DNA of 64,000 bases from Pirellulales bacterium. Its GTDB lineage: Bacteria; Planctomycetota; Planctomycetia; Pirellulales; JALHPA01. Location: positions 72,548 through 136,547 of the forward strand of contig JANRLT010000070.1 of the NCBI GenBank assembly GCA_033762255.1. The letters run 5' to 3'. The number at the start of each line of letters is the position of its first letter. Positions within the stretch are counted from its first letter, which is position 1. This document shows positions 1-64,000 of this stretch, piece after piece. The notes beneath the pieces were generated by a model. That model was not told the origin of the DNA, did no database searches, and worked only from the letters and a program-made list of their open reading frames with translations. Position numbers and translations under genes: made by a program.

Positions 1-665
1 TCAATACCGCGATCAACCGCGTCGTCTATCGGCCATTACGCAAAGCCCCCAAACTGGCGGCCCTGGTCTCGGCCATCGGGGTCTCGTTCATCTTGCAAAA
101 TCTTGGCCAACTCTGGGCGGGGGCCAGTCCGCAAAATGTCACGCCGATTGTCCAGCGCAATGCCAATATCTTTGGCGAGGATGCTAGCCTTTATCTCAGC
201 CGCTCCGACCTGCTGGTGATGGTTTGCGTGGTCCCGCTGATGCTGGGTCTGTTTTTATTGGTGCGATACACAAAAATTGGCAAGGCAATGCGGGCCGTGC
301 AGCAAAATCCGGTGGCGGCGGAACTGATGGGCATCCCGGTGGAGCGGGTCATTTCGGTCACGTTTGGCATGGGAGGGGCCTTGGCCGGGGCCGCCAGCGT
401 GTTTTATGCCTTTAGTATTGGCTCCGTCAAGTTTCAAATGGGGTACCAGAACGGGTTGTATGCCTTTACAGCGGCGGTATTGGGGGGAATCGGCAGCATC
501 CCCGGGGCCGTGCTGGGGGGACTGCTCATTGGACTGGTAAAAACCTATGCCAGCGGCTACGGCAGCGAACAATGGTCCAACGCGATCATTTTCGGCATTT
601 TAATTCTAATCTTGGTTTTTAGACCAGCGGGCTTGTTGGGCCGCAACACGAGGGAAAAAGTATGA
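1..665 (+). CDS. livH: Branched-chain amino acid ABC transporter permease LivH (5' partial)
   Basis: Inner-membrane permease of the Liv (HAAT) transporter, which imports leucine, isoleucine, valine or similar solutes. The frame is open from base 3; the first visible residues (NTAINRVVYRPLR, then LAALVSAIGVSFILQN) match the N-terminal third of LivH, so the true start lies upstream of the window. Several hydrophobic segments follow, and a glycine-rich GGIGSIPGAVLGG stretch near the C-terminus is typical of the family. The stop overlaps the livM start by 4 bases, so the two are translationally coupled. Substrate cannot be told from sequence; urea or amide Liv-type systems are alternatives. No anomaly apart from truncation by the window edge. 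Confidence 0.93.
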   Translation, partial: NTAINRVVYRPLRKAPKLAALVSAIGVSFILQNLGQLWAGASPQNVTPIVQRNANIFGEDASLYLSRSDLLVMVCVVPLMLGLFLLVRYTKIGKAMRAVQQNPVAAELMGIPVERVISVTFGMGGALAGAASVFYAFSIGSVKFQMGYQNGLYAFTAAVLGGIGSIPGAVLGGLLIGLVKTYASGYGSEQWSNAIIFGILILILVFRPAGLLGRNTREKV

Positions 666-1714
666 AACCCCTCCGCCACTGGCTCCCCTGGACCTTGGGC
701 GTTTTTGCCCTCCTGCCCATACCCATTTCCGCGCTTTCATGGGATGTGTTTGGCGATACCCTGAGTCTGCTGTTTGTGTATGCCATTTTAGCGCTCGCGC
801 TGAATGTCGTCGTGGGTTACGCGGGAAATTTGCACCTGGGGATCGCGGCATTTTTTGCCATCGGGGTGTACGTGACGGCGATTCTGTGCGCGCAGTCGTA
901 TCCATTTCAAATTGGCGTGTTTCCCAGCTTGCTGGCGGCTTTGTGCGCGGCGGGACTGGTGGGGCTTATGGTGGGAGCGCCCACCCTGCGCCTCCGGGGG
1001 GATTATCTGGCGCTGGTCACGCTGGGCTTTGGCGAAGTCATCAAAGACACCCTTATGAACTGGTCGGCGATTACCAATGGCTCGCAGGGAATCTCCGGCG
1101 TGGTAACGCCCCAGTTTCCCGCTTGGCTGGCGGATTGGATTACCCAACGCGGTGGCAACCCCGACTGGGCCACCAACTACCTGTGGTTTTATTATTTTTT
1201 ACTGGCCTGCCTGGCCCTGGTGCTGTGGCTTTTGGGAAATCTCGAATCCTCCCGCCTGGGCCGCGCCTGGGTCGCCCTGCGCGAGGACGAACTCGCCGCA
1301 CAGTGCATGGGTCTTAACGTGACCCGCCTAAAATTGGCGGCTTTTGCCATTGCTTCGGCGTTGGCGGGCTTTGCCGGGGGGCTGTACGTTATGAAAATTC
1401 AAAACACGGCCAATCCCGAGTCCTATGGCTTTAACCTGTCGATTGAAATCCTTATGTGCGTCATACTCGGGGGATTGGGGAGCCGCCGAGGCGTGCTCTT
1501 GGGCGTGCTGCTGGTCAAGGGTTTTGATTTAATTCTCTTGCCAGCGCTGTCGCAACAAATTGCGGCCAATTCCGAATGGTTAAAGCCGGACAATTATAAA
1601 TTGATGATTTACGGCATGGCCCTAGTACTGATGATGCAGTTTCGCCCAGCGGGAATTTTCCCGGAGGAACGGATCGCCCATGAACTGCAGGATCCGCCCC
1701 CGGCGGCAGCCTAA
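662..1714 (+). CDS. livM: Branched-chain amino acid ABC transporter permease LivM
   Basis: Second permease subunit, 350 residues, a usual length for LivM. It has about eight to ten hydrophobic segments. The family hallmarks are visible: LALNVVVGYAGNLHLGIAAF near residues 45-64, the APTLRLRGDYLALVTLGFGE region near residues 105-124, and the ILGGLGSRRGVLLG segment near the C-terminus, which contacts the ATPase. The ATG overlaps the livH stop and no other start is as well placed. It forms the heterodimeric membrane channel with LivH and works with the ATPases encoded downstream. The gap to livG is 45 bases, consistent with one operon. Confidence 0.95.
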   Translation: MKPLRHWLPWTLGVFALLPIPISALSWDVFGDTLSLLFVYAILALALNVVVGYAGNLHLGIAAFFAIGVYVTAILCAQSYPFQIGVFPSLLAALCAAGLVGLMVGAPTLRLRGDYLALVTLGFGEVIKDTLMNWSAITNGSQGISGVVTPQFPAWLADWITQRGGNPDWATNYLWFYYFLLACLALVLWLLGNLESSRLGRAWVALREDELAAQCMGLNVTRLKLAAFAIASALAGFAGGLYVMKIQNTANPESYGFNLSIEILMCVILGGLGSRRGVLLGVLLVKGFDLILLPALSQQIAANSEWLKPDNYKLMIYGMALVLMMQFRPAGIFPEERIAHELQDPPPAAA

Positions 1715-1759
1715 CAGCCTCCTTGGCGCGGGGTTGGACAATATCTCTGGTGTGACACG

Positions 1760-3130
1760 ATGAATCCGCTATTAGAAATCAACAACTTGACGATGAAATT
1801 CGGCGGCTTGACCGCCGTGCAGGATTTTACCTGGCAAGTTCCTGCGGGAGAAATCCGTTCGCTCATCGGTCCCAACGGCGCGGGAAAGACCACCGCCTTT
1901 AACGCGATTACCGGCATCTATGAACCGACCGCCGGACAGATTCGCTTTGCCGGGCGGACGTTGGAACTATCCCGCACGGCCTGGGTCTGGTTATGGGCCG
2001 GATTTGTCGGGCTGGTCACGGCGGTGGCGGCATTTTTGCTGATGGCGGGTCCCAATGAATTATGGCGTACGGCGGTTTACAAAATCTTTCAAGAGCAGCA
2101 AGGCTTGATAGAAGATGCAAAGGAAGCCGCAGCCGCTCCCTCTCCGATGATGGATGATGCCGCGCCAGGCAATGCCGTGCCTCCCGCTCAGATACCCCTT
2201 TTGCCCTGGAGTAAAGTCCGCGCGGCAATATACGACCATTTATGGGGGACGGGATTGCGAATCGACAAGCGTTCTTCCAAGAATTTTCGGATTGTCAACC
2301 AGGAAGACGAACAACTAGGCCGGGCCAGAACCTCCGAGGATGCCGCGGAGCTCTTGGCGACGTTGAATCAGATCATGGCCAGTGGCGTGGCCGACGGTTT
2401 GGACAAGCTCCGCGAAGACTCGCGGTTTCGGTCAATTGTGGAGGACGACACAAAATTACGTGAACAAGCGGCCAAAAACCGCCAGCGGGCCTGGTGGTTG
2501 TGGGGAGGGACCGCCACGGGTTTTGTATTGGGATTTTTAGGAGCTTTCACCGTCTGGAATAATAGCCGTCGCACACCGGACATCATTGGGAGCCGCGGGT
2601 TGGCCCGCACCTTTCAAAATATCCGCCTGTTTCGCGAAATGACCGTGCTAGAAAATGTGCTGGTCGGCGGCGACCGGCATATTGGCGGGACGCTGGCGGG
2701 AATGTTTTTGCACACACCCGGCCAGCAACGACAGGAACGCGCCGCCGCCGCCACGGCACGGGAAATATTGGAATTTGTCGGCTTAGGCCACCGCGCGAAT
2801 CGACTGGCGGGTTCGCTCCCTTATGGGGACCAGCGACGGCTGGAAATCGCCCGGGCCCTGGCAACCAAACCGCAATTACTGCTGTTGGACGAACCCGGCG
2901 CTGGAATGAACCCCAGCGAGACGGCTGATTTGATAGAGCTGATCCGCCGCATTCGTCAACGCGGGGTGACAGTGCTACTGATCGAGCATCACATGAATGT
3001 GGTCATGGGTATTAGCGACCAGATCGCCGTACTCGATTATGGGCAAAAGATCGCCGCCGGGACCCCGGCCGAAATCCGCGCCAACCCCCGCGTGATCGAG
3101 GCGTACTTAGGGAAGGAAGAAGCGGGATAG
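1760..3130 (+). CDS. livG: LivG-type ABC ATPase with a two-helix membrane insertion
   Basis: ATP-binding subunit of the Liv transporter, but 456 residues instead of the usual 255 or so. The ATPase is complete: Walker A GPNGAGKTT (residues 37-45), Q-loop RTFQN (Q286), signature LPYGDQ (353-358), Walker B LLLLDEP (373-379), H-loop His410. Between residues about 71 and 273, exactly between Walker A and the Q-loop, lies an extra block: a hydrophobic segment at 75-96, a soluble stretch of about 145 residues rich in Ala, Asp, Glu and Arg, and a second hydrophobic segment at 245-266. Standard LivG continues directly from the Walker A subdomain into the sequence resembling 274-290. The reading frame is uninterrupted. 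If both segments span the membrane, the insert would sit outside the cytoplasm. Its function is unknown. Confidence 0.9.
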   Translation: MNPLLEINNLTMKFGGLTAVQDFTWQVPAGEIRSLIGPNGAGKTTAFNAITGIYEPTAGQIRFAGRTLELSRTAWVWLWAGFVGLVTAVAAFLLMAGPNELWRTAVYKIFQEQQGLIEDAKEAAAAPSPMMDDAAPGNAVPPAQIPLLPWSKVRAAIYDHLWGTGLRIDKRSSKNFRIVNQEDEQLGRARTSEDAAELLATLNQIMASGVADGLDKLREDSRFRSIVEDDTKLREQAAKNRQRAWWLWGGTATGFVLGFLGAFTVWNNSRRTPDIIGSRGLARTFQNIRLFREMTVLENVLVGGDRHIGGTLAGMFLHTPGQQRQERAAAATAREILEFVGLGHRANRLAGSLPYGDQRRLEIARALATKPQLLLLDEPGAGMNPSETADLIELIRRIRQRGVTVLLIEHHMNVVMGISDQIAVLDYGQKIAAGTPAEIRANPRVIEAYLGKEEAG

Positions 3131-3132
3131 TT

Positions 3133-3240
3133 AATTACAAATTACAAATTACAAATTACGAATTAAATACGGCCTTTCCCCTCATTCCTGACCCCTAATC
3201 ACTGTCCCCTGACCCCTCGCCCCTATCCCCTGCCCCCTAA
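3133..3240 (+). repeat. Two adjoining heptanucleotide tandem arrays between livG and livF
   Basis: The livG-livF gap is made almost entirely of 7-base units. Positions 3133-3165 hold four copies of AATTACA (the last is AATTACG) plus a partial fifth. Positions 3178-3240 hold nine consecutive heptamers in one register, seven of them CCCCTNN with variable last bases, ending three bases before the livF ATG. The units resemble heptameric STRR repeats of cyanobacteria. Whether they affect livF translation is not known. Confidence 0.85.
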
Positions 3241-3243
3241 CTC

Positions 3244-3954
3244 ATGCCATTGCTCTCGCTCACGAACGTCTCCGCTGGCTACGGCCCGATTCGAGCCTTG
3301 GCGGGGATTTCGTTGACGGTCGAGCCGGGCGAAATTGTTACGATCATTGGCGCGAATGGCGCGGGAAAAAGCAGCACTTTGCGCTGTATCTCGGGCATTA
3401 TCCGCCCCACCGCGGGGACGATCCATTTTCAAGGCCAACCCATACATGCCCAACCGGCCAATCAGATCGTCCGGTTGGGTCTCTGCCAGTCACCGGAGGG
3501 ACGGCAGATTTTTCCCCGCTTAACCGTTCGCGAAAATCTAGAGATGGGGGCATTTACCCGCGCGGATGCCCGCAATGTACAGGCTGACCTGACAAAAATG
3601 TATCAGCTATTTCCCATTTTGCGGGAACGCGCGACGCAACTGGGAGGCACGCTTTCCGGCGGTGAACAACAAATGCTAGCAATCGCGCGGGCTTTGATGG
3701 GCCGCCCGCAATTATTGCTCTTAGACGAGCCTTCGCTGGGTTTGGCCCCATTGATCGTGCACAAGATATTTGAGGTCATTCGCCAGTTAAATGCCGAAGG
3801 AATGGCCATTTTATTAGTGGAACAAAATGCGCGCCTGGCGCTGCGCATTGCCTCGCGTGGTTATGTGTTAGAGACCGGCCAAATTACCTTGTGCGGCCCC
3901 GCCAAAGAGCTGTTGCACGATGAGCGAATTCGAGAAGCGTATTTGGGGGGATAA
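3244..3954 (+). CDS. livF: Branched-chain amino acid ABC transporter ATP-binding protein LivF
   Basis: Second ATPase of the Liv system, 236 residues, the normal length. All motifs are present: Walker A GANGAGKSS, Q-loop CQSPEGRQIFPRLTVRENL (typical of LivF), signature LSGGEQQMLAIARAL, Walker B LLLLDEPSLGLAP and switch His region LLVEQNARLAL. It should pair with the LivG-type ATPase on the cytoplasmic face of LivH/LivM; unlike that partner it has no insertion. The start ATG lies directly after a CCCCTNN heptamer array, with no purine-rich ribosome-binding site visible, so translation may be coupled to livG or leaderless-like. Last gene of the operon. Confidence 0.95.
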   Translation: MPLLSLTNVSAGYGPIRALAGISLTVEPGEIVTIIGANGAGKSSTLRCISGIIRPTAGTIHFQGQPIHAQPANQIVRLGLCQSPEGRQIFPRLTVRENLEMGAFTRADARNVQADLTKMYQLFPILRERATQLGGTLSGGEQQMLAIARALMGRPQLLLLDEPSLGLAPLIVHKIFEVIRQLNAEGMAILLVEQNARLALRIASRGYVLETGQITLCGPAKELLHDERIREAYLGG

Positions 3955-4064
3955 TTTTTTTGTGGGCCGTCCTGGAAAATAGTGTTACAATCCACCACGG
4001 CGGCGGATTGATCGGGCCTGTCTTTTTGCTTTTTATTTTCATTTTTCAATCGAGGGATTTGCGC

Positions 4065-5540
4065 ATGTTAGACCTTTATAAGTTGACTCTTCGCTGTGGC
4101 AAAACCATGCTCACGTGTCTGGCACTGTCGCCCGCCAGCCTGGTTTGGAGTCAAACAGCCGCTGCTCCCGCCGCCCTCCCCGTGGGAACATCCCCCGCTC
4201 CCGCGGTAACCGCGCCCGCATCCCTTCCTTCCACCGCGGTTCCCGTGGCTGGCGTCAAAGAGGCCGCTCCCCACCCCTCGCAAGCCTTGGCGGATTATAT
4301 CGCCCGGCCCGATGAAAGTTTTTCTTGGAAAATACGGCGCAAATTTGACCTGCCAAAGGGGCGCGGCGTCGAGTTGATTATGACCTCACAAACCTGGAAA
4401 GACATCCCCTGGAAGCACCAACTCTACCTGTATATTCCGCAAACCGCCAGCACCAAGAATCACGCGTTGTTCCTGGTTGATGGTGGCGCTTGGAAGGCGG
4501 AGTACGAAGCTCCCGCCGAAAATAATGATATTTCCGTGGGGGGCCGAACAGCCCACTTACTGGAAGCGGCCAACGTGATCAAAGCTCCGCTGGTCATCCT
4601 GCGCCAGGTTCCCCAACAACCCATTTTTGATGGCAAGGTTGAGGATGAGATAATCTCTTTGACTTTTGAAAAGTACATGAAAACCGGCCAGGCCGATTGG
4701 CCCCTGTTGCTCCCCATGGTCAAAAGCGTGGTTCGTGCCATGGACACCGTGCAAAAGGTCGCCCAAGAAGAATGGCAGCAAAACATCGACAAATTTGTGG
4801 TGACCGGCGCGTCCAAGCGCGGTTGGACCACCTGGTTGACGGGCGCGGTCGAGCCACGGGCTGTCGCGATCGCCCCCATGGTGATCGATATGCTGAACCT
4901 CTCTCCCCAAATGGAACAACAGTTGGCCTATTACGGCGAATACAGCGAGCAAATCAAGGATTACACCGAAAAAAGCCTCCCCAAAATGCTCAAAACGCCC
5001 CGTGGCAGGCAGTTGCAGCAAATCATTGACCCCTTTGCTTATAAAGAAAAAATCACCCAACCAAAACTGATTATCCTGGGTACCAACGACCGTTATTGGA
5101 CCGTGGACGCGCTCAACCTTTATTATGACGAGCTAGCGGGTGAAACAAACATCTTGTACGTTCCTAACAATGGGCATGATATCCAAGATATGCCCCGTTT
5201 GATTGGAACCTTGGCCGCCTTTTATGAACAAGCCGCCGGCGGAGTCACCCTGCCCAAGCTGACGTGGAAATACAGCAATGGTGAACAAGGCCTGCAATTG
5301 CAGGTAGGCTCGGAACCATTGCCCCAAAAACTGACCCTGTGGACGGCAACCAATAAAACCCGCGATTTTCGCAATGCGCAGTTTACGCCCACCACCATCG
5401 ACAACGTTTCGGGCTTGACCACGATCAAGCTACCCCCGCCCGATGCGGGTTATAGCGTGAACTATGTCGAGGCCACCTACGACCGCCAGCCATTTCCCTG
5501 CACGCTCTCGACCACGATGCGCGTCCAGGGACAAGAGTAG
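4065..5540 (+). CDS. PhoPQ-activated pathogenicity-related (PqaA-type) secreted protein
   Basis: Predicted exported protein of 491 residues from the ATG at 4065, chosen because it follows GAGGGA and gives a signal peptide (MLDLYKLTLRC through about SLVWSQ); the frame stays open upstream to 3960. An Ala/Pro-rich linker follows, then a PhoPQ-related domain (PqaA family), seen in WKHQLYLYIPQ, the nucleophile-elbow-like VTGASKRGWTTWL, and the TNDRYWTVDALNLYYDEL and PNNGHD segments, suggesting an alpha/beta-hydrolase fold with Ser, Asp and His candidates. Family members in enterobacteria are linked to antimicrobial-peptide resistance; planctomycete copies have no established function. Monocistronic; a strong inverted repeat follows the stop. 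Confidence 0.85.
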   Translation: MLDLYKLTLRCGKTMLTCLALSPASLVWSQTAAAPAALPVGTSPAPAVTAPASLPSTAVPVAGVKEAAPHPSQALADYIARPDESFSWKIRRKFDLPKGRGVELIMTSQTWKDIPWKHQLYLYIPQTASTKNHALFLVDGGAWKAEYEAPAENNDISVGGRTAHLLEAANVIKAPLVILRQVPQQPIFDGKVEDEIISLTFEKYMKTGQADWPLLLPMVKSVVRAMDTVQKVAQEEWQQNIDKFVVTGASKRGWTTWLTGAVEPRAVAIAPMVIDMLNLSPQMEQQLAYYGEYSEQIKDYTEKSLPKMLKTPRGRQLQQIIDPFAYKEKITQPKLIILGTNDRYWTVDALNLYYDELAGETNILYVPNNGHDIQDMPRLIGTLAAFYEQAAGGVTLPKLTWKYSNGEQGLQLQVGSEPLPQKLTLWTATNKTRDFRNAQFTPTTIDNVSGLTTIKLPPPDAGYSVNYVEATYDRQPFPCTLSTTMRVQGQE

Positions 5541-5601
5541 CCTCTGAAAATTGAGCGTTTAATGTCGCGGCCTAGCGAATTCGTTATTGCTTGAATGATA
5601 A

Positions 5602-5646
5602 GGCGCTAGTCCACGGTTATTGCTGCGGCAACCGTGGGCTAGGGCC
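5602..5646. repeat. Long inverted repeat between convergent genes
   Basis: Left arm 5602-5618 and right arm 5630-5646 are complementary at 15 of 17 positions (GGCGCTAGTCCACGGTT against the reverse complement of the right arm) with an 11-base loop. It lies between the PqaA-type gene and the convergent trpF. There is no clear T-run, so it may be a REP-like element acting as a bidirectional terminator or transcript-end stabiliser. Confidence 0.7.
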
Positions 5647-5691
5647 CTGTGTCTAATGTGCGCAACCCGAGCCGTTCGCATTGACACGACA

Positions 5692-6375
5692 CTAGTGAGC
5701 GTACGCGCTTTTGGCCGCCTGGACAAATTGTCGACACAACTCCGCGTCTTTGCGGCCCGGGGTACTCTCTACGCCGCTTGCGGTGTCCACGGCATCGGGA
5801 TGAACGGTGGATATGGCTTGGGCCACGTTCCGCGGAGTCAACCCCCCCGCCAATATCAGTGGAATATTTAAGCTCTGTCGCCAACTGGACAGACTTTGCC
5901 AGTCGGCGGTTATTCCTGTCCCTCCATAAGCTTTAGGTGTGTAGGCATCGATCAGAATTCCGTCGAGTTTCACACCCAGTTGGACACATTCACCTAAAAA
6001 CGTATCAATTGTCAAAGTGGGAGGTCCTAACAGCCTGAGTGCCTTGATCAATTTAGGGGGGGAGACTTGGCGGAATAACTTAGACAAGAGGATCTGAATT
6101 TGTAAAAGACGGGCTGGAGTTTCGTCCCCATGTATTTGCCAGTAATTTAATGGCAAATCGGACGCGGCTCTTAAGTCCTGGTCTTCGGAGTTGACAAATA
6201 ACCCCACCGTATGCAGGGAAGCGGGGATATTATTTAGTAATTCCCTCGCCGAGTCAAAAGTGACATAGCGACGGCTATCGGGGTAAAAATTTAGCCCTAT
6301 GGCATCAACTTGGCTATCAATAATACCCGGTAGATCCGTCAGTTCAGTAATGCCGCAAATTTTAGTGGTAAACAT
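5692..6375 (-). CDS. trpF: Phosphoribosylanthranilate isomerase
   Basis: Cytoplasmic TIM-barrel enzyme of tryptophan biosynthesis that converts N-(5-phosphoribosyl)anthranilate to CdRP by an Amadori rearrangement. The 227-residue protein has the family motifs: TKICGI at residues 4-9 with the general-base Cys, AIGLNFYPDSRRY, WQIHGDE, an Asp at DAYTPKAYGGTG (general acid), and the phosphate-binding ILAGGLTPRNV and VDTASGVE near the C-terminus. Length is close to the usual 200-225. It stands alone with no other trp gene nearby, as is common in planctomycetes. The downstream inverted repeat at 5602-5646 may end its transcript. Confidence 0.95.
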   Translation of the reverse strand: MFTTKICGITELTDLPGIIDSQVDAIGLNFYPDSRRYVTFDSARELLNNIPASLHTVGLFVNSEDQDLRAASDLPLNYWQIHGDETPARLLQIQILLSKLFRQVSPPKLIKALRLLGPPTLTIDTFLGECVQLGVKLDGILIDAYTPKAYGGTGITADWQSLSSWRQSLNIPLILAGGLTPRNVAQAISTVHPDAVDTASGVESTPGRKDAELCRQFVQAAKSAYAH

Positions 6376-6648
6376 GATCTATTTGTATAATAAAGAGTTT
6401 CAAAAGCTATGAAGCGATGGAATTCAAGCGAAAAAAAGATGCAATTGATATTCAAAAATGCCCTCACTTTCGTTGCCCTGACGATATTTTAGATTATAAC
6501 AAATAGGTAAGGACAAGGGGTGAGTTCATTGCTGCCGCTGATCCGGCGTTGGCCCTGGCCGACGCATCTTGCGCATATTCACGGGGAGTGTGCGTGATTA
6601 ATGTTTCATTGGATGCGGTAATTTCTATTTTCTTTGAGGAGACAGCTC

Positions 6649-7470
6649 ATGAAGAAGTTTGTGTTATCAGGGCTTTTTATTAGCGCATTGGCCACGCTGG
6701 CCCAGGCCAATCCGGTCGTCATTGTCGATACCACGCCGGGTACGGCGGTCAATGATGGCACGATCAACGGCGGCGAATATGTCGGCCTGAGCCGGGGGAT
6801 CAACGCCGGTTTTGGCAATGTGATTGGCTCCCAGTCGGAATTGCATGTTGATTCCAGTTTGGCTGGTGATCTGAACTTTGGCCTGCGCCAAGGTGGCGGA
6901 AATCTCTTTAACCAAGGGGTCATCTACATTGACTCTATTCCCGGTGGGTTTACTAGCACCGCCTCGTTCACGGATGGCGCCGACCCCTTGCGTCGGGCAA
7001 TCTCCGGATTCAACGGGTTTGGCGGTTCGGGGAATACGCTGTTGCTTTTTGCTCCCGGCTTTGAGGCGGATTACGCCATTGGGATCGAAAGCGGATTTGC
7101 CGGTCTGTGGCAATTGAGTGCCGGCTCCCATACCTTTTTGTCGGCGGTCAACCTGACCCCCACCGGCAATCCCAATGCGAGCGCTTTCGAAATCAACACC
7201 ACTTTGGCGTCAATTGGCGTGCCCTTGGGTGGATCTTTTGATTACGTCATGACGTACCTCAATGCCAACGATGGTGGCGGTCCGTTCCGTTCGGACGAAT
7301 TTCACGGCGTCAAGCAAGCCACGGTTCCGGGGGGCAACATCGGCCAGGCTGCGTTGACACTAGCCCAAGGGGACTACAACACCTTTGTGAGTATTCCCGA
7401 GCCTTCCACCTGGGTTCTGCTGGGGTTGGGGAGCCTGCTAGCGGGTTGGTCCCTCAAACGCCGTGTGTAA
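6649..7470 (+). CDS. PEP-CTERM sorting domain protein
   Basis: Exported protein of 273 residues. The start is the ATG at 6649, preceded by GAGGAG at 6636-6641. A signal peptide (MKKFVLSGLFISALATLAQA) leads into a Gly/Asn-rich domain, probably beta-rich, that I do not recognise. The C-terminus has the PEP-CTERM tripartite signal: IPEPSTW, a hydrophobic segment (VLLGLGSLLAGW) and a basic end (SLKRRV). Proteins with this signal are processed by exosortase and placed at the cell surface or in exopolysaccharide; no exosortase gene is in the window. A strong Rho-independent terminator follows at 7642-7688. Function of the mature domain is unknown. Confidence 0.85.
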   Translation: MKKFVLSGLFISALATLAQANPVVIVDTTPGTAVNDGTINGGEYVGLSRGINAGFGNVIGSQSELHVDSSLAGDLNFGLRQGGGNLFNQGVIYIDSIPGGFTSTASFTDGADPLRRAISGFNGFGGSGNTLLLFAPGFEADYAIGIESGFAGLWQLSAGSHTFLSAVNLTPTGNPNASAFEINTTLASIGVPLGGSFDYVMTYLNANDGGGPFRSDEFHGVKQATVPGGNIGQAALTLAQGDYNTFVSIPEPSTWVLLGLGSLLAGWSLKRRV

Positions 7471-7953
7471 ATCATGGGTTGGAAAGGGATACCTGTTGCC
7501 AATCACGTCCGCTAGGATTTTTCTCCGCTCAATATAACAAATAGTTTCGCGAAACCACCGCATCCCTTTGCGGTAAGCCGCAAACGATTCCTGCAATATC
7601 TATCTGCATTTTTGCGAATTTATTACGGCAGGAACTTGCAAACAAAAGCACTTGGGCAATAAACCCCCAAGTGCTTTTGTATTTTTATTGTAATGAGCGG
7701 GAATAAAAACATTATTCTAACATTCTTATTACAATAAATTGTTGGGGGACAGATTTTCGGCTATTTCGCACTCCCTTTGCTTATCTTGATGGGGGGACTG
7801 ACGGAAGTAAAAGGCCGTGAAGAATCATTCAGGAAAAAAATAGCCTTTGCGTGCCTAGAGGGGGTGAGTGGATTTTAAACGCTATTTCTGGCGCTGAGTG
7901 ATTTGGGGGGGACATCGGGACATGTGGGGGGCGTTTTCTTAGGATAGACAACC
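7471..7953. other. Intergenic region with one terminator
   Basis: Gap of 483 bases between the PEP-CTERM gene and the amylase-family gene. Apart from the terminator at 7642-7688 I see no coding frame. The A+T-rich part after 7680 probably contains the promoter of the downstream gene, but no clear -35/-10 pair could be assigned. Confidence 0.5.
7642..7688 (+). terminator. Rho-independent terminator of the PEP-CTERM gene
   Basis: Perfect 15-bp inverted repeat: 7642-7656 (ACAAAAGCACTTGGG) pairs with 7666-7680, with a 9-base loop, followed by a T-rich tract (ATTTTTATT). The A-run at the left and T-run at the right mean it could also work from the minus strand. Confidence 0.85.
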
Positions 7954-10900
7954 ATGAAGGCTGCTTGCCGCGCGATTTGTCGTGCTTGGGTGATGGGGTT
8001 GGGTTTGCTGGTTGGTGGTTGGGGGACGAGTTTGTCGCTGGCGGCGGATGTCTCTGCCCCCGCGTTTTTTCAATGGTACGAGACCAGTTGGCGGACCATG
8101 GAACGTCGCACGGCGGATGTCTTTGCGGCGGGTTATGGCTCGATTTGGGTTCCTCCCGTGGGAAGGGCGGAAGGAGGCCAATCCGTCGGCTATGACGTTT
8201 ATGACCGCTTTGACCTAGGAAGCACGGGCAGGCCAACGTTTTATGGAACCGAGAGCCAATTAAAGAAAACAATCAACACCTGGCATCAAGCGGGACTAAG
8301 CGCTTATGCCGATATGGTCTGGAACCACGCGGCTTTTAGCGATAATAGCACGCCGGGATTTTTTAACGCGGGGGGATATCCGGGACTAAACATCACCCTG
8401 CCCGGCGCCATTGATGGCGACTTTCATAGCGCGTTTGCCACCGGCGACCTGGAAGGACGTTTGTCGGGACTGGTGGATATCGACCAGGGGACCAACCATT
8501 TTATGATCCGCAATCCCGTGCCGGGATTTGCCAATAATATCCGCGCGGGCACTATTCCCGCCTTTGGCCGTTTGGCGAATGTGCCAAATGAGAATAACCG
8601 CCGCTTCTACCCCGACCAACAGCAGCAACCGATCATGTTGTTTGACCCGGTCACGGGAGAGACCAATATCGCGGTCTATCCATTTAATAATTCCAATCCC
8701 CTGGCTGGAGACCCGGTGGCCGAAAATGCCCTGGGCTACCTCATGCGCAATAATCAGTGGTTGGTGCAGCATGTGGGCTTTGACGGGTTTCGCATCGACG
8801 CGGCCAAGCATATGCCCCTGTGGGTTTACAACTATTATGACCGTGCCGTGTATCGGTCAAATCCGCGAACCAACCTGGATGGCAGCCCCCGCCACGTGTT
8901 CGGCTTTGTTGAGGCCTTTGATAGTAGCACCTCCGTGCTCAACAATTATGTGAAAAAAAACATTAATCCGAATGACACTGGCCGGATCGGCGGAAATCGA
9001 GATGCGCTGGATTTTTCGCTGTTTGACGCATTTCAGAAAAATTTGACCAGCAACGGTGTGGTAAATAACTGGAACAACGTGCGCAACGCGGCGCTGGACG
9101 TGACGGACGACGGCCTGCATAACGGTTCCCGCGGGGTGATGTTTGTCCAAAGCCATGACAGCTTTGGCCCGCATTTAAACAACGTCGCGCACGCCTACAT
9201 CCTGATGCATCCGGGAAACGCTATTGTCTATATGAATGGCAAGGAATACGGCGACAATCGCGACTTTCCCAAGGCGGGCCGCGGCGACGCCCTGGGCGGA
9301 ATCTATGGAGACACGATCACCACGCTGGTCGAATTGCGCAACACGCATGGGCGGGGAAATTATCTGGAACGCTATTTGGAGAAGGAAAATTTTGCCTATG
9401 AACGGGAAGGCTCGGCCTTGGTGCTTTTAAGTAACCGGACCGACAGCGGGTTTGATTCACGGACGATGGATGTCAATTTTCCCTGGGGGACGTATCTGGT
9501 TGAACTGACGGGGAATGCGGCCCTTAATCCCAATATTCCCCAGGTGGTCCGGGTGCGGGATGATTTTTTTGAGGGGCCCACCAAGGTGGATGTGCGTTTC
9601 TTGCGAAACGGCGGCACAGGAGACAAAGGTTATCTGATCTACGGCCTGCAAAATCCCAAATCCCAAAACGGCATTGAACTGACCAATGTGCATTCGGTGC
9701 TGGAGGGGGGCACTCCCCCGCCTAACGACTATCAAAACGGGATTACTCGTCTGGCGGATATTTCCGTGATCAAAGGAAATACGTTCAACGTCACGCTCCA
9801 CACGCAGGCCGTAACCCTGCCTAATGGCGTGCGCGATCCCGACGCCGATGGCGACAATGCGCTTTTGCGTATTAACGACGGTTTTGACGCCAATGGCAAC
9901 GGCCAAGTGGATTATCGCACGCCGGGACCGACAAGCTACGGCTTTGAAGAGTTCGCGACCGTGCGGACACCCGGATATGGCAGCCCCACGGGGAATGGCG
10001 TTTACACCCAGACCATCGACGCCACGCGACTGCCGGAAGGGTACAACTTTATCACCACCCGTGCGTACCGCCGCCGTACCGACGGCGGCCCGGCGGTATT
10101 TACGGATTTTCGCGAAACAATTTATATCGATCGTCTCTTGCCGGTGAGCGCGGTGGATAGTTTTCACCCGTTTGGTTCCGGCGTGGGCGACAACGACATT
10201 TGGATTCGCTCACTTGATAAAACCGCCGACAACGTCAAGGTGTTTCTCAATCTCCCCGCGAATCAAACCGACGCGCAGATCCTGGCCCTAGTGAACGCGG
10301 GTCAGGGAAATACCGACCGGCTGGACCAGGATATATTCAAGACGGGATTTTTTGGCATGACCAGCGGCAACAACGCCGTGACGGTTGTCACCTACGAGAT
10401 CACCGGCACTTACAATATACAGCGGCTGACCGGCGTTCAGCCCGCCAACGCCCGCGGCGCAGGTTTGGCGGATTTGAACTTTGACGGGCAAGTGCTGGTC
10501 AATGACCTGTATGGCGCTGGGAGCTTTGAGCAGGTGCTGTATTCCCAAAACGCGCAGTTCAATCCCGCGGCGGACCTGAACGCCGACGGCCGGATCGATA
10601 ATCGCGATTTGTATGAATTAGGGGAATACTTGGTGGAGCGGCGTTTCTCCCAGTCGGTGCTCAACGAGTATGACCGCCTGCTGCGCCGCCGGGGAAATAT
10701 GAACGCCCCGTTCAATAATGTCGATAGCTTTGACATTGACGCCTTGCGGGATAATCTTGGCAGCACGGCCTGGGTGTATGATTTGGATGTGAACGGCACC
10801 GCCGGACCCGAGGATGTGGATCTATTGGTCCGCACCATCTTTCACACCGACTATGGCGATGCTAACCTGGACACCCTGATCAATCGTGAGGACTTGTCGC

Positions 10901-11160
10901 TGCTACGAGCCAATTGGCTACTATCGGGCCGTCATTGGGCCCAGGGGGACTTTAGCGGCGATGGACTGGTCAACCAAATCGACTTGGCTTTTGTCCAAAC
11001 CAATTGGAATTCCCTGTATGAAAATTTCACCCAGGCCAGCACGGCCGTAGGGGGCTTTCCCATTCCCGAGCCGGGTTACTTTTATGCGGTGGGCTTGGCT
11101 GTGGGAGCTGGATTCTGGTTTAACCGCGGATGGCGGGTACGCTCACGTTCATTTCTGTAA
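7954..11160 (+). CDS. Secreted alpha-amylase family (GH13-like) protein with dockerin-like repeats and PEP-CTERM
   Basis: 1068-residue exported glycoside hydrolase. After a signal peptide (cleavage near SLAADV) comes a (beta/alpha)8 catalytic domain of the alpha-amylase clan. The retaining triad is visible: nucleophile D282 in GFDGFRIDAAKH, acid/base E320 in FGFVEAFD, and H401-D402 in FVQSHDSFGP. The substrate is probably an alpha-glucan, but specificity cannot be read. Beta-rich modules follow. From about residue 830 to 1030 there are five Asp/Asn-rich dockerin-type calcium-binding segments (DLNFDGQ, DLNADGR, DLDVNGT, DANLDTL, DFSGDG). The protein ends in IPEPGYFY, a hydrophobic stretch and a basic tail, a PEP-CTERM-like anchor. 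It may act at the cell surface. Length is about twice that of a plain amylase because of the C-terminal modules. Confidence 0.88.
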   Translation: MKAACRAICRAWVMGLGLLVGGWGTSLSLAADVSAPAFFQWYETSWRTMERRTADVFAAGYGSIWVPPVGRAEGGQSVGYDVYDRFDLGSTGRPTFYGTESQLKKTINTWHQAGLSAYADMVWNHAAFSDNSTPGFFNAGGYPGLNITLPGAIDGDFHSAFATGDLEGRLSGLVDIDQGTNHFMIRNPVPGFANNIRAGTIPAFGRLANVPNENNRRFYPDQQQQPIMLFDPVTGETNIAVYPFNNSNPLAGDPVAENALGYLMRNNQWLVQHVGFDGFRIDAAKHMPLWVYNYYDRAVYRSNPRTNLDGSPRHVFGFVEAFDSSTSVLNNYVKKNINPNDTGRIGGNRDALDFSLFDAFQKNLTSNGVVNNWNNVRNAALDVTDDGLHNGSRGVMFVQSHDSFGPHLNNVAHAYILMHPGNAIVYMNGKEYGDNRDFPKAGRGDALGGIYGDTITTLVELRNTHGRGNYLERYLEKENFAYEREGSALVLLSNRTDSGFDSRTMDVNFPWGTYLVELTGNAALNPNIPQVVRVRDDFFEGPTKVDVRFLRNGGTGDKGYLIYGLQNPKSQNGIELTNVHSVLEGGTPPPNDYQNGITRLADISVIKGNTFNVTLHTQAVTLPNGVRDPDADGDNALLRINDGFDANGNGQVDYRTPGPTSYGFEEFATVRTPGYGSPTGNGVYTQTIDATRLPEGYNFITTRAYRRRTDGGPAVFTDFRETIYIDRLLPVSAVDSFHPFGSGVGDNDIWIRSLDKTADNVKVFLNLPANQTDAQILALVNAGQGNTDRLDQDIFKTGFFGMTSGNNAVTVVTYEITGTYNIQRLTGVQPANARGAGLADLNFDGQVLVNDLYGAGSFEQVLYSQNAQFNPAADLNADGRIDNRDLYELGEYLVERRFSQSVLNEYDRLLRRRGNMNAPFNNVDSFDIDALRDNLGSTAWVYDLDVNGTAGPEDVDLLVRTIFHTDYGDANLDTLINREDLSLLRANWLLSGRHWAQGDFSGDGLVNQIDLAFVQTNWNSLYENFTQASTAVGGFPIPEPGYFYAVGLAVGAGFWFNRGWRVRSRSFL

Positions 11161-11325
11161 TACTGTATACTGCGAATAATATTTCTTGAGGGACGCGGAT
11201 TGCGGCTAGCCGAAAGGCGCCGATCCCGACGGTAATTTCTCAATTGCGAGCGGCGATAAGCTTGCTTACACTGTAGCTTCCCTTTGTATTTCAATTGACA
11301 CTTATTCCCCCGCAAAGCACAAAAG

Positions 11326-13617
11326 ATGACCTCCACCACTGCCAGCGCGGTCGGACTAGCTCCCGTGTGGATGCGGGATTTAATCGCGGGTTTGGCTGTT
11401 AGCCTGGTGGCGTTGCCGCTATGTTTGGGGATTGCACAGGCTTCGGGCGCTCCGTTGTTATCCGGAGTCTGGGCGGGTGTGATCGGAGGCGTGGTGGTGG
11501 GATGGCTCAGTAAATCCCCGACCAGCGTGAGCGGCCCGGCGGTGAGCACGGCGGCGGTGGTGGCGGCACAGATCCCGCTTTTGCAATCATACCACACATT
11601 CTTATTGGCGGTGGTGATCGCCGGATTCATGCAAATGGGGCTGGGACTGTTGCGAAGCGGCTTTTTGTCCGATTTTTTCCCCGGGAGCGTGATCAAGGGG
11701 CTTATCGCCGCGATTGGCATCATCCTGATCTTAAAGCAAATCCCGCATCTCTTGGGGCATGACGCCGACCCCGAAGGGGATTTTGCCTTTTTGCAGGTTG
11801 ATCATTCCAACACATTTTATGAGCTGGGGGAAATGTTTTGGGATATTCATCCCGGCGCGGCGGTGGTGGGTCTGGGTTCCATAGGCCTGTTATGGCTCTG
11901 GGATACACAACCAGGCCTCAAAAGCATGCTCATCCCCGGGCAATTGGTGGTGATCGTGTTGGGGGTGGGGGTAAGCCGCTTATTTCAACGCCTCGGCGAT
12001 GATTGGACGATCATTGCCAATAACTTTGTGCAGTTGCCACTGGTGCCGCAATTGGCGGATTATGCCAAGTTTCTGGCCTGGCCGGATTTTAGCCAGTGGA
12101 CAAATCTGGCCGTGTATGGTTCGGCTGCCACCATCGCGGCCGTGGCTTCGTTGGAGACCTTGCTCAACCTGGAAGCCGCCGACCGCCTGGATCCCCGCCA
12201 GCGTATTTCCCCCGCCAGCCGCGAACTCTTTGCCCAGGGGGCTGGAAACGTCCTGGCGGGTTTGGTGGGGGGGATTCCCATTACCTCGATGATCGTTCGC
12301 AGTTCGGTCAATGTTCAAGCCGGCGCGCTCTCTCGCTGGTCCACGATTTTTCATGGTTTGTGGCTGCTAGTGGGCGTTTTATTTTTTTCATTTTGGCTCA
12401 ACATGATCCCGCTGGCCTGTTTGGCGGCTATTTTGTTTTATACCGGGATAAAGCTGTGCAGTCCGCGGTTGGTAGGACAAATGTGGCAAGCGGGTTTTTA
12501 CCAGTTTGTGCCCTTTGTGGTGACCGTGGCGGCGATTGTTTTTACCGATTTGTTGATCGGGGTGTTGATCGGCCTGGCGGTCAGCCTGGGCTTTATCCTC
12601 AATAGCAATCTTCGCCGCCCGATTCGCCGCATCGTGGAAAAGCATTTGGGGGGGGAGGTGTTGCATTTGGAACTGGCGAATCAGGTCAGTTTTTTGAATC
12701 GCGCGGTGATCATCAAAAATCTCGAAGCGGTGCCCCGGGGGGGGCAAGTGTTGATCGACGCCTCTAACACCGATTACATTGATCCCGACATTCTTGATTT
12801 GCTACGTGATTTTACCGAAAAATCCGCTCCCGCCCGCAATATCAAAGTCAGCCTGCAAGGCTTTCAAGAGCGTTATTTCCTGCAAGATCGGCTGCAATAC
12901 GTGGATTATTCCACCCGGGAACTGCAAAACCAGCTTACCCCCGCGCAAGTACTGCAAATTTTGCTAGAGGGAAACCAGCGTTTCCTCAGCGGCCAGCGTT
13001 TGACGCGCGACCTGAGAAGGCAAATCGGCGCGACCTCCGCCGGTCAGCATCCCTTGGCGGTGGTGCTCGGCTGTATTGATTCCCGCACTTCCACCGAATT
13101 GATCTTTGACCTGGGGCTGGGGGATATTTTTAGCGTGCGGATCGCGGGAAATATCCTCAGCAACGAAGTGTTGGGAAGCCTCGAATATGCCTGCGCCGTG
13201 GCAGGCGCAAAACTGATCTTGGTCATGGGGCATACCCGCTGTGGAGCGGTTACTTCCGCCGTGGAACTGGCGCATGCGGGCAAAACCGCCGCTCAAGCCA
13301 CCCATTGCGATCACTTGGAATCAATTGTCAGTGTGATTCAGGAATCAGTGTCAAAGAGGTTGGACAAACGTTTTGAGCACTTGTCAAAGCCTGAAAAGGA
13401 TGCCTATGTGGATGAGGTGATCCGGGGCAATGTGGCGCATGTCGTCACTTTGATTCAGTCCCAGAGCAAGATGTTGGGGGGGCTATTAGCGGCTGGAAAA
13501 ATTGGGATCGTGGGAGCGGTGTACGACGTGGCCACGGGAAGAATTAGCATTCTTTCCCCAACCGCACAGACGGCCACGGAATCCGTGCCAAATCACTATC
13601 TATTACGAAATGTGTGA
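11326..13617 (+). CDS. SulP-family anion transporter fused to a beta-carbonic anhydrase
   Basis: 763-residue fusion. Residues about 15-430 are a SulP permease (SLVALPLCLGIAQASGAP, SGPAVSTAA, NLEAADRLDP, GGIPITSMIVRSSVNVQAGA). Residues about 440-540 look like a STAS regulatory domain (QVLIDASNTDYIDPDILDLL). From about 550 to the end is a beta-carbonic anhydrase: zinc ligands C583 in CIDSRT, H636 and C639 in GHTRCGAV, with the D585/R587 dyad. Carbonic anhydrase fused to SulP is a known arrangement and suggests bicarbonate, or bicarbonate-coupled, transport with local CO2/bicarbonate conversion. The anhydrase active site is complete, so both halves are probably functional. Alone in its transcription unit. 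Confidence 0.93.
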   Translation: MTSTTASAVGLAPVWMRDLIAGLAVSLVALPLCLGIAQASGAPLLSGVWAGVIGGVVVGWLSKSPTSVSGPAVSTAAVVAAQIPLLQSYHTFLLAVVIAGFMQMGLGLLRSGFLSDFFPGSVIKGLIAAIGIILILKQIPHLLGHDADPEGDFAFLQVDHSNTFYELGEMFWDIHPGAAVVGLGSIGLLWLWDTQPGLKSMLIPGQLVVIVLGVGVSRLFQRLGDDWTIIANNFVQLPLVPQLADYAKFLAWPDFSQWTNLAVYGSAATIAAVASLETLLNLEAADRLDPRQRISPASRELFAQGAGNVLAGLVGGIPITSMIVRSSVNVQAGALSRWSTIFHGLWLLVGVLFFSFWLNMIPLACLAAILFYTGIKLCSPRLVGQMWQAGFYQFVPFVVTVAAIVFTDLLIGVLIGLAVSLGFILNSNLRRPIRRIVEKHLGGEVLHLELANQVSFLNRAVIIKNLEAVPRGGQVLIDASNTDYIDPDILDLLRDFTEKSAPARNIKVSLQGFQERYFLQDRLQYVDYSTRELQNQLTPAQVLQILLEGNQRFLSGQRLTRDLRRQIGATSAGQHPLAVVLGCIDSRTSTELIFDLGLGDIFSVRIAGNILSNEVLGSLEYACAVAGAKLILVMGHTRCGAVTSAVELAHAGKTAAQATHCDHLESIVSVIQESVSKRLDKRFEHLSKPEKDAYVDEVIRGNVAHVVTLIQSQSKMLGGLLAAGKIGIVGAVYDVATGRISILSPTAQTATESVPNHYLLRNV

Positions 13618-13734
13618 TATGGGTTTGCTTTCCTAGATCGTCCCCATTTCCCCACTTGGCCAGTTTGGCCGCTAGCAGGTATATTAAGGAAAGTGGATTC
13701 CCAGTAAAGTCTGCCTGGTTTGCGCAAATTTCCC

Positions 13735-15060
13735 ATGCCCCCAGATTCCCGTCGTGTGGTTATCACCGGTTTTGGTCTCGTTTCTCCTCTAGGCGATACG
13801 CCCGAGGATTTATGGATCGCATTATCCAGTGGAAAAAGTGGTGTTGGTCGGTTGGATAGTATTCCCGCCGGGGCCTTGCCGGTGAATATCGCGGCCGAGG
13901 CTAAATGTTTTACCGGCGATGCCGATAACTTTGGCCCCCTGGATAAGGAATTGAAAAAAACCATTCGCAAAGCACAAAAAGTGATGTGCCGCGAGATTCA
14001 AATGGGTATTGCCGCCGCGCAAAAAGCCCTCTTTCACGCCGAATTAATTCCCGGTCCGCGGTACAATCCCGATCGCACGGGGACGCTCTTTGGGTCGGAT
14101 TATATGCTCTCCTCGCCGGATGAGTTTAGCGCGGGGATAGCCGCCTGCCACGGCGAAAATGGCGAAAATTTTGTCTATGGCAAATGGGCGACGGATGCCT
14201 TTCCCCAGTTGTATCCGCTGTGGCTGTTGAAGTATCTGCCTAATATGCCCGCCGCGCATGTGTCGATCTTTAACGACTTGCGGGGACCAAATAACTCATT
14301 AACACAGCGGGAAGCGTCGGCAAATTTGGCATTGGGAGAAGCGTTTCGGACGATCGCGCGGTGCCACGCGGATGTGATGGTGGCGGGGGCCACCGGCACG
14401 CGCGTGCAACCGATGAAGGCCATCCACGCCGTCCAGACCGAAGAGCTAGCCCAAGCTGATCAGCCTGAACGGGCGGCCCGGCCGTTCGACCGGGACCGGA
14501 CCGGCATGGTGCTGGGTGAGGGGGCGGGGGTGGTGATCTTGGAGGAATTGTCCCATGCCCTGGCGCGGGGGGCAAAAATTTATGGCGAGTTGGCGGGTCA
14601 TGCTTCGGCCACGGTGGCCAATCGTCGCGGCGTGGCCGACCGGGCGTTAGCGTTGACGCATGTCATACGACAGACTTTGGCCGATGCGCGAATATCCTCC
14701 GCCGAATTAGGCCACATTCATGCGCATGGCCTGGGGACGCGCGAATGCGACAAAGCCGAAGCCCGCGCGATTTTAACGGGTTGCGGAGCGGAGGTTGGGG
14801 GGCGGATTCCGGTGGTCGCCGCCAAAAGCAATTTTGGCAATCTTGGTGCGGGAAGCGGCGTGGTCGAGTTGATTGCCAGTTTGCTGGCACTAAGAGAAGG
14901 TCGTTTATTCCCCGTATTAAACTATGAAACACCCGACCCGGATTGCCCGCTGCGAGTGGTGCGCGATTCTGATACCCCCGCTGGAAGTTCGGTGCTCAAT
15001 CTTAATGTGACCCCCCAGGGTCAAGCGGCGGGAATTTTAGTGCGGACCTACACGGGTTGA
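13735..15060 (+). CDS. Beta-ketoacyl synthase-like protein lacking catalytic Cys and one His
   Basis: 441-residue thiolase-fold protein of the KAS I/II (FabB/FabF) family. The start is the ATG at 13735 (MPPDSRRVVITGFGLVSPLG); a TTG 15 bases upstream is less likely. The fold is intact (RVVITGFGLVSPLG, ADVMVAGATGTR, RPFDRDRTGMVLGEGAGVVILEE). The active site is not: where FabF has TACTSG this protein has QREASA, placing Glu193 at the nucleophile position. The first catalytic His is kept (H331 in HAHGLGT), but KS..GH reads KSNFGN, so the second is Asn369. It therefore cannot condense in the usual way; a chain-length-factor-like partner, a decarboxylase or a scaffold role is possible. No acyl carrier protein or active ketosynthase is adjacent. 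Confidence 0.85.
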   Translation: MPPDSRRVVITGFGLVSPLGDTPEDLWIALSSGKSGVGRLDSIPAGALPVNIAAEAKCFTGDADNFGPLDKELKKTIRKAQKVMCREIQMGIAAAQKALFHAELIPGPRYNPDRTGTLFGSDYMLSSPDEFSAGIAACHGENGENFVYGKWATDAFPQLYPLWLLKYLPNMPAAHVSIFNDLRGPNNSLTQREASANLALGEAFRTIARCHADVMVAGATGTRVQPMKAIHAVQTEELAQADQPERAARPFDRDRTGMVLGEGAGVVILEELSHALARGAKIYGELAGHASATVANRRGVADRALALTHVIRQTLADARISSAELGHIHAHGLGTRECDKAEARAILTGCGAEVGGRIPVVAAKSNFGNLGAGSGVVELIASLLALREGRLFPVLNYETPDPDCPLRVVRDSDTPAGSSVLNLNVTPQGQAAGILVRTYTG

Positions 15061-15137
15061 TCGGTGGTGCGCGGTTTTACCACGGGTAACGGGGGTGGTG
15101 TTTTTGCCGCGGCGCGCGGTTATAGGGGTCTGCGGGA

Positions 15138-15159
15138 TTAACCATGGGGGAATGGTTAA
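15138..15159. promoter_or_regulatory. Perfect 8-bp palindrome upstream of the CBS gene
   Basis: TTAACCAT at 15138-15145 and ATGGTTAA at 15152-15159 form a perfect inverted repeat with a 6-base spacer, about 150 bases upstream of the CBS-domain gene. The form fits a dimeric repressor operator; it lacks a T-run, so a terminator is less likely. Confidence 0.4.
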
Positions 15160-15309
15160 CAGCGGGAAAATGCTTTTTCCTGGAGAATTCGCCGGAATTG
15201 TGCGGGTGATTTGCCCATGTTCCTTTTCCAAGCTAACTGTTGATAGCATGATCACGCGCGGCGGCAACTTTGCCATGCGCGTCCGTGCGCTTCTAACGGG
15301 AATGCGGCC

Positions 15310-15831
15310 ATGGATCGTCTCGACGCCAAACGAGAGCAAATTGCCGAAGTGATGCGGGAACGTCTGGCCGCCGACCAAATGTCAAATTGGCGGGTCGCGG
15401 ATTGCATGACCCCCGCCCCTTTATGTATTGAGTCGCATACCAGTGTGGCGGATATCGTTCGGCTCTATCATGCCAAGCAATTCCGTCATTTGCTGGTCAC
15501 GGATATTTGGCGGGGATTGGTGGGGGTTGTCAGCGACCGGGATGTCCTGCGTTGCTTTGGGCCCGATGGTAAGCAGGATTTAAGCTACCTCAATTCCATC
15601 ACCGCGGCCGAAATTATGAGCCGCGATATTGTGCTGATCGACGCCGAGTTGCCCATTACCCAGGCCCTGCGGCTATTGCTGTTGCACGGGATAAATTGTC
15701 TCCCCGTACAGCGGGAGGGACAACTGGTGGGTATCTTAACCGGCACCGACTTGCATATCATGCTTGAGGCGCTCTTGGTTGCCCATGAGTCCGGCATTGT
15801 CGCTCCACGATCCGCGTTGAACGCGGTTTGA
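15310..15831 (+). CDS. Tandem CBS-domain protein
   Basis: 173-residue soluble protein made almost entirely of one CBS pair (Bateman module). CBS1 runs from about residue 30 (VADCMTPAPLCIESHTSVAD) to GVVSDRDVLRC; CBS2 from about 95 (AAEIMSRDIVLIDAELPI) to GILTGTDLHIMLE. CBS pairs bind AMP, ATP, NAD or similar nucleotides and regulate attached or partner proteins; here there is no effector domain, so it would act in trans. An alternative start before 15310 is not evident. It lies downstream of the ketosynthase-like gene with 249 bases between, so it is probably a separate unit. The ligand cannot be predicted. Confidence 0.85.
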   Translation: MDRLDAKREQIAEVMRERLAADQMSNWRVADCMTPAPLCIESHTSVADIVRLYHAKQFRHLLVTDIWRGLVGVVSDRDVLRCFGPDGKQDLSYLNSITAAEIMSRDIVLIDAELPITQALRLLLLHGINCLPVQREGQLVGILTGTDLHIMLEALLVAHESGIVAPRSALNAV

Positions 15832-16179
15832 CCGGCGCCGGCGTTAGGGATGATTAGTTTCTCCGGGCAAATACCCTGCTGATGGATGGGGGTACATTAC
15901 TGCCACGGGGAAAGATATATGCCAGGCCATCCCGAATTGCTAAACTATCCTGCGGGGGATGGAAAATACCGGATTTGACTCTTGCGCTGATTGGCACAAT
16001 CGTGAAGCGGGCGGTGAAATTCATCCCCCTCTGGCCGTCCGTGGACGATAAATCCACTATCCCCCAAGTTACGCCGGGATGGGTATATTTACTCTTCTGG
16101 CGAAGCATCGTTGATGGTGGGGTGTGCGGGGAAAGGAATCCTCCGGGCATGGTTCTTTCCTCTTACACCCACACGGCTT
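15832..16179. other. Intergenic region, nothing convincing
   Basis: A 348-base gap. A plus-strand frame at 15882-16220 has no recognisable protein features and overlaps the better-supported gene at 16180, so I leave it out. No strong hairpin or promoter is recognised. Confidence 0.4.
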
Positions 16180-16488
16180 ATGCCAAAAGACACTTTTCGT
16201 GTCGTGACTCGCGGCGCTGACGGCAAATTGCGTATTCGGGATTATAGCCAGCCGGACAATCTGCAACGCACCCACACGCAGATCGGAATTGACGACTGTA
16301 GCACCGATCTGGGCTTACGGGGAATGCCGGTGTTTCGCGGGTTGATTGGCCCCATGCCGGAGGGCAAAAACATCATTCGTTACGAATCGCCCGAAGTCTT
16401 TGAATCGTTGACCAAGGAATGGAGCCAGGCCAAGGCGACCCGTCGGCGGCGAATGCACGCGCCGGAAAACCAAGCCAGCTTGGAATAA
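16180..16488 (+). CDS. Small hypothetical protein
   Basis: 102-residue, charged, probably cytoplasmic protein starting MPKDTFRVVTRGADGK; the frame is open further upstream to 16111 but the ATG at 16180 gives the more natural N-terminus. The composition is gene-like: an N-terminal beta-rich part (FRVVTRGADGKLRIRDYS), a central Gly-rich part, and a basic C-terminus (KATRRRRMHAPEN). I recognise no family. It sits alone between a CBS protein and a serine hydrolase. Confidence that it is a real gene is moderate. Confidence 0.55.
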   Translation: MPKDTFRVVTRGADGKLRIRDYSQPDNLQRTHTQIGIDDCSTDLGLRGMPVFRGLIGPMPEGKNIIRYESPEVFESLTKEWSQAKATRRRRMHAPENQASLE

Positions 16489-16658
16489 GCGATTGCTTTC
16501 CCAAACAGATCGCCCCTGCCCGTGCCGCGCTATTGTGCGGCACTTTCTTGCAATTTGCCCCGGCCGCCGTTAACGTAAGGCAAACCCCCGATCAAATATA
16601 TGACGGGGGAGAGCGTGCCTGTTAGGCGGTTATCTCAATCAGGAAAGGGGAATCAACG

Positions 16659-17774
16659 ATGCGGATGCGCATTGCTTGTGTCATGTCGGCGGTGTTGTTA
16701 GTGTGCGGGTGGAATGCGCGGCCTCTGTGGGCGGCGGATGAACAGAGCTTACCGCGGGCCACGCCCGAATCGCAGGGTGTCTCCTCCGCCGCGATTAACG
16801 ACTTTGTGGCCACTGTCGATCGCGAGATTGACACCATGCACAGTTTTATGCTGCTGCGACATGGAAAAGTCGTGGCGGAATGCTGGTGGAGCCCCGAAGC
16901 GGCGGATAAGCAGCATGTGCTTTGGTCGCTTAGCAAGAGTTTTACCGCGACCGCGGTGGGCCTGGCCGTCAAAGAGGGAAAATTAAGCCTGGATGATCCA
17001 GTGCTCAAGTTCTTTCCCGATCTGGCTCCCGAAAATCCCGGCGATAACCTCAAGGCGATGCGCGTCCGGGATTTGCTGCGCATGTCCACCGGACACCAGA
17101 CCGAACCCCCCCGCACCGCCAATGAGCCGTGGGCCAAGACCTTTTTGCATCATCCGGTTCCATTTAAGCCCGGGACCCACTTTTTGTATAACACTTCGGC
17201 CACGTACATGCTATCGGCCATCGTACAGCAGGCCACCGGGGAAACCGTGCGAGAGTACTTGACTCCCCGTCTGTTTGAACCGCTTGGCATTCGCAATCCC
17301 CAGTGGGAAGAATCTCCCCAGGGAATCACCGTGGGAGGATACGGCCTGCATATCTTAACCGAGGATATCGCCAAGTTCGGGCAATTGTATTTGCAACAAG
17401 GAGAATGGCGGGGTAAGCGGCTGCTTACTAAAAACTGGGTCAAGGCCGCCACCGGCCGGCAAACCGCCAATGGCAGCAATCCGGCCAGCGATTGGGACCA
17501 GGGGTACGGCTATCAGTTTTGGCGTTGCACGCACGGGGCATATCGGGGGGATGGCCGGGATGGGCAGTTCTGCATTGTTCTGCCAAAGCAGGATGCGGTG
17601 ATTGTCATGACCGCCAAAAATGGCGACATGCAAAAGCAACTCAGATTTGTCTGGGAAAAACTGCTCCCCGGCCTGCATGACAAACCCCTACCCGAGGATG
17701 AACCCAATCAGAATTTATTGCGGCAGACCATGAGCCAGTTAACAGTCCGCCCAATGGCGGAACAATCCCGGTAA
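16659..17774 (+). CDS. Secreted serine hydrolase of the class C beta-lactamase family
   Basis: 371-residue exported protein of the beta-lactamase/penicillin-binding-like esterase family. A purine-rich ribosome site (AGGAAAGGGG) precedes the ATG. The signal peptide ends near RPLWAAD. The catalytic SxxK motif is SLSK, followed by SFTATAVGLAVKEGKL; the second motif is YNTS in HFLYNTSATYMLSAI, and a GYGYQFWRC region precedes the third. The family includes esterases, D-amino-acid peptidases and transglutaminase-like enzymes; true beta-lactamase activity is not implied. It is the last gene before a convergent secreted protein. Substrate unknown. Confidence 0.88.
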   Translation: MRMRIACVMSAVLLVCGWNARPLWAADEQSLPRATPESQGVSSAAINDFVATVDREIDTMHSFMLLRHGKVVAECWWSPEAADKQHVLWSLSKSFTATAVGLAVKEGKLSLDDPVLKFFPDLAPENPGDNLKAMRVRDLLRMSTGHQTEPPRTANEPWAKTFLHHPVPFKPGTHFLYNTSATYMLSAIVQQATGETVREYLTPRLFEPLGIRNPQWEESPQGITVGGYGLHILTEDIAKFGQLYLQQGEWRGKRLLTKNWVKAATGRQTANGSNPASDWDQGYGYQFWRCTHGAYRGDGRDGQFCIVLPKQDAVIVMTAKNGDMQKQLRFVWEKLLPGLHDKPLPEDEPNQNLLRQTMSQLTVRPMAEQSR

Positions 17775-17829
17775 GGCTTCTAGGTGTTGTTCGCCACGCC
17801 AAAAGCCGCCGGGACAGCGCCTCTGGTTG

Positions 17830-18786
17830 CTATCGGACCACAGGTTGGAGAGTGGCCCCGTTTCGATTCGCGGGCCATGTCCCGTTCGTCGAACCAGGTG
17901 GAGCTGCCGATGGCGACGTGGGTTGCGGGCTGGGCTGGGGTGTTAAACCGGGCAAGGTGTACAGACTAGTCCCGCTGTTAGTGGGGGGCATGGCCGGCGC
18001 GCTAACCGGCGTGCTAGCGGTAACCGTCGGCGGTGCGGCGGGGGAAGATGGGGGCGTCGCGCCGCTAGGGGATCGCTGCGCTAAATTGGCCGTTGCCGGA
18101 GAGTTTGGGGAGAAAGCGGACGACGCATAGTTTTGGCCCGACACGGGTGCCGACGGCGTCGCTGCGGAAGGAGCCGCAAACGGTTCGCTGCCGCCGCTGG
18201 TTGTGGGGGAGGGGGCAACGGCATTAGGCGTGGCGACGAGCGCGGTATTAGCGGGAGTATTTAGCCCCGGCGGCACATCCCGTATCGCCACCCGGCGAAT
18301 AACTTCTTCTTCGACTTCGCGCTGGACCCACTTGGCCACTTTTTGGGTTTGTTGTTGGGGAACCCAGTTGCGGCGGGTAATGGGAATTTGCTGGGGTTCT
18401 TGCCGCCATTCGTAGCGCGTGCGGGGGACATACCGCTGTTGCATGTATGGCGTGGCAAAAGGGTTCCAGCGATTAACCATATATTGTTCAGGCACCCATT
18501 CAGTAATGGGAACTTGGTACTGCCGCATGACGGTTTGGTACTCGGTTTTTAGCTCTTCCCGGTAGGCGGTGACGGGCTGGTCCTCGTATTTGGTTTCCCA
18601 CACGGGTCGCTTGAGAACTTGTCGCGTTTCGCGCAGGGTAACGCCATTTTCGGTCCATTCGCGGACTTGAACACCGTTTTGTTGATATTCACGCACATTT
18701 TGAGGATCGGCCGCCAGGCAAAATTGACTAGCCGCAAAGCACAGCGTGCAGGCTAATCCCGAATATAATGATTGGCTGTAACCCAT
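17830..18786 (-). CDS. Planctomycete-type secreted protein with aromatic/Gln/Arg repeats and Pro-rich tail
   Basis: 318-residue protein with a signal peptide (MGYSQSLYSGLACTLCFAAS, cleaved near CLAADP). Residues about 30-175 are a run of short beta-strand-like segments rich in Tyr, Trp, Val, Gln, Arg and Glu (KYEDQPVTAYREELKTEYQT, QYQVPITEWVPEQY, TRYEWRQEPQQIPITRRNWV). This resembles surface-protein repeats reported in planctomycetes (YTV-like), but I do not claim the exact domain. The remaining 140 residues are low-complexity Pro/Ser/Thr/Ala, probably disordered. It may be part of the cell envelope. Convergent with the serine hydrolase; its upstream region is shared with the divergent Uma2 gene. 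Confidence 0.7.
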   Translation of the reverse strand: MGYSQSLYSGLACTLCFAASQFCLAADPQNVREYQQNGVQVREWTENGVTLRETRQVLKRPVWETKYEDQPVTAYREELKTEYQTVMRQYQVPITEWVPEQYMVNRWNPFATPYMQQRYVPRTRYEWRQEPQQIPITRRNWVPQQQTQKVAKWVQREVEEEVIRRVAIRDVPPGLNTPANTALVATPNAVAPSPTTSGGSEPFAAPSAATPSAPVSGQNYASSAFSPNSPATANLAQRSPSGATPPSSPAAPPTVTASTPVSAPAMPPTNSGTSLYTLPGLTPQPSPQPTSPSAAPPGSTNGTWPANRNGATLQPVVR

Positions 18787-18930
18787 GATTCACTCGTTGG
18801 CAGATGGCATCCTGATGTTTGCTAAGATTGGGACGTCTCTGTTATAATCGGCAAAGTCCTCCTAAATTCTCCATGCGCAAGCCGTCGCAATTTTTTTGCT
18901 AGCATTGATGAATTCAATGCATTTACACGC

Positions 18931-19557
18931 ATGTCCACCCTAGCAAAAGAAAGCATCACGATCACAGAGTTCCTCGACCAGGAACAGCATTCCCAGGTCC
19001 GGCACCAATTTTACCGTGGCGAAGTCTTTGCCATGGCAGGGGCCACGGAGAATCACAATCAAATCGCGGCAAACTTGGGTGGATTATTGCATGCACAATT
19101 CAAAGGACGTCCATGTCGCTTTTTCCCATCTGACATGATGGTCGAATGCCCCAGCGGACTATGGACCTATCCCGATTTAGTTGTTTTCTGCTCTGACCCG
19201 CAATACACTGATTCCAGAAAGCTAGTTTTGCAAAACCCCGCGTTACTGATTGAAATTTTATCCCCGGGCACCGCTAACTACGACCGCACGATCAAATTCG
19301 ACCATTACGCCACACTGGAAAGCCTGCGGGATTATCTGCTCATCGCCCAGGACCAACCCCGCATCGAGCACTATCATCGCGAGACCTTAGGCGCGGATTG
19401 GGCCTTTCGCATTTATGCCGCTTTAGAAGGTACCCTGCAACTGCCGGATTACGGCCTGCGACTTCCCCTGCGGGATATTTACGAACGGGTCGAATTTCCC
19501 CCGCCCGAACCATCCCCGGAAATTCCGCAGGTTATAACCACGTTTCCACAGTTATGA
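18931..19557 (+). CDS. Uma2 family (DUF820) putative endonuclease, copy A
   Basis: 208-residue member of the Uma2/DUF820 family, which has a PD-(D/E)XK-like nuclease fold and is greatly expanded in cyanobacteria and planctomycetes; biological role unknown. Family features visible: FYRGEVFAMAGATENHNQIA near residues 29-48, YPDLVVFCSDPQ with the conserved PD, and LLIEILSPGTANYDRTIKFD with the E and K. The C-terminus is Pro-rich. Nucleotides 19279-19523 are almost identical to the second half of copy B, while the first halves are clearly diverged, so the shared part was recently copied or converted. 36 bases separate the two genes. Confidence 0.88.
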   Translation: MSTLAKESITITEFLDQEQHSQVRHQFYRGEVFAMAGATENHNQIAANLGGLLHAQFKGRPCRFFPSDMMVECPSGLWTYPDLVVFCSDPQYTDSRKLVLQNPALLIEILSPGTANYDRTIKFDHYATLESLRDYLLIAQDQPRIEHYHRETLGADWAFRIYAALEGTLQLPDYGLRLPLRDIYERVEFPPPEPSPEIPQVITTFPQL

Positions 19558-20186
19558 TAATGTTATTGCATCCTTTTTGCAGGTATGTACGTCATGTCCT
19601 CAGTGGCCAAGAAGTTGATCTCGATAGCAGAGTTTCTAGAGCTAGAGCAAAAGTCCGTCGTGCGCCATGAATACTACCGCGGCGAAATCTTTGCCATGGC
19701 GGGCGCGAATGCATCTCATAATCAGATCTCATTTAATTTGAGCGGACTTTTTTATGTGCAATTTAGAAACACAACGTGTCGAAGTTATGTGGCGGACATG
19801 CTGGTCAAATGTCCTTCGGATTTACTCTGTTACCCCGATTTAGTGGTTTTTTGCCATTCTCCGCAGTTCGCGGACCAACGCCAATTGACGTTATTAAATC
19901 CCTCTCTGCTGATCGAAATCCTCTCTCCCACGACCGAAAAATACGACCGCACGATCAAATTCGACCATTACGCCACACTGGAAAGCCTGCGGGATTATCT
20001 GCTCATCGCGCAGGACCAACCCCGCATCGAGCACTATCATCGCGAGACCTTAGGCGCGGATTGGGCCTTTCGCATTTATGCTGGTTTAGAAGATACCCTG
20101 CAACTGCCGGATTACGGCCTGCGACTTCCCCTGCGGGATATTTACGAACGGGTCGAATTTCCCCCGCCCGAACCATCCCCGGAAAT
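19279..20186 (+). repeat. 245-bp near-identical direct repeat in the two Uma2 genes
   Basis: Copy 1 is 19279-19523 and copy 2 is 19942-20186, exactly 663 bases apart. By eye I count four mismatches in 245 positions and no gaps. The flanking first halves of the genes are diverged. The block covers the nuclease C-terminal half and part of the Pro-rich tail. Confidence 0.9.
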
Positions 20187-20232
20187 GCCCTCGCGAAATT
20201 TGCTTACCCCGCCAAAGTTTCCACAAAGTTGA
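19594..20232 (+). CDS. Uma2 family (DUF820) putative endonuclease, copy B
   Basis: Second tandem Uma2 gene, 212 residues from the ATG at 19594, chosen because MSSVAKKLISIAEFLELEQ lines up with the N-terminus of copy A; an in-frame ATG at 19585 is possible. The same family features are seen: YYRGEIFAMAGANASHNQIS, YPDLVVFCHSPQ, and LLIEILSPTTEKYDRTIKFD. The N-terminal half differs clearly from copy A; the C-terminal half is almost the same at DNA level (19942-20186). As for all Uma2 proteins, nuclease activity is inferred from fold, not shown. It ends 39 bases before the P-type ATPase start. Confidence 0.87.
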   Translation: MSSVAKKLISIAEFLELEQKSVVRHEYYRGEIFAMAGANASHNQISFNLSGLFYVQFRNTTCRSYVADMLVKCPSDLLCYPDLVVFCHSPQFADQRQLTLLNPSLLIEILSPTTEKYDRTIKFDHYATLESLRDYLLIAQDQPRIEHYHRETLGADWAFRIYAGLEDTLQLPDYGLRLPLRDIYERVEFPPPEPSPEMPSRNLLTPPKFPQS

Positions 20233-20271
20233 TCCTTAGATAGAACCAATAATATTAAATATTTGTGTTCC

Positions 20272-22629
20272 ATGCAGACAATCTCCTTGCCGGTGATCCA
20301 ACCGGACCCGCCCGTGGTCGATCCGGTTTGCGGGATGCGGGTCAACCCCGCGCGGGCCGCGGGTGTGACCGAGTACGCGGGCGCGACATATCATTTTTGC
20401 AGCTTGTCTTGTCGTTCCAAGTTTCTGGCAAATCCGCAAAAATATCTAAATGCCGCCGCTGTAGGCTCCTTTTCCAGCATGTCCCCGGGGGAACAGCCAA
20501 CCACGAATCCCGGCGAAACTGTCGATTATATTTGCCCGATGGACCCGGAGGTGCTAAGTGACCGCCCGGGACCGTGTCCCATTTGCGGCATGGCGCTCGA
20601 ACCGCGGGTCGTGACGCTCGACAGCGGACCTAACCCCGAATTGATCGACTTTCGCCGCCGTTTTTGGATCGGCTTGGCGTTGAGCTTGCCCATTATTATC
20701 GTGGCAATGGCGGATATGGTTCCCGGTTTGACTTGGCATCATTACGCGCAATCGCTGAATTGGGTGCAATTGATTTTGGCGACGCCGGTCGTGGGATGGT
20801 GCGGCTGGCCTTTCTTTGTAAGGGCCTGGAACTCCTTCGTCCAGCGCAGCCCCAATATGTTCACCCTGGTTGGCTTGGGCGTGGGGGCGGCATATGGCTA
20901 TAGCCTGTTGGCCACGGCTTTTCCCTGGTTGTTTCCCGCGGGATTTCGGCAAGCCGACGGTTCGGTGATGCCTTATTTTGATACCGCCGTGGTGGTGGTC
21001 ATCTTGATTCTCTTGGGACAAATCTTGGAGCTTACCGCCCGCGGCAAAACCAGCCAGGCCATTCAACGCCTATTGGGTTTGACTCCCAAAGTCGCGCGCA
21101 AGATTGTCTCACCGGGAGAGGAAGTGGACATCCCGCTGGATCAAGTAAGCGCGGGGGATGAATTGCGCATCCGCCCCGGTGAAAAAATACCCGTGGACGG
21201 GGTCGTGCTCGAGGGGCAAAGCGCGGTGGACGAAGCCATGATCTCGGGTGAACCGATTCCTAGCGAGAAGGAGCCTGGGAGTACCGTGCTGGCCGGTACG
21301 ATCAATACCACGGGCAGCTTGCGAATTACAGCGCAAAAAGTCGGCGCTGATACCATGCTAGCGCAGATAGTTAAAATGGTCAGCGAGGCCCAGCGCAGCC
21401 GCGCCCCCATTGAACGGACCGTGGATCAGATTTCGCGGTATTTCGTGCCGGCGGTGGTGGCGATTGCCGCTGCCACGCTGATCATTTGGAGTCTCTGGGG
21501 GCCAACTCCCCCATTTGCCTATGCCCTGGTGAATGCCGTGGCCGTTCTGATCATTGCCTGTCCGTGTGCCCTGGGTCTCGCCACGCCGCTTTCTATCATG
21601 GTGGGGATCGGGCGCGGGGCCGAGCAGGGAATCCTGGTAAAAAATGCCGCGGCCCTGGAAATTTTGGAACGGGCGACGGTACTGGTCGTGGACAAAACAG
21701 GCACCTTAACCGAAGGGAAGCCCCGGGTAACTTCCGTTATCCCCCTTGGTCAATTCAGCGCGGAAGATGTTTTACGCCTGTCCGCCGCCCTGGAACAAGC
21801 CAGCGAACATCCCCTGGCCCGGGCGGTGATTCTGGAATCACGCGCCCGCAAGCTGGAAATTTCCCCAATCCACAATTTTACGTCCCACACGGGACTAGGC
21901 GTCAGTGGCCAGCTTGGCGACCGGCAATTGCTGCTGGGAAATGCAAAATTTCTCGTCCAACGGGGCGTAAACGTCACAGCCCCATCGGGGCAATTGCCAG
22001 ACCAGCCCAGCGCGGCGGAGAGCGTCTTATTATTAGCCGTGAATGGTCAATTGGCGGGGCGAATTGGCGTGGCGGATCGCATCAAAGAGTCCACGCCCGA
22101 GGCGATTCGCCTGTTACATGCGGCGGGTCTAAAAATTATCATGCTTACCGGGGATCAGCGGGCGGTGGCCCAGGATGTCGCCCGCCAACTGCAAATTGAC
22201 GAAGTCCACGCCGAAGTCTTGCCGGCGGAAAAGTTGAAAATTGTCCAAGAATTGCAAGCGACGGGAGCTATCGTGGCCATGGCGGGGGACGGCATTAATG
22301 ACGCTCCCGCGCTCGCCCAAGCCGATATCGGCATTGCCCTGGGGACCGGCACGGATGTGGCCATGGAAAGCGCAGACCTGACGCTGGTCCGGGGAGACTT
22401 GCGGGGGATCGCCCGCGCGAGAAATTTATCCACCGCCACCCTGGGAAATATTCGTCAAAATCTATTTTTGGCGTTTGTCTATAACGTGGTCAGCGTCCCC
22501 ATCGCCGCGGGCATCTTGTATCCCTGGTTGGGGATCATGATTTCCCCCGTCTGGGCCAGCGTGGCGATGAGTCTCAGTTCGCTGTCGGTTGTGACCAATG
22601 CCCTCCGTCTTAATGCCCAAAAGCTATAA
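20272..22629 (+). CDS. copA: Copper-type P1B ATPase with YHS and heavy-metal-binding N-terminal domains
   Basis: 785-residue heavy-metal translocating P-type ATPase of the inner membrane. The start is the ATG at 20272. The N-terminus carries a YHS domain (DPVCGM...YHFCSLSCRSKF, about residues 19-55) and a heavy-metal-binding zinc-ribbon-like motif (YICPMDPE...CPICGMAL, about 83-110) instead of a classical CxxC HMA domain. The metal-site motif is CPC (430-432), which points to Cu(I) or Ag(I). The phosphorylated Asp is D474 in DKTGTLTEG; TGES-like (SGEPIPSE), HP (EHPLARA) and GDGIND are present. It likely exports copper to the periplasm, with the TolC-like protein downstream possibly part of the same response. 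No regulator is adjacent. Confidence 0.93.
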   Translation: MQTISLPVIQPDPPVVDPVCGMRVNPARAAGVTEYAGATYHFCSLSCRSKFLANPQKYLNAAAVGSFSSMSPGEQPTTNPGETVDYICPMDPEVLSDRPGPCPICGMALEPRVVTLDSGPNPELIDFRRRFWIGLALSLPIIIVAMADMVPGLTWHHYAQSLNWVQLILATPVVGWCGWPFFVRAWNSFVQRSPNMFTLVGLGVGAAYGYSLLATAFPWLFPAGFRQADGSVMPYFDTAVVVVILILLGQILELTARGKTSQAIQRLLGLTPKVARKIVSPGEEVDIPLDQVSAGDELRIRPGEKIPVDGVVLEGQSAVDEAMISGEPIPSEKEPGSTVLAGTINTTGSLRITAQKVGADTMLAQIVKMVSEAQRSRAPIERTVDQISRYFVPAVVAIAAATLIIWSLWGPTPPFAYALVNAVAVLIIACPCALGLATPLSIMVGIGRGAEQGILVKNAAALEILERATVLVVDKTGTLTEGKPRVTSVIPLGQFSAEDVLRLSAALEQASEHPLARAVILESRARKLEISPIHNFTSHTGLGVSGQLGDRQLLLGNAKFLVQRGVNVTAPSGQLPDQPSAAESVLLLAVNGQLAGRIGVADRIKESTPEAIRLLHAAGLKIIMLTGDQRAVAQDVARQLQIDEVHAEVLPAEKLKIVQELQATGAIVAMAGDGINDAPALAQADIGIALGTGTDVAMESADLTLVRGDLRGIARARNLSTATLGNIRQNLFLAFVYNVVSVPIAAGILYPWLGIMISPVWASVAMSLSSLSVVTNALRLNAQKL

Positions 22630-23159
22630 AATATTTCGTTTGTTTTTAGTATTGAAAGCTGGAGTTGTTACTTTAAATGATCTGAAACCTGCTAGCGACA
22701 TTCACATGGTATCACCAAAAGGTTAAATCACCATCAAGTGGCGTTATCCAAACAACCGATATTATCCATATTGCCGGTATAAGTAGCTAGTCCTCTGTCA
22801 ACGATTTGTTTTCGGATGAGCCGTCGGGGGTGAGTCTGTGGTTTGCGCGGCAAGAGCCGTAGGCAGTGCTTCGCGGCCGATCCGCCTCACTCGAATCTTT
22901 AGTGTCGACGGAGTACGAGTTTATTTATGCTTCCCATCAGCGTTATGGGATTAGGTTATCCATAATCAATACGACAGCATTTTGGAAAATAATATTTTTT
23001 GACACCACACCCTGGCTGGTTGAACGCATCTTCCTTTCTGCTGGCATAGGGATCGTGGCCAGTTCCTAGCGACTTGCTTATTCAACTACCGCAACCATGT
23101 TCCTTATCGCGCTTTTCGGCTTTTTCCGTGGTTGCTGTCGCGTGGGTACCAGTAGGGTG
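22630..23159. other. Intergenic region, no clear feature
   Basis: About 530 bases between the copper ATPase and the TolC-like gene (467 if the upstream start of the latter is used). A 67-codon TTG frame at 22866-23069 has no convincing features. No strong terminator is seen after the ATPase. Confidence 0.4.
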
Positions 23160-24590
23160 ATGCGCTCTCTGGTAGGGGTTTTGTATGGCTGTGGGCTGGT
23201 GTCATTTTGCTTTGGACAGACGGGCGCATCGGTGGCTCCCCTGCCACCTGTTCCCGATACGACGCTTCAAACTCCCCTTGCCGACGTTCACTCCACCTCA
23301 ATAGAAACTTTCACCGCCGCCGGTCAAACGGTTATTCCCCCGGTCGCGGCTGTGACCGCCGCCACGCCGCTACCACCCATTACCCCGGAAACAGTCGCTG
23401 TTCCGACCCCAGCCCCAGCCTGGAATTTGCAGGATTGGGAACGGTTGGCCCTGCAAAACAACCCCTCCCTGGCGGAAGCTTTGGCCCGTGTTAACGCCCT
23501 CCGAGGCAAATGGGAGCAAGTGGGCCTCCCCCCCAATCCTTACGCGGGATACTCCAGTCAGCAGACCGGTAGTGGCAATATCGCCGAGCAACGGGGCGTG
23601 ATATTTGGCCAGGAATTTGTGTTAGGACATAAACTGCAGCTCAACCGGGCGGTAGCCAGCCAGGAAGTGCGCCGTGCCCAGGAGTTTTATGCGGCGCAAG
23701 AATTACGTGTCTTAACGGACGTGCGGATCGCTTATTTTGAGGTGTTAATCGCGCGACAAAGACAGGAGCTAGCAAGCACGATCGTGACCGTGGCGGAGTC
23801 GATGGTACGGATCACCCAGCAACGGTTGGAAGCCCGGGAAATTGGCAAGACCGATCTTTTACAAAGCACAATTGAATTGGCTTCAGCCCGTTTGTTGCAA
23901 CAACGCGCGCAAAACCAAGCTATCGCGGCTTGGCGTAAATTGACCGCCACTGCCGGCCTGCCGACTCTTCCCCCGCAACCCCTCGCGGGAGATCCCGCCG
24001 CGCAAATTCCTCTGTTGGAATGGAACGCCATTCTGGGAAGGCTACTTGCGCAAAGTCCCGAAATTGCCGCCGCCCAGGCGGAAATTCAACGCTCCCGCTG
24101 GGCGTATCAGCGGGCCATGGCCGAAAAGCGGCCGAATGTAACGTTTGAGGGGACGGTCCAGGACGACCGGGCGATCGATGGCATTAATGGCGCGGTGTTA
24201 GTCACGCTGCCGGTCCCCTTGTGGAATAAAAACCAAGGGGGAATCGTACAGGCTGGACACGAAGCCCTGGCCGCCGAGCGGGCGCTTAATACCCTGGAAT
24301 TGGACTTGCAACAACGTCTGGCCGTGGTTTTTGAACGGTATGACACCGCCCGGGTTCAAGTCGAGCGTTACACCCGGCAAATCCTCCCCATGGCGCGGGA
24401 AAATTTGGAATTGATCCGCCAAGCCTATCAAGCGGGTGAGTTTGACTACATGCAATTTTTGCTGGCCCAACGGACTTATTCCCAAACCAACCTTGAGTAT
24501 CTGTCCGCCGTTCAAGAACTACGCACGGCCACCACCGAGATAGAAGGTCTGCTCCTTAGCAACAGCCTCCAAGCCACGAATAGCAGATAA
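23160..24590 (+). CDS. TolC/CusC-like outer membrane efflux protein
   Basis: 476 residues from the ATG at 23160, chosen because it gives a clean signal peptide (MRSLVGVLYGCGLVSFCFGQ); an in-frame ATG at 23097 would extend it by 21 residues. A Pro/Thr/Ala-rich linker follows, then two outer-membrane-efflux (OEP) repeats with long helices: repeat 1 from about WNLQDWERLALQNNPSLAEA to WRKLTATAGLP, repeat 2 from LLAQSPEIAAAQAEIQRSRW to the end. The VTLPVPLWNKNQGG motif is typical of CzcC/CusC-type metal efflux channels. No inner-membrane RND pump or adaptor follows in the window. Neighbourhood to the copper ATPase suggests metal export. Confidence 0.88.
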   Translation: MRSLVGVLYGCGLVSFCFGQTGASVAPLPPVPDTTLQTPLADVHSTSIETFTAAGQTVIPPVAAVTAATPLPPITPETVAVPTPAPAWNLQDWERLALQNNPSLAEALARVNALRGKWEQVGLPPNPYAGYSSQQTGSGNIAEQRGVIFGQEFVLGHKLQLNRAVASQEVRRAQEFYAAQELRVLTDVRIAYFEVLIARQRQELASTIVTVAESMVRITQQRLEAREIGKTDLLQSTIELASARLLQQRAQNQAIAAWRKLTATAGLPTLPPQPLAGDPAAQIPLLEWNAILGRLLAQSPEIAAAQAEIQRSRWAYQRAMAEKRPNVTFEGTVQDDRAIDGINGAVLVTLPVPLWNKNQGGIVQAGHEALAAERALNTLELDLQQRLAVVFERYDTARVQVERYTRQILPMARENLELIRQAYQAGEFDYMQFLLAQRTYSQTNLEYLSAVQELRTATTEIEGLLLSNSLQATNSR

Positions 24591-24750
24591 TCGGGGAAAA
24601 ACTAGCATCTGGCTGGGTGGGGAAAGGGATTCTCAGCCGCAAATGTCGGTTGTCGTTAATACCGCGATGCAAATAACCGTGAATAAGCAAATCAAAAACT
24701 CGGAAAATGTTTAGAACTGAAACAGAAGTTACCGGGGAAGCCCACCCAAA

Positions 24751-25094
24751 CCTCTGCAAATGCTTTGTAATTTTCTGCAAACTGCCTAGGAAATGACCGG
24801 AAAGGTGGCGAGTTGCCTAAAGAATTTCCCGGGAATATTCATGATGCCCAGGAATACAGCAATAAAGATTGGGCGATACTGGACTCGAAAGATTGCAGTA
24901 TTTCCCACGAAAACGGGGATTCGCAAGTAAACCTCTGCAAATGCTCTGCAATTTATGAAAATTGCCCCCCGGAACTGCAATCCGAGATAGCCCAACTGGT
25001 TGCCCTCTGGCCCAGTCTCTCTCAGCCAACCCGCGAGCGGATTCTTGCACTCGCAAAAGAGAATCCGTTTTGCAAAGACACAATGACACAATGA
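24751..25094 (+). pseudogene. Relic of an integrase gene 3' end
   Basis: Positions 24751-24889 align without gaps to 33614-33752, the last part of the intact integrase; I count 113 identical of 139. In the integrase frame the relic reads SANAL-stop-FSANCLGNDRK then DWAILDSK, matching SANALQFSANCLGTER and QWAILGSN. A TAA interrupts it near 24768. From 24813 the frame is open to 25094 and ends with PPELQSEIAQLVALWPSLSQ and RERILALAKE, a tail type often seen on planctomycete integrases. No catalytic part remains. It marks an earlier integration or the left end of the present element. Confidence 0.7.
24870..24889 (+). other. Putative left attachment site (attL)
   Basis: TGGGCGATACTGGACTCGAA, matching 19 of 20 bases of the tRNA-Val 3' end at 33733-33752. 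This is the expected trace of site-specific insertion into the tRNA 3' end. The match is embedded in a longer region of similarity (24751-24889), so the exact crossover cannot be placed. Confidence 0.55.
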
Positions 25095-25487
25095 CAGAAC
25101 CCCTTTTTTCACGGGGATTTCGGGGTTGTGTCAATCGGCCCATGTTCTTACGCGTGGAATTCTGGGGTTGAGAAATTCGGCGACATACTTAAATAGAGTT
25201 TGCCTTCGCCATTAGATATGATTAAGCTAGCACGCAGTACTGGGCATTCACTGCAGGGTAAACGCAAACTCTGCATATGACTAGGGTAACTGGGCGGCAA
25301 CAAAATCAACGCAAATTCAATTGACTGAAAATGCGAATTTTCGTATGAGGATGAGCAACGATGGAAAACGCATATCAAATTCAAGTTGTGTAGTCAATTT
25401 AAGTTAGGATGTTTGGGTAGCTGCCTATCCTATTCAAAGTTTGCGTTAGCCCTGGCATTCACTGGAACTCCAATTTGAGCAGAAATT
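25095..25487. other. Intergenic region upstream of a PEP-CTERM gene
   Basis: 393 bases, A+T-rich, with no convincing coding frame. It contains short direct repeats of the type CGCAAA around 25260-25310. A promoter for the next gene is likely here but not assignable. Confidence 0.35.
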
Positions 25488-26255
25488 ATGAAACAAGCAA
25501 TAAAGATTCTAGCAGTGTCGATCATGTTTGGATCGGCGATATTCTGCAAAAATGCACTTGCTGATATCGCTTTTACCACAACCGCAATTTATACGCAGCC
25601 GCCGCTTTTTTTCGGTAAAGGTATCTGGACTATTGAACGTTCTCCTCTGGGATCAGGACTTCCATTAGCTAGCCCGCAAGATTCGTCTAATGGATTCGTT
25701 TTTGCAGATAAAACCATATTTCGATATGTTGCCACATCCGACGCTGTTGGCACAAGTGTTGGATTTAGTTGGGCAATTGAACGTGGGTATTTGGCAAATG
25801 ATGGTGAATTATTCACACTGCATTCTCAGTTCGCCTACACAGCGCAGCTCTTGGATAGCAAAGGGAAAAGTTCAGCAACTTTTTTCGACATGACAACTGT
25901 ACACCCACTTATAGGTGGGGGAGCCATTGCACGCGATGAAAGTGGATCACGTGTATTACCCGTGAATGGAGACGTGGAATCGATTCATGCTGAATCCTTC
26001 GCTTCGCTAATCATTCCGCCATCTGGAGGGGGGCGACTTGTGCAGGGTGGACTTCTAGTGCTTGGCCCTTCGGCTGCTGGCCAAGAGTTCCTTATTGAAT
26101 TTGATGGAGTTGTATCTGAGGTATTTCGTTCCAATATTACAAGTGGAGTGCCCGAACCAGCCTCTCTTGCCGTATGGATGGGAGTTGGGATAATTGGCTA
26201 TATCTCTTTTAATCTCAGGAAAACAACTCCCTGGCGAAGAAGCCTGGGGGGGTAA
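25488..26255 (+). CDS. PEP-CTERM sorting domain protein in the element cargo
   Basis: 255-residue exported protein with a signal peptide (MKQAIKILAVSIMFGSAIFC, cleaved near NALA) and a C-terminal PEP-CTERM signal: VPEPASLAV, a hydrophobic segment (WMGVGIIGYISF) and a basic tail (NLRKTTPWRR). The middle is probably beta-rich and not recognised. Base composition is more A+T-rich than the surrounding chromosome genes, fitting cargo of a mobile element. PEP-CTERM proteins depend on an exosortase encoded elsewhere. Whether it is an adaptive cargo gene or a chromosomal gene trapped between nested insertions is open. Confidence 0.78.
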   Translation: MKQAIKILAVSIMFGSAIFCKNALADIAFTTTAIYTQPPLFFGKGIWTIERSPLGSGLPLASPQDSSNGFVFADKTIFRYVATSDAVGTSVGFSWAIERGYLANDGELFTLHSQFAYTAQLLDSKGKSSATFFDMTTVHPLIGGGAIARDESGSRVLPVNGDVESIHAESFASLIIPPSGGGRLVQGGLLVLGPSAAGQEFLIEFDGVVSEVFRSNITSGVPEPASLAVWMGVGIIGYISFNLRKTTPWRRSLGG

Positions 26256-26707
26256 GTGGGATGGTATGCACGGGCAGGCCCCCCACGCCATTGGATACCT
26301 TATTACGTTTCTCTCGACTAAAGTTTACGCCGAAAAAGTCCGGGGCGAATACACATAAGCAAAATAGCGTGAGTCTCTAAACGCTTTCCTGCCAAGCAAT
26401 AGCTACCAGCAAATGCCACGCTTTAAACAAGCAGCGGCTATTGCGTCAGACTAGTTCAAGTAGACAATCGAGCACGCTCTGGCAAAATACAGGTAAAGCA
26501 GGCGAAAATGAAAGTTAACCGTAAGATATTATTCAGTAATGACTTACGGCATTTTTGTGGAATTAGCTTGCAACAAATTAATATTCCCCTGAACCGCCCA
26601 GAGAAATACGATATAGTATAAATAGATGATAATGGTAAAATGCGGGATTTTTAAAATGTTCAACGGATTGCCTTGACGTTATTTTGCTATCCGCGCAAAC
26701 TCTTGTA
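26256..26707. other. Intergenic region, A+T-rich
   Basis: 452 bases. A hairpin is possible at 26519-26549 (CCGTAAG pairing with CTTACGG over a 17-base loop, followed by CATTTTTG), which could end transcription. No gene is supported here. Confidence 0.4.
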
Positions 26708-27115
26708 ATGAGTAGCTGGGCACTGAGCATCGAGACAATCCACCCAACCGACCATTTGAAACAATGGTCTGTTGGATTTGAAACGAGTTTGTTGCAGCAA
26801 TACAAACGCGACATGCTCATTTTGGCTCGTGCAAAACTCGCGCAAACAGTTCTTGAAGGAAATGTGGAAGCGATTTTCAAGGGATGGAACAGGTCCGATA
26901 CAGACAGAGATTGGGTTTATGTTGGCCGTCCAGCCAATGATTTTCGCAAACTTGATTTAACGACAGGCAAGCCATCGATTGTTTGCCCTGCACCAAAAGG
27001 TATGGTGTACGCGATATTCATCAAGGACTGCGGTACAATTTGTAATTGGGGTTGGAAACAGCTCGACAACGACAGACCAGAAGGGGTTAACGGAGACAAA
27101 GTTTATGGCCACTGA
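26708..27115 (+). CDS. Hypothetical protein, first gene of a coupled pair
   Basis: 135 residues from the ATG at 26708 (MSSWALSIETIHPTD); an upstream TTG at 26684 is the only longer start. The composition is that of a soluble globular protein, with a helical part (LQQYKRDMLILARAKLAQTV) and a C-terminal part rich in Trp, Cys and Gly (IVCPAPKGMVYAIFIKDC, NWGWKQLDNDRPEG). I recognise no family. It overlaps the next gene by 11 bases, which indicates translational coupling, so the two products probably act together. A+T-rich codon use compared with chromosomal neighbours supports horizontal origin. Confidence 0.6.
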   Translation: MSSWALSIETIHPTDHLKQWSVGFETSLLQQYKRDMLILARAKLAQTVLEGNVEAIFKGWNRSDTDRDWVYVGRPANDFRKLDLTTGKPSIVCPAPKGMVYAIFIKDCGTICNWGWKQLDNDRPEGVNGDKVYGH

Positions 27116-27491
27116 CAATTTGCTAGAAATTGCCGGTTTTGATCCAACAGACTGCGATTTCAGACCATACTGCGCTCATAATGAGACTGCGGATACTCTC
27201 CTGATCCGAATCAGGGAGGATGCCGACTACTATGTTCGGCTCAACCAGCACGTTACAAAGCTTTTATCAATCGACACTAACGAGCTTGTTGGCGTTCTGA
27301 TAAAGAATATCTGTGCCATAACAAGCGATCTTCCAAACTTTGTTAAAATCAAACACGGTAAGGAATGGCTCACGGTTGTATTGCTTAAATCATGGGAACA
27401 AGAGCAAGATCAATCGGCAAAGAGGCAAATGGACTCTTTTGCACAAGAATTCTTGGATAATGTTTCTGACGAAAGCTTATGCTCGCATTAA
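27105..27491 (+). CDS. Hypothetical protein, second gene of a coupled pair
   Basis: 128 residues starting MATDNLLEIAGFDPTD at 27105; GGAGAC about 10 bases upstream may be the ribosome site. The acidic protein has an N-terminal part with DCDFRPYCAHNETADT, a helical middle (YVRLNQHVTKLLSIDTNELV) and a C-terminal charged helix (WEQEQDQSAKRQMDSFAQEF). No known domain is recognised. The start lies inside the upstream gene (11-base overlap), so both are likely made from one message. The arrangement recalls small two-gene defence or toxin-antitoxin cargo, but there is no family match to support that. Confidence 0.6.
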   Translation: MATDNLLEIAGFDPTDCDFRPYCAHNETADTLLIRIREDADYYVRLNQHVTKLLSIDTNELVGVLIKNICAITSDLPNFVKIKHGKEWLTVVLLKSWEQEQDQSAKRQMDSFAQEFLDNVSDESLCSH

Positions 27492-28321
27492 ACCCACTTC
27501 TGCGTTAAGTTGCTGGAGTTGGATTAGTTCAACCAAAACTTTGATACGCATACTAACGCGATTAAATCGAGCCGGTTTTGCCCAGCAAGATATAGCCCCC
27601 CCTGTCCCCCCAAGGATAACAGGGGTGGAATGAATGAATTTTGCTCGTATTTATGCGATTCTAGACGACCGCAATTGCTAATAGCCCCGGGAAGGACCCG
27701 GCAAACAGTTGTGAGCGACGTGCCCTAAGTATTTGATTTATAATAAGTTATGTATGATCTGGCTTTCAATGCCCCCTATCTGGATTATGTACTGGTGCGT
27801 TAAGCCCGTCGGGCAAAGAAGAATGACTAGCAGGGCCTAGTCGCACATTCTCGACTTTCAGGGTTTTTTGACCCAGACCCCCCTGGCTGAAAAGCACGCG
27901 GGGAGTCTGATTATCCCAATTCCGTAACCTCAAAAATAGGTGTTAAATTGGGGTATTTCGCTTGGAGAATAACCGCAGACCCCAGATACCCCACCGCTAA
28001 CCCTCTGGGAAGCGTCTGGGAATGGCTAATTCCACGGGAAGCGGACGAAATTCGCGGCTGATTGCGCTCGTTTTGGCAAAACTGGCAGAAAACCCCGTAA
28101 AAACCGCTTGTTTTGGCCGTCCCTCGCGTGCGCGCGGGAGACTCGACTTTAGCCGCATGGCTTTGCGAAAAATGCAAAAATGGTAAGTTCTATGTAGCGG
28201 TGGCTTTCCGGGTTCGAAACTGGAAAGTGTAATCAGACTGGCGTGGGCAGGGTGGCTCTCTTACCTTGCCAAATTGCACGGCACTTTGCCCAGGCCAGCA
28301 TCCGCAATCTTTTAGGCAAGG
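27492..28321. other. Long non-coding stretch inside the element
   Basis: 830 bases without a convincing gene. It has C- and G-runs able to pair (about 27596-27630). A minus-strand frame at 27911-28177 (88 codons) contains FCQFCQNERNQPRIS and could be a small gene, but it lacks a recognisable family or ribosome site. Composition changes from A+T-rich to richer in G+C near 27900, suggesting a junction between segments of different origin. Confidence 0.4.
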
Positions 28322-28921
28322 ATGCGAAAAATGGAAAATGAAGAAGAATTGCTACGCTATGCTCATGGGTTGCAAATATACGCAGACTTGGCAAGGAGAG
28401 GCGCAATTCCGCTTGAAAATCAGACAAGTGCTTTCGAATTCGCTCATAATCTTGAACAAGCAAGTTCACTAATCCTGGAAGAGTGGAGATTTGCAAGATA
28501 CAAGGAAAAAATCAAAACTCAATCTTTACCAACAGAGGGAGCTAAAAGTGGATCTAAACTATGCGATTCCAGCGGCGCGCCCAAAGTTGCCATGCTCTAT
28601 GGGGGCATTGAACTTAAAGGCAAGCACGCTGAAATAGAGCGGATTGCCAAAGACACAACCCAAACCGTTAACGCGCGGATCGTGGCCATTGACGGGATTC
28701 TGAAACTTCCCCCGAATGTAACGCTGAAAACCCTGGCCGAAACATTCGGGGTAACGCGGGCGGCTATCGGCAAGACGGATTGGTGGATAGAAAACCGGGC
28801 GGGGAAAGATGACGAAAACCAAGGTCGACGAATACAGGGCCATAAAGATAAAACGTGCATTCCCCAAAATCATAGGGCAAGAAACAACCCCTATGCTGGC
28901 ATCGATGACAGCGACGAATAG
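28322..28921 (+). CDS. Putative HTH protein of the element
   Basis: 199 residues (ATG 28322; a second in-frame ATG at 28331 would give MENEEELLRY). The N-terminal third is helical and acidic. Around residues 130-160 there is a helix-turn-helix-like segment (VTLKTLAETFGVTRAAIGKT) after LPPNVT, of the kind used to read DNA. The tail is basic and polar (GHKDKTCIPQNHRARN). No catalytic motif is seen. It lies upstream of the excisionase-like and DUF3987 genes and could be a regulatory or replication-accessory protein of the element. Family not recognised. Confidence 0.55.
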   Translation: MRKMENEEELLRYAHGLQIYADLARRGAIPLENQTSAFEFAHNLEQASSLILEEWRFARYKEKIKTQSLPTEGAKSGSKLCDSSGAPKVAMLYGGIELKGKHAEIERIAKDTTQTVNARIVAIDGILKLPPNVTLKTLAETFGVTRAAIGKTDWWIENRAGKDDENQGRRIQGHKDKTCIPQNHRARNNPYAGIDDSDE

Positions 28922-29028
28922 CCCATCAATTAGCATGTAAACTGGTTGGCGCGCGGTTGTCAGCGAAAATAATTTTAGAAATTCGTAATCTGCAATTTAC
29001 GCTCTCATTCCCCCGCATTCTCTAGCGG

Positions 29029-29052
29029 GGTTGGCGCAATCGGTTGGCGCAA
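29029..29052 (+). repeat. Direct repeat GGTTGGCGCAA
   Basis: Two copies of GGTTGGCGCAA (29029-29039 and 29042-29052) 13 bases apart, with a partial copy near 28943 (GGTTGGCGCG). They lie about 65 bases upstream of the excisionase-like gene and could be protein-binding sites or iterons of the element. Confidence 0.5.
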
Positions 29053-29116
29053 GGGGATTTGTAGTATCAGCCCAATTTTAGGGCTGGCACTCCACCCTTG
29101 AACCCCAGGTGAACCG

Positions 29117-29335
29117 ATGGCCCTTGCAATCTACAAGCAAGCCCCCGCCCCCGAGCAAGCCACCCTCTTGGTGAATTCCAAGACAGCGGCGCGGATGCTA
29201 TCCATTTGCACAAAAACCCTCTGGCAAATGAGCCGGGACGGGGAATTGCCCTGCCTACGGGTGGGGCGGCGAACGCTCTACAGCCCCGCGAAACTGCAAG
29301 CCTGGATTGATGCCCAGGCGGTTGCCAACCCCTAA
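29117..29335 (+). CDS. Excisionase-like helix-turn-helix protein
   Basis: 72-residue DNA-binding protein of the excisionase/MerR-like HTH_17 family. The core is seen from about residue 17: LLVNSKTAARMLSICTKTLW, then MSRDGELPCLRVGRRTLYSP and AKLQAWIDAQ, the winged-helix pattern typical of Xis and small element regulators. The family steers integrase directionality or represses element genes. It sits just before the DUF3987 gene and after a pair of direct repeats that may be its sites. The length is normal for the family. Confidence 0.85.
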   Translation: MALAIYKQAPAPEQATLLVNSKTAARMLSICTKTLWQMSRDGELPCLRVGRRTLYSPAKLQAWIDAQAVANP

Positions 29336-29410
29336 CAACGCCCAGAGCCAGCGCGGCGGCAACCGGCTGGCTCTTGTTGCGATTCACATAACCTTTAGTG
29401 TTGGGCGAGC

Positions 29411-31402
29411 GTGGCAAGCGACAGCCCCCGGAGTGATTATAGCATGGACGCCCGAGAGAGTGAACTCTTGCAACCCCCGCCCTTAGCCCACGAAAGTGAA
29501 GCGGCGATTTTAGGGGAATTGATTCTTGACATTGAAAACCAAGCGGCAATTATCGGCAGCCTGCGCAGCGAAACTTTTCATCACGCCTACTATAAGGAAA
29601 TTGTCACAGCGGCGATTGCCCTTTATAGCCGAACCGGCGCGCTGGATACAACGCTATTGGTGGCTGAACTAAAGGGGCGGGGGCTGGTCGAAAACCCGAT
29701 GGCCGAAATTGCCAAGCTAGCCCGGGGCGGATTCCTGCCTGGCAATTGGCGGGAACATTTGGCCCGAGTGACAGCCGCCCATTCTCAGCATGAGCGGCAT
29801 TTTGCACTATTGCGAAATGTGGAACAGAACAAGCTGGGGCAACCCCTGGCGGAACTCCCCCCCGATAGCAGCCCGCGCAAGGCACGGCCCTTATTGGGTT
29901 GGGAACCTTTTCCCGTGGATGCCCTGCCCGGCACAGTGCGGGACTACGTTGCGGCGGGGGCGGAATCCATTGGTTGCGATCCGGCATTTATCGCGCTTCC
30001 CATGCTGGCGGCACTCGGGGGGTTGTGCGGGGGCGCGGTGCGATTGCGGCTAAAAGATAGTTGGCACGTTAGCCCGAGCATTTGGGCCGTGGTGGTGGCG
30101 GAAAGTGGCTCCCAAAAATCGCCCGGTTGGAAACTGGCAACGGCCCCTCTCAGCGCAATCGAGCGGCGGCTGGCCATAGAAAACCAGCAAGCCGAGCGCG
30201 CGCATGAAGAACAGCAAATGCTCTATGCCCGCAACCTCAGAGCGTTTCACGCCGGGAAGTTGAGCAGCCCCGGGGAGCAGCCCAGCGAACCGGCCCCCCG
30301 GCGGTTGGTTGTGGCGGATTGCACGATTGAAGCCCTGGCCCCGATCCTGGCGGCGAATCCGCGCGGGCTGTTGCTATCGCGGGATGAACTAAACGGCTGG
30401 CTGTGCGGGTTTGATAAATACAGCAACTCGCGGGGGGGCGCGGACGCCAGCGCGTGGCTCAGCATTTATAGCAACGCGGATTTTACTGTTGACCGTAAGA
30501 GTGGCAAGCCCCGGACGTTATATGTGCAAAATCCCGTGGTTAGCATTTGTGGCACGATTCAACCGCGAACCCTCACACAGGCCCTCGGGAGTGAGCATCG
30601 GGAAAACGGGTTGCTGGCCCGTTTCCTAGTGGCGGCTCCCCCGAGCAGCCCGCGCGTATGGCGGGATGCGGATTTGCCCGCGAGCCTATCTGGCCCGATG
30701 CAAGCCCTGGCCGAGCGGTTGCATAGTTTCAATCCGCACAACTCCGGGGAAGAATTTCGTCCGGCAACCCTGGAGCTGGACGGGGCGGCACGGCGACGAT
30801 GGATTCAATTTTACAACGAACACGGGCAAGCAATGGACGGGCTGAGCGGTGATTTGCGGGCAGCCTACAGCAAGCTAGAAGAAACGGCCGCGCGAATAGC
30901 CTTACTCTTGCACTTGACGGTATGGGCGGATGAGGGGGGCGGGACAATCGGCCTCCTGGATAGCGGGGTGGTTGGCGGGGCGGTGGAAATTGTGAAGTGG
31001 GCGCGGCGGGAAACGGCCAGAGTGTATGGGCTGTTACACGAAACCGATTCCGAGAGGGAAACGCGGCAAATAGTTGAAATTGTCCAGCGGCATGGGGGTG
31101 AACTATCGGCCCGCGATCTGATGCGCGCAAGCCCCCAGCAATTTCCCAAAGCGACGGATGCCGAGCGGATGCTATCACGGCTGGCCCGAGAGGGGCTGGG
31201 GGACTGGGCAACCCGGCAGGGAGAAACCGGCAGGCCGGCGCGCGTGTTCCGAATGGCCCTCGACAACCCGGCCCATGACACAACCCCCCCCGATACCCCC
31301 CTGGAAATTGACACAACCCCCAATAACGCGGGGAATAATGAGTTGTGTCATTCTGTCATTAAGGAAAACAATTTCGGCGCAAGCCGATTGGGGGCGGCAT
31401 GA
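29411..31402 (+). CDS. DnaB-N-terminal-like plus DUF3987 replication-type protein
   Basis: 663 residues from a GTG start at 29411; an ATG at 29444 is an alternative. Residues about 20-105 look like the DnaB helicase N-terminal domain (ESEAAILGELILDIENQAAI, HHAYYKEIVTAAIALYSR, LDTTLLVAELKGRGLVE). The rest matches DUF3987, a family common in phage satellites and integrative elements, with EPFPVDALPGTVRDYVAAGA, VVVAESGSQKSPGWKLAT (a P-loop-like turn without a canonical GKS/T) and SRDELNGWLCGFDKY. It probably takes part in element replication as a helicase/primase-type factor, but the degenerate P-loop makes ATPase activity uncertain. Its stop overlaps the next start (ATGA). Confidence 0.78.
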   Translation: MASDSPRSDYSMDARESELLQPPPLAHESEAAILGELILDIENQAAIIGSLRSETFHHAYYKEIVTAAIALYSRTGALDTTLLVAELKGRGLVENPMAEIAKLARGGFLPGNWREHLARVTAAHSQHERHFALLRNVEQNKLGQPLAELPPDSSPRKARPLLGWEPFPVDALPGTVRDYVAAGAESIGCDPAFIALPMLAALGGLCGGAVRLRLKDSWHVSPSIWAVVVAESGSQKSPGWKLATAPLSAIERRLAIENQQAERAHEEQQMLYARNLRAFHAGKLSSPGEQPSEPAPRRLVVADCTIEALAPILAANPRGLLLSRDELNGWLCGFDKYSNSRGGADASAWLSIYSNADFTVDRKSGKPRTLYVQNPVVSICGTIQPRTLTQALGSEHRENGLLARFLVAAPPSSPRVWRDADLPASLSGPMQALAERLHSFNPHNSGEEFRPATLELDGAARRRWIQFYNEHGQAMDGLSGDLRAAYSKLEETAARIALLLHLTVWADEGGGTIGLLDSGVVGGAVEIVKWARRETARVYGLLHETDSERETRQIVEIVQRHGGELSARDLMRASPQQFPKATDAERMLSRLAREGLGDWATRQGETGRPARVFRMALDNPAHDTTPPDTPLEIDTTPNNAGNNELCHSVIKENNFGASRLGAA

Positions 31403-31587
31403 GACGCCCCGAGAGACAACTAAAACTCCCCTTTGATGAACCAAAACCGTGGCAAACCAACCCCCCAGATACCACGATTCCCCCCCTCGACAGTGAGCAA
31501 GCCCGGATTGCGATAAACAATTTTTTAGCGGAACTCAGAGAGTACCAAGCCAACCGCGAACAACTTCCCGAACCGTTACCATTTTGA
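31399..31587 (+). CDS. Small protein coupled to the DUF3987 gene
   Basis: 62-residue protein (MRRPERQLKLPFDEPKPWQT at the N-terminus) starting inside the upstream stop codon (4-base ATGA overlap), so translation is coupled. The N-terminus is basic and proline-rich, with LPFDEP of the beta-clamp-binding type (QLKLPF); the C-terminal half is a charged helix (ARIAINNFLAELREYQANRE). The QLKLPF motif could recruit the sliding clamp to an element replication protein; this is inference from one short motif. No family recognised. Confidence 0.6.
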   Translation: MRRPERQLKLPFDEPKPWQTNPPDTTIPPLDSEQARIAINNFLAELREYQANREQLPEPLPF

Positions 31588-31611
31588 CAACCCATTTAAG
31601 GAGCAAGTTTC

Positions 31612-32034
31612 ATGGCCAAGTCTACCATTCACCAAAAGCTGTTGAGTTTAGCCCGGGAGTATTTTGGTGAGACTGCCTATGTGTCGCATATCAAGCTGGA
31701 CAGTGACTCAATGGGGCGGCGCAACGCTGCCCGGCGACGTTGCGCAGCAATCAAAGAGCGGCTAAGGGAATGGGAGAGTGACTATTCAACCGCGTCTGAA
31801 GAAGTCCGCAATAGAATTTGGCCGGATATATGTGCTATGCGGTGGGATTTAGAGGGGTTGGAAGGCTACATTTTAAGTTACCCCTGGGAGGCGGGCTACA
31901 CGGATGGCAACTTTCCAATTCCGTTGTGCTACGGCGATACAGCGGAAGAACTTTATGCGGACATTTGTTTTCAGGATATGAGCAATCTTCACTTAAACGA
32001 TGCTAGGGAATCCAACGCGATTAAATTGCATTAG
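31612..32034 (+). CDS. Hypothetical protein of the element
   Basis: 140-residue soluble protein. AAGGAG about 10 bases before the ATG is a good ribosome site. Residues 35-65 are strongly basic and helical (MGRRNAARRRCAAIKERLRE), followed by an aromatic acidic C-terminus (GYTDGNFPIPLCYGDTAEEL). I recognise no family. It is 24 bases after the small coupled protein and probably in the same operon as the DUF3987 gene. Confidence 0.6.
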   Translation: MAKSTIHQKLLSLAREYFGETAYVSHIKLDSDSMGRRNAARRRCAAIKERLREWESDYSTASEEVRNRIWPDICAMRWDLEGLEGYILSYPWEAGYTDGNFPIPLCYGDTAEELYADICFQDMSNLHLNDARESNAIKLH

Positions 32035-32183
32035 AGAGCGTTTTGGGCAGCCCCTGGACTTAGAACCCATAATCCACAACCGAGCGTTAGGCGAGCGTTT
32101 AGCGTGTTCATCGTATCAAGCGGAACTGTGCGGAATCCCTGGATAAGCTTGCATAATTCGCAAGTGATTCCTATAATTCAAGT

Positions 32184-32408
32184 ATGGCCCGCAAACAACC
32201 CACGATCATTGAGCAACTGAATAAAATCCTGGATAACTCGGGAGTTTCACGCTACCGAATTTCCCGAGAGACTGGGATTCCCGAGAGCACGCTTAGCCGA
32301 CTCGCCAGCGGCAAGCAGAAATTTTCCCCCCGGCATTTAGATACCCTGGCCAAGTTATTTCAAATTGAACTTGTTCCCCACAAACCCAACCCGATCCGCG
32401 AGCAATAA
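32184..32408 (+). CDS. XRE-family helix-turn-helix regulator
   Basis: 74-residue Cro/C1-type repressor-like protein. The HTH is clear: IIEQLNKILDNSGVSRYRIS, RETGIPESTLSRLASGKQK and FSPRHLDTLAKLFQIEL cover the five-helix fold. It lies one base upstream of the integrase start, so the two are co-transcribed and probably coupled; it likely represses its own operon and thereby integrase. An A+T-rich region before 32184 could hold the operator. Confidence 0.88.
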   Translation: MARKQPTIIEQLNKILDNSGVSRYRISRETGIPESTLSRLASGKQKFSPRHLDTLAKLFQIELVPHKPNPIREQ

Positions 32409-32409
32409 C

Positions 32410-33759
32410 ATGGCAACCATTTACAGCAATAATGGGCGACGGCATTTACAATTCTCGGATGCCAAAACCGGGAAGCGGAAAACGCTCAGTCTAGGAACGC
32501 TCAGCATGGCAGATGCCCGCTTTGTGGCCGCCCAGGTAAGTTACCTTGAGCAAGCCACAGCGGCGGGAGTGATGCCCGGCAAGGGGGTGCAAGAGTGGCT
32601 GGAATCCCTTAGCAATGAATTCTACGACAAGCTAGCCAATACGGGTTTATGTGAGCCACGAAAAGCCCCCACAGTGACTACGTTGGGCTATGTGATAGCC
32701 GACTATATTAAAGCCCGCCCCGAAGCCAAGCGGGCGACAGTGGCAATCTGGGAACTGAGCGGCAAGCTACTAACAGAATACTTTGGCGCGGATTGCGACG
32801 TGACCAGCATCACTAAGGACCAAGCACGCGCGTATCGCAATTGGTTAATCACTGGCAAGCTGGTTAAATCCCGTCAGAAGAACGGGAAGAAGCCCGCCCG
32901 CAAGCTTAGCCCCTCGACAGCCCATAAGCGGCTAAGACTAGCCAAGACAATCTTTGGGGAACTGGTTGAAAACGGGGTGTTATCCGTGAACCCGTTCAAA
33001 TCCATTACCATTACCCCCACAGTTGATTCCCAGCGAAATGTTTATGTCAAAGCCGAGCAAGCCCAGCGATTGATGGAACATTGCCCGGATAGCGAATGGC
33101 GACTCTTGGTGGCTCTTGGCCGTTTCGGTGGATTCCGTAACCCTTGTGAGGGGCTTACGCTCAAATGGCAGCATATCGACTGGCAACGGGAAGTTATTCA
33201 AATCCATTCCCCCAAGACGGGTTTAAGGGAGATTCCCATTTTCCCCGAATTGCGGCAACCTCTGCAAGAATGCTGGGAAGCGGCCCCAGAGGGAGCGATA
33301 TTTGTCATAACCCTGCATCGTAGCCAGTTTGACGTTAGCATCGATTCGCGCAGCACCAACCTTACCAAGCCCCTTATGGACATTCGCGCCAAATCTGGAT
33401 TGCCAGCATGGCCCAAGCCCTGGCACGCATTGCGGGCGGCGTTTGTGACCGATCTAGTGGAACGTGGGGTGCCGATCCCCACTGCGGCAACATGGACAGG
33501 ACATAGCCCGGCTATTATGGCCAAGCATTACCTACGTGCAACCGCCGATGATAACGCCCGGGCTGTGCGGGGGGAGTTTTCCAACCCCACTATAAAAGAA
33601 TCAGCCCCAATCAAATCTGCAAATGCTCTGCAATTCTCTGCAAACTGCCTAGGAACTGAGCGGAATGGAGCAGACTTGCCTAGCGAATTTCCCGTGAATA
33701 TTGATAATGCCCACAAAAACAGCACTATCCAATGGGCGATACTGGGCTCGAACCAGTGA
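32410..33759 (+). CDS. int: Tyrosine recombinase/integrase of the element
   Basis: 449 residues from the ATG at 32410. An upstream in-frame start at 32365 lies within the XRE gene and is unlikely. It has an N-terminal arm/SAM-like region and a complete catalytic set: R243 (GGFRNPCE), K269 (HSPKTG), H339 and R342 (HALR), H365 (WTGHS) and nucleophile Y374 (AKHYLR). The last codons (WAILGSNQ) and the stop lie inside the tRNA-Val gene on the other strand, so the C-terminus is encoded by the attachment site; integration elsewhere would change it. Three TCTGCAA repeats within the 3' coding part may be arm-type sites. Confidence 0.93.
   Translation: MATIYSNNGRRHLQFSDAKTGKRKTLSLGTLSMADARFVAAQVSYLEQATAAGVMPGKGVQEWLESLSNEFYDKLANTGLCEPRKAPTVTTLGYVIADYIKARPEAKRATVAIWELSGKLLTEYFGADCDVTSITKDQARAYRNWLITGKLVKSRQKNGKKPARKLSPSTAHKRLRLAKTIFGELVENGVLSVNPFKSITITPTVDSQRNVYVKAEQAQRLMEHCPDSEWRLLVALGRFGGFRNPCEGLTLKWQHIDWQREVIQIHSPKTGLREIPIFPELRQPLQECWEAAPEGAIFVITLHRSQFDVSIDSRSTNLTKPLMDIRAKSGLPAWPKPWHALRAAFVTDLVERGVPIPTAATWTGHSPAIMAKHYLRATADDNARAVRGEFSNPTIKESAPIKSANALQFSANCLGTERNGADLPSEFPVNIDNAHKNSTIQWAILGSNQ
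33616..33644 (+). repeat. Helically phased TCTGCAA direct repeats near the attachment site
   Basis: TCTGCAAA at 33616-33623, TCTGCAAT at 33627-33634 and TCTGCAAA at 33637-33644, spaced 11 and 10 bases, about one DNA turn each. They lie about 90 bases from the tRNA end, inside the integrase coding sequence. Similar copies occur at 24753 and 24933 near the left end. Position and phasing fit arm-type integrase or Xis sites. Confidence 0.5.
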
Positions 33760-33806
33760 CCCCCAGCTTGTCGAGCTGGTGCTCTAGCCAACTGAGCTAA
33801 TCGCCC
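33733..33806 (-). tRNA. tRNA-Val(GAC)
   Basis: Reading the minus strand: acceptor GGGCGAT/ATCGCCC, D arm GCTC...GAGC with AGTTGGCTA loop, anticodon stem CCAGC/GCTGG with loop TCGACAA, variable GGGTC, T arm ACTGG/CCAGT with TTCGAGC loop, discriminator A. The anticodon is GAC, valine. All four stems pair fully. The base at position 33 is C, where U is nearly universal. No CCA is encoded. The 3' end is the integration site of the element on its left. Confidence 0.88.
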
Positions 33807-33828
33807 GCTCTCGCGGCTAATCAGTCTT

Positions 33829-33856
33829 ATCGTAACATATCACGGGGCAACTGCAA
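33829..33856 (-). promoter_or_regulatory. Putative tRNA-Val promoter
   Basis: On the minus strand TTGCAG (33851-33856) and TACGAT (33829-33834) are separated by 16 bases, and the -10 ends 22 bases before the tRNA 5' end. This fits a housekeeping sigma-factor promoter with a short leader. Assigned by eye only. Confidence 0.45.
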
Positions 33857-34221
33857 CCGACCTCGTGGGGATTCCCGGACAAAATCTGGCTGTCTAACCT
33901 GACAAGCGCCAGAATGCCTAGGTTCGCGATTCCCCGCAAATTTTACACCCCAGCACGCGCAAATTACTGAGAAATCCAAATTTTTAGCCTGGAGTCGATG
34001 ATTTGTGTGCCGGATCCCGGCGGAGGGTCACTGGACGTTCCGGGTGTCCCGCTGTAACATGGGCAAAGTAACAAACGTGGGGAAAAAGTGAGCCGAGGGG
34101 GTCTATTATCGACCCGCAAAAGCTGTTGCCCGCGTCTGGGGCACGATTTTGTTTGGGCTTTTCTTAATTTCCGTGGCGGTCGATTCCCTTTGATTTTCCC
34201 AGTCCCAGGCAAGCTCGGGGT
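33857..34221. other. Intergenic region upstream of the moxR operon
   Basis: 365 bases with no convincing gene. Several short G+C-rich inverted repeats are present but none with a T-run. It must contain the promoter for the moxR-DUF58-transglutaminase operon, not assignable by eye. Confidence 0.4.
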
Positions 34222-35166
34222 ATGACTTCCACGGAACTCTCGCAGTGCATTGCCAGCCTGGAACACAACATTGGCCAAGTTGTGCTGGGCAAGCCCGAAG
34301 TGATTCGCCTGGCGGTGGTGACGCTCTTGGCCGGAGAGCATCTGCTGCTGGAGGATGTACCGGGAGTGGGAAAAACGCTCTTGGCAAAATCCCTGGCTCG
34401 GAGCGTGGAGGGGGATTTTCAGCGAATTCAGTTTACCCCGGATTTGCTGCCAACCGACATCATTGGCGGAAATATTCTCGATCCGCGGACCCAAGAATTT
34501 CAGTTTTTTGCCGGTCCCGTGTTCGCCAATATCGTCCTGGCGGACGAAATCAACCGCACCACCCCCCGGACGCAAAGCGCCTTGCTGGAGGCGATGAGCG
34601 AGCAACAGGTCAGCATTGATGGCGTGACCCGCCCCTTGCCCGATCCATTTATGGTCATCGCCACGCAAAACCCCTTTGAATTTGAAGGGACTTACCCCCT
34701 CCCGGAAAGCCAACTCGACCGCTTCTTGATGCGGATTTCCCTGGGATACCCCAACCGCGCCAATGAATTGCTGGTCCTCGCCAACCACCGCTCGGGAGAA
34801 CCCTGGAAATTGCTGCAACCAGCGGCCAACCGCCAGCAAATTGTGGCGTTACGGACCGCGGTCCGCAGTGTCCAGGTAGAACCGTCTCTGCAAAATTACC
34901 TGCTCGACCTGGTTCATGCCACCCGCGAGGCGGACGATCTGCAGGTGGGCGTCAGTACCCGGGGAGCCTTGTGCCTGTACCGGGCGGCACAGGCCTGGGC
35001 ATTTGCGGCGGGACGCGCCTACTGCATTCCCGACGATATCAAGCATCTGGCCATACCCGTGCTTTCCCATCGGGTGCAATTGCGGCAATACTCGGCCCAA
35101 GGTCTGCGCGCCGCACAAGAACAAATCATGACGCGTCTGGTGCAAAACGTCACGCCCCCCCGCTAG
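34222..35166 (+). CDS. moxR: MoxR-family AAA+ ATPase
   Basis: 314-residue cytoplasmic AAA+ ATPase. Walker A is EDVPGVGKTLLAKSLA (residues 44-59), Walker B is VLADEINR, sensor 1 is VIATQNPFE, and the family-typical ESQLDRFLMRI follows. MoxR proteins act as chaperones or activators of partner proteins and are usually encoded beside DUF58 and transglutaminase genes, as here. The operon architecture is well known, but its cellular role in planctomycetes is not. The next gene starts 97 bases downstream. Confidence 0.93.
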   Translation: MTSTELSQCIASLEHNIGQVVLGKPEVIRLAVVTLLAGEHLLLEDVPGVGKTLLAKSLARSVEGDFQRIQFTPDLLPTDIIGGNILDPRTQEFQFFAGPVFANIVLADEINRTTPRTQSALLEAMSEQQVSIDGVTRPLPDPFMVIATQNPFEFEGTYPLPESQLDRFLMRISLGYPNRANELLVLANHRSGEPWKLLQPAANRQQIVALRTAVRSVQVEPSLQNYLLDLVHATREADDLQVGVSTRGALCLYRAAQAWAFAAGRAYCIPDDIKHLAIPVLSHRVQLRQYSAQGLRAAQEQIMTRLVQNVTPPR

Positions 35167-35263
35167 CCAACGGAAATTTGATTATGTTCCGCTAAATCTG
35201 TTAGAATAAGCAGCATGGTGAAAGCGGTTTTGCGGCCCTATTCTTTAGCTCGGCGCTTCAGCT

Positions 35264-36460
35264 ATGCATCGCCTGTTGTCGTCTTATCCCACGCAAGAGG
35301 GTTGGTATTACCTGTTCCTCCTGGCATTTGTGTTTACCGGCGCGATCCTGCGCGAGATCAACCTGATGCTGTTGGTTGGCGGGTTAATGGTGGGACCCCT
35401 GGCCTATAATTTTTTTGCCAGTTGGCGCCAACTGCGGGGCATCACATTCAGGCGGCTTTTGCCCCAGGGTTGTTTTGCCCGGCAGCGGCAGTACATTCAA
35501 CTGGAATTGACCGGCAAATCGCCCAATTTGCAGGGACTACAAATTACCGAAAAGCTGTATCACGCCGATAATCCCGGCGAATCATTCGTGATCGAGGCGA
35601 CTGTCCCCTGGAATCAATCCGGCATCCCCGCCCAGGCCAGTTATTCGGTGTTGCCGCTCAAGCGGGGAATCTATCGTTTTCACGCCAGCCGGCTCAAATC
35701 CGCCCGTCCATTTGGCTTATGGCAAAGCCAGGCCAAGCTGCTAGTGGACTGTGAATGGCTGGTTTGGCCCCGGCTGGCCCAGGTGGATTGGCAAAAGATC
35801 TCCATTTTGTGTGGCCAGGCCATCCATGACCACGCGGAACAAGGTCGCTCGCGATTGGCGATGTCGGGTGATTTTGCCGGTTTGCGACCGTGGCGGCTGG
35901 GAGACCATCGTCGGTTAATCCATTGGCGAAGCACCGCCAAGCGGGGGGAATTGCTGGTCAAGCAATTTGACGAACCCGCGCAAGAAACCGTGGCCATCGG
36001 TGTTGATTTATGGTGCGAACCGTCCGCCGAGCCCGAGTCGGGATTGCGGATCGAGCAACTGCTGGCCATGGCGGGGAGCTTGATTTGGCAACAGCAGCGG
36101 CGGGGAGCGCAGCGGTTGCATTTACTGATCGCGGGAAAATCATTTCAAGCTTGGACGGGAGCGGCCCAGCGAACCACCTGCGAACGTTTTTTGACAGAAT
36201 TGGCCCTGGCCGAAGCGGCCACTAGTCCGGGGCTTGCTCCGGGGCGGATATCCCGGCCGGGTAGCGGGACATTGTTGGTATTGACGGGGCGTGATGTGCG
36301 CGCGCGGCGCACCGCGGCGGGGAAAGCCACGGAAACCGCCGGTGAACGATTGCTCCGCTTTTGGGAATCCCACTGGCCGCAAGGCCGGGTCGTTTTGGTC
36401 GAGGTCGGCGATCCCCGCTTGACCGCCGCGTTTCAGTGGATCGAGGAACCAACTAAATGA
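35264..36460 (+). CDS. DUF58-domain membrane protein
   Basis: 398 residues. Two hydrophobic segments near the N-terminus (YLFLLAFVFTGAIL and LMLLVGGLMVGPLAYNFF) anchor the protein; a beta-rich domain follows. The DUF58 core with a degenerate von Willebrand A-like fold contains GDFAGLRPWRLGDHRRLIHW and RGELLVKQFDEP, the most conserved stretch of the family. It is a partner of the MoxR ATPase. It overlaps the transglutaminase gene by 4 bases (ATGA), so the two are coupled. Confidence 0.88.
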   Translation: MHRLLSSYPTQEGWYYLFLLAFVFTGAILREINLMLLVGGLMVGPLAYNFFASWRQLRGITFRRLLPQGCFARQRQYIQLELTGKSPNLQGLQITEKLYHADNPGESFVIEATVPWNQSGIPAQASYSVLPLKRGIYRFHASRLKSARPFGLWQSQAKLLVDCEWLVWPRLAQVDWQKISILCGQAIHDHAEQGRSRLAMSGDFAGLRPWRLGDHRRLIHWRSTAKRGELLVKQFDEPAQETVAIGVDLWCEPSAEPESGLRIEQLLAMAGSLIWQQQRRGAQRLHLLIAGKSFQAWTGAAQRTTCERFLTELALAEAATSPGLAPGRISRPGSGTLLVLTGRDVRARRTAAGKATETAGERLLRFWESHWPQGRVVLVEVGDPRLTAAFQWIEEPTK

Positions 36461-38973
36461 AAACATCCACCTCTCCGGCAACCGCCGCGAATTGGCAATG
36501 GTTTTTACCGCAATGGTCCAACCAGGGCCGTGTTTCGGCCGCTCCCGCGACCGAGCAGCAGTTGCCCACTTCCTTATGGCTGTGCGCCGCCCTGGCTTGG
36601 CAAACGGCTCTTGGCTCCGCCATGTACGCCTGGAGCCAAAATCGTCCGCTCTTGGGGACGCTGGCCATTATTATCTCGCTGGCCAGCTTTTATTTAACGG
36701 ATGTCCGGCGTTGGGTCAATTTGCACTGGGTGATCGCAAATGGCGCGGCCCTGGTGGCCGTGTTTTATACCACCACCGCCTTTCAGCGTTTTGATCCCGA
36801 ACAGCAACTGTTGTCGATCGCGGATTTGCTCTTGTATTTGCAGTTTGTGCTATTGTTCCAGCAAAAAGTCCCCCGGCTTTGCTGGCAAATCACCGTGCTG
36901 AGCTTTTTGCAAGTGCTGCTGGGAGCGGCCCTCACCTTTAATTACTCGTATGGCCTGTTATTGATCCCTTATTTTACCGGGGCCATCTGGCTGCTGGTGC
37001 TGCTGAATGAGGATCGCCTGGCACGCGTGGCCTGGACTGTCCAGCAGGATCTTCCCCGGCTAGTCCCCACAGGTGAAAGCTCCACCCTGGAGCGGGGGTG
37101 GTTGGGAGGGTACCTGCCCCGCTGGCGCCCCGAACATTTACGGTTATTGACGCATTCCCTGGTGACATCCTTGCTGGTCGCCTCGGTCATTTTTTTTACC
37201 GTTCCCCGCATCCGCTCCCAAGCCTGGACCCTGTCCAATCAACAAGTCCAAAGCGTCGTCGGCTTTGACGATACCATCAATTTAGGCCAGGTGGGTGAGG
37301 TATTTGAAAGTCCCGAGTTGGTCTTTTTGGCTAAATTCACCGACGTCGCCAATCAGCCCCGCATCATTCAAGGGGAACCTTTGTTTCGCGGATCGATCCT
37401 GAATCAATATTATCGCGGCAACTGGAAATATTTGGGCTGGCGGATGCAAGACAACGAACCCACGCCGCTGGAACTGCTCCCCCAACGGGCGACGGAGGTC
37501 ACCAAGCAAGAAATCACAATCGAGCCGCTGGACCAGCCGATTCTCTTTCATGTCCAGCCGATTTACCTAAAAGATTCGCGGGGGCGCCAATCATTTCCGG
37601 TCCGTTGTAATGAAAACAATCGAAACCTGTATCGCGAACAAGAAATCGGCCGTATGCGGTTAAATTACGAGGTGCTTACCACGGGCATCGTCCAGGGGCG
37701 GCAACACCCGATCATTCCCGAAATTTTAGAGCTGAATGTCCGCGAATGGCAGCAACTGTTGCAATTGCCCGCGCGGCAAGATATTCGCCAGATGCCGGGC
37801 GACACGTTTCGCATCCCGCGGGATATCCCACCTGAAAACTCGCGGGATAATTTAGCCGTCTTGGGACAGATTGCCCAGCGGGAAATCGCCGCGGCCAATC
37901 TCAATCCGGATGCCGAGGATTACCGCTTTCAGGTGGCGCGTGTTCTCGAGCGTTACCTCAAGTCCGAACGCTTTTCCTATACATTGCTGGGACAACCACG
38001 AAATCCCGAGGTCGATCCCATCGTGGATTTCTTGACCGAGAACCCCCGCGGCCATTGCGAGTATTTTGCCTCCGCCCTGGCCCTAATGCTCCGCACCCAG
38101 AATATTCCCGCCCGGGTGGTCGTGGGTTACAAGGGGGGTGACTATAACCAGGTGGGCGGATATTACCAAGTGCGGGAAATGCACGCTCACGCCTGGGTGG
38201 AGGCATACTTGGAAAAATACCAGGTGCCAGCGGAGCTATGGCCCCCGGGATATGAAAATTATCGCGCTGGGTGGTTGACGCTCGACCCCACCACCGCCGT
38301 GCGCGATCCGCAAAGCGCGTTTAACGGCTTGTTTGGCGGTTTGGCCGACCTGGGGGATTACATGCAAATGGTCTGGAACAACTATATCATCGGCATGAAT
38401 GCCGATCGCCAGAATCAAACCATTTACGCCCCCCTGCGCGAGCAATGGCAGATATTTGCGGATTGGATGTCGGGCCAAGATCTCGATTCCGAAACCATGT
38501 CCGCCTGGGCGTATGCCGCGACAATTGTGCTGCGTTGGGGAATTGTATTGATCTTGGCTGGAATGGGCTGCTTTGGCCTTTATCAGCTAATCACCTGGAT
38601 ACGTCGGCATTGGCGCAGCGGAAAAAGCGTCACCGATACGACCGAGTCGCCGTCCCCCACGGACCCCGCGCTGGTTCAAAGCGGCGAATGGTGGCGGCAA
38701 TTGCTGGCTATTGGCCAACAATTGCGAATAGCACCAACGGCGGGACAGACACCGCGTGAATTTGCCGAGTCCCTGCAAGCCACGTTGCGGGCCACGGACC
38801 CCACGTCGGAATCCTGCCACGCTCCGCAAGAGATCGTGGATTGTTATTATCAAGTGAACTACGCGCGGGTCCCCCCCACGCCGGCGCTGGTGGATCGGGT
38901 GGAAGCGGCGTTCGGGGTGCTGGCGCGGCACTGCCAGGCAATAGCTGCCCCGGGGCTGCCTTCAACTGGCTAA
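36457..38973 (+). CDS. TgpA-like transglutaminase-domain membrane protein (DUF3488/DUF4129)
   Basis: 838 residues. The N-terminus (about residues 40-250) has several membrane helices of the DUF3488 type. The periplasmic middle contains a transglutaminase-like domain with a complete Cys-His-Asp triad: C534 in GHCEYFA, H578 in HAHAWVE, D610 in LDPTT. Near residues 690-715 is another membrane helix (IVLILAGMGCFGLYQLI) and the C-terminus is a DUF4129-like domain. TgpA of Pseudomonas is essential and has a similar plan; cross-linking or proteolytic activity is possible. It ends the moxR operon. Confidence 0.9.
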   Translation: MKTSTSPATAANWQWFLPQWSNQGRVSAAPATEQQLPTSLWLCAALAWQTALGSAMYAWSQNRPLLGTLAIIISLASFYLTDVRRWVNLHWVIANGAALVAVFYTTTAFQRFDPEQQLLSIADLLLYLQFVLLFQQKVPRLCWQITVLSFLQVLLGAALTFNYSYGLLLIPYFTGAIWLLVLLNEDRLARVAWTVQQDLPRLVPTGESSTLERGWLGGYLPRWRPEHLRLLTHSLVTSLLVASVIFFTVPRIRSQAWTLSNQQVQSVVGFDDTINLGQVGEVFESPELVFLAKFTDVANQPRIIQGEPLFRGSILNQYYRGNWKYLGWRMQDNEPTPLELLPQRATEVTKQEITIEPLDQPILFHVQPIYLKDSRGRQSFPVRCNENNRNLYREQEIGRMRLNYEVLTTGIVQGRQHPIIPEILELNVREWQQLLQLPARQDIRQMPGDTFRIPRDIPPENSRDNLAVLGQIAQREIAAANLNPDAEDYRFQVARVLERYLKSERFSYTLLGQPRNPEVDPIVDFLTENPRGHCEYFASALALMLRTQNIPARVVVGYKGGDYNQVGGYYQVREMHAHAWVEAYLEKYQVPAELWPPGYENYRAGWLTLDPTTAVRDPQSAFNGLFGGLADLGDYMQMVWNNYIIGMNADRQNQTIYAPLREQWQIFADWMSGQDLDSETMSAWAYAATIVLRWGIVLILAGMGCFGLYQLITWIRRHWRSGKSVTDTTESPSPTDPALVQSGEWWRQLLAIGQQLRIAPTAGQTPREFAESLQATLRATDPTSESCHAPQEIVDCYYQVNYARVPPTPALVDRVEAAFGVLARHCQAIAAPGLPSTG

Positions 38974-39007
38974 ATCAGCCCGGGTTGCCGCTCATTTTCT
39001 TATTGGT

Positions 39008-40852
39008 TTAGCGGTGAAAAATTAATGGCTGGCGATCCGCCGTGGGATTGACCGCGGACGAAGGAAGCAATTCCGCATAGTTGGCTTTTAAATAGTCAAC
39101 TGCCGGGATTTCCAATGTGCCCCCTGGCTGCAACCGATCTCCCCCCGGCTGCAAGCGTCGATTATGCTCGTACAACGCTTTATAAAAGGCGCCATTGCCA
39201 TACATGCGCTCGGCTATCGCATAGTAGCTGTCTTGGGCCTGAACCACGTAACTGCGGGGAATGGTGGAATTTGTGGATCCGGTAGTTGCTTGATTGGAAA
39301 TCGCTCCTTCCGCCTGATAGCCCAGCTGCTGGGCCGTGAATGCGGGGTCTCTTTCGTTTGGGTTTACGCCGGTATCAAGACCCGGTGGGGGAGAAACTTT
39401 GTCCGCCGGAGGAATTCCCGCTGTAGGAGTGCTAAATCGCAGCCGTCCAGGTTCGCTCAATTGGGTGTCAGATCCGTTAGAAGGTGATAAAGGAGCGGTG
39501 CTCGCGTTGCCGGTAAAATTTGGAATTCCGCTGACGGAGCCAGAGGAACTATCTTCCGCTGTGGCGGCAAAGGCGGGAGTCCCGGCCCGTGGCACATACG
39601 GAGAAGCAGCGGCTACTCCCGTGGAATTCGCCGGAGCGAATCCCGTAGCCACGGTCATGTTGCTACGGGGAGGCAACTCCCGCGCGGCGTCGGGAATCCG
39701 GATGGGTTGGGAAGGGGGTTCAATGTCGCTGGACTGCTGGTGACTGATGGAGTTTTCGCTTGTCGCAAGGGGTTGTAAGGGGGAAAGCGGACTTTCATTC
39801 GTGAGGGTTGTTTGACGTAATGCGGAATTCGTAGCGCTATCCGCGGAATGATAAGCGGAAGTTTCCGGACCGGACGTATTATTTAATACCGCCGGGTTTT
39901 GGGCCTGCTCTAAAGCACCAACTTCGGTGGGGAGGGTGTCATCGGCGGTTGTTGTTGATGTTAGTGGCCGCGGCGCAACATCCGCGGTAGAAGTGGTTGC
40001 AGCGTTCCCCTGGCTGGCATCATCCGGAGCCAATGGAGACGGGATTTCCCGCAGTCGCATCGGATTTTGTGCGGAACCGGGTAGAGCGCGGGGATTTGCC
40101 GGGGTGGCATCATCCGTGGCATACGCATTCGGGGAAGCTTCGTTCGCGCTATTAAGACCGTGATCTAGCGGAGTAATTGCCTTGGAAGCCCCGGCCGCCG
40201 GATCGTTATACGCCGGGGAGTTTCCCAGCTCGTCCGCATAGGGTGTGGCGGCATTTTCCCGCGGAGGATGATTCGTTGTGAGTTCCGAGGATGTCCCGCC
40301 GGAATCTGACTGATTTAGCGGGGCATACCCTGTCCCCGAAGGGGAGTCAATCGTGCTGGCATTGGGAATATCCGTAGTTGATCTGGTGGGGCTGGCCGCG
40401 GGAAAGGAAGCCGCCGCGGCTCCCTCTCCGGGGTCAAAGCTAGAGGATCCCCTGGACGCTGTATTGGCTTGACCTGCTGGGCGAGTAAAGGGGTCCCCCG
40501 ACAGATCACTGGCACTGCCCGCGGATTCATCGCTGGCGGAATTGCCGCCGCTGCCAAGTTCGTCATCCGCCGCGACACTGGCCGAATACCGGGATTTCGC
40601 ATTCACCCCGCGAGGTTCCAAGGATGCCGGAGAGTCGCCTGCAAGGGAATAAGCTCCGCCTGAACTTTCCGTTGCCATACGGGTCCCCCCTTGCGCGGGG
40701 AGGCGCGTGGGTGTCGTAGCAGATTGAGGGCTGTTTGTCTGCAAGTTGGTGATTGTGTCGCCCGCCGCCGAAATGGCCGAGGCGTCACTGGCGGCTTTTT
40801 TTTTCGCCGCTCGCGCTGGTCGTGGCGGACTTGGCCAAATATTGTTCGGCAT
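39008..40852 (-). CDS. LysM-domain protein, downstream frame of a frameshifted gene
   Basis: Main body of a gene read in a frame different from its N-terminal part (40785-41075). The frame contains over 500 residues of low-complexity Ser/Thr/Ala/Pro/Asn sequence, probably disordered and extracytoplasmic, and ends in one LysM domain (SYVVQAQDSYYAIAERMYG through LEIPAVDYL) that should bind peptidoglycan-type glycans. The nominal ATG at 40852 is probably not the start: its first 18 codons merely overlap the upstream frame. A single-base deletion in the T9 run at 40796-40804 (A9 on the sense strand) would fuse both parts into one protein with an N-terminal membrane anchor. It could be a real mutation, a sequencing error, or slippage. 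Confidence 0.75.
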   Translation of the reverse strand: MPNNIWPSPPRPARAAKKKAASDASAISAAGDTITNLQTNSPQSATTPTRLPAQGGTRMATESSGGAYSLAGDSPASLEPRGVNAKSRYSASVAADDELGSGGNSASDESAGSASDLSGDPFTRPAGQANTASRGSSSFDPGEGAAAASFPAASPTRSTTDIPNASTIDSPSGTGYAPLNQSDSGGTSSELTTNHPPRENAATPYADELGNSPAYNDPAAGASKAITPLDHGLNSANEASPNAYATDDATPANPRALPGSAQNPMRLREIPSPLAPDDASQGNAATTSTADVAPRPLTSTTTADDTLPTEVGALEQAQNPAVLNNTSGPETSAYHSADSATNSALRQTTLTNESPLSPLQPLATSENSISHQQSSDIEPPSQPIRIPDAARELPPRSNMTVATGFAPANSTGVAAASPYVPRAGTPAFAATAEDSSSGSVSGIPNFTGNASTAPLSPSNGSDTQLSEPGRLRFSTPTAGIPPADKVSPPPGLDTGVNPNERDPAFTAQQLGYQAEGAISNQATTGSTNSTIPRSYVVQAQDSYYAIAERMYGNGAFYKALYEHNRRLQPGGDRLQPGGTLEIPAVDYLKANYAELLPSSAVNPTADRQPLIFHR

Positions 40853-41075
40853 CCAGTTCCACTGGCTTGCTCAATCGCTGGTAAAGCACATACCCAAAGA
40901 TAATCGTCAACAGGCCTAATACCGTCAGGCCGATTTTTGTCTCGCGGGGAAGCGAGGCCGCGGCTAAGCGGGGCTGATAGCGTTTTTTTTCGCCATGATT
41001 GGCCGGGGAGTTGGTATTTGCGGCGGATGACTCGGCAGTTTTGGGATGCTCGGACTTTGGTGCGGAAGGTTGCAT
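40785..41075 (-). CDS. N-terminal membrane-anchor part of the LysM protein (frame 1)
   Basis: 96-residue reading frame downstream of rsmH. Residues 1-45 are hydrophilic and basic, residues 48-67 are one membrane helix (TVLGLLTIIFGYVLYQ), and the rest is a short periplasmic-type stretch ending after a Lys-coding A9 run. Read with A8 instead of A9 the frame continues into the LysM reading frame, giving a membrane-anchored protein of roughly 670 residues. Read as it stands it gives a small bitopic protein. Its place directly after rsmH is that of ftsL in the division cluster of many bacteria, but there is no FtsL sequence signature, and I do not call it ftsL. Confidence 0.7.
   Translation of the reverse strand: MQPSAPKSEHPKTAESSAANTNSPANHGEKKRYQPRLAAASLPRETKIGLTVLGLLTIIFGYVLYQRLSKPVELDAEQYLAKSATTSASGEKKSRQ
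40796..40804 (-). promoter_or_regulatory. A9 homopolymer at the frame junction
   Basis: Nine T on the plus strand (A9 in the message) at the point where the N-terminal and LysM frames overlap. Loss of one A restores a single frame (ASGEKK followed by AASDAS). Such runs allow transcriptional slippage, ribosomal frameshifting or phase variation. Confidence 0.7.
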
Positions 41076-41148
41076 CGCGTAAACCTATGTAAAAAAAGTT
41101 TGGGAAAATGCCGGGTTGCGGAGGCCCGGAGCTAGGGTGCTGATTTAA

Positions 41149-42036
41149 CTAAATGGCGGGAGGCCGACGTTCCGCGACCCGCAGCTTGGCGCTGCGGCTA
41201 CGGGGATTAAGGGCAAGTTCTGGTTCGTCCGCGGTGATCGGTTTTTTCGTCAAATTTTGCAAGCGCGGATCCGAGCGAAACGCTTCCTTTACCCGGCGAT
41301 CCTCCAGCGAATGAAAGCTGATAATCGCCAGCCTGCCACCCGGTAATAAACAGTCCGGTAACAGGGCAAGTGCTTTGTCCAACTCTCCTAATTCATCATT
41401 GACGGCAATTCGCAAGGCTTGAAAGGTGCGCGTGGCGGGGTCGATTTTGTCCCGGGGGGATCGGGGAACCGCGCGGCGCAAAATCTGCGCGAGTTGTTGG
41501 CTGGTGCGTAATTCCATGTGCCGCCGCTGTTCCACCAGTAGCCGCGCGATTCTGCGGCTATGCCGTTCTTCTCCATATTGGTAAATCACATTCGCCAGTT
41601 CCCGTTCCGGCAATCGCATGATCAATCTCCAGGCGGGTTCGCCCCTGGTCTGGTCAAATCGCAAATCCAATTCTCCGTCGCTGTCAAAACTAAACCCCCG
41701 CGCTCGATCCGCCAATTGGTCGCTGGATAAACCCAAATCCAGCAAAATTCCCGACACCGCCGGACGGCCCACCTCGGCTAATAACGCGGGCAATTCGGCA
41801 TAACTACCCTGGGCCACCTGGATGGGGAGACCCCGCAGGAATTGCGTCGCCCGCTCTACCGCCGCCGCATCGCGATCCACCGCCAATACCGAGCCATCCG
41901 GCGCAACCCGCTCGGCCAAGGCTCGCGCGTGTCCCCCGCCACCCAGGGTCCCATCCGCATAGCACTGTCCCGGACGGGGGTTCAGCCAGGCCAGGATTTC
42001 CGCCAGCAGCACCGGAATATGGACGGACGGTTCCAC
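41149..42036 (-). CDS. rsmH: 16S rRNA (cytosine(1402)-N(4))-methyltransferase
   Basis: 295-residue SAM-dependent methyltransferase that modifies C1402 in the ribosomal decoding centre. Family motifs are seen in order: HIPVLLAEILAWL at the N-terminus, DGTLGGGGHA (SAM site), LAVDRDAAAVE, GILLDLGLSSDQL, the RGFSFDSDGELDLRFDQ block, NVIYQYGEERHSRRIAR, TFQALRIAVNDEL and IISFHSLEDRRVKEAF near the C-terminus. It lies upstream of the split LysM/membrane gene. In most bacteria rsmH (mraW) opens the division and cell-wall cluster; here no mraZ or ftsI is visible in the window. Confidence 0.96.
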   Translation of the reverse strand: MEPSVHIPVLLAEILAWLNPRPGQCYADGTLGGGGHARALAERVAPDGSVLAVDRDAAAVERATQFLRGLPIQVAQGSYAELPALLAEVGRPAVSGILLDLGLSSDQLADRARGFSFDSDGELDLRFDQTRGEPAWRLIMRLPERELANVIYQYGEERHSRRIARLLVEQRRHMELRTSQQLAQILRRAVPRSPRDKIDPATRTFQALRIAVNDELGELDKALALLPDCLLPGGRLAIISFHSLEDRRVKEAFRSDPRLQNLTKKPITADEPELALNPRSRSAKLRVAERRPPAI

Positions 42037-42751
42037 GAACTACCTGAGAGCCTGTAATATCCCTTGCCTGTTCATTCGGGAAACGCGACTTCACCTGGCC
42101 GACACCATCCTGGCGCAGTTAGTAACCGCAGTGAAATACCCGCGACGGGAACTTTTGACAAGAGCAACCCCACTAGAGGGAGTTTATTCGCTAGCAAGTT
42201 TAATGAGTGGGCAAGAGTGATAAGACGCGAGTACGCAAAGAAAAAACTGGTCCGAGTTCCTTCCTGGATCACTCGCATGGACCAGAATGTGGCTGCGTGT
42301 CTTGATCGGGAAATATCCCCCATCAAAAACCACTTTTCGCCCAGTCTGACATCGTGTCGGACTGTTGTACCCCAAGTGTCTGCACCGTGGCCAAACGGCA
42401 AACAGTGGGGGAACAACCGACGAACGGTTCATCCGCCCTTAACGCGGAATATGTTAAATTATTAATGTAAAAAAACTAAAAATGCCGGCGTGTCACCAGA
42501 ATTTGAAGCTGCCCGGACAGGCACTGTAATTTATCCCCCGTACCCCCCGCGTCAAGCTGCCAAAATGGCCCGGGGGAGTCGTCAGGGGCGGCGGTTTTTC
42601 GTAGAATCAACCCCAGTTAGGAGTTCCGCCAACTCGGATTTTCCTAAGTTTTTTGCTAGCACAGGCGATAACTCGGCAAAATTAGCCGCCATTCGCCTAT
42701 TTTTAGCGGGCGTCAGTTGTTGTCGCGTTTTTTTCACGGATGATTTTTTAG
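42037..42751. other. Large gap between divergent rsmH and queA
   Basis: 715 bases. Overlapping frames on both strands (42064-42465 plus, 42072-42416 minus) have no recognisable protein character and probably arise by chance. The region should hold the promoters of both divergent genes; an A+T-rich patch at 42445-42480 precedes queA by about 280 bases. No tandem TGGGN MraZ box array is evident. Confidence 0.4.
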
Positions 42752-43804
42752 ATGTCCTCCACCGGTCTTTTTGATTATGAATTGCCCAAGGAGCTGATCG
42801 CGCAGCATCCGCTGGCCAATCGCGGTGATGCCCGGCTGCTGGTGGTAGAGCGGTCCACGGGACAATTGCGCCACGCGCACATCCGCGATCTGCCCGACCT
42901 GCTGCAAAGCGGCGACCAACTGGTCACTAATGACTCCCGCGTGCTACCCGCCCGCTTTTTTGGGACGCGGGTCGCCACCGGGGGGCGCGTGGAATTGCTG
43001 TTTCTAGGCTCGGATGAAACCGGCCTGTGGCAAGTGCTAGTCAAAGCCCGGGGAAATTTGCAGCCCAAAGAGGTCATCCAACTTCAAGACTTGCAAGCCC
43101 GCGAGACGCTGAAGCTGTGGTTGTTGGAGAAAGCGGCGGATGGGATTTGGACGGCGTATGTCGAGAGTAATGAACCACCCCCCGTCATCCTAGAACGGAT
43201 TGGCCGGATGCCGCTCCCCCCCTATATTCGTGATGGCATGGAGACTGAGGAAGACCGCGATCGTTATCAGACGGTCTATGCCAAGGTGCCGGGGTCCGTC
43301 GCGGCGCCCACCGCCGGTTTGCATTTTACGCCGGAAATTTTGCAAAAATTAGCGGATCGGGGAATTCCCCGTCACAGCGTCACCTTGCACGTGGGCCTGG
43401 GGACTTTTAAGCCGATCCAAACCACCGATTTGGATGAGCATCCCATGCACGCCGAATGGGCCAAGCTGGGGGGAGCGACGGCTGGCGCGTTGCAAGCGGC
43501 CAAACAGGCGGGGCAACGGATTGTTGCCGTGGGGACCACCACCACCCGCGTACTGGAAACTGTCGCCGCGGAATATCACGGCGCGCTCCGTTCCTGGAGC
43601 GGCGCCACCCAACTGTTTATTCGCCCCCCTTACACCTTTCGCGCGGTGGATGTGCTGTTGACCAATTTTCATTTACCCCGAACGACGCTGCTGCTGTTGG
43701 TCAGCGCGTTTGCGGGGACGGAACTGATGCGCTCGGCGTATCAGGTGGCGGTACGCGAACAATATCGCTTTTATAGTTACGGCGACGCCATGCTGATTGT
43801 ATAA
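42752..43804 (+). CDS. queA: S-adenosylmethionine:tRNA ribosyltransferase-isomerase
   Basis: 350-residue enzyme of queuosine biosynthesis that transfers and isomerises the ribosyl group of SAM to preQ1 at the tRNA wobble position, giving epoxyqueuosine. The family blocks are plain: LFDYELPKELIAQHPLANRG at the N-terminus, NDSRVLPARFFG, GRMPLPPYI, YQTVYAKVPGSVAAPTAGLHFT, HVGLGTFKPI and TNFHLPRTTLLLLVSAF. Length is the usual 340-355. No other queuosine gene is adjacent. A small Nudix-type protein follows after 92 bases. Confidence 0.97.
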   Translation: MSSTGLFDYELPKELIAQHPLANRGDARLLVVERSTGQLRHAHIRDLPDLLQSGDQLVTNDSRVLPARFFGTRVATGGRVELLFLGSDETGLWQVLVKARGNLQPKEVIQLQDLQARETLKLWLLEKAADGIWTAYVESNEPPPVILERIGRMPLPPYIRDGMETEEDRDRYQTVYAKVPGSVAAPTAGLHFTPEILQKLADRGIPRHSVTLHVGLGTFKPIQTTDLDEHPMHAEWAKLGGATAGALQAAKQAGQRIVAVGTTTTRVLETVAAEYHGALRSWSGATQLFIRPPYTFRAVDVLLTNFHLPRTTLLLLVSAFAGTELMRSAYQVAVREQYRFYSYGDAMLIV

Positions 43805-43896
43805 AGGCCGGATCGGATTTTCGTTGGCACACACGTAACGGACGGGGTAGACCTGGGTTAGTTTTATCATTTGGCATTTTTACAGGATGTTTTACC

Positions 43897-44532
43897 ATGA
43901 CGGCGATTGCCACGGTTGTGGAACAGATTTTGGTGATTCCCACTTCGCTCCTACACGAAATTGGGCATTTTCAGGGGTTCTCCGCCGAAATTGACCGCTA
44001 TTTGCCAAAAATCCTGGACCCCCGCGTGGCCAGTTACCGCCCCCGTCCCCAAATGGAAGAAGACCCGACTTTTAAACAACTCATCCCCTATGTGGTCTTT
44101 GCCCATGGTGCGGCGGAAGGTCCGCTGACTGTTTTTCAATACACGCGCGGCACCGGGCAGGGGGAAAAACGCCTGCACGCCAAGCGCAGCATTGGCGTGG
44201 GGGGGCATATCTGCAGCGATGACCGCCATGCCGGAGAAAGCACCGTCTATCTGGAGGGGATGCGCCGCGAACTGGCCGAGGAAGTCGAATGGAACGGCGC
44301 CGCGCCGGATCGGATTATCGGTTTGATTAACGATGACCTCACTCCGGTCGGGCAGGTGCATCTGGGCGTGGTCCATTTGGTCATGTTGCCGCAGCCGGGC
44401 CTTACCGCCCGCGAAGCCGCCATGGTGGACGCGGGATTTGTTCCATTGCCGCGCTTATTGGAAGAACTGGACCAGTTTGAAACCTGGTCGCAATACGCGC
44501 TCGCGGCTTTGGGCAAAATGCGGTTATCATAA
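43897..44532 (+). CDS. Nudix-fold phosphoesterase-like protein
   Basis: 211-residue cytoplasmic protein of the predicted NUDIX-family phosphoesterase group. The Nudix box is seen in STVYLEGMRRELAEEVEWNG, which supplies the REL-EE core that binds metal, preceded by SIGVGGHICSDD. The N-terminal half (LLHEIGHFQGFSAEIDRYLP, PYVVFAHG) is the family-specific extension. Nudix proteins hydrolyse nucleoside diphosphate derivatives; the substrate is unknown here. The C-terminus converges on the protoporphyrinogen oxidase gene with only 5 bases between stops. Confidence 0.82.
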   Translation: MTAIATVVEQILVIPTSLLHEIGHFQGFSAEIDRYLPKILDPRVASYRPRPQMEEDPTFKQLIPYVVFAHGAAEGPLTVFQYTRGTGQGEKRLHAKRSIGVGGHICSDDRHAGESTVYLEGMRRELAEEVEWNGAAPDRIIGLINDDLTPVGQVHLGVVHLVMLPQPGLTAREAAMVDAGFVPLPRLLEELDQFETWSQYALAALGKMRLS

Positions 44533-44537
44533 GCAGG

Positions 44538-46055
44538 TTAGTTTGCCACGAGAAAGCTGGCGGCGAGTTTTTCCGCGGCGATTTCTCCTTGGCGAATGCA
44601 TTGCGGGATGCCCACGCCACGGTAGGCCGCCCCGGCCAGGGCAAATCCCGGCAACCGCTGGGCGAGACCTTCGATGCGCGCGACCCTCTCCAGATGGCCC
44701 AGGTGATACTGCGGCATGGTGTGCTGCCAGCGGGCAATGCGGACCAACCGGGGTTCCCCCTGAATGCCATAAATTTCCCGTAGTTCGCCAGTCGCAAGTT
44801 TCACAAGCGCGGCATCATTCAGGTCATTGAGTTCCGGCTGCAAAGCCCCCCCCACAAACACCCTTAAGAGCGCCATTCCCGCGGGAGCTCGGCCAGGAAA
44901 TTTTTCGCTGGCGTAGCTAACCGCCAAGATGCCGCGGCGTTCCAGTCGAGGCACGACCATTCCAAACCCTACCAGCGGCCGGGCAAATTGCGTCTGTTCG
45001 TAACCCAATATTACCACGCTGCTCCCGGCGTATTCGATAGCCCGCAATTCCGCGGCTAACTCCGGTGCGACATACTCCACTAGCGAGGCGGCGGCGGGCG
45101 CCGGCGTGGTCATTATCACTCCGTCAAACAGTTCCGGTGGCTCCGCGGGGTTTGACCAGACCTGCCAATTTGCGGCTGTGGGGGCTAATTTTGCTGCCAG
45201 GGGGGGATTTTTTACCAACCGGGTCACGCGTTTAGCTAGCTGGATGCTCTCTTGGCCCAGGCTATTGGCGGCGGCGGCGATCAATTGCTCCATTCCCTGG
45301 CGGGGAGCCATGAATTGACTGTACCGAGCTCCGCTGTCGGCTTTTTCCTCCGTCGCGTTCATCGTCCGCGCCGAGCCTCGCGAGTTTGCTTTACTGCGCC
45401 CGGTCAAGGGCCGCTGCAACCGGCTGTTTTGCCAAGCTAATAAACTCGCCTGCAAAACGCTGCCATGCTGGCGTTCCATCTCCAAAAAGCGGGGAAGAGT
45501 CGCGGCCAAACTTAGCTTAGTCGGATCGGCGGTATAAATTCCCCCGATGAGGGGCTGAATCAGGCGTTCGTACGCTTCCCGGCCAAATCGGCGCAAGGCA
45601 AAGGACTCGAGACTTTCGTCGTTTTGTCCCGCGGGTCGGGCTTCGATAAATAATTCCGCCAGCAGGCGTAGTTTTCCCCGCCAAGAAAGCAGCGGCGTGG
45701 TTAGCAAGGACCCCAGTTGATTGGGGGCCATGAGCACAAATCCCTCCGGCACGGGGTGCGGCACGCCGCGATATAAGATCGACGCCTTGCGTTGGGCCGG
45801 GTTGGTCGGTAATAGCTCGTCCCATAGTCCCAGTTTATTGGCCAAGGGGAGTCCCGCGGCGTCGGGCGTCAAGAAGTTGTCCGCGCTTAACTCTAATAAA
45901 AATCCCCCCTCCCGCACGGTCTGCAGGACGCCCCCGAGTCGCGTGGCGGCTTCCCACAGTTCCAATTTTGCCGAGGGCAACAGTTCCTTGACCCGCAAGG
46001 CCGCCGCCAGCCCCGTAATGCCCCCGCCAATAACTAGGATTCGCGGTGGCTGCAT
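44538..46055 (-). CDS. hemY: Protoporphyrinogen/coproporphyrinogen oxidase (HemY/HemG type)
   Basis: 505-residue FAD-dependent oxidase of late heme synthesis. The N-terminus is a dinucleotide-binding motif (VIGGGITGLAAALRVKE), followed by LELWEAATRLGGVLQT and a conserved region LELSADNFLTPDA. The middle contains QPLIGGIYTADPTKLSLAAT and a C-terminal FAD segment (FALAGAAYRGVGIPQCIRQG). A basic, low-complexity insert near residues 220-245 (RSKANSRGSARTMNATEEKA) interrupts the typical alignment and is probably a surface loop. Coproporphyrinogen activity as in Gram-positives cannot be excluded. Convergent with the Nudix gene. Confidence 0.92.
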   Translation of the reverse strand: MQPPRILVIGGGITGLAAALRVKELLPSAKLELWEAATRLGGVLQTVREGGFLLELSADNFLTPDAAGLPLANKLGLWDELLPTNPAQRKASILYRGVPHPVPEGFVLMAPNQLGSLLTTPLLSWRGKLRLLAELFIEARPAGQNDESLESFALRRFGREAYERLIQPLIGGIYTADPTKLSLAATLPRFLEMERQHGSVLQASLLAWQNSRLQRPLTGRSKANSRGSARTMNATEEKADSGARYSQFMAPRQGMEQLIAAAANSLGQESIQLAKRVTRLVKNPPLAAKLAPTAANWQVWSNPAEPPELFDGVIMTTPAPAAASLVEYVAPELAAELRAIEYAGSSVVILGYEQTQFARPLVGFGMVVPRLERRGILAVSYASEKFPGRAPAGMALLRVFVGGALQPELNDLNDAALVKLATGELREIYGIQGEPRLVRIARWQHTMPQYHLGHLERVARIEGLAQRLPGFALAGAAYRGVGIPQCIRQGEIAAEKLAASFLVAN

Positions 46056-46144
46056 AAGTGGCTGTGATTTCGCGGTTTACCCGAGTAAGGATGATGTTTG
46101 ATTTTAGGCCACGGGTTGTGCTAGGGTAGCGGCGTGGCAAGAGA

Positions 46145-47554
46145 TCATTCCGCCTGAAAATCGCTTCCCTTAGCAGGCGGATGAAAGAAAAATAGTAACA
46201 TCAGCGCCGCCACTCCCGCCGCCGCCGACGGTATCAACAGCAACTGATTATATGCGATCACCTTTTCGGTCGTTCCCGCCACGGCTCCCGGCACTTCGGT
46301 GGTAAAGTATCCCCCCAGCCGCTGCCAAATCAACCGCGACAAAATCGGTCCCACGCCTAAAATCAAAAAGTTAAACATCCCCTGGGCGCTAGCGCGAGCA
46401 TCCTTGGGAAAATACTCATCCACAAAGATATATAATGTGGCAAAAAAGAACGCATAACATATCCCATGCACCAGATTGATCGCCACTGCGACGTAGGGAT
46501 CGGGAAAGAGCGCAAAAACCGCGAACCGCAGGGCATGCCCCAGAATCCCGATGATCATCGTAAATTTCCAACCGAGGTTCTTGAGCACATAGCCCAACAC
46601 CGCCATGGTTAGGATTTCGGCGATTTGACCAACACTCATCGCGGGCTGGATCCAGTTGGACGGCACGCCCACTTTTTCCAGATAAGTAAATGCATACACG
46701 AAAAATCCGTCGTGGACCGTGGCATCGATCAACGTCACCAAAAACAAAATCAAAATGAACGGGTACTTTAGTAACTTGAGAGCTTCCAGCCAGGCTTGGC
46801 TTTTTTCACCCGTGACGATGGGCTTGGGCGGAGTGTGCGGCAATAGCAGGCTGTAGCCCGCCAAGAGCAGCGCGGCGATCCCCGAAACGATAAACGCCCA
46901 GGATTTCCCCTGGTTGAGTGCGACATCCTTGAGCGGTGTTCCCAGGGCCGTTCCCAGGTACTCGACCATGCCGTTGGTGGGCGTTTGATTGATTTTTACC
47001 CAATCGGCCAAAATAAAGATGAACGGCCAACTGGCGGCGATCCAGCCAATAGTCCCCCACAGGCGGACGGGGCCAAATTCCTTTTGCGGATCGCTCAGAT
47101 TGGCAAAGGCCAGCGTGTTGGCGACTGAAATCGTCGGCACATAAAATAGGCAATGCACGGCCATCAGGGCAAAATAAATCCAAAAGTTAGGCGCGGTGGC
47201 GGGGGGATTTTCACCGCTAAAGTGATTCCAGGCCATTAGTCCAAAGCCCAGCATCGCCAGTCCGCCGATCAAATGACTGAATGCCAGATATCGCTCCGCG
47301 GCAAAGTTGCGATCCACAAACTGATTGGCCACAAACATAGCCAGGATCGCCGCGCAGGGAAACGCGATATTGAGCAGTTCCTGCTGCCACGGTTCAAATC
47401 CCAAGCCCCCTTTGTCAAAAAAGCTGAAACTGAGCGGCAGCCACGCCCCCCAGATAAAAAGCTCGAGAAACATGAGCACGCCCAACTTTAGCTTGATCCA
47501 TGGAGTGGCGGACAATTCCGCCTGGGGGGCAACGTACGGATTAAAGTGGGCCAT
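46145..47554 (-). CDS. MFS transporter, nucleoside:proton symporter type
   Basis: 469 residues from the ATG at 47552-47554 (MAHFNPYVAPQAEL); the frame is open upstream to 47770 but the first 72 codons are not protein-like. Twelve hydrophobic segments are present, the first being LGVLMFLELFIWGAWLPLSF, a pattern of the NupG/XapB nucleoside symporter family, with GPVRLWGTIGWIAASWPFIF in the middle and HGICYAFFFATLYIFVDEYF near the end. It should import nucleosides or a related solute with protons. Monocistronic. Confidence 0.85.
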   Translation of the reverse strand: MAHFNPYVAPQAELSATPWIKLKLGVLMFLELFIWGAWLPLSFSFFDKGGLGFEPWQQELLNIAFPCAAILAMFVANQFVDRNFAAERYLAFSHLIGGLAMLGFGLMAWNHFSGENPPATAPNFWIYFALMAVHCLFYVPTISVANTLAFANLSDPQKEFGPVRLWGTIGWIAASWPFIFILADWVKINQTPTNGMVEYLGTALGTPLKDVALNQGKSWAFIVSGIAALLLAGYSLLLPHTPPKPIVTGEKSQAWLEALKLLKYPFILILFLVTLIDATVHDGFFVYAFTYLEKVGVPSNWIQPAMSVGQIAEILTMAVLGYVLKNLGWKFTMIIGILGHALRFAVFALFPDPYVAVAINLVHGICYAFFFATLYIFVDEYFPKDARASAQGMFNFLILGVGPILSRLIWQRLGGYFTTEVPGAVAGTTEKVIAYNQLLLIPSAAAGVAALMLLFFFHPPAKGSDFQAE

Positions 47555-47820
47555 GCGTGGACCTTTGAAAACGATAAATAGCGTGAAAAAGAAGTCGAAA
47601 GCCGCGGTAGAATAAGTGCACGCCCGCCCCCTGCAATTTCCCCGGAAGTTCCTTAGATTAAAGTCCCCGGGTCGCACTGACAAGCAACGTTCGCGAATTT
47701 TGCCCAGAAACAGGCTAAAAAAGTTGTTAGACCTGTCTATTGGCCGTGGAAGCCGCAATCTTGGCAGCACGCCGCCACTGACGCGGGATTTCCCCCTTTT
47801 TTGCGTGTGAGATTCACAAG

Positions 47821-49266
47821 ATGCCCGGATATGCTGAAAACTGGCTGACCCGGCGAGCTAAGCTGACGCAAGCGACCGTTTCCGCGGTGTTAACGCCGCT
47901 GGGGCGTGGGGCGGTGGCCACAATTGGCGTGGCCGGACCAAATGCCGCGGCTTGCGTGGATCAATATTTTTCCGCGGCCAATGGTCTATCCCTGGAACGG
48001 CAGCCTTTGCATGCCATTCGCTACGGTCGCTGGCAATCAACAGGGCTCGCCCAGACTTCGCAAGAGCGGCGGGACGCACAATTGCCGCAAAGTACCCCCA
48101 GTGCCGAGGATTTGGTTATCTGCCGCTTTCCCACCCATGTGGAACTGCATTGTCACGGGGGGACGGCCGCAGTGCAGGCGATCATGGCCAATTTGCAAGC
48201 AGCGGGTGCCATGCATATTACCGGTCGGGAATGGATCGATTTACACTCGCCATCTTGCCTGGAGGCCGCCATCCAAGCGGCACTTGGGGAGAGTGTGAGC
48301 GAGACCGCGGTGCTGGCCATTTTGGCGCAAGAGTCGTTGTGGCGGGAAGAATTAGCTAGTTGGATCACGTTGCTTGACCAATGCGGGCCCCTTGTCGCGC
48401 CTTTGGCAGACATGCGGGAGTTATCGCAGCGGCTAAAATTTTTGCACAATCGCCTGCATGAACTATCCCAAACCGCCCGCTGGGCAAAACACTGGACGAC
48501 TTCTTGGCGGGTGACGCTGGCCGGACCGCCAAACGCCGGAAAAAGCATGCTACTCAATTCACTCTTGGGTTATCAGCGGGCGATTGTCTCCGACATGCCC
48601 GGCACGACGCGCGATATGGTTACCGGGACGATCGTGTGGTGTGATTGGCGGATCGAATTGCGCGACACCGCGGGCCTGCGCGCCGCGGAGGATGAAATAG
48701 AACAAGCTGGTATCGCGCGCACGGCCTCCGCGCTGCAACAGGCGGATTGCGTGGTGGCGGTCATGGATCTAAGCGAGCCTCAGGAGCTTTGGCCGTTGAC
48801 TTCCCTCCGGCGGATTTGCCAATCGGTAAAATCAGTGGTGCTAGCCGCGAACAAGTGCGATTTAATTCCCGATCGATCGGCTCAACAGCGGATTCTTGCG
48901 GAGGTTCGCGATTTTGCCGCCCAAGCGGCTCATCCCTTCAATGCCCCGACGGTGATTTTAACCAGTGCCCGGGATGGCCAGGGGTGCGCCGAGTTGCTGG
49001 ATTGTGTCTGTAGGCAGTTGTGTCCAGTAGGGAGCGGCTTCCACGGGATCGGGTTATTTAACCCGGATCTGGCGGAGGATCTGGCGGTTTGGTCAGGGAT
49101 GTTGGGGCAGGTTGACCACGATTTGAAAAAGGATGAATTGGTAATGCCAAATAGCCCCGCGCTCCTGGCGGTGGAAGAACAGTTGCGGATTGTCCGGGGG
49201 GAAATCTCGGCTTGGTTGATGGGCGGGGGGAATTTCCCAGGAACTAGCGAACAGATGATTACGTAG
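47821..49266 (+). CDS. MnmE/TrmE-like GTPase lacking the C-terminal Cys motif
   Basis: 481-residue GTPase. The N-terminal 120 residues match the MnmE tetrahydrofolate-binding domain (SAVLTPLGRGAVATIGVAGP; VELHCHGG). The helical middle leads to a G domain with P-loop GPPNAGKS (235-242), TTRD (262-265), DTAG (282-285) and NKCD (344-347). True MnmE ends with a FCIGK-type Cys motif needed for tRNA U34 modification; here the end is WLMGGGNFPGTSEQMIT and no such Cys is present. It may be a diverged paralogue with another role, or use a different chemistry. A second, standard mnmE elsewhere would settle that. Confidence 0.82.
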   Translation: MPGYAENWLTRRAKLTQATVSAVLTPLGRGAVATIGVAGPNAAACVDQYFSAANGLSLERQPLHAIRYGRWQSTGLAQTSQERRDAQLPQSTPSAEDLVICRFPTHVELHCHGGTAAVQAIMANLQAAGAMHITGREWIDLHSPSCLEAAIQAALGESVSETAVLAILAQESLWREELASWITLLDQCGPLVAPLADMRELSQRLKFLHNRLHELSQTARWAKHWTTSWRVTLAGPPNAGKSMLLNSLLGYQRAIVSDMPGTTRDMVTGTIVWCDWRIELRDTAGLRAAEDEIEQAGIARTASALQQADCVVAVMDLSEPQELWPLTSLRRICQSVKSVVLAANKCDLIPDRSAQQRILAEVRDFAAQAAHPFNAPTVILTSARDGQGCAELLDCVCRQLCPVGSGFHGIGLFNPDLAEDLAVWSGMLGQVDHDLKKDELVMPNSPALLAVEEQLRIVRGEISAWLMGGGNFPGTSEQMIT

Positions 49267-49603
49267 AAAAATAGGTGCAAATCATGCCGATTGTAGGGGC
49301 ATTCTGGTCCAGAACCGGCTCTTGTCGCGGAATTTTAGCTATTTCCGCGTCCAGAATTGACGGGGGGAATTGCGGGTAATTATAGTAAATGCAGGTTTAC
49401 CCCGGTCCGAGGGTCGGATGTGGTGGAACTTTTCGGCTGGTTTGTGTCCCCGGTTTGGCCGCGATTCCGCGACCAGGGGGGTGGGGATGGGATTGAGCGG
49501 CGATCAAGGGTCATGATGCCCTGGCACAGGATGGCGGTAAGATTTAAGGAACAAAATTTTTCCGCAAGGCTTTTTGCACATCCAGCAAATCTGGAGAGGC
49601 GAC
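49267..49603. other. Intergenic region with one weak hairpin
   Basis: 337 bases. CGCGGAA (49326-49332) pairs with TTCCGCG (49343-49349) over a 10-base loop; no T-run follows, so it is a weak terminator candidate for the GTPase gene. No gene is supported. Confidence 0.4.
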
Positions 49604-50485
49604 ATGAATCTGATTGGCAAAATCTTTGTGTTTTTGATTATGTTTTTGTCCGTGGTCTTTATGACCATGGCCATGCTGGTCTACGCCACGCATAAAAATT
49701 GGCGGGCCGAGGTTGAAGGCTCGACCGGTCCAAATAAGGTTGTCGGCTGGAAACAAAAGTACGATGACCTGACTAAACAGCATGAGGAACTCAAAGCGCA
49801 AAAAGACGCTCTGAAGGCGCAATTTGACGCCGAGCGGATCGCCAAGGAGCGGGCATTGTCGCAGTTGCAGACCAAGCTCGCCCTGGTGACGAAGGAACTG
49901 GACGATAAGAGCGTTGAACTAGCCGCGAAATCGACCGAGGCTTCCACCTTGAATGAACAAGGGAACAAGCTGGCCGACCTGAATAAATCCTATGCCGAGT
50001 CCGAAAGCAAAACCCGCGCGGCGCTGGTCGAGGCCCAAAAGTCCAGCGACAACCTCTTTAAGAGCGTGGTTGCCCTAAGCGATAAATATCACGACCTGGT
50101 CGCGCAGATCCCCTCACTACAAGAACGGGCCGAACAATTGGCCCGCCAAGTCGCCAAGGCATCTTTGTTACTCGGTACGTTTGGCCGCACCATTGAAGAT
50201 CCAAGTGATTTACTCCCTCCCCCCATGGACGGCACGATCACCGCGCTGAGTAAACGGGATGACCCCAATCTAGTGGAGCTATCCCTGGGCAAGGATGATG
50301 GCCTGCGGACTAACCATCGCATCGACCTGTATCGCGGCAACGCCTATTTGGGAAATGCCGTCGTGACCGAGATTTCGCCCGATGGGCGGACCGCCGTCGC
50401 CAAGATTGTCGACCGCAAGGCCCCGGTTCGCGAGGGTGATAACTTTACCACCCGCTTGCAATACCTGACCAAAAATGGCAAGTAG
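49604..50485 (+). CDS. Membrane-anchored coiled-coil protein
   Basis: 293 residues from the ATG at 49604, preceded by GGAGAGG. Residues 1-33 are an uncleaved membrane segment (MNLIGKIFVFLIMFLSVVFM). Residues about 50-200 form a long coiled coil (KQKYDDLTKQHEELKAQKDA; QLQTKLALVTKELDDKSVEL). The C-terminal 90 residues are a beta-rich domain (GTITALSKRDDPNLVELSLG, LYRGNAYLGNAVVTEISPDG). The plan recalls MreC-like or periplasmic scaffold proteins, without clear family identity. A dispersed repeat follows the stop, then a small membrane protein that may be in the same operon. Confidence 0.75.
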   Translation: MNLIGKIFVFLIMFLSVVFMTMAMLVYATHKNWRAEVEGSTGPNKVVGWKQKYDDLTKQHEELKAQKDALKAQFDAERIAKERALSQLQTKLALVTKELDDKSVELAAKSTEASTLNEQGNKLADLNKSYAESESKTRAALVEAQKSSDNLFKSVVALSDKYHDLVAQIPSLQERAEQLARQVAKASLLLGTFGRTIEDPSDLLPPPMDGTITALSKRDDPNLVELSLGKDDGLRTNHRIDLYRGNAYLGNAVVTEISPDGRTAVAKIVDRKAPVREGDNFTTRLQYLTKNGK

Positions 50486-50499
50486 CCCGCAGCGTCCCT

Positions 50500-50592
50500 C
50501 AGCCCGCAGCGTTAGCAAGGGACATCACTGTACTCTTCATAGTCCTCTGTGAAGACAACCAACCCAACCCGCAGCCTTAGCATCTGACACCC
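50500..50592 (+). repeat. Dispersed repeat, copy 1
   Basis: About 93 bases: a CCCGCAGCGTTAGCAAGGGA-type unit, a hairpin (50534-50542 with 50547-50555, 8 of 9 pairing), then a second diverged CCCGCAGC unit. The reverse complement of 58761-58851 has the same order and largely the same bases. It lies 15 bases after the coiled-coil gene, so it may end or stabilise its transcript. Confidence 0.75.
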
Positions 50593-50681
50593 AACTTTGC
50601 TGGCCAACGGCCCTTTGCATCCGGCGATTCAGATCACCACATACAATCAGTCATCATTGTTCGATTGGAGCTTTCCCACCT

Positions 50682-50852
50682 ATGGCCGCTGTGACCAAGC
50701 AAAAAGCAAACGTCTATACCGTGATGCTGGTGATTTCGTTTTTGTGCCTGACCTTGGGGAGCGTCTTTTTATACTTTGAGATGCAAACCTATGCCCCTAA
50801 TCCCACGGATACGCCCTGGAAAGTTCCCGGCGAGTTGAAGTCCCCAAATTAG
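50682..50852 (+). CDS. Small single-helix membrane protein
   Basis: 56-residue protein with a basic N-terminus (MAAVTKQKANVYT), one membrane helix (residues 14-31, MLVISFLCLTLGSVFLYF) and a short Pro-rich tail (NPTDTPWKVPGELKSPN). The gene is below usual length cut-offs but has a proper ATG, stop, and a protein-like pattern; it follows the coiled-coil membrane gene by 196 bases. Possibly a small subunit of an envelope complex. No family recognised. Confidence 0.6.
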   Translation: MAAVTKQKANVYTVMLVISFLCLTLGSVFLYFEMQTYAPNPTDTPWKVPGELKSPN

Positions 50853-51007
50853 CAATAGATAAGACTGGGAACAAGACAGCGCGTTTCATCCCATCTCTTC
50901 GCCAGCCTCTCCTGCCCCGCGCCACCGCCGATACCATCGGCGGCTTTGTGCGTCTCTCCCGCGCACCCCCGCTTTTGATAGGCGGACCTACGTCAGCCCT
51001 TCACCGG

Positions 51008-52216
51008 TTACTTCTCGCCTGTCTGGCGTACCCAAGCCTCCAGCATTTGAAACTGGACGCCAAAGTCGTGCTCATCGGTGCCAATCGGGCTTTTAAAGAA
51101 CGGGGCCAAAAACGTCAGGGCTCCGGTATCTCCGTTGCGCCAGGCCCGCTCGGTCAGCCGCATCAGGTCCAGCACCAAGGGAGCGGCCAGGATTGAATCG
51201 CACCCTTGCCAGATAAATTGCATCACCATCGGCGTCCCTAGAAAGCCGCGAAAGTGAATGTGGTCCCAGGCGGTTTTCCAATCCCCCATGCTTTCGATGT
51301 ATTCAATACTGACCAGCGTTTGCGGTGTGTAGCCCAGGATTTTTCCCAGCAGGCGGTCCTTGCTGGTGACTTTGCTCTTTTTATTAATCGGATCATCCAA
51401 CACTTTGCCGTCCATATTGCCAAAGATGTTATGCCCGACCCAGCTCATGACGTCCAAATTGCGTTTGGCAAACATGGGGGCCAGCGTGCTTTTGAGCAGG
51501 GTTTCCCCCGTTTTGCCGTCATAGCCGTAGTGCCGCGATTTGCGTTGGATGGCCAAATCCTGAATAGCCGCCGGCGTGGCCCCCAACGAGGGGGTAAAAT
51601 TGATAAACGAACAGCCCAGGTCCAGGGCCGCAATGGCGTACAGGCAACTGGCGGGAAGCGGGCATTTGGCCCCATCGTCCAACAGCGGCTCAAGTTGGGC
51701 ATACGTCGCGGGCCACGAACTGCTGTCGGTTACCGGTTCGGTACTGGCCACGTAGACCACCACCACATGCTCAAGCTGGTGCCGGGCCTGAAAATCCCGC
51801 AAATCCCCCTGCAATCGGGCGATGGCCGCGTGGGGTGTCTCGCGCAGTTCCCGCAAACCGCTTTCGGCAAATTTGCTGATCGTCGGACCGCAATTTATGA
51901 TGCTACCCGGCCGCAATTCTTGCTCAATTTTTTCAAACTCAGGACGGCATTTTTCCAACAGGCTCCCATCAATGGCGTGGCTTTCCCCGCACATGCGATA
52001 CGCCTCGTCATACAACTTTCCCGGGCGGATGTCATGCCCGCCGATCACCCAATCTCCCCAGTTCCGCAGTTTTAACCCGGCAAACGGGGGGGTGGCCGTA
52101 ATCAGTCCGGTGGTCCCCAGCCAACCTTGCTGCAGGGCAATGAGTCCCGTCATGGCCGTGGTGGCCACGCCACCTTTGGCACCAATCAACCACAAACCGA
52201 CGCGCGCGTGGGGCAT
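51008..52216 (-). CDS. ino1: Myo-inositol-1-phosphate synthase family protein
   Basis: 402-residue NAD-dependent isomerase family that makes inositol 1-phosphate from glucose 6-phosphate. The NAD site GAKGGVATT (13-21) and the family blocks GDWVIGGHDIR, CSFINFTPSLGATPAAI, RKSRHYGYDGKTGETLLKST and SWVGHNIFGNMDG are present. Inositol phosphate is a precursor of phosphatidylinositol and related lipids or compatible solutes, reported for some planctomycetes. Divergent from the aminotransferase gene. Some family members act on other sugar phosphates, so substrate is inferred. Confidence 0.9.
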   Translation of the reverse strand: MPHARVGLWLIGAKGGVATTAMTGLIALQQGWLGTTGLITATPPFAGLKLRNWGDWVIGGHDIRPGKLYDEAYRMCGESHAIDGSLLEKCRPEFEKIEQELRPGSIINCGPTISKFAESGLRELRETPHAAIARLQGDLRDFQARHQLEHVVVVYVASTEPVTDSSSWPATYAQLEPLLDDGAKCPLPASCLYAIAALDLGCSFINFTPSLGATPAAIQDLAIQRKSRHYGYDGKTGETLLKSTLAPMFAKRNLDVMSWVGHNIFGNMDGKVLDDPINKKSKVTSKDRLLGKILGYTPQTLVSIEYIESMGDWKTAWDHIHFRGFLGTPMVMQFIWQGCDSILAAPLVLDLMRLTERAWRNGDTGALTFLAPFFKSPIGTDEHDFGVQFQMLEAWVRQTGEK

Positions 52217-52621
52217 TTTCTACAAACCTAAAAAAATTTTGACAGACAAAAATGCAAGTTACCGGGGTTTTTGGCAGGACGGGTTATCACCGCCGTCGCG
52301 CGGCATTCCGCCGGAATGACGGCAAAAACCGGGCGGTATGACCGGCAAGTCGCAAAAACAGGTGGGCCAAGGGGAGGAAACCCGCTTGGAAGCGAACCGG
52401 GGAAAAATTAAGATTGTCAGAAGGTTGCCGCACGGCGTCAAGCCAGCACGCCCCCGCGAATACAAACTTTTCCCCACGCCTACCGTTTATATTAACTTGC
52501 CACGGGGGGCGGGGGATAGTCTTGAACCCTTCCGAGTGCCGGTTTTCCCCCCGTTAGGGAATACCCATCGCTCGGTGATCCATCTTTTTGCAGTTTTTTC
52601 CCACGAAAGTCAGGCTCACCC
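52217..52621. other. Divergent intergenic region with a nested hairpin
   Basis: 405 bases between ino1 (minus) and the aminotransferase (plus). It contains the structured element at 52262-52333 and otherwise no coding frame of note. Promoters of both genes should lie here. Confidence 0.4.
52262..52333. repeat. Nested hairpin element
   Basis: An outer stem GGTTTTTGGC (52266-52275) pairs with the segment at 52321-52330 (GGCAAAAACC) with one mismatch; inside it a second stem CATTCC/GGAATG with a 3-base loop and a flanking GCCGT/ACGGC pairing. About 70 bases long, 45 bases upstream of ino1. A REP-type element or a structured 5' leader of ino1 is possible. Confidence 0.5.
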
Positions 52622-53818
52622 ATGCCCGCTGTGTCGCAGTTGGTCCAATCCCTCGAACCGTCCGCCACCCTGGCCATGGCCGCCAAGGCCAAGGAACTAA
52701 CCGCCGCCGGTAATACCGTCTACGACTTTAGCGTGGGCGAGCCAGATTTCACCACCCCCGACCATATTTGCCAGGCCGCCATCCAGGCGATGCGGGACGG
52801 GCATACGCATTACACCGTGGCCAGCGGGATACCCGAGTTAAAATCCGCCGTGGCAAAGGCTTATGAAGCAGCCCATGGGCTAAAGTACACCCCCGCGCAG
52901 GTGGTGATTAGCAATGGTGCCAAGCATTCCTTGCATAATGCGTTTACCTGCTTGTGCAATCCCGGGGACGAGGTGCTGATTCCCGCCCCCTTTTGGGTTA
53001 GTTACGCCGAACTGGTCAAGCTGACGGGGGCGCGGCCGGTCATCATCGCCACCGATGAAGCCCACGACTTTAAGCTGACGCCCGCGCAACTCCGCGCGGC
53101 GCTGACCCAGCGGTCGACCATTTTGTTGCTTTGTTCCCCCAGCAACCCCACCGGTTCCATGTACACACCGGAAGAACTGGGGGCCTTGGCGGACATTGTG
53201 TTGGAACGAAACCTGACGGTGATCAGCGATGAGATTTATGAGCGGCTGGTGTATGGCAATCATCGATTTGCCAGCTTTCCCACGGTGCGACCAGGATTGG
53301 CGGAGCGCACGATCGTGGTGAATGGCGTGAGCAAGGCCTATGCCATGACCGGTTGGCGGATCGGCTGGACGCTGGCGCCCGTCAATATCTCCAAGGCGAT
53401 GGCCGACCTGCAAAGCCAAGAGACCAGCAACCCCTGTAGCATTAGCCAATACGCCGCCTTGGCCGCGATCACCGGCCCGCAAGCCTGCGTCGGCGAGATG
53501 CTGGCGGAGTTTGCTAAACGACGCGATTATGTGCGCGAGCGGATCAACCAAATCCCGGGACTATCCTGCCCCGAAATGGGGGGGGCGTTTTACGCATTTA
53601 TGAATATCAGTAAATTTTTAAACAAAACCTATGCCGGCGCGCGGGTGGAAAACTCGGCCCAATGGTGCCTGACGCTGTTGGAGCAACAGGGGGTCGCCAC
53701 GGTGATGGGCTCGGCCTTTGGGGCGGAGGGTTACGCGCGAATGAGCTTTGCGACCAGTCTAGATGTCATCCGCCAGGGCTTTGACCGGATCGAGGCGTTT
53801 CTTAAAAGCGCGGAGTAG
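52622..53818 (+). CDS. aspC: Aspartate-type aminotransferase (class I, PLP)
   Basis: 398-residue PLP enzyme of fold type I, subgroup I-gamma (Thermus/Bacillus type aspartate aminotransferase). Key parts: DFSVGEPDFTTPDHI at the N-terminus, ISNGAKHSLHN, APFWVSYAELVKLTGARPV, the NPTG loop (SNPTGSMYTPEEL), SDEIYERLVY, the PLP Lys K238 in NGVSKAYAMTGWRIGW, and the carboxylate-binding Arg in EGYARMSFATS. It transfers amino groups between aspartate/glutamate and 2-oxoacids. A prephenate aminotransferase function is an alternative in this subgroup. Monocistronic. Confidence 0.9.
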   Translation: MPAVSQLVQSLEPSATLAMAAKAKELTAAGNTVYDFSVGEPDFTTPDHICQAAIQAMRDGHTHYTVASGIPELKSAVAKAYEAAHGLKYTPAQVVISNGAKHSLHNAFTCLCNPGDEVLIPAPFWVSYAELVKLTGARPVIIATDEAHDFKLTPAQLRAALTQRSTILLLCSPSNPTGSMYTPEELGALADIVLERNLTVISDEIYERLVYGNHRFASFPTVRPGLAERTIVVNGVSKAYAMTGWRIGWTLAPVNISKAMADLQSQETSNPCSISQYAALAAITGPQACVGEMLAEFAKRRDYVRERINQIPGLSCPEMGGAFYAFMNISKFLNKTYAGARVENSAQWCLTLLEQQGVATVMGSAFGAEGYARMSFATSLDVIRQGFDRIEAFLKSAE

Positions 53819-54199
53819 GTGGGGTTGGGAGAAGCCGCCACGCACGCGTCAATTATTAACGGAGAGCGCAGACGTATTAGACGATGTTCTGGCACCACGA
53901 AGTGGTGTAGGATTGTAGCCGGTGGTGCCAACCTCCGGAAAGCTATCAAGGCAATAAGATAGCCGTAAACCGGTAGCGCAGAGGATTCGCCCGCGGCTCG
54001 AATTACTGCAATACCTTCGCTGCGGGTGCCAAGTAACAAGTTAAATAAGTGGCCGCTGACTGACTTGGGTTTTCCTCTTGAATCAAAAGATTGACATTTG
54101 ACATAATTTAGATATTATCAAAGTTATTCATAGTGTGTACATTAGTTCAATTCTGATTTGAAAACAATTTCAAGTCCATAAAGGATAATTGGATGAAGT
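53819..54199. other. Intergenic region with REP-like sequence and a drop in G+C
   Basis: 381 bases. CACCAC-GAA-GTGGTG (53893-53907) is a perfect hairpin, and GGCACCAC (53891-53898) can pair instead with GTGGTGCC (53922-53929), so two exclusive stems are possible. The motif GATTGTAGCCGGTGGTG resembles repeats I associate with planctomycete genomes. After about 54060 the sequence becomes A+T-rich and carries the promoter of the methylase gene, marking the edge of an acquired segment. Confidence 0.5.
54091..54118 (+). promoter_or_regulatory. Sigma-70-like promoter of the methylase-nuclease operon
   Basis: TTGACA at 54091-54096 and TATTAT at 54113-54118, 16 bases apart, about 80 bases upstream of the methyltransferase start. 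A second overlapping TTGACA begins at 54099. It is the most consensus-like promoter in the window and lies in an A+T-rich patch. Confidence 0.65.
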
Positions 54200-55429
54200 A
54201 TGGCGAAGAAAAGATCAATCACCAAACCTGGCACACGCAGCAGTGCATCCAACAATTCTAAGCATCAGGATGTTAATGCGGTCCCATCTTCATCCAAATC
54301 GCTAAACCGTAGCCTGGGTGACGCCAAGCGCGCCAAGCAGGACGAGTTCTATACACAGTACGTTGACATCCAGAAGGAAGTCGAAGCCTATCTCGAGTTC
54401 AACCCTGACACTTTCAGAGACAAAATCGTCTACTGCAACTGTGACGACCCATTCGAGAGCAACTTCTTCAAGTACTTCGCGGCTAACTTCAACAAGCTCG
54501 GCCTCAAGAAACTAATCACCACCAGCTACGATGGTTCTCCCATCGCCGGACAGGGCCTTTTGTTCCCGGAATATGATCAGGGTGATAACACGCGCCCACG
54601 GCCACACTCGATCGCCATCGCCGTAGAGATCGAGGAAGTGACCGACCTCAATGGCGATGGCGCTACGGGTATAGACGATGTAAAGCTCTTTTTGGAGCGA
54701 AATGCCCACAGCCGCACCCCCCTTAAGGGCGGGGGTGACTTCCGCAGCGCTGAATGTGTCGAATTGCTCAAACAGGCGGACATCGTTGTCACCAACCCGC
54801 CGTTCTCGCTATTTCGGGAGTATGTGGCGCAGCTTGTGGAGCATAGAAAGAAGTTCCTAATCATCGGAAATCAGAACGCCATAACATACAAGGAAATCTT
54901 CCCTCTCATTAAGGAAAACAAGTTGTGGCTTGGAGTCGACAACGGGGGTACGAAGTGGTTTCAAGTGAAAGAAGACTACGATATACAGACTGAATCTCGT
55001 AAGAAGATTGTGAACGGTGTTAAATACTTCAGCATGGGAAGCATCGTGTGGTTCACTAATTTGGACCACGGTCGGCGTCATCAAAGGCTGCCACTCATGA
55101 CCACGACTGAGAATTTAAAGTTTAGTCGGAATATCAAAGGCAAAGCCGCTTACGATCGATACGACAATTACGAGGCGATCGAGGTTCCATCCTTTAGAGA
55201 GATCCCCAGCGATTACGACGGTGTAATGGGTGTTCCAATCACATTCCTCGACAAATATAACCCTGAGCAATTCGAAATCATTGGGGCAACCGAAAGCGAA
55301 GGCAAAGGATTTTCAAATGGACTGTGGCTAGGAAATACGGCACAAGCCTTAGTCAAGGGCGAGAGAGTCTATAAACGACTATTCATCAGACATCGCAACT
55401 TGTCCACCAAGGGGTTGAAGAAAAAGTGA
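54200..55429 (+). CDS. EcoRI-family adenine-specific DNA methyltransferase
   Basis: 409-residue SAM-dependent N6-adenine methyltransferase of the EcoRI methylase family. After a Ser/Lys/Asn-rich disordered N-terminus of about 45 residues come [40 protein letters not shown] and the catalytic NPPF (residues 199-202) in [27 protein letters not shown] and [16 protein letters not shown] are typical of the family. In EcoRI systems the partner is a restriction nuclease; here the next gene, overlapping by 4 bases, is a DUF262-HNH protein. Codon use and composition differ from the chromosomal neighbours, suggesting horizontal transfer. Confidence 0.92.
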
Positions 55430-56592
55430 AAACCACGCTGCAAACCGACATCACTGTCGCCAAAATCTGCGAAGGCTTCGTCTACAACCAACTGGAAGGC
55501 AAGGGCCTGTTCGGCCTTGGCGGAAAGCTTACGATTCAGCCAGAGTACCAGCGCAACTATATCTACGCCGACGGTGGAGGCAAGAAAGAGCAGGGGGTCA
55601 TCGAATCGATATTGAAGGGGTATCCGCTGGGGCTGATATACTTCAACAAGGTGGCAGCGGACAAGTTCGAGGTGCTCGACGGCCAGCAGCGCATCACCAG
55701 CATAGGGCGGTTCGTTACCGACAAGTTTGCGATCATGGAGAACGCAAATCCTAAGATTTTCAGCAGCCTGCCCTCCGATCAGCAGAAGAGGATTCGCGAC
55801 TCAAAGCTGCTGATCTATGAATGCGAGGGGACTGAGACAGAGATCAAGGAGTGGTTTAAGACAATCAACATTGCTGGCGTGCCGCTGAATGAACAAGAAT
55901 TGCTCAACGCAGTCTATTCTGGCCCATTTGTCACCAAGGCCAAAGAAGAGTTCAGTAACAGTCAGAACGCGAATATCTTGAAGTGGAGCGCGTACATCAA
56001 GGGTAGCGCGAACCGGCAGGAGTTTCTTGAGCAGGCGCTGGAGTGGGTGAGTAAGGGGAACATCGGCGCGTACATGAGCGCGCATCGTAATCAGAAGAAC
56101 ATCAACGAATTAAAAACTTACTTCAATGCGGTGATTGATTGGGTTTCGACGGTGTTCAACGAAGTGCGTTCAGAGATGCGCGGCTTGGAATGGGGCCGGC
56201 TTTACGAAACTTATCACCACCAGAGCTACAATCCTGCGAAGGTCGAGGCCGCCGTCGAAAAACTTATGGCCGATGAATACGTCAGCAACCGCAAAGGAAT
56301 TTTCGAATATGTGTTGGGCGGATCAACCGACAAGAAGCTCCTCGCCGTCCGCGTGTTCGACGAGAAGACGAAGAAGGTTGCGTACACCAAGCAGACACAG
56401 GAGGTGAAGGGGAAGAATAAATCAAACTGCCCACTGTGCGCCGTGAGCGACAATGCGAACAAAGCAAGAATCTATGATTTTGAAGAGATGGACGCGGACC
56501 ACGTATCGGCGTGGAGTAAAGGGGGCGAAAGTTCGGCTAAGAACTGCGAGATGCTTTGCACCACCCATAATCGTGCCAAAGGTAATCGATAA
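55426..56592 (+). CDS. DUF262-HNH endonuclease, probable restriction partner
   Basis: 388 residues from a GTG that overlaps the methylase stop by 4 bases. The N-terminal half is a DUF262 (GmrSD-N-like) domain with [10 protein letters not shown] and the NTP-binding motif DGQQR (residues 85-89). The C-terminal 54 residues are an HNH nuclease: CPLC (335-338), the catalytic DADH (356-359), NCEML-C and CTTHN (378-382). DUF262 proteins with nuclease domains act in anti-phage defence (GmrSD, SspE, BrxU), where the domain couples nucleotide hydrolysis to DNA cutting. Coupling with an EcoRI-type methylase suggests a self/non-self pair. Target sequence unknown. Confidence 0.85.
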
Positions 56593-56689
56593 TCTGAGTG
56601 TATTATATCCAGCTTCTACTAGCCAAGAAAATATTTTATCCTGGGCCATGTAGCCACTTCATCCAATCCCAAAGCACAGATTTCAAATC

Positions 56690-56724
56690 ATCACTCATCA
56701 CTCATCATTCATCATTCATCATTC
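56690..56724 (+). repeat. Heptanucleotide array (ATCAYTC)5
   Basis: Five consecutive 7-base units: ATCACTC twice, then ATCATTC three times, ending four bases before the stop of the convergent aminotransferase gene. Same period as the arrays at 3133-3240, 58642-58690 and 58864-58898, but a different unit. Confidence 0.85.
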
Positions 56725-56728
56725 TCAC

Positions 56729-57988
56729 CTACTCTCCCTGATTCGCTCCCACGCTGGCCGCTTTTTCCCCCAGCAGGCACCGGCCGATTTGCCGCGCCGC
56801 CTGGCGTAGGCGGTTTTCGTTTTCCACCAGGGCCAACCGCAAATAGCCCTCGCCCGCCGGGCCAAAGCCGCTTCCCGGGCTGACGGCGACGTGGCCTTCG
56901 TCGAGTAGCTTGCCAGCGAAGTCCATCGTGTTCATCTGCGACGCCCAGGGCTCGGGGACTTTGGCCCAAATAAACATTCCCGCGCGGGGGAGGTTGATCT
57001 CCCAACCGTGGCGGCGGAGGCCGTCGGCCAGGACATCGCGGCGGTGCTGGTAGATTTTACTTTGGCCTTCGACGGCGGCATCGGTATGCCGCAGCGCGAC
57101 GATGGCGGCGATTTGAATGGCGGTGAACATGCCGTAGTCGTAATAGGTTTTGATGGTCCCCAGGGCGCGGACCATTTCGGCATTGCCGCTGCAAAAGCCG
57201 ACCCGCCAGCCCGCCATGTTGTACCCTTTGCTCATGGTGGTAAATTCCACGCCTACATCCTTGGCCCCCGGCGCGGAAAGGAAACTCGGCGGCTGGTACC
57301 CATCAAACGCGACGTCCCCATAGGCAAAGTCGCTAATCACCATAAAGCCGTACTTTTTTGCCAGTCGCACCACATCCACAAAAAATTCCGGCTCGACCGT
57401 CACGGCCGAGGGATTGTGCGGATAGTTCACAATCAGCAGTTTGGGCTTGGGATACAGATGCTCGCAGGTGTAGGCGATATTTGAGAGAAACTTTTCGCTG
57501 TCGGAGACTTCCAGCGTGATCGCATGCGCCCCGGCTAGATTCACGCCATGCACATGCACCGGAAAGAACGGCGCGGGGACAATGGCCGTATCTCCCGGCC
57601 CTAGCAGCGCGAGCAGCATGTGGCTAAAGCCCTCTTTGCTCCCCAGGCAGACCACGGTCTCGGACTCGGGATCGAGCCGCACGCCATACTTGCGGGCGTA
57701 CTTGGCGGCGACTTCGCGGCGCAGGTTTTGAATTCCCAGGGCCTTGCTATAGCCGTGGTTTTTTGGGTCGCGGACCGCTTCGATCAGTTTCTCCACGACC
57801 AGGTCCTGCGGGGGGTCGCTGGGGTTTCCCATCCCCAGGTCGATCACGTCCAGCCCATCGCGCCGCATTTGATATTTTTTGGCATTGATGCGGGCAAACA
57901 GATACGGCGGCAGCCGCTTGACACGGTCGGCCACCTCAATTTTAAAGGGGCGGATGTCGTCGCGGGGGTTGTCGGTGCGTTGATCCAT
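56729..57988 (-). CDS. PLP-dependent aminotransferase, AlaC/LL-DAP aminotransferase-like
   Basis: 419 residues from the ATG at 57986-57988 ([15 protein letters not shown]). Fold-type I aminotransferase. Motifs: [20 protein letters not shown] at the N-terminus, [53 protein letters not shown], and the PLP Lys in [16 protein letters not shown]. The GMGNP motif and the whole plan match E. coli AlaC (glutamate-pyruvate aminotransferase) and related LL-diaminopimelate aminotransferases, so the exact substrate is open. It is convergent with the restriction operon, and a heptamer array lies directly after its stop. Confidence 0.88.
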
Positions 57989-58316
57989 AAAAAACAAAGT
58001 AAGAAGGCGGAATTCAGAATGCAAATATTACTAGCTGCGACGTTTGGCAACTGACCGGCACCCTTTAAGATAGCGAATTTGCGGGAGTTCGTGAATTGCA
58101 GGAGCAGCGGGGAATTTTTGCGGGGAAAACGACTCAAATGACTCGCGGTACCCGGTTTGCCGCAGACACGGATACCCCTGGCCAGGTTCAGGCCTGTAGT
58201 TTGCCCAGTTTGCCAGATGTCGGACAATATGCCCAATTCCCCGCTAGCGGGTCACCTTTGGCGGTTTTGCCGCCGATAGGATCAATATCGATCAATTTTG
58301 GCCTGGGAGGTGTGAA
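57989..58316. other. Divergent intergenic region
   Basis: 328 bases between the aminotransferase and a small secreted protein. A self-complementary GATCAATATCGATC lies at about 58277-58290, and GGGAGGTG just before the 58317 start is a good ribosome site. No gene is supported. Confidence 0.4.
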
Positions 58317-58631
58317 ATGACCCGTAATATCCTGTTGGCGGGCGGAATCTTGGTGTTATTAGCCCTTGCTCCCGTGTCTGCCCTATTTGCCGGGCAGCCG
58401 CTGGTCCGGCTCGAGACCAAATTGCGTTCCCACGTGCCGCAACCCCCCGCCGCGGCGCAGCCAGTTACGCCCGCGCCGCAGTATATGCTGCTACAGGGCG
58501 CTCCCGGCGGGAATGGTCAAACCGTGCGGGCGACGCCGTACGCCTATGGCTGGTTCGGCGTGGGCCGCCGCTCGCATTATGAATACAGCCGGGGGTACTA
58601 TGGGCAGACAAATTTTTGGCACGCCCGGTGA
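58317..58631 (+). CDS. Small secreted protein
   Basis: 104 residues. A signal peptide (MTRNILLAGGILVLLALAPV, cleaved near LFAG) is followed by a Pro/Ala/Gln-rich stretch and a Tyr/Arg/Gly-rich end (YAYGWFGVGRRSHYEYSRGY, then YGQTNFWH). GGGAGGTG precedes the ATG. No function is known to me; the Tyr/Gly/Arg-rich end resembles small secreted proteins frequent in planctomycetes. It could be a structural envelope component. Confidence 0.65.
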   Translation: MTRNILLAGGILVLLALAPVSALFAGQPLVRLETKLRSHVPQPPAAAQPVTPAPQYMLLQGAPGGNGQTVRATPYAYGWFGVGRRSHYEYSRGYYGQTNFWHAR

Positions 58632-58641
58632 GGTGGGGGTT

Positions 58642-58690
58642 GGAGTTTGGAGGATGGAGTTTAGAGGATGGAGTTTAGAGGATGGAGATA
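58642..58690 (+). repeat. Heptanucleotide array (GGAGTTT/AGAGGAT)
   Basis: Seven consecutive 7-base units starting 10 bases after the small secreted gene: GGAGTTT GGAGGAT, then GGAGTTT AGAGGAT twice, then GGAGATA. Two alternating unit types give an apparent 14-base period. Confidence 0.85.
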
Positions 58691-58760
58691 AGCATTGGAT
58701 TCTCGCAAAGCTACTGTTAAATCGAGCGAAGCACCCCAGGACCCCTGCACCTCCGCAAGC

Positions 58761-58851
58761 GGCGTCCCTTGCTGACGCTGCGGGCTGATTGGTTTCTTCA
58801 CAGGGGACTGTGAAGACTACACTGGTGTCCCTTGCTGACGCGGCAAGCTGA
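58761..58851 (-). repeat. Dispersed repeat, copy 2 (inverted relative to copy 1)
   Basis: Its reverse complement has the same layout as 50500-50592: a GC(C/A)GCGTCAGCAAGGGA-type unit, a hairpin TCTTCACAG/CTGTGAAGA, and a second CCCGCAGCGTCAGCAAGGGA unit. It lies between the convergent small secreted gene and the Omp85 gene. Confidence 0.75.
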
Positions 58852-58863
58852 AACTCTGCCTTC

Positions 58864-58898
58864 AATTCTTAATTCATAATTCTTAATTCATAATTAAC
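58864..58898 (-). repeat. Heptanucleotide array (AATTCWT)
   Basis: Five 7-base units, AATTCTT AATTCAT AATTCTT AATTCAT AATTAAC, ending two bases before the stop of the Omp85 gene. Compare AATTACA units at 3133-3165. Confidence 0.85.
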
Positions 58899-58900
58899 AG

Positions 58901-61900
58901 CTACCTTCCCAGACCGACAAAGAATGTAAAGACCTGGGTTTGATCCCCGGCGGCGTCGTTGACGACCGTGGCAAAGTCCAGCGCGATCGGGGCGGGGCCT
59001 AGCGCCGGGACGGAAATTCTTAGCCCACCCCCCAGGGCGACGCGAAAGTTCTGGGAATTGATCGTGTAATCCTGCTCGACCGTGCCAAAGTCACAAAACG
59101 CCACCGCCCGCAAGGAATCATCGGCAGTGATTGGGACCATGTATTCCACCGTGCCGACCAGTTGCAGCGGCCCACCGACAATCACGTCGTTAACCCGCGG
59201 CGAGGCCCCGCGAAAGCGAAACCCGCGGAGTGTCGAAAAACCCCCGATAAAAAAGTTGTCGTAAATCGGCGTGTCATTTCCCGAGATTCCAAAGTCCCCG
59301 CCAATCGCCAGCACCTGACGGCCCGATCCATCCGCCCGCTGTGTCAGCGTAAAATATTTGCGCATTTCGACCGTTGCCCGCGGGTAATCAAATGACCCGG
59401 TCACGTACTCTACCTCATACTGGGCGAACCATCCTTCCGTGGGTAAAAACGGGCTATCACGCGTATCATGGGCCAGATTGATCCCAAAGCCGTATAGGTC
59501 ATTATGGCCGACGACTTCATTCAGTTCCGGAACCGTCGTGACGCGCGGGTTGGAAATGTTAATGTTTTCGATCCGAAATTTGGTGCCGATGGACAAATCC
59601 GGGCGGTAGGGAATCTGATAAGCAAAGCCAAATCGCCCCCCCACGCGTTCTTCGTACCAGTCGCGATAGCCGCGCTGAAAGTAAAAGCCGCTCATGGAGA
59701 GCGCTACCGGCGAATCCCACAGATAAGGCTCTTGAAAGCTGATGGTATAGCGGCTGACTTGACTGCCGGGAGCGGCCTCGAGGCGAAAGCGCTGTCCCGC
59801 GCCGCGCCATGCCCGGCCCGAGACAAAATCGTTCCAACTAGTGGCGGGACGCCAAATGTCAAAGTTTTGCTCGTCCAGCACGATATTGCCAATGACACCC
59901 GCATTGGAATTCACGCCCACGCCAAACATTAGCCGGCCGGTCTGGGTTTCGGTGACGATTCCCGTTAAATCGACAAACCCGCCTTCTGGAACCACTTGCC
60001 AGGGTTGTTGGGGATTGATTGGTTCGCTCGGCTGGGGCAGAATCCCCGCCCCCTGGCCTGGCACCCCATTTGGTTGTCCTATGCCGCCGACAAGTGGTTG
60101 GCCGTTGGCATTAATGGCCGGGGACCAGGGACTGGCGCTAGGGTCGGTGGGGGCAATGCCGCTGGGGGCCACTGCGGTTCCCGGGGCATAGCCCGGCACG
60201 GTCAGGTTGCCTCCGGAGGGCTGCCCGACAAAGCTTTCAGTCGCGGGATCGGCTAAGTACTGCGTAGGCTGAACAGGATATTGTCCTGTGGTATTTGTCG
60301 CGGCGGTGTAAAACGCGGGCTGCGCCGCATAACCGGTGGTTGATCCCGCCTGGGGGTAAGCATCGGGCATAATGCCACTGGGGGTAAAGCCAGTTGCGGA
60401 TTGCTGGTATGGCATACTACCGCTGGCTACATAATTGGCATTGGGTGTGGCGGGGGTGCTCCAGCGATCCACACCGACAGTGCTACTGGGAATATAGGCG
60501 TTACTGGGAACGTAAGCGGTGCTAGGGCTGGCAGGGGGGATACCGCTGTTGGTACTTGCCGGAGTAGTGGAATTTGCGGCCCAGCGTGTGTTGTCTGGAC
60601 TTTGAAAGCGAACGACAGTTTGTGTCGGGGGCGTGACCGTGCGCTGGAGCGCGGTATCCGGCACGGTAAAGTCCCGATTGATCCGAGGGCGGTCAGGATG
60701 GAGTGCCGCGGAAGGAGCGAGCGGGGTCATTGCCGATGGGCGCGGGGTGGATTCCGCCGGCGTGTAATTTGCCCGCCAAAACGTGGGCCGACTGGTAGGA
60801 TGCGATGCCGCGGGGGAGGGAGTAGCGGTGCTAGGAGCGGCGGGAATAGGAGCGGCATCGTTCGGCGTTACGGGATAGGGGACTGCCTCTAGCGGGAGAT
60901 TGTGATATGGTAGTCGCAGTTCTGGTTGCGCTGGTGGGTTGACCGTGGCGGGGGGCGTGCCGGGAACAGCATCCACGGCGGTCCCGCGAATGATCACCGT
61001 AACGGTGGGAACGTCCGGGCTTTGAAATCGGGATTTGCCGTTGCGATTGGTCGAGGTGTTTTTGCGGGCGAGTTCGCGTGCTTCCTCGTCCAAGCCCTCG
61101 GGGGGCGTTACCACGATTTGCGGCGGGGCGCCCTTGGTCGGATCGTTATTAAACAGGCCGCTCCGTTTCAGGCGAATTTCGTCCGCGCGAATGAGCCGCG
61201 TATCGACGATATCCCCCGGCCGCAGCGAAATCCGGTTGAGCACCGTGCGCTCGCGCGAGTGGGAGGATTCTCCCGACGAGCCGCGAATATCGACCAAAAT
61301 CTGGCCAACGCGGTAAACGGCCCCTTCCTTGATGCTAAAGACAATGTCCAGCTCGCCCGGTGTTTCCAAAAAACGCGTCTCGGCGTCGATATCGCAAAAG
61401 ATGTGCCCCTGTCCGCCGTACAAATCGCGAATGGCGTTAATGTCGGCGTTCAGCTTGGCCTGGTCAAAGTACTCGCCGCTTTGTTCCTGCAATTTGGAGA
61501 GCAATTCGGCTTGATTGAATTTTTCGTTGCCAATCACCGAGAAATTTCGCACTTTATAGCGCGGGCCTTCGTGGATGATAAACGTCAGCGTGAGCCAGCC
61601 GCTGGGGCTGACATCTAGCTCGCGGCTGATCCGCGCCTGAAAGAAGCCCAAGCTGCGGTAGTACTCGGTCAGGGTCTTGATATCGTCGTCAATCTTGTTG
61701 CGATCGACATGCCCGCCAATCCAAAGGATGCCAGGCTTGGACTGGATTTGCGTATTCAGCCGGGCGTCGGTGGCGATGGTGTTCCCCACGTACTGCGTCC
61801 ACCACACCTTTTGGCGGTTCCCCTCGTTTATGACAAAGACCGCCCCTTTGTCGCCGACTTTGTTTCCCTCCACCACGCTCACGTACGCCTCGACAAAACC

Positions 61901-62527
61901 TTTTTCGTGGTAGTAATTTTCCAGGGTGCGGCGGGCTTCCTCCACCCGATGCGGATCAAGCGCGTCCCCCACTTTAAGCTCGGCTTGCTTTTTAAGCGTG
62001 CTTTCACCGATCTTTTGCATACCGATGAATTTTACATAGCGCAAGAGAGGCCGCTCCACCACCTGAAAGGTCACCAGCAGACCATCTTGCAGGGTTTGGT
62101 AACGGGGCTTGATCGAAACAAATTTTCGCGTCCGGTCCAGTGCCCGTACGTCATCCTCGATCGTCTTGGGATCGTACAGCGTCCCCGCCCGGGTGGACAT
62201 CTTGGGTAGGGTGCCCACATTGCTGGCCCCTTCGATGCGGACCTCGATCACGCGGTCGGTTCCGGCAATGGGGGCCGGGACGGCGTTGGCGGCGGCATTA
62301 CCGCCAGGCGCAGCGCGCGGCGTGGCGATGGTCTCCACCGGAGGGGGCAAATTTGCCGGAAACGTCCCGGCGGGTGACCCAACGGCGGTCCCCGCCGCGG
62401 GGTTGGTCAATGCCGGGCCGCTGCCGGCCAATCCCTGGCCGCTGGCGAAATTTATTTGGCATCCAAGCGCAAACCAGCTTAAAGCCAGCAGGCCCAGTGC
62501 TTTGCCATGACGCATCATGCCCAGCAT
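58901..62527 (-). CDS. bamA: BamA-like Omp85 outer-membrane protein with a long disordered insert
   Basis: About 1208 residues from the ATG at 62525-62527; ATGs further upstream (to 62830) are in frame but give no better start, while MRHGKALGLLALSWFALG resembles a signal peptide. Several POTRA repeats occupy roughly 62250-61070 (VIEVRIEGASNVG; PLLRYVKFIGMQKIGESTLK; YKVRNFSVIGNEKFNQAELL; YRVGQILVDIRG). The C-terminus is an Omp85 beta-barrel with the LRGFRFRGASP motif and VEYMVPI. Between the last POTRA and the barrel lies a Pro/Ser/Thr/Ala-rich insert of about 320 residues (roughly 60000-60960) that ordinary BamA (about 800 residues) lacks. The protein should assemble or transport outer-membrane proteins. 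Confidence 0.88.
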   Translation of the reverse strand: MLGMMRHGKALGLLALSWFALGCQINFASGQGLAGSGPALTNPAAGTAVGSPAGTFPANLPPPVETIATPRAAPGGNAAANAVPAPIAGTDRVIEVRIEGASNVGTLPKMSTRAGTLYDPKTIEDDVRALDRTRKFVSIKPRYQTLQDGLLVTFQVVERPLLRYVKFIGMQKIGESTLKKQAELKVGDALDPHRVEEARRTLENYYHEKGFVEAYVSVVEGNKVGDKGAVFVINEGNRQKVWWTQYVGNTIATDARLNTQIQSKPGILWIGGHVDRNKIDDDIKTLTEYYRSLGFFQARISRELDVSPSGWLTLTFIIHEGPRYKVRNFSVIGNEKFNQAELLSKLQEQSGEYFDQAKLNADINAIRDLYGGQGHIFCDIDAETRFLETPGELDIVFSIKEGAVYRVGQILVDIRGSSGESSHSRERTVLNRISLRPGDIVDTRLIRADEIRLKRSGLFNNDPTKGAPPQIVVTPPEGLDEEARELARKNTSTNRNGKSRFQSPDVPTVTVIIRGTAVDAVPGTPPATVNPPAQPELRLPYHNLPLEAVPYPVTPNDAAPIPAAPSTATPSPAASHPTSRPTFWRANYTPAESTPRPSAMTPLAPSAALHPDRPRINRDFTVPDTALQRTVTPPTQTVVRFQSPDNTRWAANSTTPASTNSGIPPASPSTAYVPSNAYIPSSTVGVDRWSTPATPNANYVASGSMPYQQSATGFTPSGIMPDAYPQAGSTTGYAAQPAFYTAATNTTGQYPVQPTQYLADPATESFVGQPSGGNLTVPGYAPGTAVAPSGIAPTDPSASPWSPAINANGQPLVGGIGQPNGVPGQGAGILPQPSEPINPQQPWQVVPEGGFVDLTGIVTETQTGRLMFGVGVNSNAGVIGNIVLDEQNFDIWRPATSWNDFVSGRAWRGAGQRFRLEAAPGSQVSRYTISFQEPYLWDSPVALSMSGFYFQRGYRDWYEERVGGRFGFAYQIPYRPDLSIGTKFRIENINISNPRVTTVPELNEVVGHNDLYGFGINLAHDTRDSPFLPTEGWFAQYEVEYVTGSFDYPRATVEMRKYFTLTQRADGSGRQVLAIGGDFGISGNDTPIYDNFFIGGFSTLRGFRFRGASPRVNDVIVGGPLQLVGTVEYMVPITADDSLRAVAFCDFGTVEQDYTINSQNFRVALGGGLRISVPALGPAPIALDFATVVNDAAGDQTQVFTFFVGLGR

Positions 62528-62836
62528 CCGTTTCTGTAGTTGCGGGAAAGCGGCTATAGCAACCGCGAAAAGTCCCGTGCGCAAAAAAACCATTACAAAA
62601 CTTGGCCGCTTGCTTTCCCGGGGTTCAAGCGGACAATGTGGTCGAAAAGAAATACCGCAACCCGTCAATTGCGACAAGGGAGATTTGGGGGGTTGCCGAT
62701 AGTCATTTAAGAAATATTGTAAAATTACAATAAATTCATTTAGGTTCGGTCCGCCTCCCTGGGGAAATATATTCGCAAAAAAGCAACTCGCGGGATCTCC
62801 CATCAACACGCGGGTGGACGGGCAGAGCATGGCCGC
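62528..62836. other. Region upstream of the Omp85 gene
   Basis: 309 bases, or fewer if the Omp85 start is further upstream (its frame is open to 62830). An A+T-rich patch at 62700-62740 could hold the promoter. No other gene is supported. Confidence 0.4.
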
Positions 62837-64000
62837 TCAAGCCGCCCGACGCGCGGCCAGGGTGTTCCTGGGCAAGGTTTCCGCCAGCACGCTGGCATAC
62901 AGTTCCTCGTATTGAGCGATAATCCCTCGCGGTTCATGCCGCGCAAACGCGATTCGCCGCGCGTTTTGGGCTAACCGCGCGGGTTGCGGGTCCGCTAGCA
63001 CGGTGAATATGCCGCGAGCCAGGTCCCGTGGAGCAAAATCCCCGGCCAAATAGCCCGTTTGGCCGGTGTGCACCACTTCCCCCGCCACGCCTGTGTCAAA
63101 TGCCACCACCGGCGTTCCGCATAACAGCGACTCGCTAATCATCATGGGTCCGGCATCCTCTATCGACGGGCAGACAAACAAATCCGCCGCCTGATACGCC
63201 CGCGCTAGTTCTGGTCCATCCCGCAAGCTTCCAACTAACCGCGAGGGAAAGGGACAATGCCGGGCCAAAAATTCTCCCCTCTGACCGATAATCACCAATT
63301 CCACATCTTCCGCTGTGCAGCCGGCGGAGCATTTTTCCTGTGTCATAATCCCACGCAATTGATGCAGGGCCGCGATTAGCTTGGCCCCCCCCTTGCGCGG
63401 CTCATCCAAATATGACGCGCCAAATAGCACCAAGCGCTTATCCAATGGCAGGCCCAACTGTTCCCGCGCTTGCTGGCGATCCGCCGGGATAAAGACCGTG
63501 GTATCCAATGGCAGGGGGATTTCCGCGATCCGGTGACCCCCAAATAGCGAACTGGCACGGGCTTTCTCCGCCGCCCAACGCGTGGGGGCAATGATGGTCA
63601 GGGGCAAATCGGCCAAGTGCCGCTGCTTTTGTTGCCATACTTGCCGTGATACGTCATTCGGAGAAGGCTCCGCCAACAAGGGACAATTCCCACAGTTGAC
63701 GGTAAATCCCTGACAGCCAAAAGAGTAATGACATCCCCCTGTTAGCGGCTCTTGGTCCAGCAAATGCCAAAAGAGGGGCACGCCCAGACGGGATGCCAGT
63801 TGGCGGATTTGCCCGGAAGACAAAAAACGGGTGATCCAGTGCAAAAAGACCACGTCCACCTGTCCCCGCTGCGCAGCTAGCGTACGGTCCAGGTCGACGC
63901 CAATCTGGCGGTCATGGTTAAAGGTAAACTTGGTCTGGGGCGTCCCCCAGCCGGGAAGATGACGCAGAAATTTGTGCCAAGTGGCCAACACTGGCGAGAT
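62837..64000 (-). CDS. Glycosyltransferase family 4-like protein (5' partial)
   Basis: At least 384 residues; the frame is open to the right edge of the window, and a preceding N-terminal part is expected since GT4 proteins have another Rossmann domain start. The visible part includes VDVVFLHWITRFL, a Cys cluster (HYSFGCQGFTVNCGNCPLL) found in a subset of GT4 enzymes, FGASYLDEPRKGGAKLIAAL, and the donor-site motif SESLLCGTPVVAFDTGVAGE with its E-x7-E acids. It likely transfers a sugar from a nucleotide donor in surface polysaccharide synthesis. It lies upstream of the Omp85 gene on the same strand. Confidence 0.85.
   Translation of the reverse strand: MSPVLATWHKFLRHLPGWGTPQTKFTFNHDRQIGVDLDRTLAAQRGQVDVVFLHWITRFLSSGQIRQLASRLGVPLFWHLLDQEPLTGGCHYSFGCQGFTVNCGNCPLLAEPSPNDVSRQVWQQKQRHLADLPLTIIAPTRWAAEKARASSLFGGHRIAEIPLPLDTTVFIPADRQQAREQLGLPLDKRLVLFGASYLDEPRKGGAKLIAALHQLRGIMTQEKCSAGCTAEDVELVIIGQRGEFLARHCPFPSRLVGSLRDGPELARAYQAADLFVCPSIEDAGPMMISESLLCGTPVVAFDTGVAGEVVHTGQTGYLAGDFAPRDLARGIFTVLADPQPARLAQNARRIAFARHEPRGIIAQYEELYASVLAETLPRNTLAARRAA

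Follow-up and report, generated by a model that had tools for sequence, protein, structure and literature searches.

Heptad repeats scattered among bacteria form a known, unexplained class, to which the arrays analysed here, from the genome of a Pirellulales bacterium, belong. Within this class, cyanobacterial STRRs are heptanucleotide short tandemly repeated repetitive sequences. Rehm et al. 2015 (PMC4692102) describe the heptads GGGAATC in Xanthomonas and GGGGAYT in Anabaena/Nostoc, and give for these two quadruplex-forming G-rich words, in Xanthomonas and Anabaena, a placement and strand rule by which the 5' end of the G-rich strand lies near an ORF. The TAACTGA direct repeats of Beggiatoaceae (PMC4679880) consist of one word, are found mostly just upstream of start codons, and were read as a regulator site. 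A 2007 survey, as quoted in PMC4679880 and PMC4692102, found heptanucleotide simple repeats in general excess in prokaryotes, and the same two papers quote a polymerase-footprint hypothesis for the number seven.

Like the heptads of Rehm et al., the arrays of the window genome have a seven-base unit, are intergenic, and keep an ORF near the 5' side of the G-rich strand in any ORF orientation; unlike them, they use many words, most without G runs (GGGAGAC and GGGAACG contain such runs; AATTACR, AATTAAR, and GAATGAT do not), so that a quadruplex cannot be their common cause. The likeness to cyanobacterial STRRs, drawn by the original prediction from the letters of the window, proved apt: there, too, a genome carries several unrelated intergenic heptads, and both Nostoc and Planktothrix are rich in AATTACG, with hundreds of matches to three tandem copies (AATTACGx3) in Nostoc mirabile and Planktothrix genomes. 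The phylum is a different one, however, and AATTACG is directed inward in cyanobacterial loci (outward:inward, 10:23) but outward (leaving the gene in the 5' to 3' direction) in the window genome. The TAACTGA repeats of Beggiatoaceae are likewise intergenic heptad direct repeats that are patchy over distant lineages, although they use a single word where the window genome uses many. Shared with the 2007 survey, as quoted in those papers, are the period-7 excess itself and the polymerase-footprint slippage hypothesis; the spectrum, the edge placement, and the word grammar were measured here in the window genome. Searching the literature for AATTACG brought up unrelated sequence matches only.

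The window, namely the whole stretch of DNA that was analysed, comprises 64,000 nucleotides (GenBank GCA_033762255.1, contig JANRLT010000070.1, positions 72,548 to 136,547), and its arrays and their neighbours are as follows.

1760-3130, plus strand: branched-chain amino acid ABC ATPase gene, adjoining the next array.
3133-3165, plus strand: AATTACA/G array of 4.7 units, beginning 2 bp past the ABC ATPase stop.
3202-3238, G-rich strand minus: degenerate CCCCTGAC-type array (CTGTCCC/CCCTGAC), TRF period 7, score 39.
3244-3954, plus strand: ABC ATPase gene, start codon about 5 bp from the 3202-3238 array.
56688-56724, minus strand: TCATCAT/ATCAYTC array of 5.3 units (GAATGAT/GAGTGAT on the minus strand), lag-7 match 0.96.
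56729-58024, minus strand: aminotransferase gene, stop 4 bp from the 56688-56724 array.
58641-58687, plus strand: 14-base unit TGGAGTTTAGAGGA made of two related heptads, 3.4 copies, TRF score 87 at period 14 and 40 at period 7.
58864-58895, minus strand: alternating AATTCTT/AATTCAT array of 4.6 units (AATTAAG/AATTATG on the minus strand).
58901-62830, minus strand: Omp85/POTRA gene, stop 5 bp from the 58864-58895 array.

The tandem arrays named by the original prediction are real and lie far above chance: at a score of at least 11, three imperfect period-7 segments were observed in the window, all of them intergenic, against 0.08 expected from order-3 Markov shuffles, and their scores of 16, 23, and 27 compare with a top score of 12 in 60 shuffles. 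Their predicted placement at gene 3' ends or between genes also holds, with 3202-3238 lying shortly before a start codon. That the units measure exactly seven bases is borne out for 56688-56724 and for the period overall, but not for 58641-58687, which matches itself at 0.60 at lag 7 and at 0.91 at lag 14 and is therefore better described as a 14-base unit; the corresponding values for 58864-58898 are 0.82 and 0.86. The 58641-58687 array starts about 10 bp past the stop of an ORF (58317-58631, plus strand), and its intergenic status holds only if this ORF is a real gene there; a Pfam search of the 104-aa ORF gave no match. By inspection, all five window arrays are directed outward: the AATTA strand of 3133-3165 away from gene 1760-3130, the G-rich strand of 3202-3238 away from gene 3244-3954, the 56688-56724 array away from the aminotransferase gene, the G-rich strand of 58641-58687 away from the ORF, and the 58864-58895 array away from the Omp85/POTRA gene.

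The window also carries a two-gene restriction-modification unit (54200-56592, plus strand), in which an EcoRI-type adenine methylase (54200-55429, PF13651) overlaps a GmrSD_N/HNH protein (55426-56592) that PADLOC calls as a type II restriction enzyme. The target of an EcoRI-type enzyme is GAATTC, which resembles, in letters, the GAATTAC-type heptads of the window genome.

The period spectrum covers 1.23 Mb of the window genome (G000; 5.47 Mb in 72 contigs, of which about 30% was read overall, in pieces), with long open frames taken as genes, without a trained gene finder. Perfect intergenic runs of at least 14 matching positions numbered 17 at k=7 and two at k=8, with none at k=2-6 or k=9-13, and harmonics of seven contributed eight, four, and nine runs at k=14, 21, and 28, respectively; coding DNA of the same 1.23 Mb held no perfect period-7 run of this length. 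Imperfect arrays with a score of at least 12 were counted 38 times in intergenic and four times in coding DNA at k=7, compared with zero and two at k=4-6 and five and one at k=8. Both the excess of heptads over neighbouring periods and the confinement to intergenic DNA that characterize STRR-like repeats are therefore present, and the suggested comparison of seven with periods 5, 6, 8, and 9 came out in favour of seven rather than as a spectrum with no excess there. The excess is strong, but the word 'strict' slightly overstated it, as arrays with 8- and 16-base units also occur in small number, most of them built from related G-rich words. The 8-base-unit arrays at L023:8986-9064 and L065:8178-8207 (GTGGAGTA- and CTGCTCCC-type) use words near to heptads, and the array at L054:19587-19765 is a 16-base tandem of about 11 ACCCTGACACTGTMCT-like copies, 16 not being a multiple of seven. 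Outside arrays, weak short duplications were most in excess at 14 and clearly so at 7, with 8, 10, 15, and 16 also raised.

Arrays of the window genome crowd against gene edges: 23 of the 50 whose two neighbours are known come within 10 bp of an edge, versus 8.4 expected if placement were uniform. Stop distances are exact, and start distances are approximate because starts were taken from the longest open frame. Of 24 arrays within 10 bp of a gene, 23 have their G-rich or AATTA strand running 5' to 3' outward, beside stops as well as beside starts. Counted across entire intergenic regions, the outward:inward ratio is 26:2 for AATT words and 33:13 for G-rich words, and every region with two oppositely signed arrays (7/7) has them ordered outward from both sides. 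Near-edge polarity is 9:1 in a distant planctomycete (G203), once arrays cut at the ends of sampled segments are dropped, and G-rich words in cyanobacterial loci stand at 17:6. We rejected a general base skew of gene flanks as the source of this polarity, since array-free regions (arrays masked) have a GC skew of only 0.07-0.10 within 20 bp of an edge. The polarity rule itself is already published for the two quadruplex-forming words; what is new here is its extension to words without G runs.

About 20 distinct unit words form arrays in the window genome, nearly all at period 7, among them AATTACR, AATTAAR, GGGAGAC, TAGTGGA, GAATGAT, GGGAACG, and GGTTTTT. This variety supports the part of the proposal that takes the period as the shared element; the claim that sequence plays no role is partly wrong, as AATTACG itself recurs in ten other phyla (listed below) and the words fit a common pattern, mainly a C-poor strand. 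When 82 distinct words were aligned over phase and strand, the log-likelihood was 45.9, whereas permuted words reached 26.7 ± 3.1 and intergenic 7-mers 15.1 ± 2.4; for the 48 words left without those resembling AATTACG, it was 34.8, against 24.5 ± 3.0 (maximum of 40: 33.3) and 16.7 ± 2.7, respectively. A single strand could not serve both grammar and polarity: the best grammar strand of AATTACG is opposite to its outward strand in the window genome, and the two are therefore reported separately. Words drift by point changes along arrays in L242 and L236, neighbouring words in L242 reading AATTACG, AATGACG, and AGTGACG. Variants also alternate within arrays, as do CTTCCGT and CTCCCGT at L043:7605-7756, in a manner that looks like block duplication.

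The idea of a mechanism common to planctomycetes fared less well. Four tandem copies of AATTACN (AATTACNx4) occur in only 7 of 294 planctomycete genomes, three copies (AATTACNx3) in none of 38 relatives, and, in 318 kb from relatives of the same order (eight at 34-40 kb each), intergenic period-7 arrays were found in G009 only. The distant planctomycete G203 was sampled over 244 kb, partly picked for the presence of AATTAC arrays; of the periods from 4 to 13, only k=7 gave intergenic arrays there, 18 in number. Beyond the planctomycetes, AATTACGx4 was found in at least 116 stretches, with ten other phyla among the matches listed (Cyanobacteria, Bacteroidota with Ignavibacteria, Chloroflexota, Acidobacteriota, Verrucomicrobiota, Gammaproteobacteria, Patescibacteria, Elusimicrobia (Endomicrobium), Myxococcales, and KSB1), of which single contigs could be misassigned because many are metagenome-assembled. 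With those arrays masked, the listed loci contained 140 more arrays at k=7, and no other k between 4 and 13 exceeded 15. The period-7 habit is thus sporadic and spans phyla, and it is not a planctomycete trait.

Changes in unit number were seen in sister genomes of Nostoc only. Within the Nostoc linckia group, whose members are 94-96% identical across the query region, one array varies by whole units; two of the genomes have other sequence interrupting it, and at about 87% identity the array is missing. At a second Nostoc array, G331 and G395 differ in length by exactly 28 bases, and the sequence on either side is identical. The Chitinophaga arrays lie at the foot of near-perfect hairpins of 50-75 bp, which have several dispersed copies, and the gaps that contain them are short and empty in several sister species; at L343-L362 (G329 and G330), these intergenic stems carry heptads at the base and variable inner stems. 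Inverted partners and folds examined in the window genome revealed no hairpins of the Chitinophaga type. Dispersed palindromes (CCGCCGATRSCATCGGCGG, GTCCGCCGGACGG, and CTAGGGCAAGCGCAGCG) recur in its intergenic DNA, often beside heptad arrays (for example, L051:734-1100 and L061:12719-12890), and were not seen in the sample of order relatives.

We examined four enzymes as possible makers or permitters of the arrays and rejected each. Telomerase-like templated addition found no support, as RVT_1, the one reverse transcriptase family searched, had no match in the window genome (96.6% complete) or in G193. Ku end-joining is likewise without its protein in all seven array-bearing planctomycetes tested, Ku being present in two of five order relatives. 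The Y1 transposase of the RAYT/IS200 type is absent from the array-rich G329 and G333, and loss of MutS is contradicted by its presence in all array-bearing genomes tested. Because none of the four is both shared and distinctive, we favour an intrinsic process.

The reading we prefer, with confidence about evenly balanced, is intrinsic replication slippage in steps of seven bases, tolerated only between genes and involving no dedicated mobile element. DNA synthesis would slip by seven bases on short strand-asymmetric words, so that whole 7-base units would be gained or lost; variant words would arise by mutation and spread via block duplication within arrays; and arrays would survive only between genes, because genes would not tolerate such insertions, often ending up a few bases from a stop or start codon. 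We infer that slippage makes the step, and that the number seven reflects the length of DNA that the replicative polymerase grips, as the literature hypothesis has it; our guess for the polarity is 3'-end extension at gaps or breaks between genes. Slippage is supported by (i) the period-7 excess in intergenic DNA only, (ii) the whole-unit changes in Nostoc, (iii) the look of block duplication, (iv) the drift of words, and (v) the lack of a shared special enzyme. Against it, slippage predicts neither the outward polarity (23/24) nor the edge crowding (23/50 versus 8.4), does not by itself account for seven beating 5, 6, 8, and 9, and leaves unexplained the patchy spread among relatives that, in all but G013, carry MutS.

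The polarity is best accounted for by a rival that we regard as rather unlikely overall, namely that 3' ends at intergenic gaps or breaks are healed by extension, G-rich or C-poor heptads being added outward and the ends then joined. Telomere addition offers the analogy for such a process. It would predict that the made strand runs 5' to 3' outward on both sides, as found in each of the polarity counts above (23/24, 26:2, 33:13, and 7/7), and it would suit the different words at the two sides of one gap (3133-3238 and 58641-58895). An RVT_1-family telomerase-like enzyme and Ku joining could not be required, given that both are absent as described above, and end extension supplies no untemplated reason for a step of seven.

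Edge crowding in excess of uniform placement would also be expected if the arrays were selected RNA or DNA signals (a G-quadruplex, a terminator, or a protein-binding site), an explanation we consider improbable. The G-rich heptads of Rehm et al. 2015 (PMC4692102) form quadruplexes in vitro and follow the same placement rule, and the Chitinophaga arrays sit at the base of large intergenic hairpins. However, AATTACR, AATTAAR, and GAATGAT obey the rule without G runs, and opposite strands are transcribed at 5' and 3' edges, which is not expected of a transcript-level signal. We rejected a hairpin or terminator function in the window genome, where inverted partners are not in excess, array regions fold no better than shuffles, and an Rfam search of 54000-62000 gave no match; the patchiness among relatives also argues against selected signals.

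It is very improbable that dispersed palindromic (REP/MITE-like) elements have filled short gaps and that the arrays represent their ends, both abutting genes and facing outward, since this model, true of Chitinophaga (hairpins, dispersed copies, and empty sister gaps), fails in the window genome, where an inverted partner occurs in only 2 of 38 array regions, no more than in controls, and the two ends carry different words, and since the Y1 transposase is missing even from the hairpin-bearing Chitinophaga genome.

Set against these alternatives, seven-base slippage remains our preferred account of the step. More broadly, and only tentatively, one word-independent process, present here and there in eleven or more phyla, may write outward-polar intergenic heptads, with period, polarity, and C-poor-strand grammar as its signature and quadruplexes as incidental. 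The period spectrum of the window genome is clean, and its arrays follow the published rule of placement and polarity independently of quadruplex-forming words. Because the rule holds without such words, one explanation is weakened, and the question becomes one of replication or end extension, which is testable in culturable Nostoc or Chitinophaga species.
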